Shown piece by piece: positions 1 through 64,000 of a stretch of 64,000 nucleotides of DNA. The position numbers and the translations under genes are program-made. Position 1 is the first letter of the stretch. Every line of letters starts with the position of its first letter. The DNA comes from Deltaproteobacteria bacterium (lineage in GTDB: Bacteria; Desulfobacterota; GWC2-55-46; UBA9637): NCBI GenBank assembly GCA_030690165.1, contig JAUYHF010000062.1, positions 1 to 64,000 on the forward strand. Reading direction: 5' to 3'. The notes beneath the pieces were generated by a model. That model was not told the DNA's origin. It was given only the letters and a program-made list of their open reading frames with translations, and did not search any database.

Positions 1-56
1 TCCTTGACTATCCTTACTGCCTGTGCATAATTCTCTATTGTGGCTCTTTGAGTCAT
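1..56 (-). CDS. 5-prime end of an unidentified gene (partial)
   Basis: The start of a minus-strand reading frame runs off the left edge. It opens with ATG at 56, eight to nine bases after a strong AAAAGGAGG ribosome site, and encodes M-T-Q-R-A-T-I-E-N-Y-A-Q-A-V and a few more residues. Eighteen residues are too few to name a family. The good ribosome site and lack of stops support a real gene. A terminator separates it from the porin gene behind it, so it is its own transcription unit. Confidence 0.55.
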   Translation of the reverse strand, partial: MTQRATIENYAQAVRIVK

Positions 57-139
57 GGGGTATCCTCCTTTTGTTTTGGTATTGGCTTACCATGGAGATA
101 CCCCTTTCTTGCTTCTGACACAAGAAATAATACATTACC

Positions 140-170
140 AAAAAGGGCGGGGTTTTAGCCCGCCCTTTTT
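140..170 (-). terminator. Rho-independent terminator after the porin gene
   Basis: A perfect 12-bp stem (AAAAAGGGCGGG against CCCGCCCTTTTT) with a 7-base loop lies about 40 bases past the porin stop. On the minus strand the stem ends in a run of T, and A/T tracts on both sides would let it work in either direction. Confidence 0.85.
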
Positions 171-178
171 GTAATCAT

Positions 179-195
179 GGTGGGCAATGCCCACC
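179..195. repeat. Short palindrome GGTGGGCAATGCCCACC
   Basis: A near-perfect palindrome between the porin stop and its terminator. It resembles short REP-like palindromes common in intergenic DNA. It has no T-run, so it is not the terminator itself. Confidence 0.5.
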
Positions 196-208
196 CTACT
201 GCTACTGA

Positions 209-1474
209 TTAGAACTTCACATCAAGCATAAGATATGCAAATGTTGCGTCCTCATTCTTTGGTATTGCCCTTCCGGCATAATCCTTTGGAAAGCCGCTAT
301 CACCTGCATTCCCGGCGTCCCTTATGGCATAGGCTACCTCAAGGGATGTGTTCTTTGTTATATTATAGTTGGCTTTCACATTTATTTCCTTTCCAAGGTC
401 ATCGCTCTGGCCTGAGGCAACCTCGTCGGCCTTGTATTTCCAGTACTCTGCAGCCACCTTGAGATTATCCATGGGCTTTATACCAACGTTTATAGACCAT
501 GCCTTCATATCTGACCAGGTTATATCGTCAGTAAAGCCATAGAGGGGGTGGTTTGTTGGATATAGGTTACGAAATGCCTCGTTCTTGTCAGTTGTACCTG
601 CCTTATCTCCAGTTGCCTTATCATACTCTGCGCCTATCCTGAGGTTCACAGCCTGCGGTATGGTATAGCCCGCCTTTATAGCGTACGCGTTCGAGTCCTG
701 TTTTGTTTCAACCTCTGTTGAACTCATACTGCTTCTGCCACCCTGCTTGGCATATTCTGCTGTCCAGTCAATATTAATAGCGCCGCCGTTGAGCCTTGCG
801 CCCATGGTCCTTACATCCCTCTTTACGGTAGTAGCGCCGTCCCTGTCCTGAAAGTAATAGAGGTCAAGGGTATTCATCGGTATTGCCTTTACCGTGGCAT
901 AGATGCCGTTAAAGTCTAAATCCTTCTGTCCAAAGCCTGTTGTTGAGGTGGTTGTTGTAGTTCCTCCCTCATCCACCTTTGCTGTCCAAAGGTCAACATT
1001 AAATACCTCGTGGTTGTAGCTGAGCTTTATTGCGTCAAACCTTCTTGCATTGTTGCTCCACTCAAATGAGCCTATTAGCCTGTGCTCTCCGTATGCCAGC
1101 ACCTGACGGCCTACCTTTATAGAGAGCGGCTGGTCAAGGATATTGCTGAACACAACATATGCCTGGCTTAAGTCAACTGCCTGAGCATCATTACCAGTGG
1201 TTGCTGTCGACCCTTCATCTCCCCAGTTCCTTGAGTCCTGGAGTGAGACAAATACCTTTACATTGCTCTCAAGTTCTGCGTCCACATTAAGGCGGAGCCT
1301 CTGCTCTATATATTTTACATCACGGGCCTGTGCACCGTCTGTCTGTTTTTCATTGTCAACCCATATGCCCCTTTCCCGCAGCTCTCCTCCTATCTTCACA
1401 TCTGCTGCCATTACTGGCAATACCCATGCAGCGGTCACAAGGGCTGCAAAAACTGCTATTAGAATCTTCTTCAT
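209..1474 (-). CDS. Outer-membrane porin (alginate-export-like beta barrel)
   Basis: The product is 421 residues starting at the ATG at 1474, which has GGAGGAA seven bases upstream. The reading frame stays open to 1531, but the upstream part lacks a ribosome site and precedes an obvious signal peptide (MKKILIAVFAALVTAAW to AMAAD-like cleavage near residue 23). After the signal the protein alternates short amphipathic strands and ends in the aromatic-terminated strand L-D-V-K-F, typical of outer-membrane barrels. Near the start, the G-E-L-R-E-R-G stretch is like alginate-export/porin families. It has its own promoter (1725-1752) and terminator (140-170). The substrate cannot be inferred. Confidence 0.8.
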   Translation of the reverse strand: MKKILIAVFAALVTAAWVLPVMAADVKIGGELRERGIWVDNEKQTDGAQARDVKYIEQRLRLNVDAELESNVKVFVSLQDSRNWGDEGSTATTGNDAQAVDLSQAYVVFSNILDQPLSIKVGRQVLAYGEHRLIGSFEWSNNARRFDAIKLSYNHEVFNVDLWTAKVDEGGTTTTTSTTGFGQKDLDFNGIYATVKAIPMNTLDLYYFQDRDGATTVKRDVRTMGARLNGGAINIDWTAEYAKQGGRSSMSSTEVETKQDSNAYAIKAGYTIPQAVNLRIGAEYDKATGDKAGTTDKNEAFRNLYPTNHPLYGFTDDITWSDMKAWSINVGIKPMDNLKVAAEYWKYKADEVASGQSDDLGKEINVKANYNITKNTSLEVAYAIRDAGNAGDSGFPKDYAGRAIPKNEDATFAYLMLDVKF

Positions 1475-1538
1475 ATTTACTTCCTCCTTTGTTTTATTTT
1501 TTATTACTTCTTCTTTGAAGAGAATTATCAAACCTAAA

Positions 1539-1605
1539 GGTTTGAGTTACAGTAGCTCAAGGCTTCAGCCTTGAAAACCCTCAAACCGCAGGGCTAAAGC
1601 CCTGC
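1539..1605. repeat. Composite palindromic repeat in the porin leader
   Basis: Three nested or adjacent hairpins occur here. GGTTTGAG (1539-1546) pairs with CTCAAACC (1580-1587). CAAGGC pairs with GCCTTG (1557-1572). GCAGGGC pairs with GCCCTGC (1588-1605). The arrangement is like the interspersed palindromes elsewhere in this window. It lies in the 5-prime untranslated part of the porin mRNA. Confidence 0.6.
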
Positions 1606-1655
1606 CCTGCATCAATTTATTTTCTTTTTCTTACACACCTCCTTTTGATTTTCTT

Positions 1656-1687
1656 GATGTTTCAGCGCGTCCACGCGCCGAAACATC
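1656..1687 (-). promoter_or_regulatory. Strong hairpin in the porin 5-prime leader
   Basis: GATGTTTC and GAAACATC pair, and inside them GCGCGT and ACGCGC pair around a two-base loop, with one mismatch between. No T-run follows on either strand, so it is not a classical terminator. It lies about 30-60 bases after the predicted transcription start, and a GGAGG with no adequate start codon follows about 15 bases later. It may stabilise the mRNA or be a protein/sRNA target. Confidence 0.5.
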
Positions 1688-1724
1688 ATCCTCAAAATAA
1701 GGGCCATCTTTAAATTATGAAGTT

Positions 1725-1752
1725 TTTATACCATAAACAAATAGGTTGTCAA
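1725..1752 (-). promoter_or_regulatory. Sigma-70-type promoter for the porin gene
   Basis: TTGACA (1752-1747) and TATAAA (1730-1725) are 16 bases apart on the minus strand, in the gap between kdsD and the porin. Transcription would begin near 1718, giving a leader of roughly 245 bases that holds the hairpin and repeats described above. Confidence 0.7.
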
Positions 1753-1760
1753 GTGTTTTT

Positions 1761-2735
1761 TTATACCACCCCTGCCTTCAGCAGGTCCTGCAAATGGATA
1801 ACACCCGCAACCCTATCCTCTTTTTTACCTTCATAGACAAAGAGGGTGGTTATTGAATAATCCTCCATCACCTTTAATGCGGACTCTGCGAAGGCGCCCT
1901 TTTCTATCTTTTTTGGATTTTTGGTCATTACATCCTTAATCTCTTTATTAAGTATATCTCCACCTTTTTCCAACGCCCTTCTCAAATCCCCGTCTGTTAT
2001 AACGCCGGCAAGGCGGTTATTCTTATCAAGCACGGCTGTTATGCCGAGCCTTTTTGCAGTTATCTCCAATATGGCATCCTTCATTGACGCATTGATATTA
2101 ACAAGCGGGATGTCTTTGCCTGTATGCATGAGTTTATCTATTTTTAAAAGCCTTTTGCCAAGGCTTCCTGCTGGATGGAGCAGCGCAAAATCTCTTTCTT
2201 TGAAACCTTTTTTTTCAAGCAGCGCAACTGCAAGGGCATCGCCCATAGCCAGAGCGGCGGTTGTAGAGGCGGTAGGCGCAAGACCAAGAGGACACGCCTC
2301 TTCTTTTACAGCTATATCAATGACAACATCGCCTGCCTTTGCAAGGTTTGATTTCAGATCGCCGGTCATTGCAATGAGTTTTACGCCCATCCTTTTTATC
2401 AGGGGAAGTATCCTTATTATCTCCTCTGTCTCACCGCTGTTGGAGACCGCAATAACCACATCGCCTTTCATAAGCATACCGAGGTCGCCGTGAACGCCTT
2501 CGGCAGGATGCAGAAAAAATGCAGGGGTGCCTGTTGAGGCAAAGGTGGCCGCAATCTTCTTGCATATAAGCCCGCTCTTGCCCATGCCGGTTATGACGAC
2601 CTTGCCTCCGGAATTTAATATAAGGTCAATTGCCTTTGAAAAATTTTTATCAAGCCTTCTTGCAAGACCGGATATGGCATCCGCCTCTGTTTTTAAAACT
2701 CGTTTTGCGGTTGAGATGGTTTTGTCGGTAGTCAT
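1761..2735 (-). CDS. kdsD: D-arabinose 5-phosphate isomerase (KpsF/GutQ family)
   Basis: A 324-residue cytoplasmic enzyme that interconverts ribulose 5-phosphate and arabinose 5-phosphate, the first step to Kdo for lipopolysaccharide. An N-terminal sugar-isomerase (SIS) domain, about residues 30-170, shows G-M-G-K-S-G, the S-N-S-G-E-T phosphate loop and H-P-A-G-S-L-G containing the expected active-site histidine. Two CBS domains fill residues 205 to 320 (I-T-D-G-D-L-R-R is typical). The length matches the family (about 320-330). Its ATG overlaps the kdsA stop by four bases, so the two Kdo genes are translationally coupled. It is the last gene of the operon. Confidence 0.93.
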   Translation of the reverse strand: MTTDKTISTAKRVLKTEADAISGLARRLDKNFSKAIDLILNSGGKVVITGMGKSGLICKKIAATFASTGTPAFFLHPAEGVHGDLGMLMKGDVVIAVSNSGETEEIIRILPLIKRMGVKLIAMTGDLKSNLAKAGDVVIDIAVKEEACPLGLAPTASTTAALAMGDALAVALLEKKGFKERDFALLHPAGSLGKRLLKIDKLMHTGKDIPLVNINASMKDAILEITAKRLGITAVLDKNNRLAGVITDGDLRRALEKGGDILNKEIKDVMTKNPKKIEKGAFAESALKVMEDYSITTLFVYEGKKEDRVAGVIHLQDLLKAGVV

Positions 2736-3553
2736 AATCGTTTCACCACCCTATCCAATTCTTTCAACTGTTTCAACAGCCCCAGAAGATTATAAAGACT
2801 CACCGAATTCGGGCCATCACATAAAGCCTTATCAGGATTTGGGTGAACCTCCATGAATATGCCGTCAACACCTACTGCAACAGCAGCCCTTGCGAGATAT
2901 TCCACCATATCCCTTTCTCCGCCTGATGCGCTGCCAAGTCCGCCCGGAATCTGAACGCTGTGGGTTGCGTCAAATATCACAGGATACCCCATTTCTCTAA
3001 TCAGAGGGATTGCCCTGAAATCAACAATAAGGTTGTTGTAGCCAAAGGATGCGCCTCTTTCAGTAATGATTATATTTTTATTTCCAGTGGAGACAGCCTT
3101 ATCAATTACCTGCCCTACATCCCACGGCGCGAGAAACTGTCCTTTTTTGATATTTATAATCCTGCCTGTCCCTGCTGCCTCTAATATCAAATCTGTCTGC
3201 CTGCAAAGGAACGCGGGTATCTGGATAATATCCGCCACCTCTGCAACCTCTTTTACATCCCCTTTGCAATGGACATCTGTAAGAACCGGCAGATTAAATC
3301 TCTTTTTTACCTCTGCCAATACCTCAAGCCCTTTTTCAAGCCCAGGTCCTCTGTATGATTTGACGGATGTCCTGTTTGCCTTGTCATACGAGGCTTTGAA
3401 TATAAGGGGTATCTTGAGCCTTCCGGCAATGCCCCTGAGCCTGCCTGCAATGGCAAGGGTTGTCTTTTTATCTTCTATGACGCATGGTCCTGCTATCAAG
3501 ACAAAAGGGGCATTGCCGCCGATGGTTATGTTACCGATCTTTATTTTTCTCAT
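2732..3553 (-). CDS. kdsA: 3-deoxy-8-phosphooctulonate (Kdo-8-P) synthase
   Basis: A 273-residue enzyme that condenses phosphoenolpyruvate with arabinose 5-phosphate to give Kdo 8-phosphate, using the product of the adjacent kdsD. Family motifs are clear: G-P-C-V-I-E near residue 22, F-K-A-S-Y-D-K-A-N-R-T-S near 53, L-T-D-V-H near 96, and D-A-T-H-S-V-Q-x-P-G-G near 195. The length is close to the usual 275-285. The gene follows the aldolase gene by 12 bases and overlaps kdsD, so all three are cotranscribed. Confidence 0.95.
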   Translation of the reverse strand: MRKIKIGNITIGGNAPFVLIAGPCVIEDKKTTLAIAGRLRGIAGRLKIPLIFKASYDKANRTSVKSYRGPGLEKGLEVLAEVKKRFNLPVLTDVHCKGDVKEVAEVADIIQIPAFLCRQTDLILEAAGTGRIINIKKGQFLAPWDVGQVIDKAVSTGNKNIIITERGASFGYNNLIVDFRAIPLIREMGYPVIFDATHSVQIPGGLGSASGGERDMVEYLARAAVAVGVDGIFMEVHPNPDKALCDGPNSVSLYNLLGLLKQLKELDRVVKRL

Positions 3554-3565
3554 AATAGTTTCGTT

Positions 3566-4357
3566 CTATTTATTTTTCTTCCCGCTTTCATATATTTTAT
3601 TTGCCTCTTTTGCTGTTGCGTTTTCGTGGATGATGGCACGGATTGCTTTTATCATTGGAACAGGATGCGGATTCTGCCAGATATTCCTTCCAAGATTGAC
3701 GCCTATAGCGCCCCTCTTCATGCCGTCATGGACAAATTCCAATACCTCAAAATCCGTCTCTGTCTTTGGCCCTCCTGCTATGACAACAGGGACAGGACAG
3801 CTATCCACTACCTTGTCAAAGTTTTCGCACCAGTATGTTTTTACAACCTTTGCGCCAAGCTCAGCTGCAATGCGGCAGCACAGGGAAAGATAACGGGCAT
3901 CCCTCTTTTGCAGTTCCTTGCCAACCGCAGTAACCGCCATTACCGGAATGCCATAATCTTCGGCTTCATTCACAAGCTCTGCAAGATTTTGCAGCGTCTG
4001 GCGCTCATAATCGCTGCCTATAAAAACCGACAGTCCTACAGCAGAGACATTGAGCCTTATCGCCTCTTTTATGGATGTAGTAAGACATTCATTTGCCAAA
4101 TCTTTTCCTACAATGCTTGTGCCTCCTGATACCCTCAGGATAATCGGCACCGTATTGTCAGGCGGCACACAGGAACGGAGAACCCCCCTTGTAACAAACA
4201 GGGCGTCGCTGTATGGAAGAAGGGGTTTAATGGTCTCCCCCGGTTTTTCCAATTTTGATGTCGGCCCCAGAAAATACCCATGGTCAATAGGCATAAACAG
4301 GCACTTTCCGTCAGGCTTTATTATCTGTGACAAACGATTCTTCATTCCCCAGTCCAT
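3566..4357 (-). CDS. Class I aldolase of the LsrF/DeoC-FbaB type
   Basis: A 263-residue TIM-barrel protein. It resembles E. coli LsrF along its length: D-W-G-M-x-x-R-L near the start, D-H-G-Y-F-x-G-P-T, T-R-G-x-L-R-S, the K-T-Y-W segment that would hold the Schiff-base lysine, V-I-A-G-G and G-R-N-I-x-Q near the end. LsrF is a thiolase acting on phosphorylated autoinducer-2 products. No other lsr gene is here, and the gene sits directly upstream of kdsA-kdsD, so the real substrate may be another sugar or keto-phosphate. ATG at 4357 follows GGAGG by eight bases. Confidence 0.75.
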   Translation of the reverse strand: MDWGMKNRLSQIIKPDGKCLFMPIDHGYFLGPTSKLEKPGETIKPLLPYSDALFVTRGVLRSCVPPDNTVPIILRVSGGTSIVGKDLANECLTTSIKEAIRLNVSAVGLSVFIGSDYERQTLQNLAELVNEAEDYGIPVMAVTAVGKELQKRDARYLSLCCRIAAELGAKVVKTYWCENFDKVVDSCPVPVVIAGGPKTETDFEVLEFVHDGMKRGAIGVNLGRNIWQNPHPVPMIKAIRAIIHENATAKEANKIYESGKKNK

Positions 4358-4377
4358 TTTAAAATCCTCCTTTGTTG

Positions 4378-4425
4378 TATAGAGTCAAAGTTTTTTACTC
4401 TGACACTATGACCCTTTGACTCTAT
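4378..4425. repeat. Inverted repeat at the end of the YHS gene
   Basis: Two arms, AGAGTCAAAG and CTTTGACTCT (with a TAT flank), are about 22 bases apart, with further partial copies of the motif between them. The right arm supplies the TAG stop of the YHS-domain gene, and the element fills the space before the aldolase gene. Confidence 0.65.
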
Positions 4426-4670
4426 GGCGCTTGTTTTACAAACTTCTCCCTGCATTCTTCACTGCAAAAATAGATTATCTCATTTCCATTTCTCACTCTC
4501 AAGGCTTCAGTCTTTGGATAGTAGCTTTGACAAACAGGGTCAAGCACCATCTCGTCGCCCTGCGGCACAGGCTTACCTTTCTGCTGCATAGGGGCTTTCT
4601 TAGGATATAAAAACGCCATGATAATCCTGTACAGCAAAAAAATCAGTATGATGTATATCAGGATTCTCAT
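4422..4670 (-). CDS. Small membrane-anchored YHS/TRASH-like metal-binding protein
   Basis: An 82-residue protein. Residues 3-21 form one hydrophobic membrane segment, followed by a basic linker and a C-terminal domain with D-P-V-C-x-x-Y-Y and Y-F-C-S-E-E-C-R-E-K-F. That is the YHS/TRASH cysteine pattern linked to metal binding. It overlaps the folK stop by four bases (ATGA). Its stop codon lies in an inverted repeat. The specific metal or partner cannot be told. Confidence 0.7.
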   Translation of the reverse strand: MRILIYIILIFLLYRIIMAFLYPKKAPMQQKGKPVPQGDEMVLDPVCQSYYPKTEALRVRNGNEIIYFCSEECREKFVKQAP

Positions 4671-5158
4671 ATATTCAGGCGAATAACCTTTTTATTATCG
4701 TCTAACTCTCTCAACAAGTCAGCCGCTCTTTTCTTTAAAACAGGATGAATAAAATCCGGGGCTATCTCGCTTGCCGGAGTCAAAACAAACCTTCTCTTAT
4801 GAAGCAGCGGGTGCGGGATAATGATTTCTTTTATCTCTGTTATATCCCTGTTAAAGAAAAGGATATCCAGATCAATAACCCTTGGCCCGCCTTTTTTTAT
4901 CCTGTTTCTTCCAAGCCCCTTTTCTATATCTTGAAGCAGGGCTAATAATGCCTTTGCATCAAGAGACGTCTCAATCTTAACCACACAATTTATAAACCAG
5001 TCCTGCTCTATCTCACCCCACGGTTCTGTTTCATAAAAAGAAGACATCTTTACCAACTTTATATTTTTACTATCAACTATACGCTCTATAGCCTTCCTGC
5101 AGTTCCCAAGCCTGTCGCCGATATTTGAACCTATGCTGATAAAGACAGTATGAGACAT
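4667..5158 (-). CDS. folK: 2-amino-4-hydroxy-6-hydroxymethyldihydropteridine pyrophosphokinase
   Basis: A 163-residue HPPK, which transfers pyrophosphate from ATP to the pterin alcohol in folate synthesis. The start (V-F-I-S-I-G-S-N-I-G-D-R) and the middle (Y-E-T-E-P-W-G, then W-F-I-N-C-V-V) are typical. G-P-R-V-I-D-L-D-I-L-F-F carries the magnesium-binding aspartates, and I-P-H-P-L-L-H-K-R-R-F-V follows. It lies four bases after dapL and overlaps the YHS gene. No folP or folB is near. Confidence 0.93.
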   Translation of the reverse strand: MSHTVFISIGSNIGDRLGNCRKAIERIVDSKNIKLVKMSSFYETEPWGEIEQDWFINCVVKIETSLDAKALLALLQDIEKGLGRNRIKKGGPRVIDLDILFFNRDITEIKEIIIPHPLLHKRRFVLTPASEIAPDFIHPVLKKRAADLLRELDDNKKVIRLNI

Positions 5159-5162
5159 GTAG

Positions 5163-6398
5163 TTAAAACACCAACTCCAGTTCCCCCAACCTCTTCTTCA
5201 TCTCTGCAACAACCCTTCTCTCATCCTCCTCATTCTTTGCGGCAAAGGTGGCTGAAAATCTTAAGTAATGCCCGACATCATCCCATGGGACAGTTGATAT
5301 GAGTTTTTCTGTAATAAGGTATTCAGATACATCCTCGGCTGTATTGAACCTTGCGCCGCTCTTAATACCTTTTGGCGCCCCGACATACAGATAGAATGAA
5401 CCTTGCAGCATTTTTGCAGAAAAGCCCGCTGATTTGAGGGCCTCCACCATCATCTCAAGTCTTCTCTTATATTTTACGGAAATTTTTTCAGTCATCTCCG
5501 GGTGTTCCAGAGCATACACCCCTGCCTTCTGTATTGCAATAAACTGGCCTGAGTCATAATTATCCTTCACATGGCCAAAGGCGCTGATTATTTTTTCGTT
5601 GCCGACAACGAATGCAATCCTCCACCCTGTCATATTGAATGCCTTTGAAAATGAATGCAATTCTATGCCAACATCTTTTGCGCCGTCAACTGACAAAAAA
5701 GATAATGGCTTACCGTTAAAGCTGATGGCGGCGTATGCAGCATCATGCACAACAATAATATTGTTTTTATGGGCAAACTCTACGCAATTTTTAAAAAAAT
5801 CAATTGTTGCCGCTGCGCCTGTCGGATTATTAGGATAATTTATATAAAGGAGTTTTGCCCTTTTTAAATCATCTTTATTTACAGCATCAATATTGGGTAA
5901 AAAATTATTCTCCTCTGTTAACGGCAGATTAACTACCCTGCCGCCGCACCACCGGGTATGCGTGGCAAGGATAGGATACCCCGGAACAGTAACCAATGCC
6001 ACATCTCCGGGATTTATAAATACTGACGGGAGCATTGCAAGGGCAGACTTTGAGCCGATGGAGTGAAGAGCCTCCTTAACAGGGTCTATCCCCTTTACAC
6101 CATATACCCTTTCCATGTATTTTACAGCAGCGTCTTTCAGTTCCTGAATTCCGTTGTCTGCATAGCCCCTGTTTTCAGACTTGGCGCATTCAATCTTTAA
6201 CGCCTCCACAACCATCGGAAATGCCATCTCATCAGGTTCGCCGACGCCGAAATCAAGGAGTTCAACATTGGGACAAGCCTTCCTGGCTGCTGCCTTTGCC
6301 CTCTTTATTTTTTCAAATTTATAGATCTTTGTCTCCTTACCAAAGGCGGAACTGCCTATCCTATCAGCGAAAAGATCCTGGATGTAATTCTCAGACAC
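5163..6398 (-). CDS. dapL: LL-diaminopimelate aminotransferase
   Basis: A 411-residue fold-type I pyridoxal-phosphate enzyme that converts tetrahydrodipicolinate directly to LL-diaminopimelate for lysine and peptidoglycan. Seen: L-D-F-G-V-G-E-P-D, Y-I-N-Y-P-N-N-P-T-G-A, V-V-H-D-A-A-Y and S-F-S-K-A-F-N-M-T-G-W-R, which holds the cofactor lysine. The length fits DapL (about 410), longer than ordinary aspartate transaminases. Translation probably starts at GTG, seven bases after GGAGG. A related aminotransferase specificity is possible, but the N-terminal features favour DapL. Confidence 0.88.
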   Translation of the reverse strand: MSENYIQDLFADRIGSSAFGKETKIYKFEKIKRAKAAARKACPNVELLDFGVGEPDEMAFPMVVEALKIECAKSENRGYADNGIQELKDAAVKYMERVYGVKGIDPVKEALHSIGSKSALAMLPSVFINPGDVALVTVPGYPILATHTRWCGGRVVNLPLTEENNFLPNIDAVNKDDLKRAKLLYINYPNNPTGAAATIDFFKNCVEFAHKNNIIVVHDAAYAAISFNGKPLSFLSVDGAKDVGIELHSFSKAFNMTGWRIAFVVGNEKIISAFGHVKDNYDSGQFIAIQKAGVYALEHPEMTEKISVKYKRRLEMMVEALKSAGFSAKMLQGSFYLYVGAPKGIKSGARFNTAEDVSEYLITEKLISTVPWDDVGHYLRFSATFAAKNEEDERRVVAEMKKRLGELELVF

Positions 6399-6432
6399 TT
6401 AAACACCTCCATTCATTATTATTGCTCATTAA

Positions 6433-7188
6433 CTACCTTACTGTATTTACCAGACTTCCTATCCCCTCTATCCTGACCTCAACCTTATCCCCCGGTTTCA
6501 TCTTTCCTATGCCTGAAGGCGTGCCTGTAGCAATCACATCGCCGGGGAGAAGGGTCATTACATGAGACACAAAAGATAGTAAATGATAAACATCAAATAT
6601 CATATCGTGCGTAAATGTATCCTGCCTCTTTTCTTCGTTAAGATATGTCTCTATGCGGATATTATCCGGATTTAAATCAGTTTCTATCCACGGTCCAATA
6701 GGCGCAAATGTGTCAAATCCCTTTGCCCTTATGTACTGGATATCCTTGCCCTGCAAATCCCGCGCTGTAACATCGTTTATGCAGGTATAGCCCAGTATAT
6801 AGGCCATTGCGTCCTCCTTCCTTATCATGTGAGCTTTTTTGCCGATGACAATCGCCAGTTCGCCTTCATAATCCACCTGCCTTGACATATGATGTGGATA
6901 GATGATTTCATCACCCGGCCCTATCACAGCAGTAGGTGGTTTCATGAATATCATGGGCTCTTCCGGCAGCGGTTTGTTAAACTCTACTGCATGGGCCTTG
7001 TAATTTAACCCTATTGCAACAATCTTTGAAGGTTCGCATGGCGCAAGGAGTTTTATGGAGTTGAGTTTGTGACTGACAGAGGTTTTTTTCAAGCTGCCAA
7101 AAATACCCCCTTCTATCTCAACAACATCTTCCCCTTCAACAATACCGCATCTTATTAAACCATCCTTCAAAATCCTTGCAAGTTTCAA
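6433..7188 (-). CDS. Fumarylacetoacetate hydrolase family protein
   Basis: A 251-residue member of the FAH superfamily of metal-dependent C-C hydrolases, isomerases and decarboxylases. Typical motifs are G-L-N-Y-x-x-H-x-x-E, P-x-F-M-K-P-P-T-A-V, V-D-Y-E-G-E-L-A-I-V-I-G-K (acidic metal ligands) and the C-terminal L-L-P-G-D-V-I-A-T-G-T-P-S-G-I-G. The family covers oxaloacetate tautomerases, acylpyruvases and aromatic catabolism enzymes. With no catabolic genes around, a metabolite-repair role such as oxaloacetate tautomerase is plausible but unproven. It lies three bases after argG. Confidence 0.82.
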   Translation of the reverse strand: MKLARILKDGLIRCGIVEGEDVVEIEGGIFGSLKKTSVSHKLNSIKLLAPCEPSKIVAIGLNYKAHAVEFNKPLPEEPMIFMKPPTAVIGPGDEIIYPHHMSRQVDYEGELAIVIGKKAHMIRKEDAMAYILGYTCINDVTARDLQGKDIQYIRAKGFDTFAPIGPWIETDLNPDNIRIETYLNEEKRQDTFTHDMIFDVYHLLSFVSHVMTLLPGDVIATGTPSGIGKMKPGDKVEVRIEGIGSLVNTVR

Positions 7189-7191
7189 CTA

Positions 7192-8406
7192 TCATCTCCT
7201 TTTTATGTTCTTCCCCACCATCGCCTTTATCTTCAAGCGCAAGGCATTAAGTTTTATAAAACCCTCTGCATCCTTCTGGTCATATATAACATCCTCTTCA
7301 AATGTGGCAAAATCAGGATGATAAAGGGATCGGTTTGATTTTCTGCCGACAACATCACAGTTACCCTTATAGAGTTTTATCCTTGCAGTTCCCGTCACCC
7401 CTTTTGCAGCCTCATCTATCATCTTTTGAAGCATCTCCCTTTCAGGTGAATACCAGTATCCGTAATAGACCAGTTCTGAGTATCGCATTATGAGGCTGTC
7501 CCTGAGGTGCATTACCTCCCTGTCCATTGTAATAGATTCTACAGCCCTTCGCGCCGCATGGAGTATTGTGCCGCCCGGCGTTTCATACACGCCCCTGCTC
7601 TTCATGCCCACATAGCGGTTCTCCACTACATCTACTCTCCCTATGCCATTTTTCCCGCCAAGCTTATTCAACTCTGCAAGAAGCCTTGCAGGCGCAATTT
7701 TTTTGCCGTCCACTGCAACTGGATCTCCGTCCTTGAAATCTATCTCAACATATGCCTTCTTATCCGGTGCCCTTTCCGGCGATACACTCAATACAAACAT
7801 ATCCTCAGGCGGAGGAGCCCATGGGTCTTCAAGTATGCCGCCTTCAAAACTTATATGAAACAGGTTTCTGTCCGAGCTATACGGCTTTGCCTTTGTTGCA
7901 GTAACAGGGATGCCGTGCCTCTCTGCGTAATCTATCAAGTCTGTCCTTGATTTCATATCCCATTCGCGCCACGGCGCTATAACCTTTATGTGCGGGTCAA
8001 ATGCATAATATGTAAGTTCAAATCTTACCTGGTCATTACCCTTTCCTGTTGCGCCGTGAGATACTGCATCAGCCCTTTCCTTTTTCGCAACCTCCATCTG
8101 CGCCTTTGCAATGAGCGGCCTTGCTATGGATGTGCCAAGCAAGTATTTCCCTTCATAAACAGCGCCTGCACGGAGCATCGGAAAGATAAAATCCCTTACA
8201 AACTCCTCTTTCAGGTCTTTTATATAAATCTTCTTTGCGCCTGTGGCTATGGCCTTTTTCTTAAGCGGCGTCAACTCCTCTCCCTGCCCCAGATCAGCGG
8301 CAAAGGCAATGACCTCGCAGTTATAATTTTCTATAAGCCATTTTATTATAACCGATGTGTCAAGCCCGCCTGAATAGGCCAAAACAACCTTCTTAATACT
8401 GCCCAT
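7192..8406 (-). CDS. argG: Argininosuccinate synthase
   Basis: A 404-residue enzyme that joins citrulline and aspartate with ATP to give argininosuccinate. The N-terminal A-Y-S-G-G-L-D-T-S is the pyrophosphate loop of N-type ATP pyrophosphatases. [13 protein letters not shown] and the C-terminal [12 protein letters not shown] are standard. The length is normal. The start overlaps the argF stop by 14 bases and has GGAGGGG inside the argF end, so argF and argG are coupled. Confidence 0.96.
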
Positions 8407-9349
8407 GAAAATCCTCCCCTCCTGTTAACAGCATCTCCAGTATCACCTTCTGCACATGCAGCCTGTTTTCCGCCTGATCAAAGATAACAGATTGACTTCC
8501 TTCTATCACCTCATCTGTAATTTCTTCTTCCCTATGCGCAGGGAGACAGTGCATAACAATGGCGTCTTTTTTTGCAAGTTTTAACAATCCCGAATCTATC
8601 TGATAGCCCTGAAATGCCTTTTTCCGCTTTTCCGCCTCATCTTCCTGACCCATGCTGGCCCAGACATCTGTATTCAGGACATCCGCATCCTTTGCGGCCT
8701 CTTTCGGATTCTTTACAATCGCTATATTTGATTTTGTCTCTTTTTTTGCCTTTTCCAAAATCTTTTTGTCAGGCCAATACCCGTCAGGGCAGGCAAGCAT
8801 CAAATCAAAACCAAGCCTTGACGCCGCTTCAATCCATGAATTAGCCATGTTGTTGCCGTCGCCGATCCATGCGGCCTTAAGCCCTTTATATCCCCCTTTT
8901 TTTTCTATAACAGTAAAGATATCCGCCAGAGCCTGACACGGATGATGCAAATTCGTAAGACCGTTTATAACCGGGACTGAAGAATATTTTGCAAACTCCT
9001 CCACCATATCATGGCCAAATGTCCTTATTACAATGCCATCCAAATATCTTGACAAAACCCTTGCAGTATCTTTTACGGGTTCTCCCCTCCCTATCTGAGA
9101 ATCCTTGTGGCTTATAAATACAGCATGACCGCCCATCTGATACATCGCAGCCTCAAAGGAAACCCGTGTCCTTGTTGATGCCTTCTCAAAGATAAGACCC
9201 AGGGTCTTGCCTGTTAAAGGCTGATACGGAATGCCTCTCTTCTGTCTGCCCTTTAAAATAGCGGCCTTCTCAAAGACGGCGACTATCTCTTCCTTAGTTA
9301 AGTCAAAGATAGTCAGAAGATTTTTTTTATCCATGCCCCCTGCCTTCAT
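8393..9349 (-). CDS. argF: Ornithine carbamoyltransferase
   Basis: A 318-residue enzyme that makes citrulline from ornithine and carbamoyl phosphate. [13 protein letters not shown] is the carbamoyl-phosphate site, H-P-C-Q-A-L-A-D follows, and H-C-L-P-A-H-R near the end binds ornithine. The chosen ATG at 9349 overlaps the argD stop (ATGA). A second ATG at 9334 has a G-rich tract too close to act as a ribosome site, so the first is preferred. Confidence 0.95.
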
Positions 9350-10539
9350 ACCTTTACACCTTTTAATACCTCTTCCAGTATCATGAACATCTCATCAACC
9401 TCATTCTCTGTAACCACAAGCGGAGGGATAAAGCGCAGTATCTTATCGGAAGTACAGTTTATTAAAACCCCCTTTTCCATGCACCCTTTTACAATATCCG
9501 CTCCGGAAATATTCAGCTCCATCCCTATAATCAATCCCTTCCCTCTGACCTCTTTTATAAACGAATATTTCGCCTTTAATCCTTCCAATCTTTTAATAAG
9601 ATAATTGCCGACCTTACGGCAATTTTCCAACATGCCTTCTTCCAATACTGCCTTAATTGCCGCGATACCTGCCGCTGTTACAAGCGGATTCCCTCCGAAT
9701 GTAGATGCATGGGTTCCCGGAACAAAACTCTTTGCCACCTCATCTGTTGCAAGCATTGCGCCTATGGCAACGCCGCCTGCCAGACCCTTTGCAAGTGTCA
9801 TAATATCGGGTGTTACGTCATAATGCTCATAAGCAAATAACTTTCCCGTGCGTCCCATACCAACCTGAACCTCGTCAAATATGAGGAGCAAGCCTTTTCC
9901 CTTACAGAGCGCTTTTAACTCTTTCAGATAATTATCCGACGGAATATTTACCCCGCCCTCGCCCTGAATCGGTTCAACCATAACAGCAGCAGTCTGCGAA
10001 GTTATGGCATCTGCCACTGCGCCAACATTATCAAAAGGCACATAGATGAATTTCTCAAGCAATGGTTCAAATCCTTGCTGAAACTTCTTCTGGCCTGTTG
10101 CCGCAAGTGTTGCCATTGTCCTTCCATGAAAAGACTGTTCCATTGTAATTATCTGAAACTTGTCTTCATTCTTATCCTTAAAGTATTTCCTTATAAGCTT
10201 TATCGCAGCTTCGTTAGCCTCTGCGCCTGAGTTGCAGAAAAATGCCTTTTGGGCAAATGAGTTCTTGCAAAGGAGTTCAGCAAGCCTTGCCTGCGGCTCA
10301 ATATAATAAAGATTAGATATATGGATGAGCCTCTCTGCCTGCTCCTGAATTGCCTTTACAACCTTTGGATGGCAGTGTCCGAGGTTGCACACGGCAATCC
10401 CTGCCACAAAGTCCAGATATTCCTTGCCGTCCACATCCCAGACCTTGCATCCCTTGCCTTTTGTAATGACAATAGGAAAACGATTGTAGGTATTTGTAAT
10501 GTATTTGCCGGTTAGGTTTATGATTTCCTGCGTATTCAC
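9346..10539 (-). CDS. argD: Acetylornithine aminotransferase
   Basis: A class III pyridoxal-phosphate aminotransferase converting acetylglutamate semialdehyde to acetylornithine; it may also serve succinyl-DAP. Seen: N-S-G-A-E-A-N-E-A-A-I-K, S-F-H-G-R-T, F-D-E-V-Q-x-G-x-G-R-T-G and T-L-A-K-G-L-A-G-G with the cofactor lysine. The open frame reaches 10581, but that would start inside the promoter. GTG at 10539, six bases after GAGG, gives 397 residues and the usual N-terminus. It heads the argDFG operon. Confidence 0.93.
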   Translation of the reverse strand: MNTQEIINLTGKYITNTYNRFPIVITKGKGCKVWDVDGKEYLDFVAGIAVCNLGHCHPKVVKAIQEQAERLIHISNLYYIEPQARLAELLCKNSFAQKAFFCNSGAEANEAAIKLIRKYFKDKNEDKFQIITMEQSFHGRTMATLAATGQKKFQQGFEPLLEKFIYVPFDNVGAVADAITSQTAAVMVEPIQGEGGVNIPSDNYLKELKALCKGKGLLLIFDEVQVGMGRTGKLFAYEHYDVTPDIMTLAKGLAGGVAIGAMLATDEVAKSFVPGTHASTFGGNPLVTAAGIAAIKAVLEEGMLENCRKVGNYLIKRLEGLKAKYSFIKEVRGKGLIIGMELNISGADIVKGCMEKGVLINCTSDKILRFIPPLVVTENEVDEMFMILEEVLKGVKV

Positions 10540-10566
10540 AACTATCCTCACGATTGAAAGTGTATA

Positions 10567-10595
10567 AAGATACCAAATCAAAACTTAAAATTCAA
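10567..10595 (-). promoter_or_regulatory. Probable promoter of the argD operon
   Basis: TTGAAT (10595-10590) and TATCTT (10572-10567) are 17 bases apart. The start of transcription near 10560 lies between the frame's upstream ATG and the GTG chosen for argD. I did not see a convincing ARG-box operator. The remainder of the gap to 10699 shows nothing else. Confidence 0.5.
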
Positions 10596-10699
10596 AAGAA
10601 AAAACTTGCTAATCTCTAAAAAGCTGTCCCTGTTGTTTCTTTGCAGAAATGAAACTTGTTTGTGCGATATAAAATATTTAAGCGCTATTTTTGGGTGAG

Positions 10700-10920
10700 T
10701 TAAAGCAATTTAAGGAATTGATCCACGGTAAGACCACTATTGCGGATAAGGGCGCGGAGGGTGCCAACTGACAGTTCTTTATGTTGCGGGATTGATAGAT
10801 TAAACGGATGCCTTGTTTGACCATCACTAAGTGACTGCCGACTTGTCCCATAGATTCCCATCCGGCCTTTTGAAATGCCTTCACAGCATCTTTGCCGGAT
10901 ATATTGCCCAGCCTTCCCAT
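10700..10920 (-). pseudogene. hicA: hicA toxin gene broken by a frameshift
   Basis: Two frames together make one HicA mRNA-interferase. From ATG at 10920, residues M-G-R-L-G-N-I-S-G-K-D-A-V-K and then G-S-H-L-V-M-V-K-Q-G are read, including the catalytic G-S-H. The expected rest (H-P-F-N-L-S-I-P-Q-H-K-E-L, then G-T-L-R-A-L-I-R, ending F-L-K-L-L) is in the next frame. One base is missing near 10811. Either the toxin is inactivated or this is a sequencing error. It follows hicB by two bases. Confidence 0.8.
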
Positions 10921-10922
10921 GT

Positions 10923-11138
10923 CTACACTGCCACAACAATTTGCTGCTGAACAACCTTTTTAGGCAAGGCAGAGACGGCTTTCTGGTCTTCGGCCCATAA
11001 CCAGGCTGTTATGGCCTCCTTGATGTTCTCAATGGCCTCTTCTTCATTCTTACCCTGAGAAACGCAGCCCGGAAGAGCCGGGCATTCCACAACAATCCAT
11101 CCGTCCTCAGCATGCTCAAGGGTTACATGAAATATCAT
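10923..11138 (-). CDS. hicB: HicB-type antitoxin
   Basis: A 71-residue HicB with the small degenerate RNase-H-like fold: D-G-W-I-V-V-E-C-P-A-L-P-G-C-V-S-Q-G, then E-E-E-A-I-E-N-I-K-E-A-I. It neutralises HicA. ATG at 11138 follows AGGAG by six bases. The gene precedes hicA, the reverse of the most common order. It seems intact although its toxin is frameshifted, so it may now act alone. Confidence 0.85.
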   Translation of the reverse strand: MIFHVTLEHAEDGWIVVECPALPGCVSQGKNEEEAIENIKEAITAWLWAEDQKAVSALPKKVVQQQIVVAV

Positions 11139-11219
11139 ATTTACTCCTGATAAAATCGGTTTAAATACAACTTAACACCCTGAACCTTTACTGTCAAGCG
11201 TATTAACGAATGGTCTGTC

Positions 11220-11413
11220 TCATCTCACCACAGCCCGCATGATTTTTATAGCCAGCCGCAGGCTTTCCTCATCGGTTTCTTTTAAAAACTTGCTAATGGC
11301 CTCCAGCAGTTCCTTTATGTTCACCTCATGGCCAAAATCAAAAATCTCCCACATCTGCACTTCAAGGGCATGGGCAAGTTTGCTGATTTTATAGTTTTCT
11401 GATGTCTCTTAAC
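11220..11413 (-). pseudogene. C-terminal remnant of an HTH (XRE-type) regulator
   Basis: An open stretch without a start codon encodes E-N-Y-K-I-S-K-L-A-H-A-L-E-V and W-E-I-F-D-F-G-H-E-V, then about 30 helical residues ending M-R-A-V-V-R and TGA. The first part is like the end of a Cro/C1 helix-turn-helix domain (K-I-S-K-A-L-x-V-x-x-x-x-L-F-D-F). An in-frame TAA lies just upstream. The rest of the space from 11139 to 11608 shows only this and the promoter of the next cassette. Confidence 0.6.
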
Positions 11414-11549
11414 CCTTCACACCTAAAGCCGCTTCTTTAATTATTTTTTATTGCATATTTATACAAATAAAGTCAATTTATTCAAGCAGTTATTCAGAAT
11501 AGCGCATATCAAATAAGTTAGTTATTGTGGTATGACTATAAAAAATAAT

Positions 11550-11578
11550 TTGACATTATATTTATAATCTATTAGGAT
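11550..11578 (+). promoter_or_regulatory. Sigma-70-type promoter of the three-gene cassette
   Basis: TTGACA (11550-11555) and TAGGAT (11573-11578) are 17 bases apart. The start of transcription would be near 11585, 24 bases ahead of the first ATG, which follows a GGGAGGC ribosome site. Confidence 0.7.
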
Positions 11579-11608
11579 GTAGCTAATCTTGTAACACGGG
11601 AGGCTACC

Positions 11609-12208
11609 ATGACATTGAAAAAAGAAGAAGTAGTAGTTCCAGCCAATTTAAAGGAAGACTTAAAGGCAGTGTTCACAAAAAAACAACCAGTTGTGTACAC
11701 GACATTTTGCATTAGCCAAAAAGCACACGATGCTATAAGAGAGCATGCGAAACTATCTGGCCTTAAGAACTCTGTAGTCTTTGATTTGTTATTAGCTGTT
11801 TTTAAGGTATGTGAAAAAAACCCTATCTCGTTGGTAACTGAAGAAAATAGAACCCTGATAAGAAAAACTTATGTTGTTGAAAAAAGGACACTACATAAGT
11901 TGGCAGAAATTGCCAAGGGCAAAAAAACATCTCGTGACAATATAATAGAACAGGCTGCTTTACAAATGAAGGCTCTTTTCCACAAATCTGAATCTGATAG
12001 GAAGGAAAAAGTTCAGAAAATATTTGATACGATATTAAATCCATTTTGGGATCAGGTATGTGACATAAAAGAAAAGTTGTGTGAAGAGTTGGGAGGAGAT
12101 GATCCGATATGTAACCGGTTTGGGTTAATAGTGTCTGCAGTAGATGGTTTTATACAGGATATAGAAGCCTATCTTACTAAAGGAACACCTATAAATCCTG
12201 ATTTTTAG
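11609..12208 (+). CDS. Unrecognised protein with two ribbon-helix-helix-like segments
   Basis: A 199-residue protein I cannot assign. Two segments have the look of ribbon-helix-helix or CopG-type units: one near residues 28-68 (Y-T-T-F-C-I-S then a helix with A-H-D-A-I-R-E-H-A and a second helix), and one near 88-125 (K-T-Y-V-V-E-K then T-L-H-K-L-A-E-I-A and D-N-I-I-E-Q-A-A). The C-terminal third is helical with several cysteines. It leads an AT-rich plus-strand operon inside a toxin-antitoxin strip, so a DNA-binding autoregulator or antitoxin role is a reasonable guess. Confidence 0.65.
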   Translation: MTLKKEEVVVPANLKEDLKAVFTKKQPVVYTTFCISQKAHDAIREHAKLSGLKNSVVFDLLLAVFKVCEKNPISLVTEENRTLIRKTYVVEKRTLHKLAEIAKGKKTSRDNIIEQAALQMKALFHKSESDRKEKVQKIFDTILNPFWDQVCDIKEKLCEELGGDDPICNRFGLIVSAVDGFIQDIEAYLTKGTPINPDF

Positions 12209-12260
12209 TTTAACAAAACTAATTTTCTAATTATTTTATAAAAAAAGGAGGGTTAAGAAA

Positions 12261-12521
12261 ATGAGTATAACTGCTCATGCGTTAGAACGGTGCAGGCAAC
12301 GGGGAATACCAGAATATGTGTTGGGGATAATCAAAGATATAGGTGTTAAGGAAAAAAGATCATACGGGGCTACATTGTCAACAATTTGCAAGAAAGATTT
12401 AGACAAAATGATTCATGAACTTAAATCAATGGTTCAGCAGGTTGATAAACTAAAGAAGGTATCCGTAATAGTAGCAGAAGACAATGAGACTATAATTACA
12501 ACCTATAGGAAGACTGAATAA
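12261..12521 (+). CDS. Small DUF4258-like protein
   Basis: An 86-residue protein starting S-I-T-A-H-A-L-E-R-C-R-Q-R-G-I-P. That is the H-A-x-x-R-x-x-x-R-G-I signature of DUF4258 and related RelE/ParE-like small proteins, and it ends with V-I-V-A-E-D-N-E-T-I-I-T-T-Y-R, a typical last strand. GGAGGGT precedes ATG at 12261 by a good distance. If the fold is right, it could be the toxin-like member of the cassette. The middle helix-rich insert (residues 35-65) is not part of the minimal family. Confidence 0.6.
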   Translation: MSITAHALERCRQRGIPEYVLGIIKDIGVKEKRSYGATLSTICKKDLDKMIHELKSMVQQVDKLKKVSVIVAEDNETIITTYRKTE

Positions 12522-12534
12522 GGAGGCCGTGGTT

Positions 12535-13089
12535 ATGGATTCCAATCTTAATTATATCAGGCAACAGTTTCAAGGTTATGAAAATAATATGGCTAATGAA
12601 AAGGGCTATCATCATCTTGAAAATGCATTGGAAAGCGCAATGGAAGTAATAGAAAATGGCACTGATGGAAAGGAATGTCTTATAAGTTGTAATTGTATAC
12701 AGACATACCTGAGGAAAACTATAAATAAGGCAAAAGAATTACTTTGCACTTCGCCGAATAGCGAGCAACTATGTGCTGTCTATACCTCTATGAAAAGTTT
12801 TATTGATTGCGGTTTTGATGACATACCAAAATATTTTTGCCAAATAAAAGGTAAAATACTTATACGATGGGTTGAAGCATCTATGAATGAGGGCGAACTA
12901 TCAGAGATAAAACTTTATAGCTGTAAGAAGGAGATATACGAAGCACTCCTTGCATCAGGAGACCCAGCAGCCGTAGCCGTAGCATCAGAGGTAACTGGAT
13001 ATCCAATGGTTAAAGACTTCAATGATGTAAGACCATTAAGCAATGATGAGAAAGAAGAGTGGCTTGTTTACATGAAGAATAAAAGTTGA
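12535..13089 (+). CDS. Unrecognised 184-residue protein
   Basis: No family recognised. The protein is mainly helical and polar, with six cysteines scattered through the central part (for example K-E-C-L-I-S-C-N-C). It has no signal or membrane segment. ATG at 12535 lies eight bases after GGAGG. A GTG at 12529 is in frame but too close to that site. It is the third gene of the cassette, 13 bases after the DUF4258-like gene, and its function is probably tied to its neighbours. Confidence 0.6.
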   Translation: MDSNLNYIRQQFQGYENNMANEKGYHHLENALESAMEVIENGTDGKECLISCNCIQTYLRKTINKAKELLCTSPNSEQLCAVYTSMKSFIDCGFDDIPKYFCQIKGKILIRWVEASMNEGELSEIKLYSCKKEIYEALLASGDPAAVAVASEVTGYPMVKDFNDVRPLSNDEKEEWLVYMKNKS

Positions 13090-13179
13090 TAAATCTATTT
13101 TTTTATCAGATATGTTTTAGAAAAAAAGTTTCTTGTAAAATGAAGGAAAAGGCATCAGATTTATTTTATAAATATTCAT

Positions 13180-13278
13180 TCACATCCATTCAACCCTAAC
13201 CTTATCCATCAGCTTCTTAAATTCCCTGTCTCCTGTAAGCAAAGGATAATCGTAAGCAATTCCCGGAATAGTTGACTT
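13180..13278 (-). pseudogene. C-terminal tail of a decayed PIN-domain toxin (VapC-like)
   Basis: A short open stretch reads P-L-L-T-G-D-R-E-F-K-K-L-M-D-K-V and ends R-V-E-W-M-TGA. The L-L-T-G-D-x-x-F-x-K-L end is typical of VapC PIN RNases. The N-terminal part is missing or scrambled by stops, and the flank to 13364 only weakly suggests further remains. A second, related tail is at 14005. Confidence 0.6.
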
Positions 13279-13364
13279 GATTCAATGGGAAAAACCAAGG
13301 ATACTCCGGTTTTAATTTCAATCCCAATAGCCTGCAAAACTTCTTGCCGGCAGCAGACTCAAAA

Positions 13365-13595
13365 TCACCTGCTTTCAGCAAACAGCAGTTCAGGGTCTAA
13401 ATCCGCTCCGTTGTCCCATTCTACGGTATCAAAGCTTACGTGGACTGAATTAAAAAGCTTCTCGTCCTTCAATTCCCTGAAAATGCCGTTCTCAAGATAA
13501 GGTTTTGCATCAAATAGTTTTTCTGTACCGTTTTCAAAGGTAATGGCAAGCTTGAAATCCGATAAAGGGCGAACGTTTTTTACACCGACATACAT
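13365..13595 (-). CDS. DUF2442 domain protein
   Basis: A 76-residue protein with the DUF2442 pattern: V-R-P-L-S-D-F-K-L-A-I-T-F-E-N-G, F-D-x-x-P-Y-L-E-N-G-I-F-x-E-L-K-D, and V-E-W-D-N-G-A-D-L-D-P-E-L-L. These small proteins are usually found paired with DUF4160 proteins, as here, and have been suggested to form a toxin-antitoxin-like pair. It follows the DUF4160 gene by 16 bases. Confidence 0.8.
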   Translation of the reverse strand: MYVGVKNVRPLSDFKLAITFENGTEKLFDAKPYLENGIFRELKDEKLFNSVHVSFDTVEWDNGADLDPELLFAESR

Positions 13596-13611
13596 ACAAA
13601 CACCTCCACAC

Positions 13612-13878
13612 TTATTTGAGTGGTTCTATCTTAAAAGGCAACTCGCCTTTTGAAGCCAGCTCCCAGTCAGCGGTTAACTCATCTTTGTGAAGCTCCGCCC
13701 ACGCCAAGACAAGTTTTGCCTGCTTTGCAGGCAGATTTCCGTCAATGATTTCACACGATGTTATATCCACTATTGCCTTATACTCCTGATAGTATGCATG
13801 AAAATGCGGCGGGTTGTGCTCAGCCTTTCCGCAATACATCCTGATAATGATTCCGTAAAACATACTTATAGTAGGCAT
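13612..13878 (-). CDS. DUF4160 domain protein
   Basis: An 88-residue protein starting M-P-T-I-S-M-F-Y-G-I-I-I-R-M-Y, then H-N-P-P-H-F-H-A-Y-Y, the characteristic DUF4160 histidine motif, and ending with A-x-L-V-L-A-W-A-E-L-H-K-D-E-L. It is the upstream partner of the DUF2442 gene. The biochemical function of the pair is not established. Confidence 0.82.
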   Translation of the reverse strand: MPTISMFYGIIIRMYCGKAEHNPPHFHAYYQEYKAIVDITSCEIIDGNLPAKQAKLVLAWAELHKDELTADWELASKGELPFKIEPLK

Positions 13879-14004
13879 ATCTCGGATTCCTCTGAGTGTT
13901 CATTTAAAGATTATCAGCACAATGCTTTAGTTGTCAAGAATTTCGATGCCCCAAAATCCTAAGGGCTCAGAACGGCTCAGGAACGGTTCCCCCATTTTTT
14001 ATTA

Positions 14005-14219
14005 TCACATCCATTCAATCTTAACCTTACCCCGCAACTTCTTAAATAAATTCCTTGTCTGTTGTTATCGTTAACCCCCAGCCTTTTTGCCTCATCCTAC
14101 TTTCACTTCCTCATGGCCTTTATTTCCTTAACTATTGTCTTAACATCTAACCCATTAAGCCAGTGTTCTCTTTCCTTGGTGTAATTTCCTATTCGCACTT
14201 CAAATTGAGGTATTGGATT
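14005..14219 (-). pseudogene. Decayed antitoxin/PIN-toxin pair between prmC and the accessory strip
   Basis: Right after the prmC stop, an open stretch (14103-14219, possible GTG start at 14198) ends W-L-N-G-L-D-V-K-T-I-V-K-E-I-K and could be the end of a small antitoxin. Behind it, in broken frames, come L-T-I-T-T-D-K-E-F and F-K-K-L-R-G-K-V-K-I-E-W-M-TGA, a VapC-like end with at least two frameshifts. The final residues nearly match the other tail at 13180. Nothing else is visible from 13879 to 14004. Confidence 0.55.
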
Positions 14220-15134
14220 CTATCCTTTTCTCTGTGCCTTTATTACCCTGTCTATCCCTGCAAGGTCTTTTTTGATATCTATCTGCTCAAAAACATTGTT
14301 CTGTTTTATTAACTTTTTTATCTCCTCTGCCTGGCCGTAACCCATCTCAAGCATGAGATAACCGCCTTTTGCAAGATATGCCGGCGACTCAGCGATAATC
14401 CTTCGGTAGAAATCAAGGCCGTCATCTCCGCCGTAAAGCGCCCCGGCCGGTTCATACTGAGATATCTCCGGCTCTATCTTCTTCATCTCATCCTTTGAAA
14501 TATAAGGCGGATTGGAAACAATTATATCGGCTTTTATATTCAGGCCGTTCAACGGTTCAAACATGTTGCCTTGTAAAAAGGTTATTCTGCCGGCAACATC
14601 ATGTCTTTCAGCATTCTCCATTGCCACGTCCAGAGCCCTTTCCGATATATCAATTGCATATACTTTGCAACCCGGAATCTCCTTTGCAAGGGAGATAGCT
14701 ATACAGCCGCTGCCGGTGCAGAGGTCTAAAATGAGCGGTGAGTGGTTTCTAATATTTTTACTGACCACTGGCCACTGTTCACTGGTCACTGTCTTTATCG
14801 CTTCTTCCACCAAAATTTCAGTCTCAGGCCTTGGTATCAGAACATCCCTTGTAACCTTAAATCCAAGTCCCCAAAATTCCTGCTCGCCGATTATATATTG
14901 GGACGGCTCTCTTTTTATCCTCCGCTCAACAAAACCAATAAATTCTTGCAAGACATAATCAGAAAGATGGTTCTCATGATTTAAATAAAGCTCCGTCCTT
15001 TTGCAGTCAAGCGCATGAGCAAGGAGATACTCGGTCTCTATCTTTGCATCAGGAACATTATAGCCTGCAAGATATTCTTCTGCCCATAATAGGGTTTCAC
15101 TTATTGTCCAGATTTTCTCAGCAGCACATGCCAT
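14220..15134 (-). CDS. prmC: Peptide chain release factor N5-glutamine methyltransferase
   Basis: A 304-residue SAM-dependent enzyme that methylates the GGQ glutamine of release factors. A helical N-terminal domain (residues 1-85) is followed by P-S-Q-Y-I-I-G-x-x-E-F-W-G, L-I-P-R-P-E-T-E, the SAM loop D-L-C-T-G-S-G-C-I-A-I-S and the catalytic N-P-P-Y-I. Odd: between residues about 115 and 132 sit extra residues (S-E-Q-W-P-V-V-S-K-N) encoded by a palindromic repeat, making the family's linker longer than usual. It lies 13 bases after argB. Confidence 0.93.
   Translation of the reverse strand: MACAAEKIWTISETLLWAEEYLAGYNVPDAKIETEYLLAHALDCKRTELYLNHENHLSDYVLQEFIGFVERRIKREPSQYIIGEQEFWGLGFKVTRDVLIPRPETEILVEEAIKTVTSEQWPVVSKNIRNHSPLILDLCTGSGCIAISLAKEIPGCKVYAIDISERALDVAMENAERHDVAGRITFLQGNMFEPLNGLNIKADIIVSNPPYISKDEMKKIEPEISQYEPAGALYGGDDGLDFYRRIIAESPAYLAKGGYLMLEMGYGQAEEIKKLIKQNNVFEQIDIKKDLAGIDRVIKAQRKG
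14760..14791. repeat. Palindromic repeat inserted in prmC
   Basis: A string of overlapping CACTG/CAGTG units (ACTGACCACTGGCCACTG, then TTCACTGGTCACTG) forms several nested hairpins. It stays in frame within prmC and encodes linker residues between the RPETE motif and the SAM-binding loop. A partial inverted copy (GGTGAGTGGT) lies at 14737-14746. Confidence 0.7.
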
Positions 15135-15147
15135 ATCTTTCTCCTGC

Positions 15148-16014
15148 TTACTTCTTACTTACTACCCGCATAATCTCCGTCCCGATCCCTGCGTCTGTAA
15201 ACACCTCCAGCAAAACCGCATGTTCAACACGGCCGTCTACTATGTGGGCTTTGTATACCCCGCCTTTTAAGGCGTCCAAACAGCATTCCAGCTTTGGAAT
15301 CATGCCTCCTGAGGCCGCGCCTGATTTTATAAGCTTCTTTGCATGGGTAGTATCCATTGCTGATATAAGTTTTTTATTTTTATCAAAAACTCCCTGCACA
15401 TCCGTCAGAAGTATCAGTTTCTCCGCCTTCAGCGCAGCAGCTATCTTTCCGGCCACATTGTCCGCATTTATGTTGTATGTCTTACCATCATCGCCAACAC
15501 CAACAGGGGCTATGACAGGTATAAATTTATCGCGGTCAAGTGTTTCTATAACTTTTGGATTGACTGATTTAACCTCGCCTACCATACCCATGTCTTCACC
15601 CTTATTCTTTAACTTACTTGCCTTTATGAGTCCGCCATCCTTGCCGCTGAGCCCCACCGCCTTTCCGCCGAAATGATTGATAAGCCCCACTATCTCTTTA
15701 TTAACCTTGCCGACAAGAACCATCTCCACAACATCCATGGTCTCTTCATCGGTAATCCGTATCCCTTTTACAAACCTGGATTCTTTGCCGAGTTTTTTCA
15801 AAAACTCGCCAATCTGCGGCCCGCCGCCATGCACAATGACAGGATTGAGGCCAACATACTTCATGAGTATTATATCCCTGGCAAAGCTCTGTTTGAGCCT
15901 CTCCTCCACCATTGCATGACCGCCGTATTTTATGACAATGGTCTTGCCGTAAAACTGCCGGATATACGGCAATGACTCAAGAAGCGTTTCTATTTTTTGG
16001 ATGTATCTTTGCAT
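15148..16014 (-). CDS. argB: Acetylglutamate kinase
   Basis: A 288-residue amino-acid kinase that phosphorylates N-acetylglutamate. [16 protein letters not shown] and the final part with D-G-R and [10 protein letters not shown] are typical. An N-terminal helix of about 25 residues precedes the first strand. In known enzymes this extra helix goes with hexamers inhibited by arginine, so feedback control is likely. It is apart from argDFG, one base after hslU. Confidence 0.95.
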
Positions 16015-16015
16015 T

Positions 16016-17380
16016 TTACAAAATATATCTGCTCAAATCCTCGTCTTTTATAATATCAGAGAGCCTGTCCTTAACATACTTCGCATCAATTGCAATCTCT
16101 TTTTCCTTTTCTGCTGCAACTATGTCCGGCGCATCAAAGGAGATGTTGTCTAAAATCCTTTCCATGATGGTGTGCAGGCGCCGCGCCCCGATATTTTCCA
16201 TCCTGTCATTTACGACAGTCGCCATCTCCGAAATCTCCGCAATCGCATCTTCTGTAAATTTGAGCTTTATCCCCTCCGTCTCCATAAGCGCGGTGTATTG
16301 TTTTGTGAGGGCATTTTCAGGCTCCTGCAATATCCTGATAAAATCGTCTTTGCCAAGGGATTTAAGCTCAACGCGGATAGGAAATCTCCCCTGAAACTCA
16401 GGTATCAGATCGGACGGTTTTGCCACATGAAATGCGCCGGATGCGATAAAGAGGATATGGTCTGTCTTTACCATGCCGTATTTTGTGTTGACCGTCGAAC
16501 CCTCAACAATCGGCAGCAAATCCCTCTGCACCCCTTCTCTGGAAACATCCGGACCGTGCCCCGATTCTCTGCCTGCGATCTTGTCTATCTCATCTATAAA
16601 CACAATGCCCGACTGCTCAACCCTTTCTATGGCCTGCTTTACCACCTTATCCATATCAATGAGCCTCTGCGCCTCTTCCTGATTCAAAATCTTCACGGCC
16701 TCAGGTATCTTCACGCTCCGCCTCCTGGTCTTTTTAGGAAACATATTTGCAAACATATCTTTTATATTCAAATCCATCTCTTCCATACCGCTTGTGGAAA
16801 ATATTTCTACAACAGGCATCTTCTGCTCTATTGTTTCTATCTCAACGACACGGTCATCCAATTTACCTTCTTTTAAGAGGGCGCGGAGTTTTTCTCTTGT
16901 GCTTTTTTGCAGTTCCCTCTCCTGCATAATCCTCTGCGGATCTTGCTGCGGCCCGACTGATGTTACCGGCGGCAGAAGCAGGTCCAAAAGCCTCTCCTCA
17001 GCCATTTCAGAGGCCTTTTCCCGAACCTTTATCCGCTCCTCATCTTTGGCCATTTTAACGGCAAGGTCGGTCAAATCACGGATGATGCTCTCCACATCCC
17101 GGCCCACATAGCCCACTTCGGTAAATTTACTCGCCTCAACTTTTATAAACGGCGCCTGTGAAAGTTTGGCAAGCCTTCGGGATATTTCCGTCTTGCCCAC
17201 GCCGGTCGGCCCGATCATAATAATATTTTTTGGCGCAATCTCGTCCCTCAGTTCAGGCGGCACCTGCTGCCTGCGCCAGCGGTTTCTGAGGGCAATGGCA
17301 ACCGCCCTCTTTGCCTCCTTTTGACCGATGATGTATTTATCAAGCTCTGCTACGATTTCCCTTGGTGTGAATGTTTTCAT
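16016..17380 (-). CDS. hslU: ATP-dependent protease ATPase subunit HslU
   Basis: A 454-residue AAA+ unfoldase that feeds substrates to Hsl[18 protein letters not shown] near the start, Walker [10 protein letters not shown], the pore-loop region [14 protein letters not shown], Walker [10 protein letters not shown] and the C-terminal D-L-S-R-Y-I-L, the tail that docks on HslV, are all present. The gene starts three bases after hslV and is directly followed by argB. Confidence 0.97.
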
Positions 17381-17383
17381 TTC

Positions 17384-17911
17384 TTACAATTCCTCTACCG
17401 TTATATTTTCATTCGTATATATGCATATCTCCGCTGCAATCTTCATCGCCTCTGTTGCAATCGTTTTTGCGTCAAGGTTTGAATGTTGAAGCAATGCCCT
17501 TGCCGCAGAAAGGGCGAACGGGCCGCCGGAGCCGATTGCCGCCGCGCCGCCTTCCGGCTCTATCACATCGCCGCTGCCGGACAAAATCAGGGAATGTTCC
17601 TTATCAACAACTATGAGCAGCGCCTCCAGCCTTCGGAGTATCTTGTCGGTGCGCCAATCCTTTGCAAGTTCAACAGCAGCCCGCTGGAGATTGCCGCGAT
17701 ACTTTTCCAGCTTTGACTCAAACTTTTCAAAAAGGGTAAAGGCATCTGCGGTAGAGCCCGCAAAACCCGCAAGCACCTTGCCGTCGCCCATTCGCCTTAC
17801 CTTGACAGCGCCCTTCTTCATCACAGTATTTCCGAGCGTAACCTGACCGTCGCCTGCAATGGCAACCTTGCCATCCCTTCTTACCGCTAATATTGTTGTT
17901 CCGTGAAACAT
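17384..17911 (-). CDS. hslV: ATP-dependent protease peptidase subunit HslV
   Basis: A proteasome-type N-terminal-threonine peptidase. The mature chain should begin at T-T-I-L-A-V-R-R, after a short propeptide. [19 protein letters not shown] and I-G-S-G-G-P-F-A follow, ending I-T-V-E-E-L. The open frame reaches 17941. ATG at 17911 (M-F-H-G-T-T) gives the usual N-terminus with GGAG twelve bases ahead; ATG at 17929 is the alternative. It pairs with hslU just behind it. Confidence 0.93.
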
Positions 17912-17935
17912 ATAGTCGCTGCGCTCCATTGAAAA

Positions 17936-18003
17936 ATGCAAAGTTCAAAATGCAAAATTAAGGTTATTTTTATAATTTGCAATTTGCGTTTTGCAACTTG
18001 CAA
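17936..18003. repeat. Intergenic repeat rich in TTGCA/TGCAA units
   Basis: Between xerC and hslV, units such as AATTTGCAATTTGCG, TTTTGCAACTTGCAA and, inverted, ATGCAAAGTTCAAAATGCAAA can fold back on each other. The same type of unit (AAATTGCA) recurs at 32820-32859. Confidence 0.55.
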
Positions 18004-18957
18004 TTATTTCTTCTTTGCCCTCGGATGCGCCTTATCATATACCTCCAAAAGCCTCTGAACACTCACCTTTGTATACTTCTGTGTTGTTGACAGGCTAGCA
18101 TGTCCGAGCATCTCCTGTATTGTCCGCAAATCCGCTCCTGCATCTAAAAGATGGGTTGCAAATGTATGCCTGAGCGAATGGGGTGTGGGATCTTTTGAAA
18201 CACCGCCTCTCCCGGCAGCGTCCTTCACAAGCCTCTGCACAGCCCTTGGATAAATCCTCTCCCCCCTTGCGCCTAAAAATACCGCCTCGGGATTTTTAGC
18301 AAAAGGGAGTTGTTTCCTTTCTTCAAGATATGCCTTCAACGCATCCTGAGCCATGCTTCCGAGCATAGCGAGCCTTTCTTTATTGCCCTTCCCCAGCGCC
18401 CTTATTATCCCTTGATTAAGGTCAACATCTCTCATGTTGAGCCCTGCGAGTTCGCTGACCCTTATACCGGATGAATACAAAACTTCAAGTATTGCCCTAT
18501 CCCTTAATGTTGTGATCAGTGAATTCTTTTTTAACCCCTGCTTACTGCCTGCAGGGGCAGGCTCTTGACTTATATCCGCCTCCACAAGCCCCTTTACCTC
18601 ATCAACTGTCAAAACAGTCGGAAGATACTTTTCTATTTTAGGATAAGAGATAAACTCCGCAGGGTTTTTCGATAAAAACCCCTTCCTGACCAGAAATCTG
18701 AAAAATGCCTTTATGGATGCAAGTTTTCTCGCAATGGATGCCTTTTTATGGTCTTTATAAAGATTGCCTAAAAAAAACCTTATCGCCTTTTCATCTATCC
18801 TGCCCGCATCAACCTCTCCTTCAGCAAGACAAAGCGCGTTATCTTTTAAAAAACATTCTAATTGCGTTATATCTCTTAAATAATTCTCTATCGTATAATG
18901 TGACGCATTTTTTTCTATTGAGAGGTATTTGTCAAATTCCTTTTTATACCTATCCAT
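18004..18957 (-). CDS. xerC: Tyrosine recombinase XerC-type
   Basis: A 317-residue site-specific recombinase that resolves chromosome dimers. The N-terminal SAM-like domain (1-110) is followed by the catalytic domain with S-S-G-I-R-V-S-E-L (Arg), H-S-L-R-H-T-F-A-T-H (His, Arg) and L-G-H-A-S-L-S-T-T-Q-K-Y-T (His, Tyr). Odd: at about residues 132-145, between the domains, it carries an extra P-A-P-A-G-S-K-Q-G stretch coded by a palindromic repeat that also occurs in nuoG. XerD is an alternative name; I cannot separate them by eye. Confidence 0.9.
   Translation of the reverse strand: MDRYKKEFDKYLSIEKNASHYTIENYLRDITQLECFLKDNALCLAEGEVDAGRIDEKAIRFFLGNLYKDHKKASIARKLASIKAFFRFLVRKGFLSKNPAEFISYPKIEKYLPTVLTVDEVKGLVEADISQEPAPAGSKQGLKKNSLITTLRDRAILEVLYSSGIRVSELAGLNMRDVDLNQGIIRALGKGNKERLAMLGSMAQDALKAYLEERKQLPFAKNPEAVFLGARGERIYPRAVQRLVKDAAGRGGVSKDPTPHSLRHTFATHLLDAGADLRTIQEMLGHASLSTTQKYTKVSVQRLLEVYDKAHPRAKKK
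18533..18563. repeat. Coding palindromic repeat in xerC (PAPAG family)
   Basis: On the minus strand it reads GCCCCTGCAGGC, two variable bases, then TAAGCAGGGGTT. CCCCTGC and GCAGGGG pair as a hairpin. The copy in nuoG (33751-33820) is identical except at the two variable bases. It is in frame and adds P-A-P-A-G-S-K-Q-G. Confidence 0.8.
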
Positions 18958-19040
18958 ACAGAAGTTGTTCTTATCACATAGAAGAAATAAAATCTACAGA
19001 AGATACTCGCACTCAGGAGACTGCCCCTACCATATCCGCC

Positions 19041-19739
19041 TTACCTTATAATATTCGCAAACCGCCGCCACCTTACCCAATGTTCTATGCCGTCCCATGA
19101 CCAATAGATAATAAACGCCTTTCCCTTTATCTCATTAAGATTAACACTCCCCCAATAGCGGCTGTCAAAGCTCCTGTCGCGGTTATCTCCCATTGCAAAC
19201 ACTGAATCTTTTGGAACTGTATAGGGGCCAAAATTATCCCTCGGATCATGTCCGGGTGGATATATAGACGGGTCAATATTAACCCCACGGTTATTTTCAA
19301 GCGGCCTGCCATTTACAAAAACCTTTTTATCCTTTACCTCAACAACATTCCCTTCCACAGCAACAACCCTCTTTATAAAATCCTTGCAGTCATCCATAAA
19401 GAACTGCCAGACATCTCTTCTCTCCACAGTATTTTCAATTCTTTTCATAATTATGCTTGAAAAACTTTTGCAATACTCCGGGTTGCTGGGAAATTCAAAG
19501 ACAATCACATCGCCCTGCTGCGGTTTTTTGAACGAAAAAATCTTACTGTCAGTAAAGGGCAATGATACGCCATAAATAAACTTATTTACAAGCAGGTGGT
19601 CGCCGACTAAAAGCGTCGGCTCCATAGAGCTTGACGGAATCTTAAAGGCCTGGACAACAAATGTCCTTATGAATAGAGCCAGAACCAGCGCAATAACTAT
19701 GGCCTCAATGGTCTCCCGTATTACTTTCTTTTTTTGCAT
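19041..19739 (-). CDS. lepB: Signal peptidase I
   Basis: A 232-residue inner-membrane serine protease that removes signal peptides. One membrane anchor (about residues 10-28) is followed by P-S-S-S-M-E-P-T-L with the catalytic serine, D-F-I-K-R-V-V-A-V with the catalytic lysine, and G-D-N-R-D-R-S-F-D-S-R-Y-W-G, the conserved box E. The C-terminus is near the membrane-associated catalytic fold, as expected. It lies downstream of lepA across a repeat-filled gap, the classic lepA-lepB pairing. Confidence 0.94.
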   Translation of the reverse strand: MQKKKVIRETIEAIVIALVLALFIRTFVVQAFKIPSSSMEPTLLVGDHLLVNKFIYGVSLPFTDSKIFSFKKPQQGDVIVFEFPSNPEYCKSFSSIIMKRIENTVERRDVWQFFMDDCKDFIKRVVAVEGNVVEVKDKKVFVNGRPLENNRGVNIDPSIYPPGHDPRDNFGPYTVPKDSVFAMGDNRDRSFDSRYWGSVNLNEIKGKAFIIYWSWDGIEHWVRWRRFANIIR

Positions 19740-19769
19740 GTATGGTCTCCTTTTTCCTTTTATGATCTG

Positions 19770-19915
19770 AATTACCCCACCCTCACCCCAACCCTCTCCC
19801 TGAGGGAGAGGGAGTTAAAGTGTGCAAGCTCTCCCTGAGGGAGAGGGAGCATTTGTTCTAAATGCAAATCTTCCCTCCCCTTCAAGGGTAGGGACAGGGT
19901 GGGGATGGGGTATAA
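19770..19915. repeat. Repeat element between lepA and lepB
   Basis: Both ends carry related C-rich or G-rich arms in inverted orientation (ACCCCACCCTCACCC at the left, GGGTGGGGATGGGGT at the right). Inside are two direct copies of CTCTCCCTGAGGGAGAGGGAG, each a palindrome. The layout resembles a small non-autonomous element. It separates lepA from lepB but need not stop transcription. Confidence 0.7.
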
Positions 19916-19946
19916 CCATGACACTATTTATGCCGCTGTGTATAGT

Positions 19947-21746
19947 TTACTCTCCTATCTTCAGCACCGCCAAGAACGCCTCCTGCGGTATCTCTACATT
20001 CCCAACCTGCTTCATCCTCTTCTTTCCCTCTTTCTGTTTTTCCAAAAGCTTTCTCTTTCTGCTAATATCGCCGCCGTAACACTTGGCAGTAACATTTTTT
20101 CTGATCGCCTTTACCGTTTCTCTGGCAATAATCTTGCTTCCTATCGCCGCCTGAATTATAATCTCAAACATCTGCCGGTGGATAAGTCCCTTCATCTTCT
20201 CCGCCAGTTCCTTGCCGCGGTAATATGCCCTCTCCCTCGGAACTATGATAGACAGCGCATCCACAGGTTCGCCGTTCAGCAGAATATCCATCTTCACAAG
20301 GTCAGCCTCCCGGTAATCAAGATATTCATAATCCATTGACGCATAACCCTTGCTTACGGTCTTGAGCCTGTCATAAAAATCCAGCACCACTTCGTTTAAT
20401 GGAATCTCATATTCCACCATAACCCTTGTGGGAGTAATATATTTTATGGTCTTCTGGATGCCGCGCCGCAACTCGCATAGCCCGATGATAGCGCCGAGAT
20501 ATTCGTTGGGCAAATGTATAGTAGCCAGGATATACGGCTCTTCAATCCTTTCTATACATTGAACTGACGGAAGTTTGGTTGGCGTATCAATAAATACAAC
20601 CTCATTGCCGGTCTTTGTAATCTTGTAGACAACTGTCGGCGCTGTTGTTATAAGGTTTAAACCGTACTCCCTTTCAAGCCTCTCCTGAATAATCTCCATG
20701 TGAAGCAGGCCTAAAAACCCGCACCTGAAGCCGAAACCGAGGGCGAGCGATGTTTCAGGTTCGTATGTAAAAGATGCGTCATTGAGCTTTAATTTTTCCA
20801 TGGCCTCTTTGAGCGATTCATATTCTGAAGAATCCACAGGATAGAGACCTGAAAAGACCATGGGCTTGACTGTCTTAAATCCGGGCAGCGGATTATTCGT
20901 CGGGTGTGCGGCATCGGTTACGGTATCGCCTATCTTTGTCTCGCCGACTTCTTTTATCCCTGCTATTACAAACCCTACCTCACCCGGAGAAAGTTCTTTT
21001 ATTTCAACCGGATTGGGGGCAAAGACCCCAACCTTATCCACCTCAAATACCTTGCCGGTTGAAACAAATTTTATCTTAACGCCCTTTTTTATTACGCCGT
21101 CAAAGACCCTTGCCAGGACCACAACACCGAGATATGTATCATACCAACTGTCAAATATCAGGGCCTTTAAGGGTTTATTAATATCACCCTGGGGCGCCGG
21201 TATCTTTTTAACTATTGCCTCAAGAATCTCTTTTATGCCTATCCCCTCTTTTGCGCTGGCAAGAATTGCGTCAGATGCGTCAATGCCTGCCACATCCTCA
21301 ATCTCCTGTTTAATCCTCTCAGGCTCGGCAGCGGGCAGATCAATCTTATTCAATACCGGAAAAACCTCCAGCCCCACATCCATCGCAGTATAGAGATGCG
21401 CAAGGGTCTGGGCCTCAACACCCTGGGATGCATCCACAACAAGCACTGCGCCTTCACACGCCGCAAGACTTCTGGAAACCTCGTAACTGAAATCAACATG
21501 ACCGGGGGTATCTATAAGATTCAGGATATACTCTTTGCCGGAAAGCGCCGTGTATTTGAGCCGTGCGGTCTGGGCCTTGATGGTAATGCCACGTTCCCTT
21601 TCCAGTTCCATCTTGTCAAGAAACTGATCTTTTTTTTCTCTTGCAGTTATAGCGCCGGTAAACTCTAAAAGCCTGTCGGATAAAGTTGATTTGCCGTGGT
21701 CTATATGGGCTATAATGGAAAAATTTCTAATGTTTTCTATCTTCAT
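19947..21746 (-). CDS. lepA: Elongation factor 4 (back-translocase)
   Basis: A 599-residue translational GTPase of normal length. G1 [11 protein letters not shown]2 region [10 protein letters not shown]3 D-T-P-G-H-V-D-F and G4 N-K-I-D-L-P are visible, and the LepA-specific C-terminal domain ends R-K-K-L-L-E-K-Q-like (here [17 protein letters not shown]). It acts on ribosomes stalled in translocation under ionic stress. A consensus promoter lies 26 bases ahead, so it heads the operon lepA-lepB-xerC-hslV-hslU-argB-prmC. Confidence 0.97.
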
Positions 21747-21771
21747 AAGATGACTTTGAGTTTAGTTTTTT

Positions 21772-21801
21772 ATTATAATCAATTTTTAGAGATATTGTCA
21801 A
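21772..21801 (-). promoter_or_regulatory. Consensus promoter of the lepA operon
   Basis: TTGACA (21801-21796) and TATAAT (21777-21772), both perfect matches to the sigma-70 consensus, are 18 bases apart. The predicted transcription start is near 21765, about 20 bases before the lepA ATG. Confidence 0.85.
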
Positions 21802-21899
21802 AATGAAAAGAAAGGGGGTAATGATAAAAATGATTGTTTTTGTCAGGCAAGACAGTATCAAACTGCGGCAAGCGGTTTGGCAACTCAGGAGATAGTCAA

Positions 21900-23261
21900 C
21901 TACGCGCAACAGACCTTGTTTTTTCCCGCTTGTTTTGCCTTATACAGCGCCTCATCGGCCTTTTGAATAAGCCCTTCTTTATTGGACGCATCGTCCGGAA
22001 AGGATGCTATTCCCATGCTTATGGTAACAGAGACGGGTATCGCTTTATTTACCTCAGGTCTGCAAAACTTTTCCACATCCTTGCGTATCCTCTCCGCCAG
22101 AATGAAAGCGTTCTGTTTATTGTTTTCAGGAGATACAATGATGAATTCTTCTCCGCCGTACCGCGCAACCGTGTCTGTGTTTCTCGCATTTTTTTTAAAT
22201 ATTTCCGACATGAAAGAAAGGAGAAAATTTCCCTGCTGGTGGCCGTGGGCATCATTGAATTTTTTAAAATTATCAATATCTATAATAATGAGGGACAATG
22301 GATTGCCGTATCTCGCTGCCCGGTGAACCTCGTTGGAGAGGGTATTGGAAAAATACCGGTAATTGTAAAGCTGCGTCAATTCGTCTGTAATGGAAAGAGA
22401 TTCCACCCTCTCCAGAATGTGCATCTTTTCTATGGCAATGGTGGCCTGAGTGGCAAGGAGATTTAAGATGGCAATCTCCCTGTGCTTAAATTCTCTCGGT
22501 TGATAATCGTCAAGATAGAGGATACCAAGTATCTTATTATGAATCTTTAAAGGCGCAGCGATAAGAGATTTGACGCCTTCCTCAATGAGAATGGGGTTGA
22601 TATTCTTTGGGTCTATTTTTGAGATATCCGGGATGATGGTAGGGGTATTGCTGTTTAATATATTGGCGGTAAAGCCGTTTTTTCTCAGAGGCCATACCGA
22701 AGACCTGCATATAAAATTCTGGCTGAACCCCTTTGCCATAACCATCTTCAACATGGAGCTCTTTTCATCAAAGATGGCAATGCTTCCGGCCGGTATTCCG
22801 CTTAAGTCTATTGCGCTGTTAAGTATTATATCAAAGATCCTCTGAGACCTTTCCGCAGACGCCAGTTCAATGCCGATTTTATAAAGCGCCTCGTACTCTT
22901 TAAGGCTTGTCTTCAATTCTTCCACCATTCTCCGTCTTTCCGTTACCAGATCCCATACAATCCTTGAACAGGCGCCGCCCAGAATCTCTATATGCGCAGG
23001 AAGATTGTTTCTTAAAAAATCGGATACCTCTTCTTTATTTCTTGTTACGTCAATGACCACATCAAAATCCTTTTTTCCTATGGAGCCTTCCAAGTCAGTG
23101 GATACAGGTATGCCCAAATTCTCCGCCATCTGCATGGCAGGCGCATTTTTATCCTTGTCAACCAACCCGACTATCTTTATGTCATGATTTTCCAAAAGGA
23201 TGGGGAGTATTGCAGAGCCGCCTCTCCCGCCGCCTATAATGATAACCCTTGTCCTTGCCAA
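21900..23261 (-). CDS. NAD-fold / GAF / GGDEF diguanylate cyclase
   Basis: A 453-residue soluble protein with three parts. Residues 1-105 look like a Rossmann nucleotide-binding domain (V-I-I-I-G-G-G-R-G-G-S, then V-G-L-V-D-K-D, as in NAD-binding dehydrogenases). Residues about 135-285 look like a GAF domain. Residues 290-450 form a GGDEF domain with G-G-E-E-F at 369-373 and an inhibitory R-N-T-D site five residues before it. It should make cyclic di-GMP with product feedback. Start: TTG at 23261 after GGAGGAG. It lies downstream of complex I on the same strand. The NAD-sensing idea is inference. Confidence 0.82.
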   Translation of the reverse strand: MARTRVIIIGGGRGGSAILPILLENHDIKIVGLVDKDKNAPAMQMAENLGIPVSTDLEGSIGKKDFDVVIDVTRNKEEVSDFLRNNLPAHIEILGGACSRIVWDLVTERRRMVEELKTSLKEYEALYKIGIELASAERSQRIFDIILNSAIDLSGIPAGSIAIFDEKSSMLKMVMAKGFSQNFICRSSVWPLRKNGFTANILNSNTPTIIPDISKIDPKNINPILIEEGVKSLIAAPLKIHNKILGILYLDDYQPREFKHREIAILNLLATQATIAIEKMHILERVESLSITDELTQLYNYRYFSNTLSNEVHRAARYGNPLSLIIIDIDNFKKFNDAHGHQQGNFLLSFMSEIFKKNARNTDTVARYGGEEFIIVSPENNKQNAFILAERIRKDVEKFCRPEVNKAIPVSVTISMGIASFPDDASNKEGLIQKADEALYKAKQAGKNKVCCA

Positions 23262-23511
23262 ACCGCTCTCCTCCGCTAATCCCGCATGATCGGGACTGTA
23301 TATTGTAAGAATGTTTTATTATACATCATCTGCGATTATCAATGCAAAAACTTTTGGTTGCCAAAAAGGGTGGCTAACGATTCGTGAAGAAGATCCCCTG
23401 CCGGTTATCGGGAGGCAGGTTGGTTATAAGCTGCCGGTTTCTTTGAATATAGAGTTTTGATGGGGTATCATACGGTTCCAAATCTATGACAGCATTGAGG
23501 GGAAAATTCTT
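23262..23511. other. Gap with no gene found
   Basis: About 250 bases between the GGDEF gene and the 61-residue protein gene. It holds the ribosome site of the former (GGAGGAG near 23272) and a small hairpin near 23279-23294 (TCCCG against CGGGA). I see no RNA gene, convincing promoter or terminator. Confidence 0.4.
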
Positions 23512-23697
23512 CTATTTATTCAGGGTGAGGTCCACCCTCTTTATTAGGTTCGACTCCCAATGAAATCCCCCGAGGATATATCCGAGCAGCGAAAAATTCG
23601 TAGTGGGGTCAAAGGGAAGTTTCCACCAGATATTAACCCCGATATCCTCCTGAGGCTTTTGTTGCTGGTTATGGTTATGGCTGTTATCGTGAGCCAT
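23512..23697 (-). CDS. Small 61-residue protein after nuoN, unknown
   Basis: The start is supported by AAGGAG six to seven bases before ATG. The N-terminus is rich in His, Asn and Gln (H-D-N-S-H-N-H-N-Q-Q-Q), followed by aromatic-rich N-I-W-W-K-L-P-F-D-P and G-G-F-H-W-E-S-N. It has no clear membrane helix and no family I recognise. It follows nuoN by 40 bases, so it may be the last gene of the complex I operon. A chance frame cannot be fully excluded. Confidence 0.5.
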   Translation of the reverse strand: MAHDNSHNHNQQQKPQEDIGVNIWWKLPFDPTTNFSLLGYILGGFHWESNLIKRVDLTLNK

Positions 23698-23737
23698 TTG
23701 AGTCTCCTTACTAGAAAATGTTATTGCATTTCCTGGG

Positions 23738-25180
23738 TTACATTAAAAGAGGTTTTACAGCCTTTATCGCCAGATCGATAAATGGCGTGGGATATATCCC
23801 CAAAAATACCGTCCCGAAAGCGGTCAGGAAGAGTACTACATTATACAATACCCCCGGTTCCGGCAGGGCATTCTCGTTCTCAGGCTCCTTCATGTACATA
23901 TAGAATATTACCTTGGCGTAGAAGAACAGTGATATGGCCGTGCTCACCACCCCTATTGCCGCAAGCCAGTAGTAACGCGCGTCGATAGCTGCCGAGAATA
24001 CGAAGAACTTCGCCACGAAACCCCCTGTAGGCGGTATCCCTGCAAGGGACAGCAGGAATAGCGCCATAAGGAAGGACAATACCGGCCTTGTGGCGGCAAG
24101 CCCCCTGTAGTCGCTTATGTTCTCGCCGATCCTATCGTTCCTGAATAGCGTCACTATCGCGAACGCCCCCATGTTCATGAACACGTAGACAAGGAGGTAG
24201 TAGATCACGCTGGCTGCCCCTAACTCGTTATATACAAGGAGCCCTATCATTATTATCCCGGCGTGCGCGATAGAGGAATACGCCAGCATCCTTACGATGT
24301 TTTTCTGCGCGATGGCCACTACGCTCCCAAATATCATGGTAGCCGCGGAAAGCATCCAAAGTATCTCCGCCCACTGCGCATGGAAAGCCGGGAACGTCAC
24401 TATAAAGACGCGTAGAAACCCCGCGAATGACGCCGCCTTCGACCCTATGGAAAGCAACGCGGTTACCGGCGTAGGTGCGCCCTCATAGACATCGGGCGTC
24501 CACACATGGAACGGAAACGCCGCCACCTTGAACCCGAACCCGACGGTTATAAGAACTATCCCAAGCACGAGGAATGGGTTCTGGAAACTGCCCAGCTGTC
24601 TTGCTATCTCAACGAGATTTGTTGACCCGCTCGCCCCGTATGTGAAGGAAATGCCGTAAAGGAGTATCCCTGATGAGAGCGCGCCGAGGACAAAATATTT
24701 AAGTCCGCCCTCCACGGATCTCGAGGACGTTATATTGTAGGCAACGAGTATGTAGAACGACATCGCCATGAGCTCAAGCCCGACATAGAGGCTCACCAGA
24801 TCGTTGGCCGAGGCCATGACCATCATGCCTACGGTAGCGAAAAGGATAATATGATAGTACTCGCCTCTCCTTATATTCATCTTTTTTAGATAATCCATCG
24901 ATATCAGGATCGTGAATATCGCGGAGATGATGAATATGACATTAAAATAGGCCGCTAACCCGTCCGCCATGACCATCCCGCCGAAGGACGGGGCCGTCTC
25001 TATCGTCTTTGCGGAGACAAAAAGGATTACTATAAGCCCTATTATGCTCACATACCCAAGGATGGATTTCTCCCCGCGGATAAAAAGATCAAGTACGAGC
25101 ACCAGCAGCGCAAGCCCGGTTAAAAGGATCTGCGGCATTATGGATGTGAAACTTATATTAAGGCTCTCTATCGGAATCAT
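23738..25180 (-). CDS. nuoN: NADH:quinone oxidoreductase subunit N
   Basis: A 480-residue antiporter-like proton-pumping subunit in the membrane arm, with about 14 membrane helices. Seen: L-Y-V-G-L-E-L-M-A-M-S-F-Y with the conserved glutamate, F-G-F-K-V-A-A-F-P-F-H-V-W-T-P-D-V-Y-E-G-A-P with the key lysine, and F-F-Y-A-K-V-I. Its start overlaps the second nuoM stop by four bases. The gene belongs to the G+C-rich block nuoJ-N. Confidence 0.95.
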   Translation of the reverse strand: MIPIESLNISFTSIMPQILLTGLALLVLVLDLFIRGEKSILGYVSIIGLIVILFVSAKTIETAPSFGGMVMADGLAAYFNVIFIISAIFTILISMDYLKKMNIRRGEYYHIILFATVGMMVMASANDLVSLYVGLELMAMSFYILVAYNITSSRSVEGGLKYFVLGALSSGILLYGISFTYGASGSTNLVEIARQLGSFQNPFLVLGIVLITVGFGFKVAAFPFHVWTPDVYEGAPTPVTALLSIGSKAASFAGFLRVFIVTFPAFHAQWAEILWMLSAATMIFGSVVAIAQKNIVRMLAYSSIAHAGIIMIGLLVYNELGAASVIYYLLVYVFMNMGAFAIVTLFRNDRIGENISDYRGLAATRPVLSFLMALFLLSLAGIPPTGGFVAKFFVFSAAIDARYYWLAAIGVVSTAISLFFYAKVIFYMYMKEPENENALPEPGVLYNVVLFLTAFGTVFLGIYPTPFIDLAIKAVKPLLM

Positions 25181-26760
25181 CTTCCTGTCCTTTCGCCGGC
25201 AGGCTCAAACATGGTCGCAGCGTTAGCGGGGACTTCGCCGTTCCCCTTCTTGTAATTGACCTCGACCTGCTTTACGAGGTTATTTAGCGACGCATCCATT
25301 ACCCTTAGGAACGGCCTCGGGAAAAGCCCTATCCAGAAGACCATTATAAGCAGAGGGAGCGCCACTATTATCTCCCTGAAACTCAAATCCAGAAGCGGCC
25401 CCTTCCCGCCGTAATAGTAGTTCCCGAGGAAGACCCTCTGGAAGAGCCACAGGAGATAGACCACACCGAACAGCACCCCCATTACCACAAGAACCGCATA
25501 ATACCAGTTCGCCTTGAATGCCCCGAGGAGCACAAACAGCTCTCCTATAAAACCGTTCGTGCCAGGCATGCCCATCGATGACAGGACGATGATCAGGAAG
25601 AAGGCGCCGTAAACAGGAAGTTCCTTAAACAACCCCGTGTAGTCCCCTATCATGCGGGTATGCGTCCTCTCGTAGATCATCCCGACCAGAAGGAAGAGCG
25701 CGCCGGTCGAGATCCCGTGGTTTATCATCTGAAGGAGCCCGCCCTTGAGCCCCTCAATATTGAATACGAAAATACCGAGCATCACGAAGCCCATATGGCT
25801 TACGCTCGAATACGCTATAAGTTTTTTGATATCCTTTTGCGCGATAGTTACAAGCGCCCCGTAAAGTATGGCGAATATCGCAATCCCGGCCATAACAGGC
25901 CCGAGCTGAATGGAGGCATTCGGCAAGAGAGGCAGGCTGAACCTCACAAAGCCGTACGCGCCGAGCTTCAAAAGCACCGCCGCAAGGACTATGCTTCCCG
26001 CCGTAGGCGCATCCGTATGAGCGTCCGGGAGCCATGTATGGAACGGGAACATCGGCACCTTCACGGCAAACCCTAGGAAGAATGTTATGAATACCCAGAG
26101 CTGTATCGCGGGGGCAACCATAGTCTGCGATAAGATTGTAGAGTCGAACGTGTAAACGCCGGTCAATTTAGCGTGAAAGAAGTAAAGCGCAAGGATGCCG
26201 AGGAGCATAAATAGGCTGCCCACGAAGGTGAAGAGGAAGAACTTTATGGCGGAGTAGAGTTTCCTGTCCCCTCCCCAGATACCTATTATAAAGACCATTG
26301 GTATCAGGACAGCCTCCCAGAATATATAGAAGAGGAACATATCCATGGCCATAAAGACCCCGAGCGAGAACGTCTCCGTAAGAAGGAACATGGCCATGTA
26401 GCCCTTAAGCTTCTTTGTTATATCTGTCCACGAGGCAATGACGCATATAAACGTTATCAACGTCGTAAGAAGGACAAGAAGGAGGCTTATCCCGTCGACC
26501 CCGAGGTAATAGCTGATCCCGAACCTCTTTATCCAGACGGTCTTCTCCACCCACTGCAGCCCCGGGTTATTGATGTCGAATGTAAAAGGCAGGTAAAGCG
26601 AAAGGAGGAACTCAACGAATGCAAACCCGAGTGCGACCCACTTGATGAGGATATCCCATTCCTTCTTAAGGAAAAGGACGATAAAGAGCGCCCCCACAGC
26701 CGGCAGGAATATTAACGTTGAGAGTATCGGGAACCCCCCTATGATCTCGGGTCCGGTCAT
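25177..26760 (-). CDS. nuoM: NADH:quinone oxidoreductase subunit M, second copy
   Basis: A 527-residue antiporter-like subunit and tandem paralogue of the gene just upstream. The pump residues are intact: F-W-E-A-V-L-I-P-M with the conserved glutamate and F-A-V-K-V-P-M-F-P-F-H-T-W-L-P-D-A-H with the lysine. H-T-D-A-P-T-A-G-S-I-V-L-A follows. About half the residues look identical to the first copy. The C-terminal tail after the last helix is short and polar. Four-base overlaps on both sides show tight coupling. With two M subunits, complex I would have four pumping subunits. Confidence 0.95.
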   Translation of the reverse strand: MTGPEIIGGFPILSTLIFLPAVGALFIVLFLKKEWDILIKWVALGFAFVEFLLSLYLPFTFDINNPGLQWVEKTVWIKRFGISYYLGVDGISLLLVLLTTLITFICVIASWTDITKKLKGYMAMFLLTETFSLGVFMAMDMFLFYIFWEAVLIPMVFIIGIWGGDRKLYSAIKFFLFTFVGSLFMLLGILALYFFHAKLTGVYTFDSTILSQTMVAPAIQLWVFITFFLGFAVKVPMFPFHTWLPDAHTDAPTAGSIVLAAVLLKLGAYGFVRFSLPLLPNASIQLGPVMAGIAIFAILYGALVTIAQKDIKKLIAYSSVSHMGFVMLGIFVFNIEGLKGGLLQMINHGISTGALFLLVGMIYERTHTRMIGDYTGLFKELPVYGAFFLIIVLSSMGMPGTNGFIGELFVLLGAFKANWYYAVLVVMGVLFGVVYLLWLFQRVFLGNYYYGGKGPLLDLSFREIIVALPLLIMVFWIGLFPRPFLRVMDASLNNLVKQVEVNYKKGNGEVPANAATMFEPAGERTGR

Positions 26761-28349
26761 TTGCTTTCTCCTTCTGCCTTCACGAGATTGAGATCTCCTG
26801 AGGGTATAGAGACATGGCCTTCGGCAGCTGGCTGGGACTGATTTTTAACTTTGTTCTTCTTTACCATCTCAACGATATGCGCGGTTGAGGCCGAGGTAAG
26901 CTTAAAGAAGTGCTGCGGGTAAACGCCCATCCAGAGTATCAATATTATTATGGGCAAAAGGGTCAGGAACTCCCTTGCGTTCAAGTCCTTAAGCTCGACG
27001 TTCTCCTGGTGCGTGATCTTGCCGAATATGACCCTCTGGAACATCCATAGCATGTAGGCCGCGCCGAGTATGACGCCGGTCGCCGCAAGGACTGCTGCAA
27101 CCATACTCGCCTTAAACAACCCTATCAAGATAAGTATCTCGCCGATGAACCCATTCGTGCCAGGAAGCCCGATGGAAGAAAAGACTATTATCATGACGAA
27201 CGCGGCGTAAAGAGGCATTACCTTGGCTATCCCGCCGAAGTCGTCTATAAGGCGGGTATGTCTGCGCTCGTAGATCATTCCTATTATAAGGAAGAGCCCT
27301 CCGGTAGAGACGCCGTGGTTTATCATCTGGATGACCCCGCCGTCTATGCCCTGCTGGTTCATGGCGAATATACCCGCCATAACGGCTCCTAAATGGCTTA
27401 CGCTTGAATATGCGACGAGCTTTTTTATATCGTTCTGCGCCATCGCAAGGAATGCCCCGTAGATTATCCCGATTACCGAGAGTATCAATATGTAAGGGGT
27501 AAAGGCAAGGCTCGCATCGCCTAATAGAGGCAGGTTGAACCTTAAAAACCCGTAGGTGCCCATCTTAAGGAGCACACCCGCGAGGATGACGCTGCCAGCG
27601 GTCGGGGCCTCGACGTGCGCGTCCGGGAGCCATGTATGGAACGGGAATACCGGCACTTTTATGGCAAAGCTTAAGAAGAACGCTATAAAGACCCACCACT
27701 GGAGGTTATAGGGATAGGTCACTTCATACAATTTAAGAAGGTTGAAGGTGTACTCGCCTGTTGCGCTGCCGTGGGCGTAATATAGCGCGAGTATTCCCAC
27801 AAGCATAAAGAGGGACCCAAACAACGTATAGAGGAAGAACTTCATATTGGCGTAAAGCTTCCGTGCCCCGCCCCATATGCCTATGAGGAAGAACATCGGC
27901 ACAAGCCCTACCTCCCAGAAAAGGAAGAACAGTATCATATCGAGGGAGACGAAGACCCCTATCATCCCGGTCTCCAGGATGAGGATGTGTATCATGTACT
28001 CTTTTACCCGCTCCTCTATCGCGCTCCATGAGATGAGCACGCTTATGATGCCAAATAATGTCGTAAGGAGTATAAGGACAAGGCTTATCCCGTCCATCCC
28101 GAGGAAGTACTCGGCCCCGATGCCAGGTATCCACGCCGCCTTCTCCACGAACTGCATCTTGTAGGTAGTGGTGTCGAAGTAGAATAGGAGGATGATAGAT
28201 ATAAGGAACTCCACCATAGTGATCCCGAGGACGGCGAACCTTATCGCGTCCTTACTCTCCTTGGGGATGAAAACGAGTATCACCGCCCCCAGTATGGGCA
28301 GGAGTATAAGTATGGTCAATATCGGAAAATGCAGCGCGTTTTCTATCAT
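26757..28349 (-). CDS. nuoM: NADH:quinone oxidoreductase subunit M, first copy
   Basis: A 530-residue antiporter-like subunit. F-W-E-V-G-L-V-P-M-F-F-L-I-G holds the conserved glutamate and F-A-I-K-V-P-V-F-P-F-H-T-W-L-P-D-A-H the lysine. The rest aligns with the second copy throughout, so neither is a fragment. A polar C-terminal tail of about 30 residues is longer than usual. It lies nine bases after nuoL and overlaps the second nuoM. Which copy is closer to the ordinary NuoM position next to L or N needs a tree. Confidence 0.95.
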   Translation of the reverse strand: MIENALHFPILTILILLPILGAVILVFIPKESKDAIRFAVLGITMVEFLISIILLFYFDTTTYKMQFVEKAAWIPGIGAEYFLGMDGISLVLILLTTLFGIISVLISWSAIEERVKEYMIHILILETGMIGVFVSLDMILFFLFWEVGLVPMFFLIGIWGGARKLYANMKFFLYTLFGSLFMLVGILALYYAHGSATGEYTFNLLKLYEVTYPYNLQWWVFIAFFLSFAIKVPVFPFHTWLPDAHVEAPTAGSVILAGVLLKMGTYGFLRFNLPLLGDASLAFTPYILILSVIGIIYGAFLAMAQNDIKKLVAYSSVSHLGAVMAGIFAMNQQGIDGGVIQMINHGVSTGGLFLIIGMIYERRHTRLIDDFGGIAKVMPLYAAFVMIIVFSSIGLPGTNGFIGEILILIGLFKASMVAAVLAATGVILGAAYMLWMFQRVIFGKITHQENVELKDLNAREFLTLLPIIILILWMGVYPQHFFKLTSASTAHIVEMVKKNKVKNQSQPAAEGHVSIPSGDLNLVKAEGESK

Positions 28350-28358
28350 ATTTATTCC

Positions 28359-30380
28359 TTAGCCCAAAAGCACCCTTACGAGCACTATGAGAACGCCGAG
28401 CACGAATATAAAGGCGTAGTTCTGCAGATACCCTGTCTGGAGCTTCCTCCAGATGGAGCTGTTGAAATTCACAAGGGTAGCTATGGAGTTCACGATCCCG
28501 TCGACTATGTATATATCAAACTTATGCGAAGCCCACGATAATAACCTCGTTATCCATGCGACGTTATTGACTATCCCGTCTATAATCCCGAGGTCGAACG
28601 ACAGGCACCAGCCGCAGAACCTCTTTATGGGGTTCACTATTACGGCGTCGTATATCTCATCGACGTAGTATTTGTTGTAGAGGAGCTTATGTATCCCGCT
28701 AAAGTTCCCGGCCATGTTCTCCGCTGTCCAGAACGAAGGGGAGAACGACCTTAAAGGCGCGTAGTACATCAAGGCCGCAAGGAATATCCCGAGGGCCCCT
28801 GCCCCGACTGATACGCCCATAAGTATGAACTCAAGGCTGCCGTGCCCAGCCTCAGCCGCGCCGGCTGTGCCGTGCGAGGCATGCCCTATCGCAGGGCTCA
28901 AGAAGCTATGGAGCTTCGAGCCTCCCTCGAAGAATGGTATGCCCACCACCCCGCCGACTATCGCGAGGAAGGCAAGCACAATAAGAGGTATCGTCATTAC
29001 CGGGGGCGACTCATGTATATGGTGCTTCGTATGCTCATCAGCCCTGCACTCTCCGCTGAATGTCAGGAAGACCTGCCTGAACATGTAGAACGCCGTAAGG
29101 AACGCCGTAAAGAGCCCGACCGCCCATATAATAAGGTGCCCTCTTGAGAAGGCCTCCCAGAGTATCTCATCCTTTGACCAAAAACCGCTTAAAGGCGGTA
29201 TCCCCGCTATGGCGAGAGCGCCTATGGTGAATGTTATCGAAGTGGTTTTAAGGTGGCGGTGCAGCCCGCCCATCTTCTTCATGTCCTGCTCGCCGGACAT
29301 GGCGTGTATAACGCTGCCGGAGCCTAAGAAGAGTAGACCTTTAAAGAAGGCGTGGGTCATGAGGTGGAATACCCCTGCCACGTACGCGCCCAAGCCGACA
29401 GCGGCGAACATGTACCCAAGCTGGCTTACCGTCGAGTATGCAAGCACCTTCTTTATATCGTTCTGCACAAGGCCGATGGTAGCGGCGAATAGGGCCGTAA
29501 ATATCCCTATGACCGCCACGACATGGCCTACTTCAGGCGCCATCGAATAAAGCGCGCTATTCCTCGCCACCATATATACGCCAGCTGTCACCATCGTCGC
29601 GGCGTGTATGAGGGCGCTGACTGGCGTGGGGCCTTCCATCGCGTCGGGGAGCCAGACATACAGAGGGAACTGGGCTGACTTTCCGATAGCCCCGACGAAC
29701 AGGAGAGCCGCAATCGTCGCCACTATCCTCGGGTCGAGCTCGTGGAGACTGGCGAACACTACCTTGTAATCAAGCGAATTGACCCCATGGCCGGACAGAG
29801 TCCAGAATAAAAGAAATAGGCCGAGTATGAAGCCGAAGTCCCCGATCCTGTTCACCACGAAAGCCTTTTTCCCGGCGTCGCTCGCTGATTTCTTCTCATA
29901 CCAGAAGCCTATAAGCAGGTACGAGCACAAGCCCACGCCCTCCCATCCGAGGAACATGATAAGGTAGTTCGACCCCAGTACCAGCATGAGCATAAAAAAG
30001 ACAAAGAGGTTTAGATAGGAGAAATACCTCCAGTAGCTCTTGTCGTGGTGCATGTAGCCGACTGAATATATGTGTATTAGAAAGCCCACTCCCGTAACTA
30101 CGAGGGACATCAGGGTGGAGAGCGGGTCAACGAGGAAGGAGACGTCTATATGGAACGAGCCGCTCGTTATCCAGTTGAATACGTTCACCTCGACCGAACG
30201 CGCCCCTTCCGGCAGCGCTATCAGGCTGAAGAATATGGATACCGAGATGAGGAAAGAGACGGCCATCGAGAGGCAGGCAACAAACCCTACAGCCTTCTTC
30301 CCGATCCTGCCCCCCACTACGCCGTTTATTATGGCGCCTATGAGCGGAAGCAAAGGTATAAGCCAGACCTGTTGTATCAT
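28359..30380 (-). CDS. nuoL: NADH:quinone oxidoreductase subunit L with extended lateral helix
   Basis: A 673-residue distal antiporter-like subunit, some 60 longer than E. coli NuoL. F-L-G-W-E-G-V-G-L-C-S-Y-L-L-I-G holds the glutamate and G-A-I-G-K-S-A-Q-F-P-L-Y-V-W-L-P-D-A-M the lysine. Near the end, in the amphipathic helix that runs along the membrane arm, residues 595-620 (F-D-L-G-I-I-D-G-I-V-N ...) are repeated in tandem at 621-646 (F-D-I-Y-I-V-D-G-I-V-N ...). Such an insertion is what a complex with one more pump subunit needs. It starts one base after nuoK. Confidence 0.96.
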   Translation of the reverse strand: MIQQVWLIPLLPLIGAIINGVVGGRIGKKAVGFVACLSMAVSFLISVSIFFSLIALPEGARSVEVNVFNWITSGSFHIDVSFLVDPLSTLMSLVVTGVGFLIHIYSVGYMHHDKSYWRYFSYLNLFVFFMLMLVLGSNYLIMFLGWEGVGLCSYLLIGFWYEKKSASDAGKKAFVVNRIGDFGFILGLFLLFWTLSGHGVNSLDYKVVFASLHELDPRIVATIAALLFVGAIGKSAQFPLYVWLPDAMEGPTPVSALIHAATMVTAGVYMVARNSALYSMAPEVGHVVAVIGIFTALFAATIGLVQNDIKKVLAYSTVSQLGYMFAAVGLGAYVAGVFHLMTHAFFKGLLFLGSGSVIHAMSGEQDMKKMGGLHRHLKTTSITFTIGALAIAGIPPLSGFWSKDEILWEAFSRGHLIIWAVGLFTAFLTAFYMFRQVFLTFSGECRADEHTKHHIHESPPVMTIPLIVLAFLAIVGGVVGIPFFEGGSKLHSFLSPAIGHASHGTAGAAEAGHGSLEFILMGVSVGAGALGIFLAALMYYAPLRSFSPSFWTAENMAGNFSGIHKLLYNKYYVDEIYDAVIVNPIKRFCGWCLSFDLGIIDGIVNNVAWITRLLSWASHKFDIYIVDGIVNSIATLVNFNSSIWRKLQTGYLQNYAFIFVLGVLIVLVRVLLG

Positions 30381-30381
30381 C

Positions 30382-30684
30382 CTATCCCCTCATCTCGTCG
30401 AGTTCGTCGACATAGACCGTCTGCCTTCTTCTGTATACGGCAACGAGTATCGCAAGCCCTATCGCGACCTCGGCAGCGGCGATGGTTATATTGAACACCA
30501 CAAAGACTGTCCCTGTAATCGTTTGCAGATAATACGAGAACGCGGCGAAGCTTATGTTTACAGAGTTGAATATAAGCTCAAGCGACATCAATACAATAAT
30601 GATATTGCGCCTGAGCAAAACCCCGGCAATGCCTATGAGGAAGAGTATGAAGCTTAAGATTAAAAAGTGATAGAGTGTCAGCAT
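30382..30684 (-). CDS. nuoK: NADH:quinone oxidoreductase subunit K
   Basis: A 100-residue membrane protein of standard size with three helices. L-S-L-E-L-I-F-N-S-V-N-I-S-F and A-A-A-E-V-A-I-G-L-A-I-L-V show the two membrane glutamates that are part of the proton path. It overlaps the nuoJ stop by one base (TAATG) and is followed one base later by nuoL. Confidence 0.95.
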   Translation of the reverse strand: MLTLYHFLILSFILFLIGIAGVLLRRNIIIVLMSLELIFNSVNISFAAFSYYLQTITGTVFVVFNITIAAAEVAIGLAILVAVYRRRQTVYVDELDEMRG

Positions 30685-31241
30685 TATATATCTTCCGGTT
30701 TGTTTCTGTCTGCGCCCCTGCCCACGAAAGGCGCTTCTGTGCCTTTCGTCCTCATTACCAGCACAACGGCGCCGATCAGCGCTATAAGGAGAATGAGAGA
30801 GACTATCTCGAACGGGAATACGAACTTCGTGTATATTAAGCGGCCTATGACCTCGGTATTCTTGGCAAGGACCGCCTCGTTATATATGCCGCGAGGCACG
30901 GTCAATTTGCCCGAGAACATGAGAAAGCCCATTAGCACAAAGAGCGCCGCCACTATCACGAGGGCGGAAACGCTCTGGCTGTGCATGTGCTCCTTGAACG
31001 TCTCTTTTCTGATATCAAGTACCAATACCACGAAAAGGAACAGCACCATTACCGCGCCCACATATATAAATACCTGCACCGCCGCGAGGAAAGGCGCCCT
31101 TAAAAGGATGAATATCGCCGCCACCTGCAGGAAACAAACCATAAGGAAGAAGGCGCTGTGAACAGGGTTTCTAATAGAGACAACCGCTATCGCAGATGAC
31201 ACAGCCAGTATTGCGAATATGTAGAAAAAGATTAGTTCCAT
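30684..31241 (-). CDS. nuoJ: NADH:quinone oxidoreductase subunit J
   Basis: A 185-residue membrane subunit with five helices. The segment I-R-N-P-V-H-S-A-F-F-L-M, then Q-V-F-I-Y-V-G-A-V-M-V-L-F-L-F-V-V-L-V-L-D, is the family core. The C-terminal tail is polar. It is the first gene, in reading order, of the G+C-rich block. A 28-base gap from nuoI contrasts with the tight overlaps inside the block. Confidence 0.94.
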   Translation of the reverse strand: MELIFFYIFAILAVSSAIAVVSIRNPVHSAFFLMVCFLQVAAIFILLRAPFLAAVQVFIYVGAVMVLFLFVVLVLDIRKETFKEHMHSQSVSALVIVAALFVLMGFLMFSGKLTVPRGIYNEAVLAKNTEVIGRLIYTKFVFPFEIVSLILLIALIGAVVLVMRTKGTEAPFVGRGADRNKPEDI

Positions 31242-31269
31242 AGTTGTTACCAGCGCCAGTTTCTTTTAC

Positions 31270-31815
31270 CTACCACCATCTCTTCTTTTTTGTTAAATCG
31301 GCCGTAACCTTAAGCCCCTCTTTAGTCTTCTCAAGCATGGCCTTTACCACATAACCGCCCTCAAGTTCCTGAGGCATTTCCCTTGGCTCAAGAAGCCTTT
31401 CCTTTACGGCAAGGGCGCAATCAAGAGAAAAACACGCAAGCTCATAATCCCGCCCCATCCTGATTGCGGTTGTAGGACAGGCATCTTCGCAAAAGCCGCA
31501 GAACATGCACCGGACAAGGTTTATCTCATAAACCTTTGCAATCCTGTCAGATATGCCGATGCCTGTATTGTCTTCCATTGGAATAACTGTAATGCACTTT
31601 GTGGGGCACGCCTTTGCGCAAAGCTCACACGCAACACAGAGCTCCCTTCCCTGCGCGTCCCTGTTCAATGTATGAAGGCCCCTGAACCTCTGATAAGGCA
31701 GCCATTTCTCCTCATCAGGATAACGCATGGTAATACTCTTTGATGCATTATATTTAAGGGTCAGGGAAAGCCCCTTTATAAAATCTATAAAAAATATGTT
31801 TTTGAAAATGCTCAT
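31270..31815 (-). CDS. nuoI: NADH:quinone oxidoreductase subunit I
   Basis: A 181-residue ferredoxin-like subunit in the peripheral arm that carries two [4Fe-4S] clusters (N6a, N6b). C-V-A-C-E-L-C-A-K-A-C-P and C-M-F-C-G-F-C-E-D-A-C-P are the two binding motifs. An N-terminal amphipathic stretch anchors it to the membrane. Its start overlaps the nuoH stop (ATGA). It still has the local A+T-richer codon use, unlike nuoJ next to it. Confidence 0.96.
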   Translation of the reverse strand: MSIFKNIFFIDFIKGLSLTLKYNASKSITMRYPDEEKWLPYQRFRGLHTLNRDAQGRELCVACELCAKACPTKCITVIPMEDNTGIGISDRIAKVYEINLVRCMFCGFCEDACPTTAIRMGRDYELACFSLDCALAVKERLLEPREMPQELEGGYVVKAMLEKTKEGLKVTADLTKKKRWW

Positions 31816-32819
31816 AGTAGAAATAATCCTGTAATCAATATATTAACCAAAGAGAGAGGCAGCAAAATCTTCCATCCGATGGTCATAAGCTGGTCGTAAC
31901 GATACCTCGGCAGGGTAAATCTTATCCACATGAAAAAGTATATGAAGAATGCCACCTTGGCGACAAACCAGAAAATCGGTATCTCCGGCATAAACATCGG
32001 CGCATTCCAGCCTCCAAAGAAAAGTATTACAGCCAGAACAGAGGCAGTCACCAATGCCACATATTCCGTAAGCATGAAGAATGAAAACCTCATCGCGCTG
32101 TATTCCACATGGTAGCCTGCAGCCAGGGTTCCTTCATCCTCCGGCAGGTCAAAAGGTATCCTGTTTATCTCTGCAAGACCTGCTATTAAGAAAATTATAA
32201 ATCCAAGCGGCTGATAGACAATATTCCATAAACCCTTCTGGCTGTTTACTATATCCAGAAGGCTCAGGGAATTTGAAATCATCACAACGGCTACACAGGA
32301 AAATGTCAGGGCTATCTCATAGCTTATCATCTGGGCAGCCGACCTTATGCCTCCCATGGCAGCGTATTTGCTGTTGGACGCCCAGCCGCCTAAGATGATG
32401 CCGTATACGCTGATCCCTCCGATAGCCAGCACATAGAGTATGCCTACATTCATATCGGAGATATAGAGTGTAACCTCTTTATTGATAAACGGGATAGTCA
32501 TCTTATCGCCAAAAGGTATGGCGGCATAAACAGCGAATGCAGGCACCATGGCAAGCAGGGGCGCAATCTTGAAGAGCCATTTATCAGCCTTCTCAGGCAC
32601 AATATCCTCTTTGAACATAAGTTTAATTGAGTCTGCGATAGGTTGCAGTATGCCATGCGGCCCGACCCTGAATGGCCCAAGCCGGACCTGGATATGGCCT
32701 GCAACCTTCCTCTCAATCCATGTAAGAGGGATTGGAAGCCCGAAAAGGATCATACTTACTACGATGACCTTTATAATAATCAAAGCTACTTCTATGAGCG
32801 TGTTGATGTCCATCATCAC
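31812..32819 (-). CDS. nuoH: NADH:quinone oxidoreductase subunit H
   Basis: A 335-residue membrane subunit that forms the quinone-binding interface. W-I-E-R-K-V-A-G-H-I-Q-x-R-L-G-P, then G-I-L-Q-P-I-A-D-S-I-K-L, and E-I-N-R-I-P-F-D-L-P-E-D-E-G-T-L are diagnostic. Starts GTG 32819, ATG 32816 and ATG 32813 are in frame. None has a good ribosome site: GGAGGAGG lies about 40 bases upstream, separated by an AAATTGCA repeat. Confidence 0.95.
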   Translation of the reverse strand: MMMDINTLIEVALIIIKVIVVSMILFGLPIPLTWIERKVAGHIQVRLGPFRVGPHGILQPIADSIKLMFKEDIVPEKADKWLFKIAPLLAMVPAFAVYAAIPFGDKMTIPFINKEVTLYISDMNVGILYVLAIGGISVYGIILGGWASNSKYAAMGGIRSAAQMISYEIALTFSCVAVVMISNSLSLLDIVNSQKGLWNIVYQPLGFIIFLIAGLAEINRIPFDLPEDEGTLAAGYHVEYSAMRFSFFMLTEYVALVTASVLAVILFFGGWNAPMFMPEIPIFWFVAKVAFFIYFFMWIRFTLPRYRYDQLMTIGWKILLPLSLVNILITGLFLL

Positions 32820-32859
32820 AATTTTAAATTTGCAATTTGCAATTTACAATTTGCAATTT
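32820..32859. repeat. AAATTGCA-type repeat between the CNB gene and nuoH
   Basis: Several tandem TTTGCAATTTGCAATTTACAA-like units fill the 40 bases. They resemble the repeat between hslV and xerC and come between a GGAGGAGG site (in the end of the previous gene) and the nuoH start. Confidence 0.65.
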
Positions 32860-33330
32860 TTACCTCCTCCTCCCCCACATATAATTCACCATCTCAACAT
32901 ATCGGGTATTCATTCCTCTGACAAGGGTGTGAATAGTAAAGATAATGTTCTTAAGTATCTTATAAATCATTCTTGGATGTGAATCCATAAGTTTTTCAAA
33001 ATCCTGTTTCTCAATGCAAAATGCCTCTGTGTTTGATATGGATATTATTGTGGCAGAACGGGGTCTCCCGTCAAGGAAACTCATCTCGCCGAACATATCC
33101 CCGTCTTTCATAAGTGTAAGGGTCATAAGCTCGCCGTCCGGCGCGGCCTTGCATGCCTTTACCTCACCTTTCCTTATAATGTACATGGAAGTTCCATCTT
33201 CATTTTCTTTAAAAACAGCTTCGCCTATTTTATAGTTTTTCTTTTTTATAATCTTTGATATGGCGCTTAGTTCTTCATCAGTAAGGTCTGAAAAAAACGA
33301 CATCTCTCTTAAAATCTTTGGGTCAACCAT
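32860..33330 (-). CDS. Stand-alone cyclic-nucleotide-binding domain protein
   Basis: A 156-residue protein made of one CNB (cAMP/CRP-type) beta barrel and a C-terminal helix pair, without a DNA-binding domain. F-F-S-D-L-T-D-E-E-L-S is the usual start, and D-G-D-M-F-G-E-M-S-F-L-D-G-R-P-R-S-A-T is a complete phosphate-binding cassette with the arginine, so ligand binding is plausible. GGGAGG lies six bases before ATG. The gene sits inside the nuo operon between nuoG and nuoH, which is not a standard complex I location. Confidence 0.88.
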   Translation of the reverse strand: MVDPKILREMSFFSDLTDEELSAISKIIKKKNYKIGEAVFKENEDGTSMYIIRKGEVKACKAAPDGELMTLTLMKDGDMFGEMSFLDGRPRSATIISISNTEAFCIEKQDFEKLMDSHPRMIYKILKNIIFTIHTLVRGMNTRYVEMVNYMWGRRR

Positions 33331-33351
33331 AATTCACCTCCCTTTTTAGGA

Positions 33352-33418
33352 CAGGTTTAGGTTGAGGTTAAGGTTAAGAAAAAATCTTTTACTCAACCTC
33401 AACCTAAACCTCAACCTG
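33352..33418. repeat. Long inverted repeat at the end of nuoG
   Basis: Arms of 27 bases built from TTGAGG/TTTAGG hexamers (33352-33378 and 33392-33418) face each other. Differences are mostly T/C, which still pair as G-U in RNA. The right arm encodes the last nuoG residues (Q-V-E-V) and its TAG stop. The element may lower read-through or protect the upstream message end. Confidence 0.75.
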
Positions 33419-35878
33419 CTTTATTATCTTCACCCTCGGTATCCCTTCGCCCTCTTTAAAAAACAGATTTACAGGGATATCTTCAAAATTTTCTGCAATA
33501 AAGGCTGCGCCTTTCACTGAACCATGCTTTACCCTGACCTTTAATCTCGTGGTATTATGCCGTCCCTTGACAGTAACCATATCACCGTCGTTCACACCAA
33601 GCGACATCGCATCTTCACCGCTTATCTCAACGAATGGTTCCGGCAGCAATTGCTTCAATACATCAGCCTTTTGCGACAATCTCCCTGAATGTAAAAGATG
33701 GTTGCCGGTTATCAACCAAAATGGAAATTCCTTGTCTTCAGTTTCTACTGTCTTTGAACTTTGAACTTTGAACCCCTGCTTAAAGCCTGCAGGGGCTGGC
33801 CTTGAACTTTGAACTTCTGTCCCATGTCCCTTTACCAACGCCCCTGTATTATTTAAACTATCAAATGATATATCCTTATAACCCGGCGCTTCCCTTTTTA
33901 TCTCATCAAACACATCTCCTGCGCATTTATACCCAAAGCCGCCGATACTGCATAAGATATCCAAATCCCCTCTTACCCCATTAACAGGTTGTACCGCCTT
34001 TCTAATCCTCTGAACCCTTCCTTCCTGATTTGTAAATGTCCCGTCCTTTTCAGCATAACTTGCGCCAGGCAGGACAACATCCGCCATTTTTGCGGTCTCA
34101 GTCAAGAATATGTCCTGCACGACAATAAAGCCCGCCTTTGAAAGCGCGCCTCTTGCAAACCCTGCGTCAGGATACATAGAAACCACATCTTCGCCAAGTA
34201 TATAAACCGCATCCATCCCGCCTTTTGAAGACGCATCAAGCATCTCACCGCAGTCCATGCCAGCCCCGGCTGCCGTTTTATAGCCGGGTAAAAATACCGG
34301 ATGCACGCCCATATCCCATGCGCCTCTCTGGTTGCACCTGTCAAGGAGAGGCATGACCCTTATATTTTTGCCGGAGGATTTTATGGCCTTTGTCATATTC
34401 TCTATTTCAAGCAAGGCATCCTTTCCATTTACCGACCTCAGGAAATCCGTGCCTGCAAACACCGATATATTTGAAGCCGTGGAAATCTTTGCAGCAGCCA
34501 TCGTAATATCTGCCTCCGGCACATCTGAAAAACCTGCCTTCACAGCCTTTCCTTCTATGGCGGCGGTTATGGCGGAAACAAGTATGTGTTCGCTTCCAGG
34601 CCTGTATTTGAACGAAATTGACGCAGAACTGTCAAGCTTTATCCTTCGCGGGTATGCAAGTATAAGGGTTTTCCGTTTGTCCGCAGCAGCAGTCCTTATT
34701 AAATAATCTGTTATTGGATTCTCATCTGATATTGAAGACCCCATAATGAGTATTAGATCCGCCTTCATTGCGTCAAATATCGAAGCGCCTTCGCCTGCGA
34801 GACCGCACACATCAACCATTGCAGTTGTTGTCGCCTTATCCGCCCAGCGGCTGCCTGAATCAATATTGTTGGTCTTGAATGTGTTCCTCATAAGTTTCTG
34901 GAACAGATAAAGTTCTTCGTTGGCAAGCCTTGCAGACGCAATACCGGCAATCTTTTTGGCGTCAGCCTTTCCAAACCTGTCTTTTATTACACCAACGGCT
35001 TCGTCCCATGAAACAGGCTGAAGCACCCCATTTTTCTTAATCATTGGAGACTTAAGCCTCTTTTCACTCTGGATAAAGTGATAGCCAAATCTCCCCCTTG
35101 CGCAAAGGGTTTCCTTGTTGATACCGGTTTCAATCTTGCTCCTTACCCTTAAAACCTCGCCATCCCTTGCGCCGATTGTAAATTGGCAGCCTGTTGCGCA
35201 GTATGGACAGACTGTATCTGTTTCTTTTAAATCCCACGGCCTTGACCGGTATCTGTATGGCAGGCTCATGAATGAGCCGACAGGGCAGACCTCTATGCAG
35301 TTGCCGCAGTGGTCGCAGTCAAGCCTTGTATTCCAAAAACTGGTTTCCTGTGTCTTGGCGCCCCTGCCGATCCCGCCGAGCGCTGATGCGCCGACAACCT
35401 CGTCGCATATCCTCACGCACCTTTCGCAATGAATGCAGCGATTGTGGTTTTTTACAATAATCGGGCTTAATATCTCGTCCTTATCGTGAAACTGTCTCTT
35501 CTTTTCACCAAAGGCGCTATGTCTCGGACCTGACTTAAAAACAAAATCCTGCAATTCACACTCCCCGCCCTTGTCGCATGTAGGACAGTCAAGAGGATGG
35601 TTTGCAAGCAGAAATTCCAGCATAGATGCGCGCGCGGACTTAACGGTCTGGTTTTCAGTAAATACCTCCATACCGTGGAGTACAGGCGTTACACAGGACG
35701 GCTGAAGTTTTTTCTGCCCCCCTATCTCAACAAGGCACATCCTGCATGAACCCAGCCTTGAAAGCCTTGCCTGATAGCAAAAGGTCGGTATCTCAAACCC
35801 TGCCTGCCGGGCAGCATCAAGGATTAGAGTGCCGTCCTCTACAGTTATCTCTTTCCCATTTATCTTTACAGTTGCCAT
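33404..35878 (-). CDS. nuoG: NADH:quinone oxidoreductase subunit G
   Basis: An 824-residue peripheral subunit with the N-terminal [2Fe-2S] domain (C-Y-Q-A-R-L-S-R-L-G-S-C-R-M-C), C-P-T-C-D-K-G-G-E-C and C-I-H-C-E-R-C-V-R-I-C-D, C-x-x-C-x-x-x-C-P-V-G-S, then a molybdopterin-oxidoreductase-like part (C-P-Y-C-A-T-G-C). Odd: residues about 687-710 (V-Q-S-S-R-P-A-P-A-G-F-K-Q-G) come from a palindromic repeat shared with xerC, and the last residues and stop come from another repeat. It follows nuoF directly (one base). Confidence 0.95.
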   Translation of the reverse strand: MATVKINGKEITVEDGTLILDAARQAGFEIPTFCYQARLSRLGSCRMCLVEIGGQKKLQPSCVTPVLHGMEVFTENQTVKSARASMLEFLLANHPLDCPTCDKGGECELQDFVFKSGPRHSAFGEKKRQFHDKDEILSPIIVKNHNRCIHCERCVRICDEVVGASALGGIGRGAKTQETSFWNTRLDCDHCGNCIEVCPVGSFMSLPYRYRSRPWDLKETDTVCPYCATGCQFTIGARDGEVLRVRSKIETGINKETLCARGRFGYHFIQSEKRLKSPMIKKNGVLQPVSWDEAVGVIKDRFGKADAKKIAGIASARLANEELYLFQKLMRNTFKTNNIDSGSRWADKATTTAMVDVCGLAGEGASIFDAMKADLILIMGSSISDENPITDYLIRTAAADKRKTLILAYPRRIKLDSSASISFKYRPGSEHILVSAITAAIEGKAVKAGFSDVPEADITMAAAKISTASNISVFAGTDFLRSVNGKDALLEIENMTKAIKSSGKNIRVMPLLDRCNQRGAWDMGVHPVFLPGYKTAAGAGMDCGEMLDASSKGGMDAVYILGEDVVSMYPDAGFARGALSKAGFIVVQDIFLTETAKMADVVLPGASYAEKDGTFTNQEGRVQRIRKAVQPVNGVRGDLDILCSIGGFGYKCAGDVFDEIKREAPGYKDISFDSLNNTGALVKGHGTEVQSSRPAPAGFKQGFKVQSSKTVETEDKEFPFWLITGNHLLHSGRLSQKADVLKQLLPEPFVEISGEDAMSLGVNDGDMVTVKGRHNTTRLKVRVKHGSVKGAAFIAENFEDIPVNLFFKEGEGIPRVKIIKQVEV
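33751..33820. repeat. Coding palindromic repeat in nuoG (PAPAG family)
   Basis: The core GCCCCTGCAGGC-NN-TAAGCAGGGGTT is the same as in xerC. It is flanked on both sides by CTTTGAACTTTGAAC-like 9-base tandem units in matching positions, which gives a longer stem. The insert is in frame, so NuoG gains about 20 residues near its C-terminal domain. Confidence 0.8.
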
Positions 35879-37138
35879 TTATACCATGCACCTTTTGTTC
35901 TTCACATGATACACAAATTCATCCCTGAAATTCTTCAAAGCCCCGCGGAGCGCCATTACTGCGCCATCTCCAAGCGGACAAAATGTCCTGCCGAATATGT
36001 TTCCGCAAAGGGTTTCAATAAGTTCCACATCGCCATCTTTACCCTGTCCATGTTCAATCCTATGCAGAACCTTGTATGTCCAGTCTGTGCCTTCCCTGCA
36101 CGGCGTGCATTTTCCGCAGGATTCATGCCTGAAAAATCCCATAGTCCTCATGGCAACCTTTACAATGCAGGTTGTATCATCCATCACTATAACGCCTGCA
36201 GAGCCAAGCATTGTGCCTTTTGCAGCCATGCTGTCAAAATCCATTGACGTATCCAGATCCTTTTCTGTAAGCATTGGCGCGGAAACCCCGCCTGGTATTG
36301 CTGCCTTAAATTTTCTGCCGTCTCTGATGCCGCCTGCATGTGTAAAAACAACCTCCCTTAATGGAGTTCCCATCGGCAATTCATAAAGCCCCGGTTTTTT
36401 AACATGGCCGCTTACACCAAATATCTTTGGGCCGGGGCTTTTCTCTGGCCCGATGGATGCAAACCACTTCGGCCCTTTATTTATAATATGCGGGATGCAT
36501 GCAAGGGTCTCAACATTATTTATAACAGTAGGCTTTGCAAAAAGACCGACCTGCGCAGGAAAAGGCGGCTTAATCCTCGGCTGTCCTCTTTTCCCTTCTA
36601 TTGATTCAATAAGCGCTGTCTCTTCGCCGCATATATATGCGCCTGCGCCCTTATGCACATAGATGTCGCAGTTAAAATTTGAATTCAAAATATTTTTACC
36701 AAGATAGCCTTTTTTATATGCCTCAGAGATTGCCTGCTCAAGTCTTTTTGCCCCAAAGGCAAACTCGCCTCTGATATATATATACGCCGCTGCGGCGCCA
36801 ATGGCATAGCACGCAATGGCCATACCCTCAATAAGCTCATGCGGGTCTTTTTCAATAATAGCCCTGTCCTTGAATGTCCCCGGCTCGCCCTCGTCCGCGT
36901 TACAGCAGAGATACTTTGGTATGGTGGGATCTTTTGTAATAAAACTCCACTTGAGGCCTGTAGAAAAACCTGCCCCGCCGCGGCCCCTGAGTCCCGAATC
37001 CTTTATCATCTGGATAAGCGCATCCGTCTGGAGCTTAAGCGCGGATGGAAGCGCCTGATAACCCCCGTTTTTCAGATACACTTCTATCCTGTGGGAATCA
37101 GGTGTGTTTATGTTTTTTAAGAGGACAGGTTCAAACAT
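35879..37138 (-). CDS. nuoF: NADH:quinone oxidoreductase subunit F
   Basis: A 419-residue subunit that binds NADH, FMN and cluster N3. G-L-R-G-R-G-G-A-G-F-x-T-G-x-K-W is the NADH/FMN loop, C-N-A-D-E-G-E-P-G-T-F-K-D-R follows, I-C-G-E-E-T-A-L-I-E-S-I-E-G is next, and S-C-G-K-C-T-P-C-R-E-G holds three cluster cysteines, with the fourth in F-C-P-L-G-D-G. It lies four bases after nuoE. Electrons enter complex I here. Confidence 0.97.
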   Translation of the reverse strand: MFEPVLLKNINTPDSHRIEVYLKNGGYQALPSALKLQTDALIQMIKDSGLRGRGGAGFSTGLKWSFITKDPTIPKYLCCNADEGEPGTFKDRAIIEKDPHELIEGMAIACYAIGAAAAYIYIRGEFAFGAKRLEQAISEAYKKGYLGKNILNSNFNCDIYVHKGAGAYICGEETALIESIEGKRGQPRIKPPFPAQVGLFAKPTVINNVETLACIPHIINKGPKWFASIGPEKSPGPKIFGVSGHVKKPGLYELPMGTPLREVVFTHAGGIRDGRKFKAAIPGGVSAPMLTEKDLDTSMDFDSMAAKGTMLGSAGVIVMDDTTCIVKVAMRTMGFFRHESCGKCTPCREGTDWTYKVLHRIEHGQGKDGDVELIETLCGNIFGRTFCPLGDGAVMALRGALKNFRDEFVYHVKNKRCMV

Positions 37139-37142
37139 TTTC

Positions 37143-37607
37143 CTATTTTAATCCTTTCAAAATCTCCTCAATATTTTCCTCTGTAAGATTCTCATAATAA
37201 TCGTCGTTTATCTGCATCATTGGCGCTGTGCCGCATGAACCGAGGCATTCTACCTCTGATAAGGTAAATCTTTTATCGGGAGTTGTCCCTCCCTTTTTTA
37301 CGCCAAGCTTCTTTGAAAGAAATTCAGCAATATGCTCTGCGCCAAGAAGGGAGCATGGAACATTTGTGCAGACCTGTATATGATATTTGCCCACAGGCTT
37401 CTTATTATACATCGTATAAAATGCCGCAACCTGATTGAGTTGAACCGGCGCCATATCCAGCATGTGGGCAACTTCCTTCAAAACCTCTTCTGTAAGACAG
37501 CCGCACTCCTCCTGCGCTATCATAAGGGCATCCATCGATGCAAACCTCTTCCTCGGATACTTGTCTATTGCCTTTTTAATGTTTTCTATTGTCTTGGTTG
37601 ATAACAT
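37143..37607 (-). CDS. nuoE: NADH:quinone oxidoreductase subunit E
   Basis: A 154-residue thioredoxin-like [2Fe-2S] subunit. V-C-T-N-V-P-C-S-L-L-G-A carries the first two ligands and E-C-L-G-S-C-G-T-A-P-M-M-Q-I-N the last two. The upstream helical region (Y-P-R-K-R-F-A-S-M-D-A-L) is typical. It partners NuoF. A repeat-filled gap of 89 bases separates it from nuoD, and I see no good ribosome site at its ATG. Confidence 0.95.
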   Translation of the reverse strand: MLSTKTIENIKKAIDKYPRKRFASMDALMIAQEECGCLTEEVLKEVAHMLDMAPVQLNQVAAFYTMYNKKPVGKYHIQVCTNVPCSLLGAEHIAEFLSKKLGVKKGGTTPDKRFTLSEVECLGSCGTAPMMQINDDYYENLTEENIEEILKGLK

Positions 37608-37620
37608 AAAATTAGGTGAT

Positions 37621-37686
37621 AGGCGATGGGCTATAGGAAAATATTTTCTGCCTTTTGTTTTACCTATTGCTTCTTGCCCATTGCCT
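37621..37686. repeat. Inverted repeat between nuoD and nuoE
   Basis: AGGCGATGGGCTATAGG at the left faces CCTATTGC...TGCCCATTGCCT at the right, an imperfect fold-back of about 17 bases per arm. It occupies most of the intergenic gap. Confidence 0.55.
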
Positions 37687-37696
37687 CTTGCCCGTC

Positions 37697-38884
37697 TTAC
37701 TTATCCGCCTCTCCAAATACCGGATCAAGGCTTGAAACTATTGCCACAACATCTGCAAGATAACAGTCTTTGCACAGATGGTCTATAGCTTGCAGATTTA
37801 CAAAGGAGGGCGCCCGTATCTTTACCCTAAATGGTCTTTCAGATCCATCACTTAGGATGTAGAACCCCAACTCACCTTTTGGCGCTTCAACACTGGCATA
37901 AACCTCGCCCTTTGGCGCCTTGAAGCCATGAGAAACAATTTTAAAATGATGTATTAGCGCCTCCATATTAGTTTCTATATCCCTTCGTGGAGGCAGAACC
38001 ACATCCGGCATATCAACGGATGACTTGCCATCTGGCATCTGTAAAAGAGCTTGCTTTATTATTCTTGCCGCTTGCCTCATTTCTTCAATGCGGAGAACAT
38101 ACCTATCAAAGCAGTCTCCATTTTCACCAATTGGCACATCAAAATCTAACCTGTCATAAACAAGATATGGCTCATCTTTTCTAATATCCCATTTGACGCC
38201 TGTACTGCGCAGTATCGGCCCGGTCAATCCAAGATTTATAGCATCTTCTGCTGAAATTACCCCAACCCCTTTGTTCCTCTTAAGCCAAATCCTGTTATTA
38301 GTTAAAAGCTGTTCATATTCGTCTATCTTCTTTGGAAAAAACTCGGCAAATTCAAGACACTTCTCTTTAAACAAAGGCTGGAGGTCGTACCTCACTCCTC
38401 CGATTCGCAAATAATTGTGCGTAACCCTTGCCCCGCATATCATCTCAAACAAATCAAGCACCATCTCCCTTTCTCTGAAAGCATAAAGCAGTACTGTCAT
38501 CGCGCCGAGATCAAGCGCCCATGCTCCGATGCATGTAAGATGCCCTGTAATACGTGAAAGTTCAGCTGTTATTACTCTTATATATTTTGCCCGCTCAGGA
38601 ACTTCGATGCCAAGAAGCTTTTCAACAGCCATTACATAGGCTAAGTTATTGCCCATTGCAGACCAATATTCCAGCCTGTCCGTATACGGAACAAACTGAT
38701 GATACAGCAGGTTTTCCGCAATCTTCTCGGTGCCCCTGTGCAGGTAGCCTATATCAGGATATGCCCTGATAACCTTTTCGCCTTTCATATCCAGAAGCAT
38801 ATGAAGGACACCGTGGGTGGACGGGTGCTGCGGCCCCATACTTAATGTTATTTCTTTTGTTGCTATTTCTTCGTTGTTTGCCAT
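37697..38884 (-). CDS. nuoD: NADH:quinone oxidoreductase subunit D
   Basis: A 395-residue peripheral subunit of the 49-kDa type, related to NiFe hydrogenase large subunits, that forms the quinone cavity with NuoB. G-P-Q-H-P-S-T-H-G-V-L-H near the start holds the histidine in the quinone site. G-Y-L-H-R-G-T-E-K, Y-T-D-R-L-E-Y and the end D-P-V-F-G-E-A-D-K (normally D-x-V-x-G-E-x-D-R) are conserved. It is separate from nuoC, not a C-D fusion. Confidence 0.97.
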   Translation of the reverse strand: MANNEEIATKEITLSMGPQHPSTHGVLHMLLDMKGEKVIRAYPDIGYLHRGTEKIAENLLYHQFVPYTDRLEYWSAMGNNLAYVMAVEKLLGIEVPERAKYIRVITAELSRITGHLTCIGAWALDLGAMTVLLYAFREREMVLDLFEMICGARVTHNYLRIGGVRYDLQPLFKEKCLEFAEFFPKKIDEYEQLLTNNRIWLKRNKGVGVISAEDAINLGLTGPILRSTGVKWDIRKDEPYLVYDRLDFDVPIGENGDCFDRYVLRIEEMRQAARIIKQALLQMPDGKSSVDMPDVVLPPRRDIETNMEALIHHFKIVSHGFKAPKGEVYASVEAPKGELGFYILSDGSERPFRVKIRAPSFVNLQAIDHLCKDCYLADVVAIVSSLDPVFGEADK

Positions 38885-38889
38885 ATATA

Positions 38890-38948
38890 ATAACGGTAGT
38901 TGCCCAATTTATTGGGCGCATTTAAAAACGCCGATAAATCGGCAACTA
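38890..38948. repeat. Inverted repeat between nuoC and nuoD
   Basis: GTAGTTGCC and GGCAACTAC form the outer arms. Inside are TTGCCCAATTTATTGGGC and CGCCGATAAATCGGC, each a hairpin. The right arm supplies the TAG stop of nuoC, so the element probably replaced the natural gene end. Confidence 0.7.
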
Positions 38949-39443
38949 CTTTTCTTCCCCATACGGATTATACTGGTCTTTATATCCCTTTAAAGGATAG
39001 TCCTTTCGCAGGGGAAACCCCTCCCAGTCATCAGGCATATATATCCTCTTAAGATTCGGATGCCCTTCAAATATAATTCCGAACATGTCGTATGCCTCCC
39101 GCTCTGCCCAATCCGCGCTATTCCAGAGAGAGGTAACAGAAGGGACAACCTCGCCATCTTCTACCTTAACCTTTAGCCCTAATCTGTGTTTTTTGGGGAT
39201 TGAATAAAGGTGATATACAACCTCAAATCTCGGCCTTTGGGGAAAATAATCAACGGCTGCAATATCTGAAAGAAAATTGAATTGAAGTTCAGAATCCATT
39301 TTCAGGAATCCGCATATCTCTAATAAGCTGTCTTTCCTGATTAAGTGGGTTACTTCATCCCTGAATATGATGGTGTCAAGGATAGACGGGCCAAATCTTT
39401 CTTTTATATTTTTTATAAGGATTGAATCAGGAGCGATTGTCAT
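38946..39443 (-). CDS. nuoC: NADH:quinone oxidoreductase subunit C
   Basis: A 165-residue peripheral subunit (30-kDa type). [31 protein letters not shown][11 protein letters not shown] and [12 protein letters not shown] are the family signature. It follows nuoB directly (TAAATG). Confidence 0.96.
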
Positions 39444-40013
39444 TTATGCCTTTACCTCATATCTTGCAAATATTGACGGCATCTCTTTTTTTATCTTTTC
39501 CTGCAACTGTAAAAATCCGTATAAAAGCGCCTCAGGCCTTGGCGGACAACCTGGGATATAAACATCCACAGGTATAACAAGGTCTGTGCCCTGAACGACC
39601 GAATATGTATTATAAGGCCCGCCTGCCGATGCGCAGCCTCCCTGGGCAATAACCCACCTCGGCTCCGCCATCTGGTCGTACACCCTTTTAACAGCAGGCG
39701 CAATTTTTTTTGTCATGGTGCCTGCAATGATAATGACGTCACTCTGCCTTGGAGAAGGCCTGAAAACTATGCCAAGCCTGTCTGTGTCATAGCGGGAGCA
39801 GCCTGCCGCAATCATCTCTATTGCGCAGCACGCAAGGCCGAATGTCATGGGCCAGAGGGCAGACCTTCTCCCCCAGTTGACAACACTGTCAACAACAACA
39901 TCAACCCCTGTAGTCTTTGCCAGAGCGGCTGCTGTCCTGCCTGTCAACTCTACAATATCATCAAGGGTTGTAAACTGCACAACCCCTTCTAATGGACTTT
40001 TTATTATACCCAT
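39444..40013 (-). CDS. nuoB: NADH:quinone oxidoreductase subunit B
   Basis: The subunit that carries terminal cluster N2, which gives electrons to quinone. G-L-A-C-C-A-I-E-M shows the unusual adjacent cysteine ligands, G-G-C-A-S-A-G-G and P-G-C-P-P-R-P-E the others. The start at 40013 (M-G-I-I-K-S) has GGGGG seven bases upstream and gives 189 residues. An ATG at 40034 would add seven residues. Either start overlaps the nuoA end. An N-terminal section of about 50 residues before [11 protein letters not shown] is somewhat long. Confidence 0.95.
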
Positions 40014-40366
40014 TCCAGCGCCCCCTTTGCCCATGCGTATATGAGGCCAACAAGCAAGATGGCTATAAATATAAACATCTCCACGAATGCGGCCACCCCA
40101 AGTTCTTTAAGAACAACCGCCCACGAAAATAAATACAGGGTCTCTGCATCAAAGACTATAAACAGGATTGCTATAATAAAAAAGTGAACCTTAAAATGAC
40201 CTGCGTTGGCGTCATCGCCAATAGGCTCCATGCCGCATTCCCACGGCGATAGTTTATCTTTATAAGGATTTTTTGGACTTAAAAGGTGATTTATAAATAG
40301 AATAGCAGAGGCAAGAAAAACAACAAAACCAACAATTACCAGGACAGGAAGATAAGATAAGAGCAT
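40004..40366 (-). CDS. nuoA: NADH:quinone oxidoreductase subunit A
   Basis: A 120-residue membrane subunit with three helices. [18 protein letters not shown] carries the conserved loop cysteine near the quinone site, and [14 protein letters not shown] is typical. It is the first gene of the nuo operon. ATG at 40366 follows GGAGG by nine bases, and a good promoter lies about 50 bases upstream. Confidence 0.96.
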
Positions 40367-40418
40367 TACCGGTTACCTCCGCATCAGCTTATTAATGATA
40401 AATAAAATAGCGTTGCAA

Positions 40419-40448
40419 ACCATAAAACATCTGACATCCAATTGTCAA
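40419..40448 (-). promoter_or_regulatory. Promoter of the nuo operon
   Basis: TTGACA (40448-40443) and TATGGT (40424-40419) are 18 bases apart on the minus strand. Transcription should start near 40412, about 45 bases before the nuoA ATG. No other clear operator is visible. Confidence 0.75.
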
Positions 40449-40500
40449 GAAAAAAGGTAAATATTGCAGAGGTAACATGATAAAGCCAAAGATACTTAAG

Positions 40501-41112
40501 CTATTTAGCAAGTTTGGAGGCTATTGTTGCAACATGTTTTCCCTGAAACCGAGCTCCTGCCAGTTCATTCTCGCTTGGCATCCGCTCCCCCTTCCCCCCG
40601 GCAATCGTAGAGGCGCCGTAGGGAGAACCGCCGGTAATCTCATCTATGCGCATCTGGCCCTGAAAGGTATATGGCAAACCCACAATAACCATCCCCTGAT
40701 GGAGGAGTGTAGTATGGAAACTGAGGATGGTAGATTCCTGGCCGCCGTGCTGTGTAGCGGAACTTGTAAATACACTCCCAACCTTGCCGACAAGCGCGCC
40801 ATTTAACCAGAGCTGGCCTGTAGCATCAAGAAACTGGCGCATCTGCCCGCACATATTTCCAAACCGCGTCGGCGTGCCAAAGATGATCGCATCAGCGGAA
40901 GATAGCTCATCTACAGTACATACAGGAATATGCACAAAGCTTTTTTGAGCCTCTATTGCCCCCATTTTTTTAAGCGCATCTTCCGGCAGTGTTTCCGGCA
41001 CACGGCGCATCTCTACCTTTGCGCCATTGACTTCCTTAACCCCCTCTGCAACAGCCTCTGCCATACGATATATATGCCCATACATGGAATAGTAAACAAT
41101 TAAGATTTTCAT
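40501..41112 (-). CDS. wrbA: NAD(P)H:quinone oxidoreductase, WrbA type
   Basis: A 203-residue flavodoxin-fold FMN enzyme that reduces quinones by two electrons and so avoids radicals. Y-Y-S-M-Y-G-H is the FMN phosphate loop, [18 protein letters not shown] and [11 protein letters not shown] are WrbA-specific, and the length is normal (about 200). It lies upstream of nuo on the same strand but before the nuo promoter, so it is a separate unit. Confidence 0.93.
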
Positions 41113-41220
41113 GATTTTACCCCCTTTTTTTATTTTTGCCTGATATAATCTCTTCTGTTAAAAACCTTGATGTTATAAGTTATAGCAGATATTTTTACAA
41201 TAGCAAACCTTTATTAAAGA

Positions 41221-41784
41221 TTAAGATTCTATTTCCCCGAGGGCCTTTATAGCATTGGCCTTGATGTTACCGGAGCCTTTTACAGCAAAATATATCAGGG
41301 CATCTTCTGCCTTTTTGTCGCCGATTTTCCCAAGCGCATCTATTGCCCTTTCCACAACACCGCTGTCATCGTTCTTAAGCATCAACATAATGGAATCCGT
41401 CAATCTGGGATCCCTGAAATCTCCAAGCGCCTCTATTGCAGCCCTTTTTATGACAGGGCTGTTGTCTGAAAGGCACTCTGTCAACGGAGAAATTAACCTG
41501 GCATCCCCCATACTGCCAAGAGCCCTTATTGATGCAGCCCTCACATCCTCAATCGGGTCTTTAACGGCCTTAAGGAGCAGTTGGATTACCTTTTGGCCCT
41601 TAAGCCTTCCGAGGGCATAAACAGCGCGGAGCTTTTCCACCTTTTCGCCCTGGTTTATAAGTTTTTCGATATTCTCCATCCGATCTCTGGTCTCAACCTT
41701 TTCCAGAGCCTCTGCTGCCAGCTTTCTTACAGCCTCATCAGTGTCTTTTAAAGACCTAACCAGCGCCTCTTTCCTCTTATCCAT
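41221..41784 (-). CDS. HEAT-repeat protein
   Basis: A 187-residue all-helical protein built from about five HEAT/PBS-lyase-type repeats of roughly 31 residues. Each contains a pattern like D-P-x-x-D-V-R-A-A-S-I-R-A-L-G or P-V-I-K-R-A-A-I-E-A-L-G-D-F. No signal or catalytic motif is present. Such proteins are usually scaffolds or partners of phycobilin- or iron-sulfur-type enzymes. Here no partner is evident. Confidence 0.85.
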   Translation of the reverse strand: MDKRKEALVRSLKDTDEAVRKLAAEALEKVETRDRMENIEKLINQGEKVEKLRAVYALGRLKGQKVIQLLLKAVKDPIEDVRAASIRALGSMGDARLISPLTECLSDNSPVIKRAAIEALGDFRDPRLTDSIMLMLKNDDSGVVERAIDALGKIGDKKAEDALIYFAVKGSGNIKANAIKALGEIES

Positions 41785-41900
41785 AATCTATTGCTACCAA
41801 ATATTGCCTAAAGTTGCAAGGAATTATTTTCTTAATATTATTTTCTTAACAGGACTTGCTGTTCTTTAAAAGTTGTGCTAACTTTGAGACAGAGAAATAC

Positions 41901-42185
41901 ATGGCAAAGGTCAGGGCGCATCTCATCATAGAAGGCATTGTGCAGGGCGTCTTCTTCAGGGCACACACAAAGGAACAGGCAGACAGAAATTCTATACACG
42001 GCTGGGTCAGAAACAGGCCTGACGGCACAGTAGAGGCTGTTTTTGAAGAAGATGAAGAGCCTGTAAAAAAACTTATTGAGTGGTGTCATAACGGCCCTCC
42101 TGAGGCCGTGGTTAAAAATGTAAAGACAGATTGGGAAACATATAAAGGTGAGTTTAAAAATTTTATAGTGATCCATGGGGTGTAG
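41901..42185 (+). CDS. acyP: Acylphosphatase
   Basis: A 94-residue enzyme that cleaves acyl phosphates. I-E-G-I-V-Q-G-V-F-F-R-A-H-T holds the phosphate-binding loop and catalytic arginine, and G-W-V-R-N-R-P-D-G-T-V-E-A the catalytic asparagine. The frame is open from 41856, but ATG at 41901 gives the normal length. The ribosome site is weak. It is one of few plus-strand genes, directly followed by a lipoprotein gene. Confidence 0.93.
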   Translation: MAKVRAHLIIEGIVQGVFFRAHTKEQADRNSIHGWVRNRPDGTVEAVFEEDEEPVKKLIEWCHNGPPEAVVKNVKTDWETYKGEFKNFIVIHGV

Positions 42186-42866
42186 ATGATAAATACGGAA
42201 GTCAGGAGTCAGCAGGTAGCCGCAGGCTTTAGCCTGCGATTGCAACGCAATCTAAAGGTTGCGGCTACCTGCTTACTGCTTACTGTTTTAACAGGCTGCG
42301 CATCTACAAAAGGCCATCCATTTCTTACGCCGCTGCCGACCACGCTGCCAGGATACAGTATTACAGAACAAAATATAGTATTCAGCAATAATGATGTAAA
42401 GGTCAGCATCTCTCCGCTTAATTCATCGGAAACTAAAAAATTACTCACAGGCAAAGATGCGAATAATCCTTTGATAGAGATACTAACCCAACCGGGATAT
42501 TTTGTATTTTTATTAGACATAGAAAACTCTTCAAAGGCAAAGGTAATGTATAACCCGTCGCTCACAACATTATTTGACAACAATATGGGGCTGCATAAAC
42601 CTTTAGATTATACAGACCTGTATACCCTTCTTGGGAATTTACCTAATCCCGAGACTACGATTAACGTCATAAAGGATATAATCTATGACCTTACCATCAC
42701 CCTCGCCCCAGGACAGCGGACATCGCGTCTTTTGCTCTTTTCCGGTATTGATGAAGAAGCAAGCGAGGCAGCAATAACCATGAAAGAGATTTATATAGGC
42801 ACATCAACAATAGCGCTATCGTTTGGATTTAAAATTACAGAGGAATCCAAGGAAGCATCCAAATGA
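42186..42866 (+). CDS. Lipoprotein of unknown function; signal peptide partly repeat-encoded
   Basis: A 226-residue protein. The first 38 residues form a lipoprotein signal with hydrophobic core C-L-L-L-T-V and lipobox L-T-G-C. The mature part has the look of a soluble, strand-rich domain (N-N-D-V-K-V-S-I-S-P-L, then F-V-F-L-L-D-I-E-N-S-S) with no recognised family. Residues 9-29, the positively charged start and part of the hydrophobic core, are coded by a perfect palindromic element. It follows acyP without a gap. Confidence 0.75.
   Translation: MINTEVRSQQVAAGFSLRLQRNLKVAATCLLLTVLTGCASTKGHPFLTPLPTTLPGYSITEQNIVFSNNDVKVSISPLNSSETKKLLTGKDANNPLIEILTQPGYFVFLLDIENSSKAKVMYNPSLTTLFDNNMGLHKPLDYTDLYTLLGNLPNPETTINVIKDIIYDLTITLAPGQRTSRLLLFSGIDEEASEAAITMKEIYIGTSTIALSFGFKITEESKEASK
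42212..42272. repeat. Palindromic element inside the lipoprotein signal sequence
   Basis: Twelve-base perfect arms (GCAGGTAGCCGC at 42212-42223, GCGGCTACCTGC at 42261-42272) enclose two more hairpins (CGCAGGCTTTAGCCTGCG and one of GCAAC/GTTGC type), giving a cruciform-like structure. It stays in frame. Confidence 0.85.
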
Positions 42867-42875
42867 CAAATTTAT

Positions 42876-43094
42876 TTACGGCATCCTTTCCTTCACCTTT
42901 TCTTTGGCCTTTTCCAAGACCTTATCGCCAACATCCTTAACGCCCTTTTCATACTGTTTAAGCCCCTCGCCGGCCTGCTCTGTTTTTTTGCCAAAGGCCT
43001 TTAGGTAGTCTGCGCCGCCAAAGTAGATAAACAGGTATAATAATATGACCCCGATAAATATGCCGAGGGTTATCTGCATTGCCTTTTTTATCAT
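42876..43094 (-). CDS. Small membrane protein with helical tail
   Basis: A 72-residue protein. Residues about 8-28 form one membrane helix, and the rest is a charged amphipathic helix (E-Q-A-G-E-G-L-K-Q-Y-E-K-G-V-K-D-V). No family is recognised; it is of the YtxH-like size and build. It overlaps rsmI by four bases, so the two are cotranscribed, and it faces the convergent lipoprotein gene ten bases away. Confidence 0.6.
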   Translation of the reverse strand: MIKKAMQITLGIFIGVILLYLFIYFGGADYLKAFGKKTEQAGEGLKQYEKGVKDVGDKVLEKAKEKVKERMP

Positions 43095-43924
43095 TCTTTC
43101 TCCTCCTTCAATTTCAACGTTTCTTTATAAACCTCTCTTTTGGGGATTCCCCTTTGTTCAGCTATTATTTTAGCTATTTCTTTAAGGGGCAGCCCCAGTT
43201 CTTTTTGCAGGATTTTAATCTCGTCAATCAGGGAAAGTTCTTGTTCGGCCTTAAACTCTTTAAGATTAAGGAGAAGGGTTATTTCCCCTTTCATCTCTCT
43301 GCCTCTTAATCCTTCCAATACAGAAATCACCTTTCCCCTTATAATCTCTTCATGGAGTTTAGTCATCTCTCTTGCAACTACCACACTAATATTGCCCAAT
43401 ATACTATTTATATCAGCCAATGACTCCAAAAGCCTTTTCGGCGACTCATAAAGCACAATGGTTTTTTTCATCCCTTTAAGACTTGCAAGAAATCTTCGCC
43501 TTTCCCCAGACTTTGACGGGATAAAGCCCTCAAAGCAAAAACTATCCGTAGGCAGACCGGCAGCGCTTAATGCGGCTATAATTGCAGATGGGCCTGGTAT
43601 TGAAACAACAGGGATGGAATTTTCAATTGCCAGTTTTACAAGCCTGTAACCGGGGTCAGATACCCCTGGCGTTCCTGCGTCAGATACAAGGGCTACATCC
43701 TTTCCCTCTTTAAGCTGTGATATGAGTTGCTCTGCCTTTTTAATCTCATTGTGCTCGAAATAGCTTGTAAGCGGTTTAGCTATACCGTAATGGTTGAGAA
43801 GCTTTTTCGTATGCCTCGTGTCTTCAGCGGCTATTATATCCACCTCTTTCAAGACCCTGAGCGCCCTCAATGTTATATCTTCAAGATTTCCTATCGGCGT
43901 GGCAACTATAAAAAGAGTTTTCAT
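43091..43924 (-). CDS. rsmI: 16S rRNA (cytidine-1402 2'-O) methyltransferase
   Basis: A 277-residue SAM-dependent enzyme of the tetrapyrrole-methylase fold that modifies C1402 in the ribosomal P site. L-F-I-V-A-T-P-I-G-N-L-E-D-I-T, A-A-E-D-T-R-H-T-K-K-L, S-D-A-G-T-P-G-V-S-D-P-G-Y, and F-I-P-S-K-S-G-E-R-R identify it. Its length is normal. It overlaps the small membrane-protein gene and follows the PilZ gene by 19 bases. Confidence 0.95.
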   Translation of the reverse strand: MKTLFIVATPIGNLEDITLRALRVLKEVDIIAAEDTRHTKKLLNHYGIAKPLTSYFEHNEIKKAEQLISQLKEGKDVALVSDAGTPGVSDPGYRLVKLAIENSIPVVSIPGPSAIIAALSAAGLPTDSFCFEGFIPSKSGERRRFLASLKGMKKTIVLYESPKRLLESLADINSILGNISVVVAREMTKLHEEIIRGKVISVLEGLRGREMKGEITLLLNLKEFKAEQELSLIDEIKILQKELGLPLKEIAKIIAEQRGIPKREVYKETLKLKEEKE

Positions 43925-43943
43925 ATCTCCTAAACCCTATCTG

Positions 43944-44279
43944 CTAATGATGTAATTCCTTTACCAATTTCCGATATTCATCTTCGCCTTTCAAAAAATT
44001 TATTATCTTTACACCCATTCCAGCCTTCTTAATAATATTTATCATATTGGATGGAACAGCCTTTGCCCACATAACCCTGCCATGAAACTCTACAACACCG
44101 CAGCCGGGTATATGAATCTCTACGGCAACAACAGAACCCGGCGTATATACCTTAACGCTCTTTAAAAATATCCCTGTATTGGAAATATCCACTGTAAAAC
44201 CGTGAAATACCGGCTTATCAGTTCCAAACAGCACATTCATTCTCTTTAAATGTCTATTAATAACCTTCTTTTCAGCTAT
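43944..44279 (-). CDS. PilZ-domain protein (probable c-di-GMP receptor)
   Basis: A PilZ domain. D-I-S-N-T-G-I-F-L-K-S is the D/N-x-S-x-x-G motif, then V-A-V-E-I-H-I-P-G and V-M-W-A-K. The ordinary ATG at 44240 would cut off the second conserved motif, R-H-L-K-R (R-x-x-x-R), which lies in frame just upstream. The only start with a ribosome site is ATA at 44279 (AAAGG seven bases before), used here. ATT at 44261 is the other option. If the short form is real, it could not bind c-di-GMP in the usual way. Confidence 0.7.
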   Translation of the reverse strand: MAEKKVINRHLKRMNVLFGTDKPVFHGFTVDISNTGIFLKSVKVYTPGSVVAVEIHIPGCGVVEFHGRVMWAKAVPSNMINIIKKAGMGVKIINFLKGEDEYRKLVKELHH

Positions 44280-44349
44280 CTGTTATCCTTTCAGCAAAAG
44301 GCGCATAAAACAAATTTATCAGGTTAACCTCCATAACTAAAGTAAAAAA

Positions 44350-45114
44350 TTATCCTTTTCTCTCAAAAAAACGCGCCGCAAGGATTGTCATTCCAACTGA
44401 GAACAGCGCCAGTAAACCTATGTCAAGGAAGAGGGGAAATTCAGCGCCAAATGCAGTGTTGTTTTTGAATAATACATGCTTAAAGGCATCAATGCCGTAG
44501 GAGAGCGGGTTTATAAGCGTAAAATAATGAAGGGCAGGAGGGAGGGCGTTCATGGGATAAAGTGCGCCGCTTAAAAAAAACATGGGCAGGACTATAAAAT
44601 TCATAATCACATTAAAACCTTCAAGGGATGTGAGGAATGCAGATATAAAAAGCCCCAGGGCGGTTATGGCAACGCTCAAAAGGGTCATGAAAAACAGCAT
44701 TGCAAGAAATTCCACAAGATTCATATTAAGGCCTAAAAACGGCAAAAAAACAAGCAAGGCAGCGCCCTGAAGCACGGAAAGCGCGGCGCCGCTTAAGAGT
44801 TTGCCTATCACAATGGTAGTCCGTGATATGGGCGCAACAAGCATCTCCCTTAAAAATCCAAACTCCCTGTCCCACACAACAGATATGCTGGAAAATATAG
44901 AGCTAAAAAGTATTGTCATGCCGATAATGCCAGGCAGCAAAAATTGCCTATAGTTCATACCTGCGGGAATATTGACAAGCCGGGTAAAACCTGCCCCCAC
45001 TACAAACAGCCATAGGATAGGGCGGGCAAAGGTAACGATCAGTCTCCCGCGCTGGCGGAAAAACCGCTTAAACTCCCTGCTTACAATTACATATATTGCT
45101 TTATAAGAAAACAT
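44350..45114 (-). CDS. ABC-2 type exporter permease
   Basis: A 254-residue inner-membrane protein with six hydrophobic segments. R-E-F-K-R-F-F-R-Q-R-G-R-L, F-G-F-L-R-E-M-L-V-A-P-I-S-R and L-S-G-A-L-Y-P-M-N-A-L-P are typical of ABC-2/DrrB-type permeases. It pairs with the ATPase two bases upstream. The substrate is unknown (drug, lipid or polysaccharide are usual). Confidence 0.88.
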   Translation of the reverse strand: MFSYKAIYVIVSREFKRFFRQRGRLIVTFARPILWLFVVGAGFTRLVNIPAGMNYRQFLLPGIIGMTILFSSIFSSISVVWDREFGFLREMLVAPISRTTIVIGKLLSGAALSVLQGAALLVFLPFLGLNMNLVEFLAMLFFMTLLSVAITALGLFISAFLTSLEGFNVIMNFIVLPMFFLSGALYPMNALPPALHYFTLINPLSYGIDAFKHVLFKNNTAFGAEFPLFLDIGLLALFSVGMTILAARFFERKG

Positions 45115-45116
45115 GG

Positions 45117-46088
45117 TTAGCCCTTTTTCCTTCTGAGCCTTAAGGTCTCTCCGCCCCTGCTGCTGTTATTATCTTCCCTTATCTCCCTGCCTGTAAGGTG
45201 CATGAAGACATCATCAAGCGTAGGTTTTTTCAGATTCACGGAAAAGACAGCCGTTTTGAGGCCGTTAAAAATCTTCGGGATGAATTTGTCGCCTGCCTCC
45301 ACATTAAAACAGATGCTGTCGTGTAGTTTTATGGCCTTTATACCAAAGTTTTTTTCTATCTCTGCGCCGGCAGCGTTATCATCCTCTGTTTTCAGATAAA
45401 TGGTATCGCCCTTTATCATCTTTTTAAGTTCTTCAGGCGTGCCGCAGGCAATTATCTTCCCGTGGTCTATAATGGCTATCCTGTCGCACACCTCTGCCTC
45501 GTCCATATAATGCGTTGTAAGAAATACTGTTATACCCTCTTTTTTGCGCCAGTTATTTATAAATTCCCAGACATGCGCCCTTGTCTGAGGATCAAGGCCG
45601 AGGGTCGGCTCATCAAGGAATAAAACCTTTGGATGATGCAGAAGCCCCCGCGCTATTTCAAGGCGCCTCTTCATGCCCCCGGAAAACCTTTTTACAAGGT
45701 CATCCTTCCTGTCATAAAGACCCACAATATGGAGTATAGCCTCTATCCTCTCTTCTGCCTTTGCCTTCTCCATATTGTAAAGGTAGCAGTGAAACTTGAG
45801 ATTTTCATACGCTGTCAGCTCGTTATCAAGGGTGATGTCCTGAAACACCAACCCAATGGATGAGCGAACTTTGGGCGGCTGTTTCAGGCAGTCAAAACCA
45901 TTGACCTCAGCCTTTCCCGATGTTTGGGCCAGAAGTGTGCAGAGTATGTTTATGGTTGTTGTCTTCCCAGCGCCATTAGGCCCGAGAAATCCAAAGAATT
46001 CGCCCTCATTTACAGTAAATGATATGCCGTTTACGGCTGTAAGGCCGTTATATCTTTTTACAAGGTCTGTAACTTCGATAATTGACAT
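45117..46088 (-). CDS. ABC exporter ATP-binding protein (DrrA type)
   Basis: A 323-residue ATPase. Walker A G-P-N-G-A-G-K-T-T, signature F-S-G-G-M-K-R-R-L-E-I-A-R-G, Walker B L-F-L-D-E-P-T-L-G-L-D and the switch histidine in T-T-H-Y-M-D-E-A-E are complete. The C-terminal extension ends L-D-D-V-F-M-H-L-T-G-R, as in daunorubicin-resistance ATPases. It lies six bases downstream of hsdR, so it may share that transcript. Confidence 0.92.
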   Translation of the reverse strand: MSIIEVTDLVKRYNGLTAVNGISFTVNEGEFFGFLGPNGAGKTTTINILCTLLAQTSGKAEVNGFDCLKQPPKVRSSIGLVFQDITLDNELTAYENLKFHCYLYNMEKAKAEERIEAILHIVGLYDRKDDLVKRFSGGMKRRLEIARGLLHHPKVLFLDEPTLGLDPQTRAHVWEFINNWRKKEGITVFLTTHYMDEAEVCDRIAIIDHGKIIACGTPEELKKMIKGDTIYLKTEDDNAAGAEIEKNFGIKAIKLHDSICFNVEAGDKFIPKIFNGLKTAVFSVNLKKPTLDDVFMHLTGREIREDNNSSRGGETLRLRRKKG

Positions 46089-46094
46089 AAAATT

Positions 46095-49000
46095 TTATGC
46101 GGCGACAAACCAATCCGCCAGCAGCTCCGCCTGCTTCAGAACCGTATCAATAGCCTTTTGCTGCACGTCCGGAGGGTAACCGTATTTGGTTAATGTTCTT
46201 TTCACCAGCACCATCAGCTTTGCCCTTGCGCTTTCCCGAATCGTCCAATCTATAGTTGCATTAGCCTTTACCTTTTCCGCCACTTCGATTGCAATAATTC
46301 TCAATTTTTCATCCCCTAAGATTTCAACCGCCGACTTGTTTTCCGCAAGCGCATCATAGAAAGCCAGCTCCTCTGTTGATAAGTTCAGATTCTTTTCTCT
46401 TTCGTCATGCTCCCTTATTTTTTTGGCGACTTCATCAACAAGGAACTGTATGATTTCCGCTGTTGTAAGCAATCCGTTATTGTATTTCTTGATTGCTGTT
46501 TCAAGCATCTCAAGTAATGCCTTGCCTTTTACAAGATTGGTTCTTGAACGGCTTCGGATTTCATCATTTAATATTTTCTTCAATAATTCAAGGGCAAGGT
46601 TCTGATGCTTCATTCCCTTTATTTCCAGCAAAAATTCCTCTGACAGAATAGATATCTCCGGCTTCTTAATCCCAGCCGCATCAAAAATATCAATTACCTG
46701 CCCGGAACTCAATGCCTCATCAACTATCTGCTTTATGGCCGTTTCAATATCTATATCCGACCTGCCTGTGCCGCTGACGACAAACTTTACAAGCCTTGCC
46801 TTTACTGCCTGAAAGAATGCGACTTCCTCTTTAACCACCAATGCCTTTTCATGCGGTATAGAGAGAACAAATGCCTGACTTAACAATGTTACCTCACGAA
46901 CAAAACGGTTCTTGCCGTCTTCCAAACCTAATATATGCTCTTCTGCCTGTAAGATGATAGACAGTTTTTCTTTTGGGGCTGCAGAAAAGAAACGCTTATA
47001 ATTAAAGCCTGTTCCGGGATAGTCGGCATAATAAGCAGAGGGTTCTGCAATCATAATTGCTTTTTTTGTTTTGCTTTCTTCAAATAAAAGCTGGCGCACT
47101 ACTTCCAATTTCTCCAGCATCGCTGCAACTGCCTTTTCCTGCCCTTCTGCCGGGTCGCCCTTGCCGCCTGAATCGGAATAGAAGGCCAATGCTTTTTTGA
47201 GGTCTGATGCAATGCCTAAATAATCTACAACCAAGCCGCCGGGCTTATCTTTAAATATCCTGTTCACCCTTGCTATTGCTTGCATCAGGGTATGGCCTCT
47301 CATGGGCTTATCAATATACATTGTATGCAGACACGGCACATCAAATCCTGTGAGCCACATATCCCGGACAATAACGAGCTTCATCGTGTCTGCAGGGTCT
47401 TTCATTCTGTCGGATAAAACCCTGCGCTGTGCTTTTGTCGTGTGCTTCTTCTGCATAACAGGGCCGTCCGCGCTGGATGCGGTCATTACAACCTTGATTA
47501 CGCCTTTTGTCAGATCGTCATTATGCCAGTCAGGTCTCAGCCTGATAATTTCATTGTAGAGGTCAACGGCAATCCTTCTGCTCATAGCCACAATCATGCC
47601 CTTGCCGTCAAATACAGCCTGCCGCTGCTCAAAATGGGTAACAATATCCTTGGCTAAGTTTCTTACTCTTTCTTTATTTCCTACAATCGCCTCAAGTTTC
47701 GTCCACTTTGCTTTGGCTCTCTGCTTGTCGGTTATTTCTCCATCTTCTTCAAGTTCTTTGTCAAACTCTTCAATCAACCGTCTGCCTTCTTCATCCAGAT
47801 TCACCTTTGCCAAACGGCTCTCGTAATAAATCTTGACGGTTGCGCCGTCGGCAACTGATTGTGAAATATCGTATATATCAACATACTGGCCGAACACCGC
47901 CGGGGTGTTTATGTCTGCGCTCTCAATGGGCGTGCCTGTGAATCCGATATATGTGGCATTGGGCAGCGCATCCCTCATATACTTGGCAAAACCGTAGGCT
48001 ATCCGTTTGGCGACAACCTCTTTGGTCTCTTTGTCCTTTTCATCGATCAGTTTTGCCTCAAACCCATATTGAGTCCGATGGGCTTCGTCAGCGATAACAA
48101 CTATATTTGTTCTGTCCGAAAGCCTGTCGTATTCCGCCCTGCCTGCCTCAGGCAAAAATTTCTGAATAGTGGTAAACACAATTCCGCCGGATGCAACCTT
48201 TAAAAGTTCTTTTAAATGTTCACGGTCTTTTGCCTGAACCGGCTCTTGCCTGAGCAATTGCTTTGATGCTGCGAAGGTTTCAAACAACTGGTCGTCCAAA
48301 TCATTGCGGTCTGTGATAACTACAACAGTTGGATTGTTAAGACTCAATACCAGTTTGCCTGTGTAAAAAACCATTGAAATGGATTTGCCGCTGCCCTGTG
48401 TATGCCACACAACGCCGCCCTTGCGGTTTCCATCAGTGGAAGCAGCCTTGAGGGTGTTTTCTACTGCCTTATTCACCGCATAGTATTGATGGTATGCAGA
48501 TAGTTTCTTTTCAGTTTCAACTTTTATAATACCGGTCTTGGGGTCTTCTTTTTTTGATTTCTCAAAAACGATAAAATTGCGGACAAGGTCTAATAATGTA
48601 GCGGGGTTCAACATTCCTTTTATCAGAATTTCTATTTGTGGAATAAACCGTGATGCCTCTTTTTTGCCGTCTGCGGACTTCCATGTCATATAACGGCTGA
48701 ACCCTGCTGAAAGACTCCCTGCCTTACATTCCATACCATCGGAGATTACACAAACGGCATTGTAGGTGAAAAGGCTCGGTATGGTAGCCTTGTAAGTCTG
48801 TATCTGGTCAAAGGCTTTCCTTATGGTGGCATTTTCATCCGCCGCATTCTTCAATTCAATCACAACTAACGGAATGCCATTGATAAAAAGCAAAATATCG
48901 GGACGCTTGTTTTGATTGTTCTCAATGATTGTGTATTGATTGACGGCTAAGAATTCATTATTCAGAGGATTGTCAAAATCAATCAGACTAACCTCATAGC

Positions 49001-49325
49001 TTCTTTCATAACCGTCCTGCTGATAAGGGATTTTTATTTTCTCAATCAAAAACTGGTGAAAGGTCTCGTTGTTGTGCAGCAGGTCAGGCGAATAAATACG
49101 CAATACCTTTTGAATAGCCTGTTCCTGTGCATCGGCTGGAATATCGGGGTTTAACCTTGCAATAGCTTTGCGTAAGCGATGCGTTAAAATGATTTGTTCA
49201 AAACTTTCCCTTTCCGAGTGCTCTGCGCCCGGGGCAATAGCGAGGCCGTGAACATACTCCCAGCCCAGAGACTGGAGCGTTTCTATGGCAAAGGTTTCTA
49301 TGTTGTTTTCAGTGATTTTGGTCAT
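46095..49325 (-). CDS. hsdR: Type I restriction enzyme R subunit
   Basis: A 1076-residue motor and nuclease. N-terminal nuclease motif R-P-D-I-L-L-F-I-N-G then V-V-I-E-L-K-N. Helicase motifs: H-T-Q-G-S-G-K-S-I-S-M-V, V-V-I-T-D-R-N-D-L-D-D-Q-L-F, D-E-A-H-R-T-Q-Y-G and G-F-T-G-T-P. A long helical C-terminus contacts HsdM. The size is normal and I see no break. It overlaps the four-helix-bundle gene by four bases and is the distal gene of the defence operon. Confidence 0.96.
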   Translation of the reverse strand: MTKITENNIETFAIETLQSLGWEYVHGLAIAPGAEHSERESFEQIILTHRLRKAIARLNPDIPADAQEQAIQKVLRIYSPDLLHNNETFHQFLIEKIKIPYQQDGYERSYEVSLIDFDNPLNNEFLAVNQYTIIENNQNKRPDILLFINGIPLVVIELKNAADENATIRKAFDQIQTYKATIPSLFTYNAVCVISDGMECKAGSLSAGFSRYMTWKSADGKKEASRFIPQIEILIKGMLNPATLLDLVRNFIVFEKSKKEDPKTGIIKVETEKKLSAYHQYYAVNKAVENTLKAASTDGNRKGGVVWHTQGSGKSISMVFYTGKLVLSLNNPTVVVITDRNDLDDQLFETFAASKQLLRQEPVQAKDREHLKELLKVASGGIVFTTIQKFLPEAGRAEYDRLSDRTNIVVIADEAHRTQYGFEAKLIDEKDKETKEVVAKRIAYGFAKYMRDALPNATYIGFTGTPIESADINTPAVFGQYVDIYDISQSVADGATVKIYYESRLAKVNLDEEGRRLIEEFDKELEEDGEITDKQRAKAKWTKLEAIVGNKERVRNLAKDIVTHFEQRQAVFDGKGMIVAMSRRIAVDLYNEIIRLRPDWHNDDLTKGVIKVVMTASSADGPVMQKKHTTKAQRRVLSDRMKDPADTMKLVIVRDMWLTGFDVPCLHTMYIDKPMRGHTLMQAIARVNRIFKDKPGGLVVDYLGIASDLKKALAFYSDSGGKGDPAEGQEKAVAAMLEKLEVVRQLLFEESKTKKAIMIAEPSAYYADYPGTGFNYKRFFSAAPKEKLSIILQAEEHILGLEDGKNRFVREVTLLSQAFVLSIPHEKALVVKEEVAFFQAVKARLVKFVVSGTGRSDIDIETAIKQIVDEALSSGQVIDIFDAAGIKKPEISILSEEFLLEIKGMKHQNLALELLKKILNDEIRSRSRTNLVKGKALLEMLETAIKKYNNGLLTTAEIIQFLVDEVAKKIREHDEREKNLNLSTEELAFYDALAENKSAVEILGDEKLRIIAIEVAEKVKANATIDWTIRESARAKLMVLVKRTLTKYGYPPDVQQKAIDTVLKQAELLADWFVAA

Positions 49326-49927
49326 TTTGTTTTTCTGGCCTGTACCCGCGCCTTATATAGCCTTTCTGTAAAACCGCCTTCTTCAAGAAATTGCTGTTCC
49401 AGCCTCCGAAGCTGCCGCCCAAGGAGATAACTGGCTTGGTTTATCAGGCAAATAAGAGTGTTTGCCGCAACCTCTGGTGAAGCCGCTTTCAAAGAATACC
49501 TGTCTGCGTCCGCACAGGCAGAAGGGTCTGACCTGTCAGACATGTCCGACTTGTCTGACTGATAATTCCTTCGCACTGCCATAGCCTCTGGTGAATCCTT
49601 AGCCCAGATGCGCAAACCCTTCTGACGAAGAAAAGCCTGATAATCCAGCAACAATTCTTCAAGACTTGCCCGGGCAACGCCAGTCAGTTTGAGTTCTGTT
49701 TTTTTTGAGGTTGCAGACGCCATACTACCTTCAGCAATGTTCTGCACCCCGCTTCGCGCCGCCTGCACCATCTGGTCATGCGTGCGCGAACGCCTGTCAA
49801 TAAAGCGGTCACAGAACGACACCGTAGCGTCATAGACAAGTTCCGCCGTCTGGTAGGATCTCAGATTGCGGTATCCGCCGTGAGGCGGGATGAGGGAAGG
49901 TTTTGGTTTCTGGTTTTTGTTATTCAT
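49322..49927 (-). CDS. Four-helix-bundle protein in the restriction operon
   Basis: A 201-residue helical protein with the four-helix-bundle (S23/'suffix domain') pattern: Y-R-N-L-R-S-Y-Q-T-A-E-L-V-Y-D, F-I-D-R-R-S-R-T-H-D-Q-M-V-Q-A-A-R-S-G-V-Q-N-I-A-E-G. A low-complexity stretch near residues 123-142 (S-D-K-S-D-M-S-D-R-S-D) comes from a short tandem repeat. It sits between the ABC-3C ATPase gene and hsdR. Its role is unknown; related genes occur near type I systems. Confidence 0.75.
   Translation of the reverse strand: MNNKNQKPKPSLIPPHGGYRNLRSYQTAELVYDATVSFCDRFIDRRSRTHDQMVQAARSGVQNIAEGSMASATSKKTELKLTGVARASLEELLLDYQAFLRQKGLRIWAKDSPEAMAVRRNYQSDKSDMSDRSDPSACADADRYSLKAASPEVAANTLICLINQASYLLGRQLRRLEQQFLEEGGFTERLYKARVQARKTK
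49526..49559. repeat. Tandem GTCTGAC-type repeat in the four-helix-bundle gene
   Basis: GTCTGACCTGTCAGACATG is followed by TCCGACTTGTCTGAC. The units of about ten bases alternate in orientation and encode repeated S-D-x residues. This sits where the bundle would have a loop. Confidence 0.6.
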
Positions 49928-49988
49928 TTTCTGTTCTTGTACATCTTGTATATCTCATGCGGCTAATTTTCAACTGACACTATTAGCT

Positions 49989-51737
49989 CTAAAAACGTAT
50001 TCCCAAGAGCCCACCCGCTTCTGTGGCATCAGTGAACGTCTGACGAATATAATCATCAAATTTAAAATCAGCACTGAAATCATTAGTGGGTATCGCATCG
50101 GAATTCATCGTGCATATGTACTGAAAATTTAGCCTTGCCGATTCTTTTGCCGCAAGTTCAAGAGCTAACGCCTTTTGCCTTTCATCAACATCAGCAAAAA
50201 TTATGCTGTCATGGATTAGGAAGCGTGGCGCAAATCCTTTTTCAGACCAAATCTGTGCAAGCATAAGGTCATAACAGTATATTTTCATATTGCCAATGCC
50301 GTGACTTCCTGAGCGTTCTATATTTACACCGAACTTAAGACCGGTCTTTGTAACATCAATTGAGAGTGTACCAGGGGCTTCATAGAGTGCTTGTGAGTTA
50401 GAATTAAACAGGAGAATAGCTTTTTCTTTTTGCGCCTTTCTTTCGGAAAGATCTGTGCTTAACTGTTGCTGAAGCAGTTCAATTTCTACGTTAAGCTCGC
50501 TCTTTCCTTGCTCAAATTTTCTCAAGTTTTCGATTCTTAACTCTAAATCTTTAAGTTGAGAAACGGTTTTTTGGTGGTGATTCTGCAACTGTGTATACTC
50601 TTCAAGTGCGCCATGCTCTTTCAAAACAAGCATTAATTCAGCCCTTTTTGAGGAGAGCCGCTGCTTTTCATTTTCTATCCGTCCGATGTTAGTTTTTATT
50701 CTTTCTATTTCTGCTTTCAGGAAATCCTTTCTATTGGTAACAACCTGCTTGTGGAAAGACAAAACATCATCAATTCTTTTCGTCACTAAGTTCGGTAAAT
50801 GGAGTCCTGCTTCCTCATAGATTTTAATGACGCGCTCCGGTTTCACGTCGACTTCTTCATTAATGCTTGACTCATAGTGTTCAAGCAGTCTCTTGTCATT
50901 GATGTTTTCGTTAATAAGTTCATGTATTTTTCTGGTTATGTCGTTTGACTCTAACTCTATATTACTGTACTGCGGATGCACTTTGAATTTTTTTAAATCA
51001 TCTTCTTCTTGCTTAGTTTGAGCTTCAAGCCTAACCTTAACCGCTTCAAGCTCTCCAATCGTTCCCATTAAATTAGCAAGAATTCCTGATTGTGCTTCCT
51101 GCTTAATCTGAGCAAGAATTTTCTCTCTATCTTTCAATACCTGTAACATAGAAACAAATTCCCAACCAAGGCCAAGAAGATATGCATTATTCACCTGAAT
51201 ATCCCACGTATGCTGTTGCTTGTACTGCTGAAATGGATTAAGAAAAGCACCTCTCTGACCGTTACGCCTGACAATATAAGAAATCAAACTTCTAAAAGTT
51301 GGTACGTATTTCATAGTGTCGTATGAAGGTTTAAGTCCAAACATCAATACGCCGAGTGTCTTATTCCAGTCATTTTTGGAAAGCATTTTGTTGCCTGTCT
51401 CAAGGTCGGCATCTGGTGGAATCGGCCATCCAGAACAGTCCCCTTCTATGATAATTTTATTTTGTTTGGTAGTGTTTCTGGTAACAGAATATTTTTTCCC
51501 TGCGATGTCAAGGTCTATGGTGAATGCCCAGTCATCCAATTCCTTCTTTGAAAGCGTTTCTCCTTTATTTGCACCCAAGCAAAAATGTATGATCTCGATA
51601 AGAGTGGACTTCCCAAGCCCGTTTCGTGAATCTTTTTTTGTGGACTCTTTTGTCCTTTCTGCAAGAATCACATTAAATCCTGGCTTCAAATCTATTTTTT
51701 TGAATGAAGGCTGATCGCTCTTCACGGAATATATCAT
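49989..51737 (-). CDS. ABC-3C-type ATPase (DUF2326, SMC/RecN-like)
   Basis: A 582-residue SMC-like ATPase. Walker A R-N-G-L-G-K-S-T-L at about 38-46 follows F-N-V-I-L-A-E-R. A long coiled coil fills roughly 200-420. A C-terminal Walker B-like F-L-I-H-D-S-I-I-F-A-D-V-D-E-R ends the head. DUF2326 ATPases of this kind are the motor of ABC-three-component conflict systems, in which they are thought to sense foreign DNA or nucleoprotein and license an effector. It overlaps the MC gene by four bases. The 61-base gap to the next gene marks the system's end. Confidence 0.87.
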   Translation of the reverse strand: MIYSVKSDQPSFKKIDLKPGFNVILAERTKESTKKDSRNGLGKSTLIEIIHFCLGANKGETLSKKELDDWAFTIDLDIAGKKYSVTRNTTKQNKIIIEGDCSGWPIPPDADLETGNKMLSKNDWNKTLGVLMFGLKPSYDTMKYVPTFRSLISYIVRRNGQRGAFLNPFQQYKQQHTWDIQVNNAYLLGLGWEFVSMLQVLKDREKILAQIKQEAQSGILANLMGTIGELEAVKVRLEAQTKQEEDDLKKFKVHPQYSNIELESNDITRKIHELINENINDKRLLEHYESSINEEVDVKPERVIKIYEEAGLHLPNLVTKRIDDVLSFHKQVVTNRKDFLKAEIERIKTNIGRIENEKQRLSSKRAELMLVLKEHGALEEYTQLQNHHQKTVSQLKDLELRIENLRKFEQGKSELNVEIELLQQQLSTDLSERKAQKEKAILLFNSNSQALYEAPGTLSIDVTKTGLKFGVNIERSGSHGIGNMKIYCYDLMLAQIWSEKGFAPRFLIHDSIIFADVDERQKALALELAAKESARLNFQYICTMNSDAIPTNDFSADFKFDDYIRQTFTDATEAGGLLGIRF

Positions 51738-51961
51738 TTACCAACCCTCCTCAAGAGACCTTCATTAAAATCAACAGCGCCTATTATAAATAAAAAATCA
51801 AGTCCTAAAGTAAACCGCTCGAAGCTATTAATCTCAGGCAGCGCGCGCGTGGCCGTCCATAAAGAAGTGACTGTTTTATCTGAATCAAGACATTTCAGAA
51901 GAACTGCACCTGCGCCGATTAGTGTGTTAGACAGCTTTAAGTGTTTTGATGGGAGAATCAC
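51734..51961 (-). CDS. ABC-3C middle component, MC6-like
   Basis: A 75-residue protein: M-I-L-P-S-K-H-L-K-L-S-N-T-L-I-G-A-G-A, T-S-L-W, then F-E-R-F-T-L-G-L-D-F-L-F-I-I-G-A-V-D. This is the small middle-component type (MC6) that links effector and ATPase in ABC-3C systems. It starts with GTG, overlapping the previous stop, and ends in an ATGA overlap with the ATPase. The MC number is from memory of the family and should be checked. Confidence 0.78.
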   Translation of the reverse strand: MILPSKHLKLSNTLIGAGAVLLKCLDSDKTVTSLWTATRALPEINSFERFTLGLDFLFIIGAVDFNEGLLRRVGK

Positions 51962-52707
51962 TTTTCAAACACCTCACATTTTTCAAACAAATAGACAAGC
52001 ACTGTCAGCCCCGCAGCTCTCTGTTTAAAATCAGTAGCGCCTGAAGATGCGAAATCCAAAAGTCCGTTAAATAGTTCATCGCCGCTCATCAATTCAGTAT
52101 TTTTCAGTCGCTCATACTCCAATACAAAGCCCTGCGACAAACGATCACCAAATTCTATATCTGGGCATCTATTAACAAAATCAGCGACCTGTTTTACTTG
52201 AATCATTCCCATCATGATCATTTGCTCAATGTTATTAGAAAGGCCATTTTTCTGAATTTTATCCTTTGGAGGAATTAGGGTTAATGAGTCCTTTATACCT
52301 GCCTGACAAGACATGATATATTTTGTAACAATACTAAGCTCTGCAAAAGTCACATCTACAACGGCTTGTCCAGTCAGCTTATTTATCCATTCCTCATGGT
52401 CACTCTTAATGTTGTATAGTTTTTCAACACTATATTTATTTGGCTGATCATCTATTTTTTTATGGCATGATGGGCACACAAAAATGAGGTTGGGGTGTGT
52501 ATTCCGTTCTATGTCAGACATGCTGGCATCATAGCGTGCAGCACCAGGCATTTCACCGTTGATGTGGGCCATCTCTGCAACAAGTGAAGCTAAATCAGTT
52601 GCTGTTCCGTCAATAACCAGGATTTTCCTACAATCAGGCAATGCACATCTATTGCCACTTTTAGTGCATAATATTTTCTGATCTTTAGTTTTTATTGTCC
52701 CACTCAT
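51958..52707 (-). CDS. HNH-nuclease effector of the ABC-3C system
   Basis: A 249-residue protein with an N-terminal HNH nuclease. Zinc ligands are C21, C26, C78 and C81; catalytic residues are H48 in A-H-I, N73 in P-N-L-I-F, and H82 in C-P-S-C-H-K-K-I-D. The C-terminal half (from about 130) is the likely ABC-3C C-terminal domain that holds the effector on the ATPase. The predicted role is DNA cleavage after infection is sensed. It overlaps hsdS and the MC gene by four bases each. Confidence 0.82.
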   Translation of the reverse strand: MSGTIKTKDQKILCTKSGNRCALPDCRKILVIDGTATDLASLVAEMAHINGEMPGAARYDASMSDIERNTHPNLIFVCPSCHKKIDDQPNKYSVEKLYNIKSDHEEWINKLTGQAVVDVTFAELSIVTKYIMSCQAGIKDSLTLIPPKDKIQKNGLSNNIEQMIMMGMIQVKQVADFVNRCPDIEFGDRLSQGFVLEYERLKNTELMSGDELFNGLLDFASSGATDFKQRAAGLTVLVYLFEKCEVFEK

Positions 52708-53873
52708 CCTAGTACCCTAACATTCCCACTCATCAGCTTTGGCAATAGCGTATCGCGCAGTTTAGTGAGAGTGCTGCTTTGGATTTGATTTGTAAATATT
52801 TTTTCAAACATTGGATTTACTTTATCATCAAATTCTTTTATCAAAGTATCCGGTGGCAGCACAATATCAATATTTAAAAAATCACCTGTATTCAAATTGT
52901 CTGTTGCTGTTCCTCCACTTGCCATTGCTAACAATTCATCTTTCATGCTTAACATGTTCAGATATAGAAAATACCTGTAAATCTCTTTTGCTGGAATGAT
53001 TGAATTAATCTGTTGGTTTGTCTGTGCAGTTTTGGCATTCATAATAACCAAGCCAACCGTTGCAATACAACTAACGCAAATAGATTTAGGTGGTAGTGTT
53101 TTGTTTGACTGCGATTTCAATCCCAATTCAGTTAAACTATCCTCACTATCAAAAACAAATGTATTTCCGTGCATATCAGGAATTTTTATAAATGGAATTT
53201 CTCCATCAAAGTAAGACGTAATTTTTTTTGATGGCGTTTTGCCACAAATGATTTTTCCTAACGTTCCAAGTTTCGTCACCTCCCAACTCTCCTCCGCCTC
53301 CTCCACAAACCACTGTCTGAAAAGCGTCTCCGCCAATGCCTCCAAGGTCTTGTTCTGGCGGTGCAGCAGGTCTATCTTGTCATCCAAACTGCTGAGGATT
53401 GAGGCGATGGATTTTTGTTCGGGGAGAGAAGGTAACTCTACTGAAATATGCTCAAAAGTTTCTCTTGTAATGGTATCGAAAACCGCACCATGTGTGTTAT
53501 TAAGCAAAGAGGAAACATTGTCTTTAACCAGATAATAGAGATAGTCATTAAATGTGAGGTTTTCTTTAGTCGTTAATCCATAGCAAGATTGATTAAAGGC
53601 CATATCTTTGCCTAAGACTGCAAGAGCCCCAACAGTTCCTCTTGCTGAAATAATTATTTGCCCCTTCTTTAAGAGTTTTGTGCTACTTTCTTGTAATCCC
53701 TTTTTAGTTATCTTCTTTTCTGTATCAAATACTAATTTTCTACCGTTGTTAAAATCTACTACAGAAAGCCAAGGTATATCGCCATCCCAATACTCAGTCA
53801 CAGTAGTCTTAGGCGTGCCACCGCCAATAATTTCCGCTATGTCGGCTAACTTATATTCCTTCCACTCACCCAT
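52704..53873 (-). CDS. hsdS: Type I restriction-modification specificity subunit
   Basis: A 389-residue DNA-recognition subunit. Two target-recognition domains follow each other: one begins W-K-E-Y-K-L-A-D-I-A-E-I-I-G-G-G-T-P, the other W-E-V-T-K-L-G-T-L-G-K-I-I-C-G-K-T-P. The spacer helices (P-S-L-P-E-Q-K-S-I-A-S-I-L, then L-E-A-L-A-E-T-L-F-R-Q-W) set the distance between half-sites. ATG at 53873 follows GAGG and overlaps the nuclease gene end by eight bases. A longer frame to 53897 lacks a ribosome site. Confidence 0.94.
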   Translation of the reverse strand: MGEWKEYKLADIAEIIGGGTPKTTVTEYWDGDIPWLSVVDFNNGRKLVFDTEKKITKKGLQESSTKLLKKGQIIISARGTVGALAVLGKDMAFNQSCYGLTTKENLTFNDYLYYLVKDNVSSLLNNTHGAVFDTITRETFEHISVELPSLPEQKSIASILSSLDDKIDLLHRQNKTLEALAETLFRQWFVEEAEESWEVTKLGTLGKIICGKTPSKKITSYFDGEIPFIKIPDMHGNTFVFDSEDSLTELGLKSQSNKTLPPKSICVSCIATVGLVIMNAKTAQTNQQINSIIPAKEIYRYFLYLNMLSMKDELLAMASGGTATDNLNTGDFLNIDIVLPPDTLIKEFDDKVNPMFEKIFTNQIQSSTLTKLRDTLLPKLMSGNVRVLG

Positions 53874-54921
53874 TACCATCTGCCTCTTCATCCACACTGT
53901 TTAAATTGAATGCTTGCAATTTTCGGGCAATGGTTTTTGCGTCTGGCAAAATGTTTTTATAGCTTGCCGGCAGGGCGGGGCTGATGCTGTAAGTTGACAC
54001 GCCAATAGGATGAACTGATTTCTTTAGGGCGTATTCCACAATGGTACGCTTTTTGTTTTTGCAGATAATAATACCAATGGAATCGTTTTCGCGGGGCAGC
54101 TTTATCTTGTCGTTCAGCAGATTAAGGTAAAACTCCATTTTGCCCTTGTATTCCGGCTTGAAATCTCCGATTTTAAGCTCTATGGCTACAAGGCATTGCA
54201 GCTCGCGATGATAAAGCAACAGGTCAATAAAAAAATCTTCCTCATCAACGGTAAGCCTGAACTGATTGCCGAGAAACGCAAAGCTATAGCCCATCTCACA
54301 AAGAAAGTTCCGGATATTTTTTATAAGCGCCTGTTCAAGCTGGTGTTCGGAGTGTTCGTCCGCCAGTTCCAGAAAATCAAAGGTGTAATGATCTTTTACC
54401 GCCAGCTTCGCCTGATGTCTAATGTTCTCAGGCACGGTCTTATCAAAATTTGTCTGATTCAGAAGATATTTTTCGTATGATTTGTTTTCTATTTGGTGTA
54501 TGAGGACATTTTTTGACCAGCCGAACTTTTTCGTTGCCATGATATAGAACTGCCGCTCATGAGCATCTTTGCATTTCTCGAAAATAAGGACATTGTGTGA
54601 CCATGCAATTTCTCGCACCAATGGTGCGAGTTTTGGCTTGTCGGCATACGTTTCATAAAATAATCTTGCCCTCCAAAGATTTGAAGACGAAAAACCGCCG
54701 ATACCGGGAAATTCTTCCTGCAGGTCCTTCGCCAATTGAATAACAACCGATTTTCCCCAGCCGGTCTTCTTCTGTTTCTCTACAATGGATTTGCCGATGT
54801 CCCAATATAATGCGATCAGTTCCTTATTGACCGCTTTTAATGCCTCGTATTGTGCAGAACGGATTCTTTGTTTAATATCTGACAATAACTCCGCATATCC
54901 GATGGGGGTTATATTACTCAT
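53866..54921 (-). CDS. PDDEXK nuclease-family protein (YhcG/DUF1016)
   Basis: A 351-residue protein with the DUF1016 layout: an N-terminal helical domain (I-A-L-Y-W-D-I-G-K-S-I-V-E-K-Q, G-F-S-S-S-N-L-W-R-A-R-L-F-Y) and a C-terminal nuclease-like domain with F-F-I-D-L-L-L-Y-H, L-V-A-I-E-L-K-I-G and F-K-P-E-Y-K-G-K-M-E-F-Y-L. The D-x-n-E-x-K residues are present, so it may be active. Such genes often ride in type I loci. It overlaps hsdM by four bases. Confidence 0.9.
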   Translation of the reverse strand: MSNITPIGYAELLSDIKQRIRSAQYEALKAVNKELIALYWDIGKSIVEKQKKTGWGKSVVIQLAKDLQEEFPGIGGFSSSNLWRARLFYETYADKPKLAPLVREIAWSHNVLIFEKCKDAHERQFYIMATKKFGWSKNVLIHQIENKSYEKYLLNQTNFDKTVPENIRHQAKLAVKDHYTFDFLELADEHSEHQLEQALIKNIRNFLCEMGYSFAFLGNQFRLTVDEEDFFIDLLLYHRELQCLVAIELKIGDFKPEYKGKMEFYLNLLNDKIKLPRENDSIGIIICKNKKRTIVEYALKKSVHPIGVSTYSISPALPASYKNILPDAKTIARKLQAFNLNSVDEEADGNG

Positions 54922-56549
54922 TTGCCCTCCAATCCCGTTTTAAGAGATAACGGGACAGGCTTAATTTTCGCAAGGTTTTCCTGTATTTTCTTGTTCAGCG
55001 CCGCTTCTTCGGCGATCTGTTTTTCCAATTCTGTTTTCAATGAAGTAAAACGTTCTTCAAAATTAAAATCATCTTCATCATCGGGCAAACCCACAAACCT
55101 GCCGGGTGTAACTACATAGTTCAATGCTTTTACTTCTTCAATACTTACGCTCTTGCAGAAACCCTGTATGTCCTCATATTCCTTCCCCTTGCCCCCTCCA
55201 GCGGGGGACAAACGCCAGTTGTGGTATGTGCTTGCCACCTTTGCAATATCCTCATCGGTAAATTCAAGGTTTTTTCGGGTCTTTAAAAAACCAAGGTTAC
55301 GGGCATCAATAAACAGCATTTGCCGTTTGCGATTTTGTTTGTTGCGTCTGAGAAACCAAAGGCAGGCAGGTATCTGCGTATTCAAAAATAATTTGGATGG
55401 CAGGTTGACGATGCAGTCTATCAAATCGTTTTCAACCATTGCCTTGCGTATTTCGCCTTCATTATTGGTCTTGGTTGTCAGCGAACCCTTTGCCAATACA
55501 AAGCCTGCCTGTCCTGTAGGCGCAAGATGATAAAGAAAGTGTTGTATCCATGCGTAATTTGCATTATTCGGCGGAGGTGGTAGTCTTTGTCCCAGCACGC
55601 TCCAGCGGGCGTCATTTTGAAGCCGGTCGCCGCTCCAATCGCTGTCATTAAACGGCGGGTTTGCGATGATATAATCTGCCTTCAGGTCTTTGTGTGCGTC
55701 ATTAAGAAAAGAGCCTTCGTTATTCCATTTCACATTACTGCTGTCTATATGGCGGATTGCGAGGTTCATCTTTGCCAATCGCCATGTAGTCTGGTTGCTT
55801 TCCTGCCCATAAATTGATATGCGGTCTGCCGGATTCAGGGATAATCCGTTGCGTTTTTTCTTGTAGTAATCACGGTGCGCCTCTACAAACTTCTCGCTCT
55901 GCACAAACATCCCGCCTGAGCCGCAGCATGGGTCAAATACCCTTCCTTCGTAAGGCTCAAGCATTTCAACAAGCAGTTTTACGACACTTCCCGGAGTGTA
56001 GAACTGCCCTCCCTTTTTTCCTTCAGCCAAGGCAAATTCACCAAGGAAGTATTCATAGACCTTACCGAGAACATCTTTGCTCCGCGCTTCCTTTGTCCCA
56101 ATCGCCGCACTGCCTATTAGGTCAATCAATCCGCCGAGGCTTGCCTTGTCCAACTTCTCTTGCGCATAAACCTTTGGCAAGACCCCTCTGAGCGAAGGAT
56201 TATCCTTTTCAATAGCATCCATTGCATTGTCAATATCTTTGCCAATGGTAGGAAGTTTTGCCCGCCCCTGCAACCAATCCCAGCGCGAAGAAGGTGGCAC
56301 GTAGAAAACCTTTTCAGCGGTATATTCGTTCTTGTCTTCGGGGTCAGCGCCTTCGCTTTTCTGTGTGGTGAGTTTTTGATAAAGTTCTTCAAAGGCGTCA
56401 GAGATATATTTCAGGAAGATCAAGCCCAATACAATGTGCTTGTATTCAGCCGCATCCATGTTCTTCCGCAGCTTGTCGGCCGACTTCCAGAGCTTCTTTT
56501 CTAACGGCTCTTCCTGTATCTCTTTTTTATCATTTTTGGTTCTTGCCAT
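54918..56549 (-). CDS. hsdM: Type I restriction-modification DNA methyltransferase subunit
   Basis: A 543-residue N6-adenine methyltransferase. The N-terminal helical domain (L-W-K-S-A-D-K-L-R-K-N-M-D-A-A-E-Y-K-H) precedes the SAM motif V-F-D-P-C-C-G-S-G-G-M-F and the catalytic N-P-P-F. G-G-Q-F-Y-T-P-G-S-V-V lies in front, as usual. It is the first gene of the eight-gene defence operon. I see no clear promoter in the short gap to uppP, so it could be read through from there. Confidence 0.95.
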   Translation of the reverse strand: MARTKNDKKEIQEEPLEKKLWKSADKLRKNMDAAEYKHIVLGLIFLKYISDAFEELYQKLTTQKSEGADPEDKNEYTAEKVFYVPPSSRWDWLQGRAKLPTIGKDIDNAMDAIEKDNPSLRGVLPKVYAQEKLDKASLGGLIDLIGSAAIGTKEARSKDVLGKVYEYFLGEFALAEGKKGGQFYTPGSVVKLLVEMLEPYEGRVFDPCCGSGGMFVQSEKFVEAHRDYYKKKRNGLSLNPADRISIYGQESNQTTWRLAKMNLAIRHIDSSNVKWNNEGSFLNDAHKDLKADYIIANPPFNDSDWSGDRLQNDARWSVLGQRLPPPPNNANYAWIQHFLYHLAPTGQAGFVLAKGSLTTKTNNEGEIRKAMVENDLIDCIVNLPSKLFLNTQIPACLWFLRRNKQNRKRQMLFIDARNLGFLKTRKNLEFTDEDIAKVASTYHNWRLSPAGGGKGKEYEDIQGFCKSVSIEEVKALNYVVTPGRFVGLPDDEDDFNFEERFTSLKTELEKQIAEEAALNKKIQENLAKIKPVPLSLKTGLEGK

Positions 56550-56582
56550 TATGTAACCTGAATAACTGACATAACAATATGC

Positions 56583-57374
56583 CTATCCAAGCAGCAGCAG
56601 GATGAGAATGCCGAATATAATGCGGTAGTATGCAAACGCTGAAAAGTTATGTTTCGTAACAAAACCAAGGAATGCCTTTATAACCAGCAGGGCTGATAGA
56701 AATGCGATTATAAAACCAGTTGCAAAGACAGGGATGTCTCCTGCTGAAAGGTGTTTCAGGTTTTTAAGCAGGTCATACGATGTGGCTGCAAACATTGTGG
56801 GTATTGCAAGAAAGAATGAAAACTCTGTTGCTGTTTTTCTGTCAAGGCCGGCAACCAGCCCGCCCATGATTGTTGCCCCTGACCTTGAAACACCCGGGAA
56901 CAGGGAAAATACCTGAGCAAAACCAATGCCCAATGCTGTGCGCAAAGATATATTTTCAATCTCCAAAACATGTGGAGCCTTTACAGTCCTTTCAATAATC
57001 AATATTACAAGGCCGCCGGCGATAAGCGCAGCGGCAACTGTGCGGGTATTGAAAAGATACAATTTTATCCATGAATGTGTTAAAAGGCCGATGATTGCCG
57101 CTGGCAGAAACGCAATGATGATATTGGCTGATAGCCTTCTGGATTTTCCGCTACCCAAATCCATGGCCATAAAGAAAAGCCTTTCCCTGTAAAGCCAGAC
57201 CACTGCTATAATGGCGCCGAGTTGTATAAATATCTCAAAGGTATTCGCATTCTCCCCTGTGAATGAAAGGAGATTACCTGCCAGTATGAGATGACCTGTG
57301 GATGAGACGGGCAAAAATTCTGTAACACCCTCAACGATGCCAAGGACACATGCCTTTATAATATCAACAAATAT
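56583..57374 (-). CDS. uppP: Undecaprenyl-diphosphatase
   Basis: A membrane enzyme (about 263 residues here) that recycles the lipid carrier for cell-wall and O-antigen synthesis. G-I-V-E-G-V-T-E-F-L-P-V-S-S-T-G-H-L and F-P-G-V-S-R-S-G-A-T are the two active-site motifs. The first usual start codon in frame is TTG at 57314, which would remove G-I-V-E-G-V-T-E-F. Before it there is no ATG, GTG or TTG back to an in-frame stop. ATA at 57374, five bases after AGGGGG, is used here. Confidence 0.9.
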   Translation of the reverse strand: MFVDIIKACVLGIVEGVTEFLPVSSTGHLILAGNLLSFTGENANTFEIFIQLGAIIAVVWLYRERLFFMAMDLGSGKSRRLSANIIIAFLPAAIIGLLTHSWIKLYLFNTRTVAAALIAGGLVILIIERTVKAPHVLEIENISLRTALGIGFAQVFSLFPGVSRSGATIMGGLVAGLDRKTATEFSFFLAIPTMFAATSYDLLKNLKHLSAGDIPVFATGFIIAFLSALLVIKAFLGFVTKHNFSAFAYYRIIFGILILLLLG

Positions 57375-57439
57375 AAAATCCCCCTTTTTACACTGAAAAT
57401 ACCGTTATATGTGAGCGTGATGCGTGAAAATCCTCCCTC

Positions 57440-57530
57440 TGTTGCGGGTTCAAGTTTGTAACTTGAACCCAAACAATTCGTATGCAGCACATACGAAATT
57501 TAGGGAGCAGGTTGCAAACCTGCTCCCGCA
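57440..57530. repeat. Three palindromes between phoU and uppP
   Basis: GGGTTCAAG pairs with CTTGAACCC, TTCGTATG with CATACGAA and GGGAGCAGGTT with AACCTGCTCCC. The outer ends TTGCGGG and CCCGCAG also pair, giving a branched structure. It may end phoU transcripts, but there is no T-run. Confidence 0.75.
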
Positions 57531-57557
57531 GAAAAGTTTAAATTGAAAACCCTAAAT

Positions 57558-58223
57558 TTAATACTTCGACACATTCACCTCTTCCATCTTCCCTGTAGCC
57601 ATAAAAACCACCCTCTCCGCAATGTTTGTTACCCTGTCTGCTATCCTTTCCAGGTTATGGGCAAGCCAGATGAGATATGTTGCGCCTTCAATCTTTTTGG
57701 GATTCTCTATCATAAGGAGGAGGAGTTCTCTGTATATCTGGTCATAAAGGGCGTCAACCTCATCATCCTCATCGCATATAGCCCTGGCTGTCTTTGCGTC
57801 GCGGTTTATAAATGCCTTAAGAACCCTGTCCAGCATGGACAAGCCCTTCTCGGACATCCGTGGGACATCTATGAGCGGTTTTACGAGGGGTTCGCTTCCT
57901 ATCAATAAATTTATCTTTGCATTTCCCTCCGCGTGGTCGCCGATTCTCTCAAGGTCTGTAATGATGCTCAATATGGCGGCGATTGTCCTTAAGTCAATTG
58001 CCATTGGCTGCTGGGTTGCAATCATATGAAGGCATCTTTCTTCTATCTCAAACCTTTTTTTGTTTATCAAAAGGTCGTTCTTTATAATCTCCTTTGACAT
58101 CTCAAAGTCCCTTTTTTTCAATGCCTCTATGGAGTCTTTAATTGCCTTTGCCACCATCTCACCCATTACCATGAGTTCATTCTCAAGTTCTTCTAATGCC
58201 TTATGATATGCCACTCTGGTCAT
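57558..58223 (-). CDS. phoU: Phosphate transport system regulator PhoU
   Basis: A 221-residue protein of two three-helix bundles that links the Pst transporter to the PhoR-PhoB sensor. The metal-binding E-x-x-x-D-x-x-x-D-type helices are seen (I-E-E-R-C-L-H-M-I-A-T-Q-Q-P-M-A-I-D-L-R, D-L-E-R-I-G-D-H-A, and the second-half N-L-E-R-I-A-D-R-V-T-N-I-A-E). The length is normal. It is the last gene of the pst operon. Confidence 0.95.
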   Translation of the reverse strand: MTRVAYHKALEELENELMVMGEMVAKAIKDSIEALKKRDFEMSKEIIKNDLLINKKRFEIEERCLHMIATQQPMAIDLRTIAAILSIITDLERIGDHAEGNAKINLLIGSEPLVKPLIDVPRMSEKGLSMLDRVLKAFINRDAKTARAICDEDDEVDALYDQIYRELLLLMIENPKKIEGATYLIWLAHNLERIADRVTNIAERVVFMATGKMEEVNVSKY

Positions 58224-58239
58224 ATAGCCTCCTCTTTGG

Positions 58240-58306
58240 CTGATAGCTCATAGCTCATGGCTGATAGCAAAGACTATGAACCATGAACTATGAGCCATGA
58301 GCTATT
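58240..58306. repeat. GCTCATAGCT-type repeat between pstB and phoU
   Basis: Direct and inverted copies of a CATGGCTGATAGC / GCTCATAGCTCATGG unit fold back on TATGAGCCATGAGCTAT. It fills the gap and could weaken coupling of phoU to pstB. Confidence 0.6.
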
Positions 58307-59065
58307 TTATCCAAACCTTCCTGTTATATAATCCTCCGTCATCTTATTTGACGGCGCTGTAAATATCTTCTTTGTAATATCAAATTCATGGAGCTTACCC
58401 ATCATGAAAAAACCTGTGTAATCCGACACCCTTGCGGCCTGCTGCATGTTGTGGGTGACTACGATAACCGTATATTCGTTTTTCAATTCTGTTATTAAAT
58501 CCTCTATCTTTGCTGTTGCAATGGGGTCAAGGGCTGAGCAGGGTTCATCCATGAGGATAACCTCAGGCTCAACGGCTATGGCTCTGGCAATGCAGAGCCT
58601 CTGCTGCTGGCCGCCTGATAAAGAAAGCGCAGAATGAGGAAGCCTGTCTTTTACCTCATCCCAGATAGCAGCCTTCTTTAAGCTTGATTCAACAATCCCG
58701 TCAAGCCTGCTTTTATTTTTTATCCCCTGTATCCTCAGGCCGTACGCCGTATTTTCGTAGATGCTCTTGGGAAATGGATTGGGCTTCTGAAATACCATGC
58801 CGACACGTCTTCTTATGTCTATGACATCCATTTCCTTTGAATATATATCTATGCCATTAAATTTTATTTTTCCTTCAATTCTGAATACCGGGATAAGGTC
58901 ATTCATCCTGTTCAGGCATCTTATAAATGTGCTCTTGCCGCAGCCTGAAGGACCTATAACAGCAGTAACGGCTTTGGGGGATATTCCCATGTTCACATTA
59001 TCCAATGCCAGTTTGTCGCCGTAGAATACATTTACATTTTCTATCTTAAAAGCGCTATTATCCAT
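58307..59065 (-). CDS. pstB: Phosphate ABC transporter ATP-binding protein
   Basis: A 252-residue ATPase. G-P-S-G-C-G-K-S-T is Walker [17 protein letters not shown] the signature, [12 protein letters not shown] Walker B, and T-H-N-M-Q-Q-A-A-R the switch. [13 protein letters not shown] is a PstB hallmark. It starts one base after pstA. Confidence 0.97.
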
Positions 59066-59066
59066 G

Positions 59067-59975
59067 TTACCACCTTATTTTCTTTTGATACTTCTGCCTC
59101 AGATATATGGCAAAGGCATTCATTACAAATGTAATAACGAGAAGCACAATTATAGCTGCCGCCGCATCTATTGCAAAGCCTTTTTGAGGCCGCGACACCC
59201 AGTTGAATATCTGGATGGGCAGGACGGTAAATGCGTCAAATAGCCCCTGAAAACTTATATAAGGAAAATCTGATGATATGGGACTCGCCGGTAAAAAGGC
59301 AATATAGGTCAGGGCGCCCATTGTTATAAGCGGCGCTGTCTCGCCCACTGCCCTTGACATTGCAAGGATTACCCCTGTCAGGATGCCCGGCATCGCAGAA
59401 GGCAAAACCTGATTTCTTATGGTCTGCCATTTGCTGGCGCCAAGGGCATAAGATGCCTCTCTTATGGACGGCGGTATTGATTTAATCGCCTCCCTTGTTG
59501 AAAGTATCACAATTGGAAGAACAAGTATTGCAAGGGTCATTGCCCCGGCTATTACGCTGCGCTCCATATTTAAAAATCTTACAAACAGCCCAAGCCCAAG
59601 CAGCCCATAAATAATAGAAGGCACGCCCGCAAGGTTTGCGATATTTATCTCTATTATGTCTGTGAGCCAGTTTTTTCTGGAATATTCTTCAAGATATATT
59701 GCCGCTGACACGCCGAGGGGGAATGCAATGCCGCCTGTCAGAACCATAATCCAGACCGTCCCAACCCATGCAGAGAGTATCCCTGCCTCTTCAGGTTTTC
59801 TTGAAGGATAATTGGCAAGGAACTGCCAGCCCAGCCTTCCCATGCCGTCTGCGAGTATATCCAGCAAAAGCGCCAGAAGGAAAATAAGGCTTATAGATGT
59901 GGCAAAAATACCTATGAGCAGAAATGCTTTGTCGTAAAGTCTGTTTATAAATTTTCTGTCCATGGATTTACTCAT
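59067..59975 (-). CDS. pstA: Phosphate ABC transporter permease PstA
   Basis: A 302-residue inner-membrane permease with six helices. The EAA loop is [32 protein letters not shown] is the PstA-type motif. The ATG overlaps the pstC stop by eight bases. Confidence 0.95.
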
Positions 59976-60861
59976 ACTCTTCCCTGAACCTCTTCTTCAA
60001 CCAATAGCTCACTATATTCAAAACGAATGTTACGATAAAAAGACTCATGCCTGCCGCAAATATTGTGGAGTATTCAATCGTCCCTGTTGGCGTATCGCCA
60101 AGGCTAACCTGAACAATGTAGGCTGTTACTGTTTCTATTGGCACAAGTGGATTCAGTGTCAGCCGCGGCTGCTGGCCTGCTGCGATTGCCACAATCATTG
60201 TCTCGCCCACTGCCCTTGATATGCCAAGTATAAATGATGATGCTATGCCTGAAAGCGCCGCAGGCAGGACAACCTTTAATGCGACCTGAAACTTTGTTGA
60301 GCCAAGGGCAAGCGCCCCTTCCCTCAGGCTCATTGGCACAGCATGCATTGCATCTTCGCTTAAGGATGATATAATCGGTATTATCATGATGCCCATCACG
60401 ATTCCAGGCGCAAGGGAATTAAAGCCGGACATATCAGGGATAAGTATCTGAAGCAAAGGAGTTACAAAAAGCAGGGCAAAATAACCATATACAACTGTTG
60501 GCACTGCCGCAAGCACCTCAAGTATCGGTTTCACAACCCCCCTTAGCTTTTCAGGCGCGTGTTCGCTTAAATAAATTGCGGTGATAACGCCGAGAGGCAG
60601 GGATACTGCCATTGCAATAATTGTTGTCAGGAATGTCCCTGCAAAAAGGGGAAGGATGCCGAAGTGTTTCTCGGAAAAAAGAGGAGTCCACTGTGTGTCT
60701 GTCAGAAAGTCAAAAATGGATACCACCTTAAAGAACTCAAATGTCTCAAATATCAGAACACCTACTATTCCGATTGTTATAAAAACAGAAAACAAGGCGC
60801 TCAAAAAGAGCGCCTTCTCAATAAACCATTCTTTTATCTTCTGAAGCCTGCGATAGCCCAA
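59968..60861 (-). CDS. pstC: Phosphate ABC transporter permease PstC
   Basis: A 297-residue partner permease. P-L-G-V-I-T-A-I-Y-L-S-E-H-A, the loop M-S-L-R-E-G-A-L-A-L-G-S-T-K-F-Q-V and I-S-R-A-V-G-E-T-M-I-V are PstC-type. An N-terminal membrane segment near residues 15-40 comes before the core. It lies three bases after pstS. Confidence 0.95.
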   Translation of the reverse strand: MGYRRLQKIKEWFIEKALFLSALFSVFITIGIVGVLIFETFEFFKVVSIFDFLTDTQWTPLFSEKHFGILPLFAGTFLTTIIAMAVSLPLGVITAIYLSEHAPEKLRGVVKPILEVLAAVPTVVYGYFALLFVTPLLQILIPDMSGFNSLAPGIVMGIMIIPIISSLSEDAMHAVPMSLREGALALGSTKFQVALKVVLPAALSGIASSFILGISRAVGETMIVAIAAGQQPRLTLNPLVPIETVTAYIVQVSLGDTPTGTIEYSTIFAAGMSLFIVTFVLNIVSYWLKKRFREEYE

Positions 60862-60864
60862 TAC

Positions 60865-61869
60865 CTATTGTCCTTCCTTTTGCAGTAAATCCTCTATCTT
60901 TACGCCGACTGCAGCGCCATGACCGCCGAACACAGAACCTGCCAGCCTCTTTTCAAATCTGCTCAATCCGAGGGTGTACGCCTTTTCAGGGAGCGCTATG
61001 TAACCAACCTCTTTTGAAAGCTCTGCGCCTTTTGTCATATAAAACGAGATAAACCTCTGAACCTCTGATTTTTCAGCAGATTTTTTATTCACATAGATAA
61101 ATATTGGCCTTGCAAGCGGCTGATATGTGCCTTTCAACACATTCTCGTATTCAGGAAGCACAGGGCCTTTGCCGTTTGAATCGTTCTCATCATCTACTGG
61201 CACAAGTTTTAATCTGTCTTTGTTATGCTCATAATACGCCACACCAAAGAATCCTAATCCCAGGGTATCTGTGGCTATCCCCTGCACAAGAACATTGTCA
61301 TCTTCGCTGGCTGTAAAATCACCCCTGCTTGCCCCACCCTTGCCGTTTATCGCCTCTGTAAAATAATCAAATGTCCCTGAATCCACGCCGGGACCAAACA
61401 GGTGTATCTCTTTATCAGGCCAGTTGGGCCTTATCTGTCTCCACTTTGTTATCTTTCTCTGAGCCGCCGGTTCCCATATCTTTTTTAACTCTTTTACGGT
61501 CATGTAGTCAACCCAATTGTTCTTTGGATTGACCATAACAGCAAGACCATCATACGCAACAGGGAGTTCTATATATTCTATTTTATTCTTTTTACAGAGA
61601 AGAACCTCTGAAGGCTTTATCGGCCTTGAGGCATCGCTTATATCTGTCTCGCCATTGCAAAACTTCTTAAAACCGCCGCCTGTGCCGGATATGCCTACGG
61701 TTATCTTTGTCTTCCCCTTCTCTACCTTCTGGAACTCCTCTGCAACCGCCTCGGTTATGGGATAGACTGTGGAAGAACCGTCCATCTTAATCACGGCAGC
61801 GGCATATATCTGCGGAGCTATAAACATCGCAAACATAATTACCGTTAAAAGTATTGTTACCCCTTTCAT
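60865..61869 (-). CDS. pstS: Periplasmic phosphate-binding protein
   Basis: A 334-residue binding protein with a signal peptide (cleavage about residue 23). [13 protein letters not shown] at the mature start and D-S-G-T-F-D-Y-F form the phosphate site, and I-S-D-A-S-R-P-I is the family D-A-S-R motif. The size fits the longer PstS type found outside the enterics. A segment with three hairpins separates it from the porin gene upstream. Confidence 0.94.
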
Positions 61870-61933
61870 ATATTCCTCCTTAATTGGTTTTTTTTATATC
61901 ATATCCGTTAAAAAATATCCTCTACAAAAGGAG

Positions 61934-62011
61934 CGGAGGGGTGAATAACACCCCTCCGATGAAGAAGACCCGTGTAGCAGCACGGGCTTTCCCGGAGGGC
62001 AGCGCCTCCGG
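61934..62011 (-). promoter_or_regulatory. Three hairpins between the porin and pstS
   Basis: The stems are CGGAGGGGTG/CACCCCTCCG (61934-61958), CCCGTG/CACGGG (61969-61986) and CCGGAGG/CCTCCGG (61992-62011). The first in particular could act as a partial terminator or an mRNA end block, leaving more porin message than pst message. No long T-run follows on the minus strand. Confidence 0.6.
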
Positions 62012-62017
62012 AAACTG

Positions 62018-63235
62018 TTAGAAGTAGAGCTGTCCCTGGAGCTGATACACATCCTTCTTGTCATCATTTGCAAGCCAGCCGCTGGCATTCTTATCATACT
62101 TTGTGCTGGCCCAGTTTAATCCGACCTTAAAGCTGTGCCCCTTTGCATACCAGTTGACCCCGATGGTAGTGGTCTTTTCCATCTTATCGCTTGAGTTGGA
62201 ATCCTGGTCATATACCTCATATCGGGCTATCGGCTCAATATTCAATCCGGATACAAAGTAGCCTGCCTGACCATACCACCCTTCTGGTTTTTCCTCTTTC
62301 TTATTAGGGTCTGTGTACTTTTGGTTCCATATATTATACTCAAACTGCGCTATTATGCCGTTCCAGTGGCCGGACACATCAAACCCTGTGAGGGTTCTGT
62401 CTTCCTCATAGACATTCGCAATGGTATTGTCAGCAGAATACTCTATGCCCTTTTGAGCAGCATAGTTTGCCGCAAGCGTAAGATGCTGTCCCTGCCCAAG
62501 CCATGCATCGCTCTTGCCCTTTTCTGTCCAGCCGGGAGGTGAGAGCTCAATCCTTGCCACATACAGAGGCCCGCCATTGAATACCTTTGTGTCTGCCGAG
62601 TCTGTGGTGCGGTATTTGCCCTTTGAATAAAGCGTGTTGCCGTTTTCCCAACCATCTGCAATAGCAAGGTTGTAATTAAATATGCCTTCGGCAATGCCGC
62701 CATGAAGCAATAGAGATGGTTGATAATAGTCGTCAAAGAGCTTTTTAGCCGCCTCTGTTGACACAGGCCGCTCTATAATAAGCTGCTTTGAAGATGATGT
62801 GAGAGAGACCCTTGAATAAGGAAGCTTTGTCTTGCCGAATCTTATATTAAAGGCATCAACGAACTTATAGTCAAGATATGCATACTGTATCTTCACTTCA
62901 TTTGCAGCAGATGCGCTTGTCTTGCCTGCCTTGCCATTTTTATCCCCTTCAATTATCAGGCTGTATTTTAGGTCTTTTGCCAATTTACCTTCAAACTCCA
63001 GACGGATTCTCCTTAAATACATATCCATATCAGATGAGTAGGATTTTCCGTCTTTGCTTTTTATAATGTCTCCAAAATCAATCCTCGGCTGGAGACGTAT
63101 TCTCATGGTTATATCTGTGTCATCGCTTATCTTTACCTTCAATCCCTTTGTCTCCTCACCCATTGAAAAATCCTGGGCAAGCGCCTGTGTTGCCACCAGC
63201 AGGAATAGCGCCAGTATTAGCAGTAATTTCTTCAT
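62018..63235 (-). CDS. Phosphate-selective porin (OprO/OprP family)
   Basis: A 405-residue outer-membrane barrel from ATG at 63235, seven to eight bases after GGAGG; the frame extends to 63322 without a ribosome site. A signal peptide ends near A-L-A-Q-D. Seen: R-I-R-L-Q-P-R-I-D-F, Y-L-R-R-I-R-L-E-F-E-G-K-L, and a C-terminal L-Q-G-Q-L-Y-F, typical for the final strand. The pst genes downstream and the Pho box upstream support phosphate as substrate. Confidence 0.9.
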   Translation of the reverse strand: MKKLLLILALFLLVATQALAQDFSMGEETKGLKVKISDDTDITMRIRLQPRIDFGDIIKSKDGKSYSSDMDMYLRRIRLEFEGKLAKDLKYSLIIEGDKNGKAGKTSASAANEVKIQYAYLDYKFVDAFNIRFGKTKLPYSRVSLTSSSKQLIIERPVSTEAAKKLFDDYYQPSLLLHGGIAEGIFNYNLAIADGWENGNTLYSKGKYRTTDSADTKVFNGGPLYVARIELSPPGWTEKGKSDAWLGQGQHLTLAANYAAQKGIEYSADNTIANVYEEDRTLTGFDVSGHWNGIIAQFEYNIWNQKYTDPNKKEEKPEGWYGQAGYFVSGLNIEPIARYEVYDQDSNSSDKMEKTTTIGVNWYAKGHSFKVGLNWASTKYDKNASGWLANDDKKDVYQLQGQLYF

Positions 63236-63263
63236 TTTGCTTTTTCCTCCTTTATTTTTTTTG

Positions 63264-63620
63264 TTATTCAAGTAAATCTTTGTGTTTCTTCTCATACTCC
63301 TTCTGGGCAAAGCTGGATTCAAATATCACGGTCTCGCCGTTCGGGCCAAAACCTATGCCTGTAACAGGGCTTTTGCCGCTCTTACCTGCCTTTTCGAATT
63401 CCTCTTTTGCCTTTGGAGAGATAAAGACATAAATCCTGCCTTGCTTTTCTATCTCATAATAGGCATTGGCCTTTACCTTCCCTGATTTCAGCTTACCGCC
63501 GTCCAGCTTAAAATATTCTACTGTTGGCTCTGCCGGCATATTGACCGTCTGGGTAGCAGCGCAAGCTGCAATGCCTATCACAAAAAATAAGCACAAAATC
63601 CTTTCTGCCAATCTATTCAT
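63264..63620 (-). CDS. Small lipoprotein in the phosphate operon
   Basis: A 118-residue protein from ATG at 63620, about eleven bases after GGAGG. The frame is open to 63692, but the signal peptide begins at M-N-R-L-A-E-R-I-L. Lipobox: I-A-A-C. The mature part has two repeated strand-loop features (Y-F-K-L-D-G-G, Y-E-I-E-K-Q-G-R-I-Y-V-F) and a charged C-terminus. I know no family. It lies 28 bases ahead of the porin gene. Confidence 0.7.
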   Translation of the reverse strand: MNRLAERILCLFFVIGIAACAATQTVNMPAEPTVEYFKLDGGKLKSGKVKANAYYEIEKQGRIYVFISPKAKEEFEKAGKSGKSPVTGIGFGPNGETVIFESSFAQKEYEKKHKDLLE

Positions 63621-63672
63621 CTCAGGTATCACCTCCTTTCTCTCATTTTTTAGTGTACAAACCATTAGAATC

Positions 63673-63873
63673 CTACCTGCTGCAAATCGCACCTGCCCTT
63701 ACCGCCTCTTCCCTATACCAGTTTCTTAATGTATGGGCCAGCAGCATAGGACAGCGGTAGTGATCTTCTGTTGTGCAGTATACAATTGCCTCAAAGGTAC
63801 TCGGCGCCATAAGTGTTAATGACGCATTACAGATACCGCTTTTCTTTCCTGCTTCTAAATATGGACATTCCAT
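63673..63873 (-). CDS. Small cysteine-containing protein, Pho-regulated
   Basis: A 66-residue soluble protein with five cysteines (residues 3, 15, 33, 41, 64), including M-E-C-P-Y-L-E and Y-C-T-T-E-D-H-Y-R-C-P-M-L-L. The spacing suggests metal binding, but no family is certain. ATG at 63873 has AAAGGAGG just upstream. It is the first gene behind the Pho-box promoter, which makes it a phosphate-starvation gene. Its stop lies 52 bases before the lipoprotein start. Confidence 0.7.
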   Translation of the reverse strand: MECPYLEAGKKSGICNASLTLMAPSTFEAIVYCTTEDHYRCPMLLAHTLRNWYREEAVRAGAICSR

Positions 63874-63910
63874 ATTCGCTACCTCCTTTTTTTATTTTTT
63901 TGTTACAAAA

Positions 63911-63944
63911 AATATATCCAACTTATGTGACAGGATTATGACGG
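63911..63944 (-). promoter_or_regulatory. PhoB-activated promoter (Pho box and -10)
   Basis: On the minus strand, CCGTCAT and CTGTCAC are separated by AATC (63944-63927), matching the Pho box of two CTGTCAT units four bases apart. Ten bases later lies TATATT (63916-63911), where the -10 of PhoB-dependent promoters sits. It should drive the 66-residue protein, the lipoprotein, the porin and pstSCAB-phoU. Confidence 0.85.
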
Positions 63945-63949
63945 AGGTG

Positions 63950-64000
63950 TTAAATCTTTATTACACCCTTCATGCCTTCTTTTTTCAAAAAGTTTATCAA
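63950..64000 (-). CDS. 3-prime end of an unidentified gene (partial)
   Basis: The last residues of a minus-strand gene (L-I-N-F-L-K-K-E-G-M-K-G-V-I-K-I, TAA at 63952-63950). The fragment is too short for a name. The stop lies next to the Pho box, so this gene ends right before the phosphate operon. Confidence 0.5.
   Translation of the reverse strand: MINFLKKEGMKGVIKI

Follow-up and report, generated by a model that had tools for sequence, protein, structure and literature searches.

The window, the 64,000-nucleotide stretch of DNA analysed here, carries a set of phosphate-uptake genes on its minus strand. According to the list of open reading frames, these run in the order cysteine gene, lipoprotein gene, porin, pstS, pstC, pstA, pstB and phoU. 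The first gene (63673..63873) encodes a 66-aa protein with five cysteines, and the second (63264..63620) a 118-aa lipoprotein in which the lipobox IAAC, with the cysteine at C20, was recognised by eye. The third encodes an outer-membrane porin (62018..63235) that matched the Pfam family Porin_O_P (PF07396, E 3.7e-34) at 119 bits and so passes the gathering score of 20.9. Downstream of it are pstS (60865..61869; PstS-family, NCBIfam TIGR02136), pstC (59968..60861), pstA (59067..59975), pstB (58307..59065; NCBIfam TIGR00972, above cut-off) and phoU (57558..58223). The open reading frames that we take to be pstC, pstA and phoU were named from family features together with the conserved gene order. 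Three hairpins in a row fill the stretch between the porin gene and pstS (61870..62017, minus strand; z -4.65 compared to shuffles), and these perhaps help, by transcript processing or by attenuation, to keep porin levels above those of the pst genes. Elsewhere on the same strand (53866-56549), two genes resemble by eye a DUF1016-type nuclease and the M subunit of a type I restriction-modification system. Ahead of the cysteine gene is the 3' part of a stand-alone REC gene (63936..64000, minus strand; stop codon at 63936-63938), which continues past the window (whole gene, L008 3937-4344) and was assigned to PF00072 by a Pfam scan (E 6e-28). On the same contig beyond the window (locus L008), the REC gene is followed by phoR and phoB (L008 4519-6230, named by eye) and then by a divergent ileS.

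A Pho box, CCGTCATAATCCTGTCAC (63927..63944, minus strand), extends over the final 9 nt of the REC gene and matches 13 of the 14 scored positions of the E. coli-type consensus. The sequence further shows a -10-like hexamer, TATATT (63911..63916), 10 nt past the box, and a Shine-Dalgarno sequence, GGAGG (63882..63886), 8 nt ahead of the ATG of the cysteine gene, both on the minus strand. On the other side of the box, a further half-site, TTTAACA (63948..63954, minus strand), keeps to the 11-bp spacing of the Pho-box repeat. About 15 of 20 upstream regions inspected by eye carry TTAAC or TATAAC at this position. Sites as good as CCGTCATAATCCTGTCAC arose at a rate of 0.05 per sequence in 20 simulated 64-kb sequences. 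When the 2,208,012-base genome was searched for the pattern CYGTCAYNNNNCTGTCAY with up to one mismatch, the Pho box was the sole match and had no mismatches. Since the same pattern read backwards gave two genome matches at up to one mismatch, the box is supported by how exactly it fits and by its location rather than by the number of matches. A matrix derived from relatives placed weaker sites upstream of the REC gene (L008 4448-4465, score 17.6) and of phoB (L008 6260-6277, score 15.3), which are suggestive at most because unrelated sites in the window score up to 13.9. Taken together, the sequence evidence confirms a Pho-box operon in the window, predicted to belong to the Pho regulon. The initial annotation, which had placed a near-perfect Pho box and a -10 element ahead of both small genes, the porin and pstSCAB-phoU, was right in each of these placements; its wider interpretation is partly supported, with the Pho operon borne out.

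The locus shares with the known Pho-regulon operon pstSCAB-phoU the 7-4-7 direct repeat, the -10 hexamer 10 nt further on and the grouping of phoB, phoR, pst, phoU and porin genes. It differs in that the first gene encodes an unclassified four-cysteine protein, in that a stand-alone REC gene is inserted between phoR and the operon, and in the third half-site upstream of the box.

To follow the Pho box across copies of the cysteine gene, we tallied 51 family members and set aside seven that are linked to rimO and three variant proteins, leaving 41 copies in 33 genomes. A box was called when a site within 180 bp upstream outscored 99% of Markov-simulated 200-mers. By this measure a Pho box was found upstream of 36 of the 41 copies (32 of 33 genomes), in 34 cases at a distance of 40-74 bp. 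The limit had been set at 150 bp (35/41) and was raised to 180 bp after a box was seen at 172 bp in G001. The score is partly circular, as the matrix was trained on 13 boxes that themselves precede genes of this set. When 26 loci were scanned with only the E. coli consensus (at least 12 of 14 positions), seven had a site immediately before the gene. The internal control was clean, with a box in none of the seven rimO-linked paralogues and none of the three variants. The copies without a box were G330 L112, G329 L113, G329 L117, G346 L129 and G343 L135. The tally lacks the main copies in three genomes, G179, G318 and G327; their boxes score 16.8, 24.4 and 28.4, respectively, and a hand count that adds them gives a box for 39 of 44 copies. 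The rimO-linked paralogue itself was observed directly ahead of rimO at seven loci (L031 11349-11528, and in G179, G312, G313, G332, G333 and G334).

The gene following the cysteine gene was a porin in 14 copies, pstS of one of two types in eight, phoB in five, an unassigned ORF and then pstS in three, and the lipoprotein gene in one, together 31 of the 41; two of the 14 porins, those of G338 and G343, are distant (24-25% identity). The gene order that recurs in the class is a Pho-box cysteine gene before porin, pstS or phoB. Within 6.5 kb of the cysteine gene, phoB was present for 20 of the 41 copies, pstS for 29 and a REC gene for 17, and in 13 a REC gene was directly upstream, one of these being a longer REC-containing best match. 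Six copies with a box depart from the recurrent order (G310 L106, G310 L107, G312, G332, G311 and G324 L130). Among these, G310 L106 has pstS within 6.5 kb; G310 L107 has a weak box (9.2) and no pst, phoB or REC gene within 6.5 kb; in G312 pstS is convergent with the cysteine gene; in G332 a REC gene precedes it and there is no pstS within 6.5 kb; and in G311 the contig ends beside it. A copy from another class (G068 L033) has a box at 12137-12154, just upstream of the gene start at 12083, and lies ~7 kb from the pst genes. This and the other boxed copies remote from pst indicate that the cysteine gene can own a Pho box away from pst. Outside the class, three of the four copies found by single-sequence search are just downstream of a gene whose product, 351-528 aa long, contains REC (L034, L035 and L038), and the two of these products that were scanned carry REC, HisKA and HATPase_c; the fourth copy, L033, has no directly adjoining REC gene. 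Near two of these copies a gene for a ~1,030-aa protein that resembles a metal-transport ATPase by eye was also noted (L034 746-3835 and L035 335-3418). A PsiE-family gene (PF06146) is located ahead of the REC and cysteine genes in G005 (L010 991-1446), and relatives of it are placed likewise in G001 and G320.

The cysteine gene was matched in 38 of 63 genomes of the class and in 6 of the 8 genomes of its own family (in G335 it was recovered as two partial matches). In all six family genomes the next pst gene is close downstream on the same strand, and a REC gene directly precedes the cysteine gene in G000, G001, G005 and G006, the G006 contig stopping within pstS. G003, of the same genus and 99% complete, gave no match to the cysteine protein or the lipoprotein and was counted neither way, because its pst contig breaks off inside a porin piece of 70% identity. 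In a sample of the phylum, 9 of 297 genomes were matched by the single sequence and 17 of 297 by the profile, part of the latter weakly; several of these weak matches (e.g. L067 and L070) were unconvincing when read. Within the class, 19 of the 53 genomes that carry pstB lacked a cysteine-family match (21 of 53 if G126, with a weak match, and G313, with the rimO-linked paralogue only, are excluded), so the cysteine protein is not needed for Pst. The cysteine gene and its predicted Pho box are thus conserved far more widely than the window alone could reveal.

In the 66-aa protein, the cysteines C3, C15, C33 and C41 are invariant among 18 aligned members, as are S18, P24, H38 and P42, and the four-cysteine pattern is present in 38 of the 41 counted copies. 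The initial annotation had described a five-cysteine protein; the window copy does have five, and the fifth, C64, is not conserved in the family. The pN/pS of the gene is 0.07-0.35 across eight pairs. These comparisons show that the predicted 66-aa frame is a conserved protein under selection. Searches of Pfam and NCBIfam with the protein returned no family at E up to 10; its 13 relatives reached a best Pfam E of 0.018, each family appearing in only one or two members, and these matches were dismissed as being at chance level. A description of the protein was not found in the titles and abstract openings listed by searches of the open-licence PMC literature. AlphaFold2 with 18 sequences gave a model of moderate quality (pLDDT 80.2, pTM 0.57) with helices at residues 26-33, 36-40 and 42-64, the other four models having pLDDT values of 77.5, 60.5, 59.6 and 56.8. 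No PDB entry was matched at E up to 10, either by profile or by Foldseek with the moderately confident model as query. The four conserved cysteines fit a putative four-cysteine metal-binding protein, and by eye the protein carries no export signal. Among its looser relatives are short proteins as well as fusions in which a similar four-cysteine motif, in tandem copies, is joined to a glycine-cleavage-H domain (PF01597), at L068 907-1824 and L069 763-1671, both on the minus strand.

The lipoprotein has a much narrower distribution, being found in 1 of 62 genomes of the class and, in another class, in three genomes that belong to a single distant genus. Its gene directly precedes a porin gene in G000, G068 and G131, while the G103 contig ends at this point; the linked porins of G068 and G131 are 60-62% identical to the window porin. 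In contrast, no match to the lipoprotein was found in 14 genomes of the class that carry a related porin. In a tree of 20 porins (three of them distant) sampled from 26 loci, the 14 related porins from class genomes lacking the lipoprotein grouped together with a support of 97/100, excluding the porins of G000, G068 and G131, and the latter three formed one clade in just 32% of bootstrap trees. As pstS comes right after the cysteine gene in G002 and G007, the lipoprotein-porin pair was either gained here or lost there. Residues 48-83 of the lipoprotein weakly resemble the YHS domain (PF04945; E 6.1e-4, 20.2 bits, below the 30.3-bit cut-off); the matched stretch is without cysteine, and none of the three relatives of the lipoprotein gave this match. 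Matches to WD40-type PDB entries were low-complexity hits of ~20 residues on repeat propellers and were rejected, and a single-sequence AlphaFold2 model (pLDDT 50.8) was too poor for use. The proposal that the lipoprotein is the partner of the porin fits its position directly before the porin in three genomes, but the 14 genomes with a related porin and no lipoprotein show the very absence that the initial annotation had named as refuting, and so refute an obligatory partner; for the cysteine gene this absence was not observed. By sequence, the lipoprotein is a predicted optional companion of one porin type.

How, then, are the two small proteins best explained? Both might be accessories of phosphate uptake over two membranes, with the lipoprotein as the partner of the porin, as was originally proposed. 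The adjacency of lipoprotein and porin genes in three genomes and the separate grouping of the 14 lipoprotein-free porins are in keeping with this, but the lipoprotein occurs in a single class genome, the porins linked to it form one clade in a minority of the bootstrap trees, and the cysteine protein appears to lack an export signal and often has no porin adjoining, its gene being followed without an intervening porin by pstS in 8 of 41 copies and by phoB in five. We consider a shared uptake role distinctly unlikely, and for the cysteine protein the claim is not supported. Its suggested function as a sensor or metal handler fared better, as this is compatible with the conserved cysteines. It is barely credible that the 66-aa reading frame serves as a leader or arose by chance, with no function as a protein: it is short and first in the transcript, yet it has pN/pS values of 0.07-0.35 in eight pairs, the four-cysteine pattern in 38 of 41 copies and a Shine-Dalgarno sequence of its own.

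In the main rival reading, the cysteine protein is a thiol handler that deals with arsenite or some soft metal in the cytosol and is produced each time Pst is induced, since Pst also admits arsenate. Genes like arsC, acr3, arsR or aquaporin genes lie within 6.5 kb of the cysteine gene in 15 of 33 genomes, and in two of them, G005 (L010 4748-6066) and G001 (L011 1223-2409), genes that by eye resemble aquaporin and arsC genes are located between pstS and pstC. Linkage of Pst and ars genes is known elsewhere (PMC3834237). However, three of the 15 genomes have the aquaporin-like gene only, and 18 of the 33, the window's among them, have none of these genes nearby. Adjacency of Pst and ars genes is also known without a protein of this kind. 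Moreover, H38 together with the four cysteines would resemble a structural metal site. We regard the thiol handler as unlikely. Quite unlikely, too, is a protein that binds nucleic acid in the manner of a zinc finger, with Pho transcripts or DNA as its target, and works without the REC protein. The four cysteines and the helices in the AlphaFold2 model would suit such a protein, as would its small size, its position at the head of the transcript and the paralogue ahead of rimO at seven loci. Nevertheless, no zinc finger was matched by Pfam, PDB profile or Foldseek, and the conserved stretch TE[ED]HYRCP is, by eye, not strongly basic.

By its sequence and surroundings, the cysteine protein seems more likely to regulate the phosphate response than to be part of the uptake machinery. 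A precedent for a mini-protein that tunes PhoR is provided by small DUF1127 proteins, which are reported to bind PhoR and keep pst expression down (PMC12501420). These are likewise very small and act on pst expression; they are described there as positively charged and often <50 aa, whereas the window protein has four conserved cysteines and gave no Pfam match to the DUF1127 domain. A signalling role is preferred because of the REC neighbours, the REC-HisKA-HATPase_c proteins outside the class and the place of the gene before phoB at five loci; counting against it, only 13 of 41 copies have a REC gene immediately before them, and L033 has none adjoining. Upon phosphate starvation, PhoR would phosphorylate PhoB, which would bind the predicted box, and synthesis of the operon's products would begin with the cysteine protein. 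This would stay in the cytosol, where C3, C15, C33 and C41 may hold a metal, most likely Zn, with Fe-S being possible; it would bind the REC protein, PhoR or PhoB, so that metal or redox state tunes how strong the response is or how it is shut off. We infer the metal and the partner, and the step from neighbourhood to binding is likewise our inference. The lipoprotein-porin pair would be an optional insertion between the cysteine gene and pstS, the lipoprotein probably aiding the porin in the periplasm. We put forward tentatively, at somewhat less than even confidence, this reading as a whole, in which a cytosolic metal-binding cysteine protein of the Pho regulon tunes REC, PhoR or PhoB and an optional lipoprotein assists the porin.

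Few stress responses of bacteria have been studied as well as the Pho regulon, yet the gene most regularly first behind a Pho box in this lineage encodes a protein outside Pfam and NCBIfam. This protein is conserved, unclassified and predicted to belong to the Pho regulon, and it most likely binds metal and tunes the phosphate response. It is possible, if doubtful, that a family of PhoB-induced four-cysteine mini-proteins relays a metal, redox or arsenite signal via a stand-alone receiver and PhoR/PhoB; if so, metal status and phosphate uptake would be linked in at least two bacterial classes. If the cysteine protein does tune PhoR, PhoB or the REC protein, it would show that these uncultured, partly groundwater-derived bacteria match their uptake of phosphate (and arsenate) to metal or redox state.
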